A stretch of DNA of 6,989 nucleotides, taken from NCBI GenBank assembly GCA_014730235.1, contig WJIO01000389.1, positions 1 to 6,989 of the forward strand, read 5' to 3'. The position numbers were made by a program, and so were the translations under genes. The notes beneath the pieces were generated by a model, which made no database searches, was not told the origin of the DNA, and saw nothing but the letters and a program-made list of their open reading frames with translations. Origin of the DNA: Candidatus Poribacteria bacterium (GTDB lineage: Bacteria; Poribacteria; DTPJ01; WJIO01). This document shows positions 1-6,989 of the stretch, piece by piece (within the stretch, counting starts at the first letter, position 1; the number at the start of each line of letters is the position of its first letter).

Positions 1-1757
1 CGTCTAACATGCTTAAACCAGCCCTGGCCAGAGGTGAACTCCGATGTGTAGGCGCTACAACTTTGGACGAATACAGAAAACATATCGAAAAAGATCCGGC
101 TTTGGAAAGACGATTCCAGCCAGTGTTGGTACGGCCACCTACGGTTGAGGATACAATAGCAATACTGCGTGGTCTTAAGGAACGTTATGAAGTCCATCAC
201 GGCGTAAGGGTGCAGGATGCAGCCCTTATGGCTGCTGCCATCTTATCCGATAGATACATTGCCGACAGGTTTTTGCCTGATAAAGCTATAGATCTGATAG
301 ACGAAGCTGCATCAAAGCTGAGAATAGAGATTGACAGTATCCCCACAGAAATTGATGAAATACAACGCAGGATAATGCAGTTGGAAATAGAAAGACAGGT
401 TTTATCAAAAGAAAAAGATAAAGCTTCAAAAGAAAAGCTGGAAAAGCTGGATGCTGAGTTGGCTGAACTCAACGAACAGGTAACAGAAATGAAGGCCCAC
501 TGGCAGATAGAAAAAGATGCCATACAGAAAATACAGCATACCAAAGAAGAGATAGAAAAAGCCAAAGCCGAAGAGGAAAAAGCCATAAGAGAGGGCAATT
601 ACTCCAGAGCAGGCGAAATTCGTCACGGAACTCTTGTAAAACTTACAACCGAACTCGAAGAAGAAAATAAGAAACTGGCAGAAATTCAGGCCGAAAGAAA
701 GATGTTAAAAGAGGAAGTTGACGAAGAGGACATAGCCGAAGTTGTTTCTAAATGGACAGGAATCCCGGTTTCCAGACTCATGCAGGGAGAAGTTGAAAAG
801 CTCCTGCACATGGAAGAAAACCTGAAAAAACGCGTAGTTGGTCAGGATGACGCAATTGCCGCTGTGTCCAACTCCGTAAGAAGAGCCAGAGCCGGACTTC
901 AGGATCCCAACCGACCAATCGGTTCATTTATATTCATGGGACCTACCGGCGTAGGTAAAACCGAGCTTGCCCGAACTCTTGCTGAATTCCTCTTTGACGA
1001 CGAAGATGCCATGATAAGACTCGATATGAGTGAATATATGGAAAGACACTCCGTCTCAAGGCTTATCGGTGCTCCACCAGGATACGTGGGATATGACGAA
1101 GGCGGACAGCTTACAGAGTCCGTCAGAAGACGACCTTACAGCGTCGTCCTGTTCGATGAAATAGAAAAGGCGCATACCGATGTGTTTAATGCGCTGTTAC
1201 AGATCCTTGAAGACGGAAGATTAACCGACGGACAGGGCAGGACAGTGGACTTTAAAAATACTGTGCTTATAATGACGTCTAACGTAGGCAGCCAGTGGCT
1301 TCAGAATATCAATGACAGCAATGCCGATGATATGAAAGAGCAGGCAATGGATGCCTTAAAAGCTCAGTTCAGGCCCGAATTCCTGAACAGGGTTGATGAA
1401 ATAATCGTATTTAATAAATTAGGAATAGAACAGATAAAACTTATTGTTGATATACAGTTTAACAGATTTAAAAAGCGTCTGGAATCTAAAAATATAGATA
1501 TAACCTTATCACCTGAAGCCAGGGAAATGCTTGCGGAAGTAGGCTTTGACCCGGTTTATGGTGCAAGACCTATCAAGCGCGTAATACAGAAAAAAATCCT
1601 TGACCCTCTGGCCATGCAGGTGCTGGAAGGCAGATTCTCAGAAGGCGATAATATAGAAGTTAAGGTATTGGATGGTGAAATTATTTTTGAAGCCGTCCAT
1701 CAATCGCAGGTGAAACAGGGCGTTACCCGGAAACCCTCGGTAACTCCGGTTTCCTGA
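1..1757 (+). CDS. clpB: ATP-dependent disaggregase ClpB, C-terminal part (5' end outside window)
   Basis: ClpB is a cytosolic hexameric AAA+ machine that threads aggregated proteins through its central pore, working with DnaK/DnaJ/GrpE. The reading frame is open to the left edge, so the N-domain and the Walker A/B motifs of the first ATPase domain are missing, roughly 295 residues by comparison with E. coli ClpB. Numbering from the Met at base 9: end of NBD1 with GATT sensor (15-18) and the ALERRFQ arginine-finger pair (R34, R35); a long heptad-rich M-domain coiled coil (about 110-235), whose length favours ClpB over ClpC; NBD2 with Walker A GPTGVGKT (311-318), pore loop GYVGY (358-362), Walker B LFDE (381-384), sensor 1 TSN (423-425), arginine finger R461 and sensor 2 GAR (518-520). 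All key NBD2 residues are intact. After the usual C-terminal domain there is a polar tail of about 20 residues with no recognisable motif. The lon gene follows 109 bp downstream on the same strand. Confidence 0.97.
1722..1754 (+). other. Overlapping inverted repeats at the clpB 3' end (possible H-type pseudoknot)
   Basis: GTTACC (1722-1727) pairs with GGTAAC (1739-1744), and GGAAACC (1729-1735) pairs with GGTTTCC (1748-1754). The two stems interleave as in an H-type pseudoknot (6 bp and 7 bp, with linkers of 1, 3 and 3 nt), ending one base before the clpB stop codon. No T-run follows, so this is not an intrinsic terminator. The pairing is seen directly; folding and role are inferred. Confidence 0.35.
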
Positions 1758-1782
1758 CCTGCTGAACTCATACATATATAAT
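1754..1782 (+). promoter_or_regulatory. Candidate SigA-type promoter of lon
   Basis: A perfect TATAAT at 1777-1782 lies 17 bp after CTGACC at 1754-1759, which matches 4 of 6 bases of TTGACA. The -35 box overlaps the clpB stop codon. Transcription would begin near 1789, giving a leader of about 78 nt before lon. The local sequence is AT-rich, so a chance TATAAT is possible, and lon could also be read from a clpB promoter since no terminator is evident between the genes. Confidence 0.5.
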
Positions 1783-1798
1783 AATACATAAGGAAGTT

Positions 1799-1825
1799 TG
1801 AGCAGATGTTATATAGATCAGCTCA
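1799..1825 (+). promoter_or_regulatory. First hairpin of the lon leader
   Basis: TGAGCAGAT (1799-1807) and ATCAGCTCA (1817-1825) pair over 9 positions with one A·A mismatch, closing a 9-nt AT-rich loop. The hairpin lies just downstream of the predicted transcription start and directly before the Shine-Dalgarno-blocking hairpin. There is no T-run after it, so it is not a terminator. Confidence 0.4.
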
Positions 1826-1861
1826 TACCTCCTTCGGCGGTCCAAGCTTGGAGGAAGGTGT
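1825..1861 (+). promoter_or_regulatory. Shine-Dalgarno-sequestering hairpin of lon
   Basis: The lon ribosome binding site GGAGGAAGGTG (1850-1860) is strong and ends 6 nt before the ATG at 1867, which fixes the start. Its complement lies upstream: bases 1825-1835 pair with 1851-1861 at 10 of 11 positions (eight Watson-Crick, two G·U, one C1831·A1855 mismatch), closing a 15-nt loop. An alternative register, CCTCC (1828-1832) with GGAGG (1850-1854), also hides the site. Imperfect helices over the Shine-Dalgarno are the hallmark of RNA thermometers, and lon is commonly heat-inducible; that role is inferred here. Confidence 0.5.
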
Positions 1862-1866
1862 AAAAA

Positions 1867-4368
1867 ATGGCTAATAAAGAACGAAACGATAAGAATAATA
1901 AGTTTGTTGTACTTCCTGTTCCCTACGAAAAAACGGATATGGAAGACGGACAGCTTGATATACCAGAGGTTTTAGGCGTATTGCCGCTGCGAAATGTGGT
2001 TGTTTACCCTCATATGGTAGCACCGTTGACAGTAGCCCGGACTTCTTCCGTAAGGTTGATCCAGGATGCCAAGAAAAATGACAGCCTGATCGCCCTCGTT
2101 GCTCAAAAGAAGCCGGAAGTTGAAAATCCGAAACCTAAGGACCTGTTTACTATAGGAACCGTGGGTAAAATTGTCAGACAACTTCAGTTCCCAAACAACG
2201 TGTATCAGATATGGGTGCATGGTATCTCCAGAATACAAGTAGAGGAATTTGTTGATTCTGAAGCCCCGTATATGGTTGCCAGATCCAGTGTTTTGATGGA
2301 AGAAACGGAACAGGACACAGAACTGGAAGCCCTGGAAAGAACTGTAATTGACATACTGGGGAAGATAGCTTCTCTGTCTGAGGATGTACCAGAAGACCTC
2401 ACCATGATGGCAAAAGGCATGGGGCCGTCGGCTACGGCTGATATGGTTTCCATGTATATGAATATTTCCCTTGATCAAAAACAAAGGCTTCTGGAGATAA
2501 CAGACGTCAAAGAGCGTTTGTCAACTCTTAGAGCTTTACTCTCCAGAGAACTCTCTGTGCTGGAACTCAGCAAGAAGATCCAGACAGAAGCCAGTGAAGA
2601 GATGAGCAAGGCTCAGCGGGAATTTTACCTGCGAAAGAAGATGGGAGCGATCAAAAAGGAACTTGGTGAAGATGACGAAGCTTCAGAACTGGACGATCTG
2701 AAAGAGCAGATCGAAAAAGCCGGTATGCCCGAAGAAGCTAAAAAGCAGGCTGAACGAGAGTTAAACCGGCTGACCAAGATGCACCCGTCTTCGGCTGAAT
2801 ATACGGTATCCAGAACTTATTTGGGTTGGCTCCTTGATGTGCCATGGAGCAAACATACAGAAGATATGCTGGATATATCAAAGGCGAAGAAGATTCTGGA
2901 TGAAGACCACTATGACCTGGAAAAGGTAAAGGATCGTATACTGGAATATCTTGCTGTCAGGAAGCTGAAAGCCGATATGAAAGGCTCTATCCTTTGCTTT
3001 GTGGGACCTCCTGGTGTTGGAAAAACATCGCTGGGTAAGTCCATCGCCAGGGCCATGGGACGCAAGTTTGTGCGTATGTCCCTTGGTGGTGTTCGTGACG
3101 AGGCCGAGATAAGAGGGCATCGTCGTACTTATATCGGTTCACTACCGGGTAGGATTATCCAGGGGCTTAAGAAAGCTGAATCCAATAACCCTGTGTTTAT
3201 GCTGGATGAGGTGGACAAGCTGGGACGCGACTTCCGGGGAGACCCATCTTCGGCTTTGCTGGAGGTACTAGACCCTGAGCAGAACCATTCCTTTGCTGAC
3301 CATTACCTGGAAGTTCCCTTTGACCTGTCCAGGGTTATGTTTATAACCACAGCCAATGTGCTGGACACTATACCTCCGGCATTGCTGGACAGGATGGAAG
3401 TTCTACGACTTCCGGGTTATACGGAAGTGGAAAAGCTTGAGATAGCAAAACGCTACCTCCTGCCCAAGCAGTTAGAAGGTCACGGCATAACAAAAAAACA
3501 GTTGACCATTTCTGATGGCGCAATCCGGAATATAATCCGAAACTATACCAGAGAAGCAGGTGTCAGAAACCTGGAAAGGGAAATCGGCACAGTATGCAGA
3601 AAGGCGGCTAAAGGTATTGCCCAGGAAGAGACGGAAAAGTGCAAGGTAACGGTTAAAAACCTTCACGAATACCTTGGCCCGGAGAAATTTTACTCAGAAA
3701 CAGCTGAAAGAGCTGACGAACCGGGCGTTGGTGTAGGTCTTGCATGGACGCCTACCGGTGGAGACATAATCTTCATAGAAGCCGCCCGTATGAAGCATAC
3801 AGGTCGCAAGAACGAATCCCTGACCCTCACAGGTCAGTTGGGTGACGTTATGCGGGAATCGGCCCAGGCAGCTTTAAGCTATGTCCGCTCCAGAGCAGAT
3901 ATACTGGGCATCGAACCGGATTTTTTTGACAAATACGACGTTCATCTGCATGTACCGGCTGGCGCAACTCCTAAAGACGGTCCATCGGCGGGAATAACTA
4001 TGGCTACAGTTCTTGCATCTCTGGCTACCAAAACACCGATCAAGGAAAAGCTTGCCATGACGGGAGAAATTACCCTGAGGGGAAGAATACTTCCTATTGG
4101 CGGGGTTAAAGAGAAGGTGCTGGCAGCTTCCAGGGCTGGTATAAATGAAATTATACTGCCAATGAAGAATAAGAAGGATTTACAGGAAATACCTGAAGAG
4201 ATCCGGGATAAAGTGGAAATTCATCTGGTTGATAATATGGACGAAGTTTTATGCATAGCTTTCCCCACAGTGTTTACCCCTGAGGGTCTGTGTGAAAGGC
4301 GGGAAAATAGCCAGTTCACCCCCACTCAAACACCATATAAGCCCGGAGTAGGACAGGAAGCCTTATAA
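1867..4368 (+). CDS. lon: ATP-dependent serine protease Lon (LonA type)
   Basis: Lon is a cytosolic hexameric AAA+ protease that unfolds and degrades damaged proteins and short-lived regulators. The 833-residue product is complete. In order: a charged N-terminal extension (about 1-33), longer than in E. coli Lon; the LON substrate-binding domain (from [15 protein letters not shown] at 36-50 to about 235); a coiled-coil linker (about 235-300); an AAA+ module with Walker A GPPGVGKT (380-387), Walker B MLDE (445-448), sensor 1 TTAN (494-497), arginine finger R509 and sensor 2 R567; and an S16 protease domain with catalytic Ser707 in DGPSAGI and Lys750 in GGVKEK. The Ser-Lys spacing of 43 residues matches E. 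coli (S679/K722). The C-terminus extends about 20 residues past the E. coli end as a Pro/Thr/Gln-rich tail. The absence of membrane segments argues against LonB of the archaeal type. It follows clpB on the same strand and ends at a strong palindromic terminator. Confidence 0.98.
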
Positions 4369-4383
4369 AATCCGAATAATAAC

Positions 4384-4421
4384 ACAATAAAAGGGCATCT
4401 TTAAAGATGCCCTTTTATTGT
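4384..4421. terminator. Perfect palindromic bidirectional terminator after lon
   Basis: Bases 4384-4421 form an uninterrupted 38-bp palindrome (19-bp arms) with a GGGCATC/GATGCCC core, an A-rich left arm and a T-rich right arm followed by further T-rich sequence. It starts 15 bp after the lon stop codon. The symmetry of A-tract and T-tract means it can act as an intrinsic terminator on both strands, suited to the convergent genes lon and usp. Confidence 0.9.
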
Positions 4422-4475
4422 TTCTAATTATATCCGCAAGTCCTTATCATCCTTTTACGCTTAAATTCTCATATA

Positions 4476-4498
4476 AAGCCGGTCGGCTCTTCCGGCTT
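4476..4498. repeat. GC-rich hairpin AAGCCGG/CCGGCTT
   Basis: A perfect 7-bp stem (4476-4482 with 4492-4498) closes a 9-base loop. Its right arm is reused as part of the left arm of the larger 4493-4638 inverted repeat, so the two folds exclude each other. No T-run adjoins it on either strand. Confidence 0.55.
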
Positions 4499-4638
4499 GA
4501 GTGTGGAAGTGTAAAAATATTGTCCAATTAAGAAAAAAATATCCTCCATTTGTCATTCCTGCTTCAAGCTTTTTGAAAAAGCTTGAAGCAGGAATGACAA
4601 GCTGAGAAAATTTTCAAATTATTGCCACACTCCAGCCG
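4493..4638. repeat. 146-bp element with 14-bp terminal inverted repeats (MITE-like or IS remnant)
   Basis: The outer arms 4493-4506 and 4625-4638 are complementary over 14 bp with one mismatch; the 8-bp core is GAGTGTGG/CCACACTC. Between them is AT-rich DNA with the 51-bp inner palindrome. Size, terminal inverted repeats and lack of coding capacity fit a small non-autonomous element or a degraded insertion sequence, but I see no convincing target-site duplication at the edges, and I cannot name a family. Element status is an inference; the inverted repeats are seen directly. Confidence 0.45.
4550..4600. repeat. 51-bp near-perfect palindrome of the TGTCATTCC type
   Basis: Two 25-bp arms (4550-4574 and 4576-4600) are perfectly complementary around the single base 4575. 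The tips read TTGTCATTCC and GGAATGACAA. Palindromes with this kind of tip recur in intergenic regions of many bacterial genomes (from memory, not checked here). Neither side has an immediate T-tract: on the minus strand a run of seven T lies about a dozen bases past the stem, so it could be at best an atypical terminator for usp. Confidence 0.85.
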
Positions 4639-4748
4639 AGTATCTGATTGGCTGTTCGCTGAATTGTGTTACTGGTATTATTATGAAGAACTATTATCGT
4701 TGGATTTCCTACTGGATATTTTATAAGTTAATAAAGAAAGAACACAAA

Positions 4749-5570
4749 TTAATATCGGTATAGAAGTATAGGACAGTATGCCTCACGCATTACATGTTCT
4801 GTTATACTGCCTAGCAAAAATTCCCTGATATTATGACCATATGCGCCCATAGCAATTAAGTCTGCTTTTTTTTCTTTCGCCGCCATAAGTATTTCTTCCG
4901 CAGGTTCCCCGTCTTTTAAGAGCGGTTCTACCTCCACACCATAGGCTTCCAGATACAGAACAGCATCATTCATAAGGCTTTCATGCAATTTTTTGTCATC
5001 ACATATTACAAGTACAGATATGGGTGAATTTAAAGTCATAGCAACATTTGCGGCAAAGTGTAGCATGTGATTTGCGCTTCTGCCTTTGTCGTATGCAATA
5101 AGAATTCTATTAATTTCCTGGTATTCTCTGGATGCAAGAAACACAGGTTTATCAGCCTGTCTTACCACTGTTTCAGCCACAGAACCCAACAAAGGACCTG
5201 ACCACTCACCGCTTTCGCCATATTTACCCATAACTATTAAATCTGCTACACTTGCTTTCCGACATATGGATTCACCTATTATTCCCATGGAACTTGAGAT
5301 TTTGCATGTAACTCCAGCTTCTTCGCATAATCTGCTTAATTTATCCAGAATTTCCTGGCCTTTATCCTGTAACACCTCTTCTAACTGCCTTGGGGCCAAT
5401 CTTATTATACTATTAAGATCGGTTATCAGAGAACCCTGAATCAGTTTTATATTTACCACAGAAAGGCCATGGATAGTTGAACCATAAAGCCTGGCAAGTT
5501 CAATCGCATATCGGGAGGCTGTCTGGCTGTATTCTGAATTATCTATTGGTAATAGAATGTTTTTAAACAT
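4749..5570 (-). CDS. Two-domain universal stress protein (UspA family)
   Basis: The 273-residue product has two tandem Usp domains, each a Rossmann-like alpha/beta fold that in many family members binds ATP. Domain 1 (about 1-147) opens with the strand and acidic residue ILLPID (5-10) and carries the loop G115-x2-G118-x10-G129-S130. Domain 2 (about 153-273) opens with ILIAYD (156-161) and carries G242-x2-G245-x8-G254-S255. The family consensus is G-x2-G-x9-G-(S/T), so both loops deviate by one residue in opposite directions, and ATP binding cannot be assumed. No signal peptide or membrane segment is seen; the protein should be cytosolic. It begins 13 bp after the dnaJ stop codon and is presumably co-transcribed with dnaJ. 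No Shine-Dalgarno is visible in the gap, so translation may depend on coupling to dnaJ. The precise cellular role is unknown. Confidence 0.92.
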   Translation of the reverse strand: MFKNILLPIDNSEYSQTASRYAIELARLYGSTIHGLSVVNIKLIQGSLITDLNSIIRLAPRQLEEVLQDKGQEILDKLSRLCEEAGVTCKISSSMGIIGESICRKASVADLIVMGKYGESGEWSGPLLGSVAETVVRQADKPVFLASREYQEINRILIAYDKGRSANHMLHFAANVAMTLNSPISVLVICDDKKLHESLMNDAVLYLEAYGVEVEPLLKDGEPAEEILMAAKEKKADLIAMGAYGHNIREFLLGSITEHVMREAYCPILLYRY

Positions 5571-5583
5571 TATCGGGATCTGC

Positions 5584-6678
5584 TTATGTTTGCTCTTTGA
5601 ATTGTTTCAGCAGTTCGGCCTGTTTGGAAGTAACATCTTTAGGAAGCTTAACTTTAACCTTTACAAATTGGTCTCCCCTGCCGGTGCCATCTTTACGCTT
5701 AATGCCACGACCTTTTAGTCTAAGTACAGCATCTGGTTGAGTTCCTGGTGGGATTTTCAGCTTTACTTTACCATCAATAGTAGAAACCATAATTGTAACA
5801 CCCAGAATAGCCTGGACGAAATCAATGGTTATATTGCAGTAAATATCGTCACCTTTGCGTTCAAAGAACCTATGTCCGCTAATTCGGGGAATAATATATA
5901 AATCCCCCCTTGGCCCTCCTGAAACGCCGGGTTCGCCTTGACCGGGAACACGTATTTTCATACCGTCATCCACACCCGGTGGTATCTTTACAGAAATCCT
6001 GCGATTTTGCTGTAGAGTTCCCCTGCCAGCACAGGTCTGGCATGGTTGCTCGATTATAGTTCCCCGGCCGTAACATCTTGGACAGGGCCGACTTAACGCA
6101 AAACCACCCTGTACTGATTCTATAGTTCCCTTGCCTCCGCACTCAGGACATGTCTGGGTTTTAGAACCGGGCTGTGCTCCGGTTCCGTGACATGTGGGAC
6201 AATCTTCTTCCTGTGGAACTTCGATTACGGTTTCCCATCCAGATATGGCTTTTTCAAAGGGCACCTCGAGTTCCACTGTAACATCATTACCCCGCGTAGG
6301 GCCGTACCTGCTACTGCGAACCCTCTCTCCCCTGTCAAAAAACCTGGAGAAAATATCGCCCAAACCACCAAAGTCATTAAATCCAAAACCCTGACGCTTA
6401 TTTTCCCCTCGACCGCGAGAGAAAACATCTCCTATATCACCAAAGTTAAAGCCGCGCTTTTCCGCTTCTTTTATCTGATCATACTCGGCTTTTTTCTCTG
6501 GATTTTTCAGAACATCATAAGCTTCCTGGATTTCTTTAAACCTTTCTTCGGCTACTTCATCCCCTGGATTTTTATCCGGATGATACTTTTTGGCTAAATC
6601 CCGGTATGCTTTTTTTATATCTTCCGCTGAAGCATTATTTTTTACATCTAATATTTCGTAATAATCTTTCTTTGGCAT
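5584..6678 (-). CDS. dnaJ: Chaperone DnaJ (type I Hsp40 with zinc-binding domain)
   Basis: DnaJ binds unfolded clients and stimulates the ATPase of DnaK. The 364-residue product has every type I part: J-domain (about 4-70) with HPD at 33-35; a Gly/Phe-rich linker (about 76-130) with two similar segments, GDVFSR (83-88) and GDIFSR (107-112), corresponding to the DIF/DVF motifs that tune the DnaK cycle in E. coli DnaJ; four CxxCxGxG zinc motifs starting at C160, C177, C199 and C213; and C-terminal beta-sandwich domains (about 225-348). It is slightly shorter than E. coli DnaJ (376). The [10 protein letters not shown] start is typical, but only weak AT-rich sequence precedes the ATG, with no clear Shine-Dalgarno. 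It stands without dnaK, grpE or hrcA beside it and leads a two-gene unit with usp, so it may be an additional DnaJ rather than the main dnaK partner; this depends on the rest of the genome. Confidence 0.96.
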
Positions 6679-6710
6679 GGCTTTATTTCATCTATATTGT
6701 TTGTATTTAG

Positions 6711-6738
6711 TTATCAATAATTTTTCGCATAATGATAA
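6711..6738. repeat. AT-rich inverted repeat in the dnaJ leader
   Basis: TTATCAATA (6711-6719) and TAATGATAA (6730-6738) on the plus strand are complementary at 8 of 9 positions around a 10-base spacer. It could be a regulator binding site or a weak mRNA hairpin; in such AT-rich sequence chance is a real alternative. Confidence 0.3.
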
Positions 6739-6762
6739 ACAAAATGTAACAAAACACTATTC

Positions 6763-6783
6763 CTATATCCTGTTGGATTATAG
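6763..6783 (-). promoter_or_regulatory. Inverted repeat at the predicted dnaJ transcription start
   Basis: On the minus strand CTAT-A-ATCC (6783-6775) pairs with GGATATAG (6770-6763): 8 bp with one bulged A and an AACA tetraloop. It begins about five bases after the -10 box, so it would form the 5' end of the transcript. It may stabilise the mRNA or serve as an operator. It also lies downstream of the preceding gene, but no T-run follows directly, so a terminator is unlikely. Confidence 0.35.
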
Positions 6784-6787
6784 ATTT

Positions 6788-6816
6788 ATATTACCATGTA
6801 AAAGCTTATCAGTCAA
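6788..6816 (-). promoter_or_regulatory. Candidate SigA-type extended -10 promoter of dnaJ-usp
   Basis: Read on the minus strand: TTGACT (6816-6811, 5 of 6 matches), a 17-bp spacer, then TAATAT (6793-6788) preceded by TG plus one base, the extended -10 motif. The predicted start is near 6781. The -35 box contains the TGA stop codon of the upstream gene, the same overlap seen between clpB and the lon promoter. Confidence 0.6.
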
Positions 6817-6989
6817 CGCTTTTCTGCTCTAGTTGATTTTGGTACCTGAGTTTGTATAGCTTCCGCTACCCGGCGTCCTTTATTCCAATCATCAACGCCT
6901 CCTTTTTTATTTCTGGCTATTTCTGTCCACCAGAAAAACCATATGCCATCAACTGGCGGATCATTGTATTTACGACTGTGGCTTAAGGC
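6813..6989 (-). CDS. Unrecognised protein, C-terminal 58 residues (cut by window edge)
   Basis: An open frame runs from the right edge to a TGA at 6815-6813 and encodes 58 residues. It is hydrophilic apart from an aromatic cluster (IWFFWW, about residues 16-21 of the fragment), followed by a basic segment with DDWNKGRR (33-40) and a polar, lysine/arginine-rich end. The uninterrupted frame and protein-like composition, with many Trp and charged residues, support real coding. I do not recognise the family and assign no function. It is on the same strand as dnaJ and ends 134 bp before it, with no clear terminator between, so read-through into dnaJ-usp is possible. Confidence 0.6.
   Translation of the reverse strand, partial: ALSHSRKYNDPPVDGIWFFWWTEIARNKKGGVDDWNKGRRVAEAIQTQVPKSTRAEKR

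Follow-up and report, generated by a model that had tools for sequence, protein, structure and literature searches.

The window (the whole stretch of 6,989 nucleotides analysed) is an entire contig (C334) of a Candidatus Poribacteria genome of 5.53 Mb, which is in 451 contigs, 91.6% complete and with 4.8% contamination. Its plus strand carries the 3' part of clpB and then lon, its minus strand dnaJ and then a stress-protein-like gene (Table 1 gives the features at lon); the last of these reads like a UspA-type stress protein by sequence alone and has no NCBIfam match. The lon start is backed by alignment with an order-level relative, G001 (MANKER... versus MAEHDR...). The G+C content is 52.6% for the 16S gene and 38.5% for a genome sample, which suggests a mesophile. 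The same genome (G000) has a second lon-type gene, 51% identical (L003, contig C261), behind a clpX-like gene, and thus has two LonA-like proteases.

Table 1. Features at the clpB-lon junction, with positions in the window
Feature	Position	Strand	Basis or remark
clpB, 3' part	3..1757	+	NCBIfam TIGR03346, E 6e-285; contig starts inside the gene
Candidate promoter, CTGACC-17-TATAAT	1754..1782	+	Consensus scan, 10/12 matches
Hairpin I (arm A 1790-1803, arm B 1821-1834)	1790..1834	+	-16.7 kcal/mol; constrained fold, shuffles
Candidate Shine-Dalgarno of upstream frame, AAGGAAG	1790..1796	+	Anti-Shine-Dalgarno duplex -5.7 kcal/mol
Upper part of hairpin I, TGAGCAGAT-N9-ATCAGCTCA	1799..1825	+	Compatible with hairpin II except for the end pair
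Upstream frame, 22 codons	1806..1874	+	Crosses hairpin II; 8-base overlap with lon start
Hairpin II (arm B 1825-1838, arm C 1846-1861)	1825..1861	+	-16.5 kcal/mol at 37 °C; fold prediction, shuffles
Palindrome CCAAGCTTGG	1842..1851	+	Sequence; loop and top of 3' arm of hairpin II
lon Shine-Dalgarno region, GGAGGAAGGUG	1850..1860	+	Sequence; AAGGUG in common with the relative's leader (L086)
lon (endopeptidase La, 833 aa)	1867..4368	+	NCBIfam TIGR00763, 998 bits, above cut-off

Read base for base, AUACCUCCUUC (1825-1835) pairs with GAGGAAGGUGU (1851-1861) at 10 out of 11 positions, as the original prediction had it, with one mismatch (C1831-A1855) and two G-U pairs (U1826-G1860 and U1833-G1853). 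The register given by ViennaRNA for hairpin II has 14 pairs: A1855 and U1848 are bulged and the C·A mismatch is dropped. This predicted hairpin encloses the lon ribosome site from end to end, with the AAGGUG that the G001 leader also has; the palindrome CCAAGCTTGG folded as a hairpin of its own reaches only -1.4 kcal/mol. All leader statistics reported here were picked after the sequence had been seen and concern predictions only, and those on the source genome itself come from a 0.52 Mb sample with 140 genes that have a recognisable Shine-Dalgarno. The elements of the hairpin are present in the sequence and its predicted stability is above chance: z = -2.9 and p = 0.012 for dinucleotide shuffles of 1824-1863, and p = 0.002 (two out of 1000 as stable) when the ribosome-site arm is kept fixed and the upstream 60 bases are shuffled. 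Among the 140 own genes, only one has a -43..-4 segment as stable as that of lon, and hairpin II is not reached by any of the 108 other lon leaders compared, in which starts were assigned automatically (mean -5.1, lowest -15.0 kcal/mol). We find support for the predicted hiding of the lon ribosome site by an imperfect helix, which is an unusual feature.

Hairpins I and II are mutually exclusive because the arm that sequesters the lon site is common to both. When the lon site is forced open in the fold, the leader takes hairpin I, including the GAU/AUC above it, and in this predicted hairpin the Shine-Dalgarno of the upstream frame is hidden and the lon site is left free. Hairpin I has a z of -4.5, and 0 out of 1000 shuffles equal it; its upper part consists of 9-base arms with one mismatch and a 9-base spacer. 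Arm A and arm C are both Shine-Dalgarno-like, so that arm B, by pairing with C, can be expected to pair in part with A too. The energy lost to competition between the two hairpins is -8.8 kcal/mol, a value reached by none of the 140 own leaders (mean +1.9, sd 2.7). Folds of the growing transcript have hairpin I from 1834 and hairpin II from 1859, and at 37 °C state II, which has two hairpins, is predicted to be the more stable one by some 5-6 kcal/mol. We consider as new here the predicted sharing of the sequestering arm with a second hairpin and the putative passage of an upstream frame through hairpin II; the original prediction described the sequestering helix correctly but missed these two features, which point to other triggers. 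As a separate observation, CTCATAC is present twice in the leader region (1759-1774 and 1822-1828), and in a clpB read-through RNA the bases that precede the upstream copy can pair with 1795-1805 (fold of 1758-1890), a third alternative for the leader.

The CTGACC-17-TATAAT match on its own occurs at the chance (shuffle) rate; if it acts as a promoter, the RNA would start near 1788-1790, at the foot of hairpin I. The AAGGAAG motif stands 9 bases 5' of the ATG (1806) of the upstream frame. Codon use in this frame is nearer to that of the window's genes than that of random open frames is (p 0.028), and a comparable frame is found at four out of 140 own genes (a base rate of 3%). No arrest motif was recognised in the 22-codon peptide.

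The sole order-level comparison genome, G001, belongs to another family, and its Lon protein is 70% identical. Loss of the complementarity in relatives had been set beforehand as a refutation of the original prediction, and in G001, the only distance compared, the complementarity is lost: clpB lies directly 5' of lon with a gap of 59 bases, neither hairpin is present, and its leader does not have the 22-codon peptide. A covariance model built from the single leader found no other copy in 56 genomes (there is an extra match in G044, with E about 1), no exact leader pattern was found in viral contigs, and the named genome collection holds only distant lon genes (53-60% identical). The leader is unique in its own genome, and the idea of an operator or leader repeated across that genome was dropped; the predicted leader element is likewise unique among the sequences searched. 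The G001 leader itself has a 7-codon frame, MPKKKGE* (L086 1475-1498), which includes the Shine-Dalgarno of lon and ends 2 bases short of the lon start codon; the frame's own Shine-Dalgarno is weak (-3.6 kcal/mol), and it is possible that this is a different coupling arrangement.

We found no CtsR-like site and no CIRCE element (TTAGCACTC-N9-GAGTGCTAA) in the window, in agreement with what had been noted for the leader. Neither a ctsR gene nor an hrcA gene was found in the genome (91.6% complete), the control search having matched CtsR in Lactococcus only, and a search for RpoH gave eight sigma-factor matches, none of them above the cut-off.

With a probability of about 0.4, we read the lon leader as one that switches lon translation, or couples it to that of the upstream frame, in the manner of toiL/cat/erm; a switch controlled by translation fits the leader better than simple heat sensing. 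Transcription would begin near 1789, and arm B (1821-1834) would first pair with the upstream arm A, forming hairpin I; once 1850-1861 has been made, arm B would pair with the lon ribosome site to give hairpin II, the more stable end state according to the predicted energies. In that state the Shine-Dalgarno of the upstream frame would be free, and ribosomes translating the 22-codon frame would open the helix, since the frame crosses it. A ribosome pausing in about codons 2-9 would hold arm B and leave 1850-1861 exposed; ribosomes that finish the frame would terminate at 1872-1874, next to the AUG of lon, and could restart at this place, which would allow coupling. Lon synthesis would then follow leader translation, or translation stress, and not RNA melting. 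This switch is supported by the rarity of hairpins I and II, the unmatched competition between them and the features of the upstream frame; it is weakened by the lack of conservation in G001 or the 56 genomes, the chance-level promoter and the lack of a recognised arrest motif. As for any signal, a narrower proposal is that the leader senses translation, i.e. that slowed ribosomes in the 22-codon frame switch the leader and raise synthesis of Lon, the main quality-control protease; we consider this quite unlikely.

In attenuators of the cat/erm type, a leader frame is combined with mutually exclusive helices, one of which hides the downstream Shine-Dalgarno. The lon leader is predicted to share a putative leader frame and the exclusive helices, one over the downstream Shine-Dalgarno; however, lon is not a resistance gene, there is no known stalling peptide, and the frame ends past the lon start codon. 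In Escherichia coli toiL-topAI, the sequence of a short frame pairs over the ribosome site of the next gene, and a stalled ribosome would free it (PMC12121999, where the erm attenuator is also treated). The likeness to toiL-topAI (PMC12121999) is in the upstream frame with its own start and the pairing over the downstream ribosome site. The differences are that toiL is an 8-codon frame beginning 139 nt upstream, whereas the putative 22-codon frame of the lon leader runs through the helix and into the start of lon, and that the target of the predicted arrangement here is a protease with no inducer known. If the switch is true, a general protease would be directly controlled by ribosome behaviour in its own leader, and the lineage concerned is one whose genome has no detected CtsR or HrcA; if the sensing of translation is true as well, faulty translation would be tied directly to proteolysis, with no transcription factor in between. 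Where the ribosome site of a heat-shock gene is hidden, the leader should be checked for upstream frames and for competing folds before the label 'thermometer' is given.

Close behind the two-state switch in weight comes an incidental structure, i.e. a leader that folds by chance with nothing regulated, which we regard as doubtful; the same holds for its companion statement that lon is translated via its strong extended site, or mostly from clpB read-through RNA. Freeing the lon site in the whole leader costs a net 5.8 kcal/mol, a value that does not stand out from those of shuffled leaders (p = 0.38) and is exceeded by 10 out of 140 own genes, in favour of a chance fold; the net cost is only this high because the alternative fold compensates. 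The absence of the leader from G001 and the 56 genomes points the same way, but either hairpin is seldom equalled, whether in shuffles or at own genes, and none of the 140 own leaders matches their competition.

The original prediction held that the leader is an RNA thermometer, in which heat shock melts hairpin II and the lon ribosome site is freed. Its first half, sequestration of the site, stands as a predicted and rare feature, but temperature as the signal has no support in the folds, and a thermometer is, in our estimate, unlikely. It would suit a thermometer that the site is fully covered by a helix with a bulge or C-A mismatch and G-U pairs, that lon is a heat-shock protease gene near clpB and dnaJ, and that CtsR and HrcA were not found in the genome; the heat-shock gene and the imperfect helix are not specific to thermometers. 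Known RNA thermometers are little conserved in sequence (PMC4166951), which would also suit one; the absence of the hairpin from G001 argues against one. Folding over a range of temperatures had been proposed as the check: hairpin II is shut past 65 °C in silico, with a predicted -5.7 kcal/mol at 65 °C and -3.8 kcal/mol at 70 °C, in a host with a 16S G+C of 52.6%. For a control of the method, the same melting calculation was applied to the ibpA and ibpB leaders of E. coli MG1655. The ibpA leader is a known ROSE-type thermometer, and it is likewise predicted to be shut at 42-45 °C, so the test has little power and predicted melting neither supports nor excludes a thermometer; the melting curves were dropped as a test because this control fails to open. 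The natural hsp17 thermometer has a Tm of 46 °C, and a stabilised variant has a Tm of 64 °C (PMC4477652). None of the Rfam thermometer families has a gathering-level match in the window (chance matches only, at E <= 5), which argues against a thermometer; a ROSE search of the genome gave no match, but no control was matched either, and this is not evidence of absence. Among open-licence papers that mention both lon and RNA thermometers, none deals with a thermometer at lon, as judged by title and abstract opening. The lon leader is like ROSE, fourU and hsp17 in that the ribosome site of a heat-shock gene lies in an imperfect 5' leader hairpin, and differs from them in its very stable predicted helix, its competing hairpin, its upstream frame and the missing Rfam match.

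It is very unlikely that TGAGCAGAT-N9-ATCAGCTCA is a DNA operator that binds a repressor: the arms and spacer are CIRCE-like in geometry and lie just 3' of the candidate promoter, where operators lie, but the exact match is unique in the genome (the next best has 2 mismatches), there is no copy at dnaJ in the window, the sequence is not that of CIRCE, and HrcA was not found.

Two further elements lie downstream. A stem of 17 pairs with a loop of 4 and a T-rich tail (4384-4421, 3' of lon), scored on both strands, is a strong terminator between convergent genes. The long palindrome GTCATTCCTGCTTCAAGCTTTTTGAAAAAGCTTGAAGCAGGAATGAC (4552-4598), between lon and the stress-protein gene, recurs almost unchanged, with six copies in the 0.52 Mb sample of this genome, and so is a dispersed REP/MITE-like repeat, with perhaps 60 copies by extrapolation.
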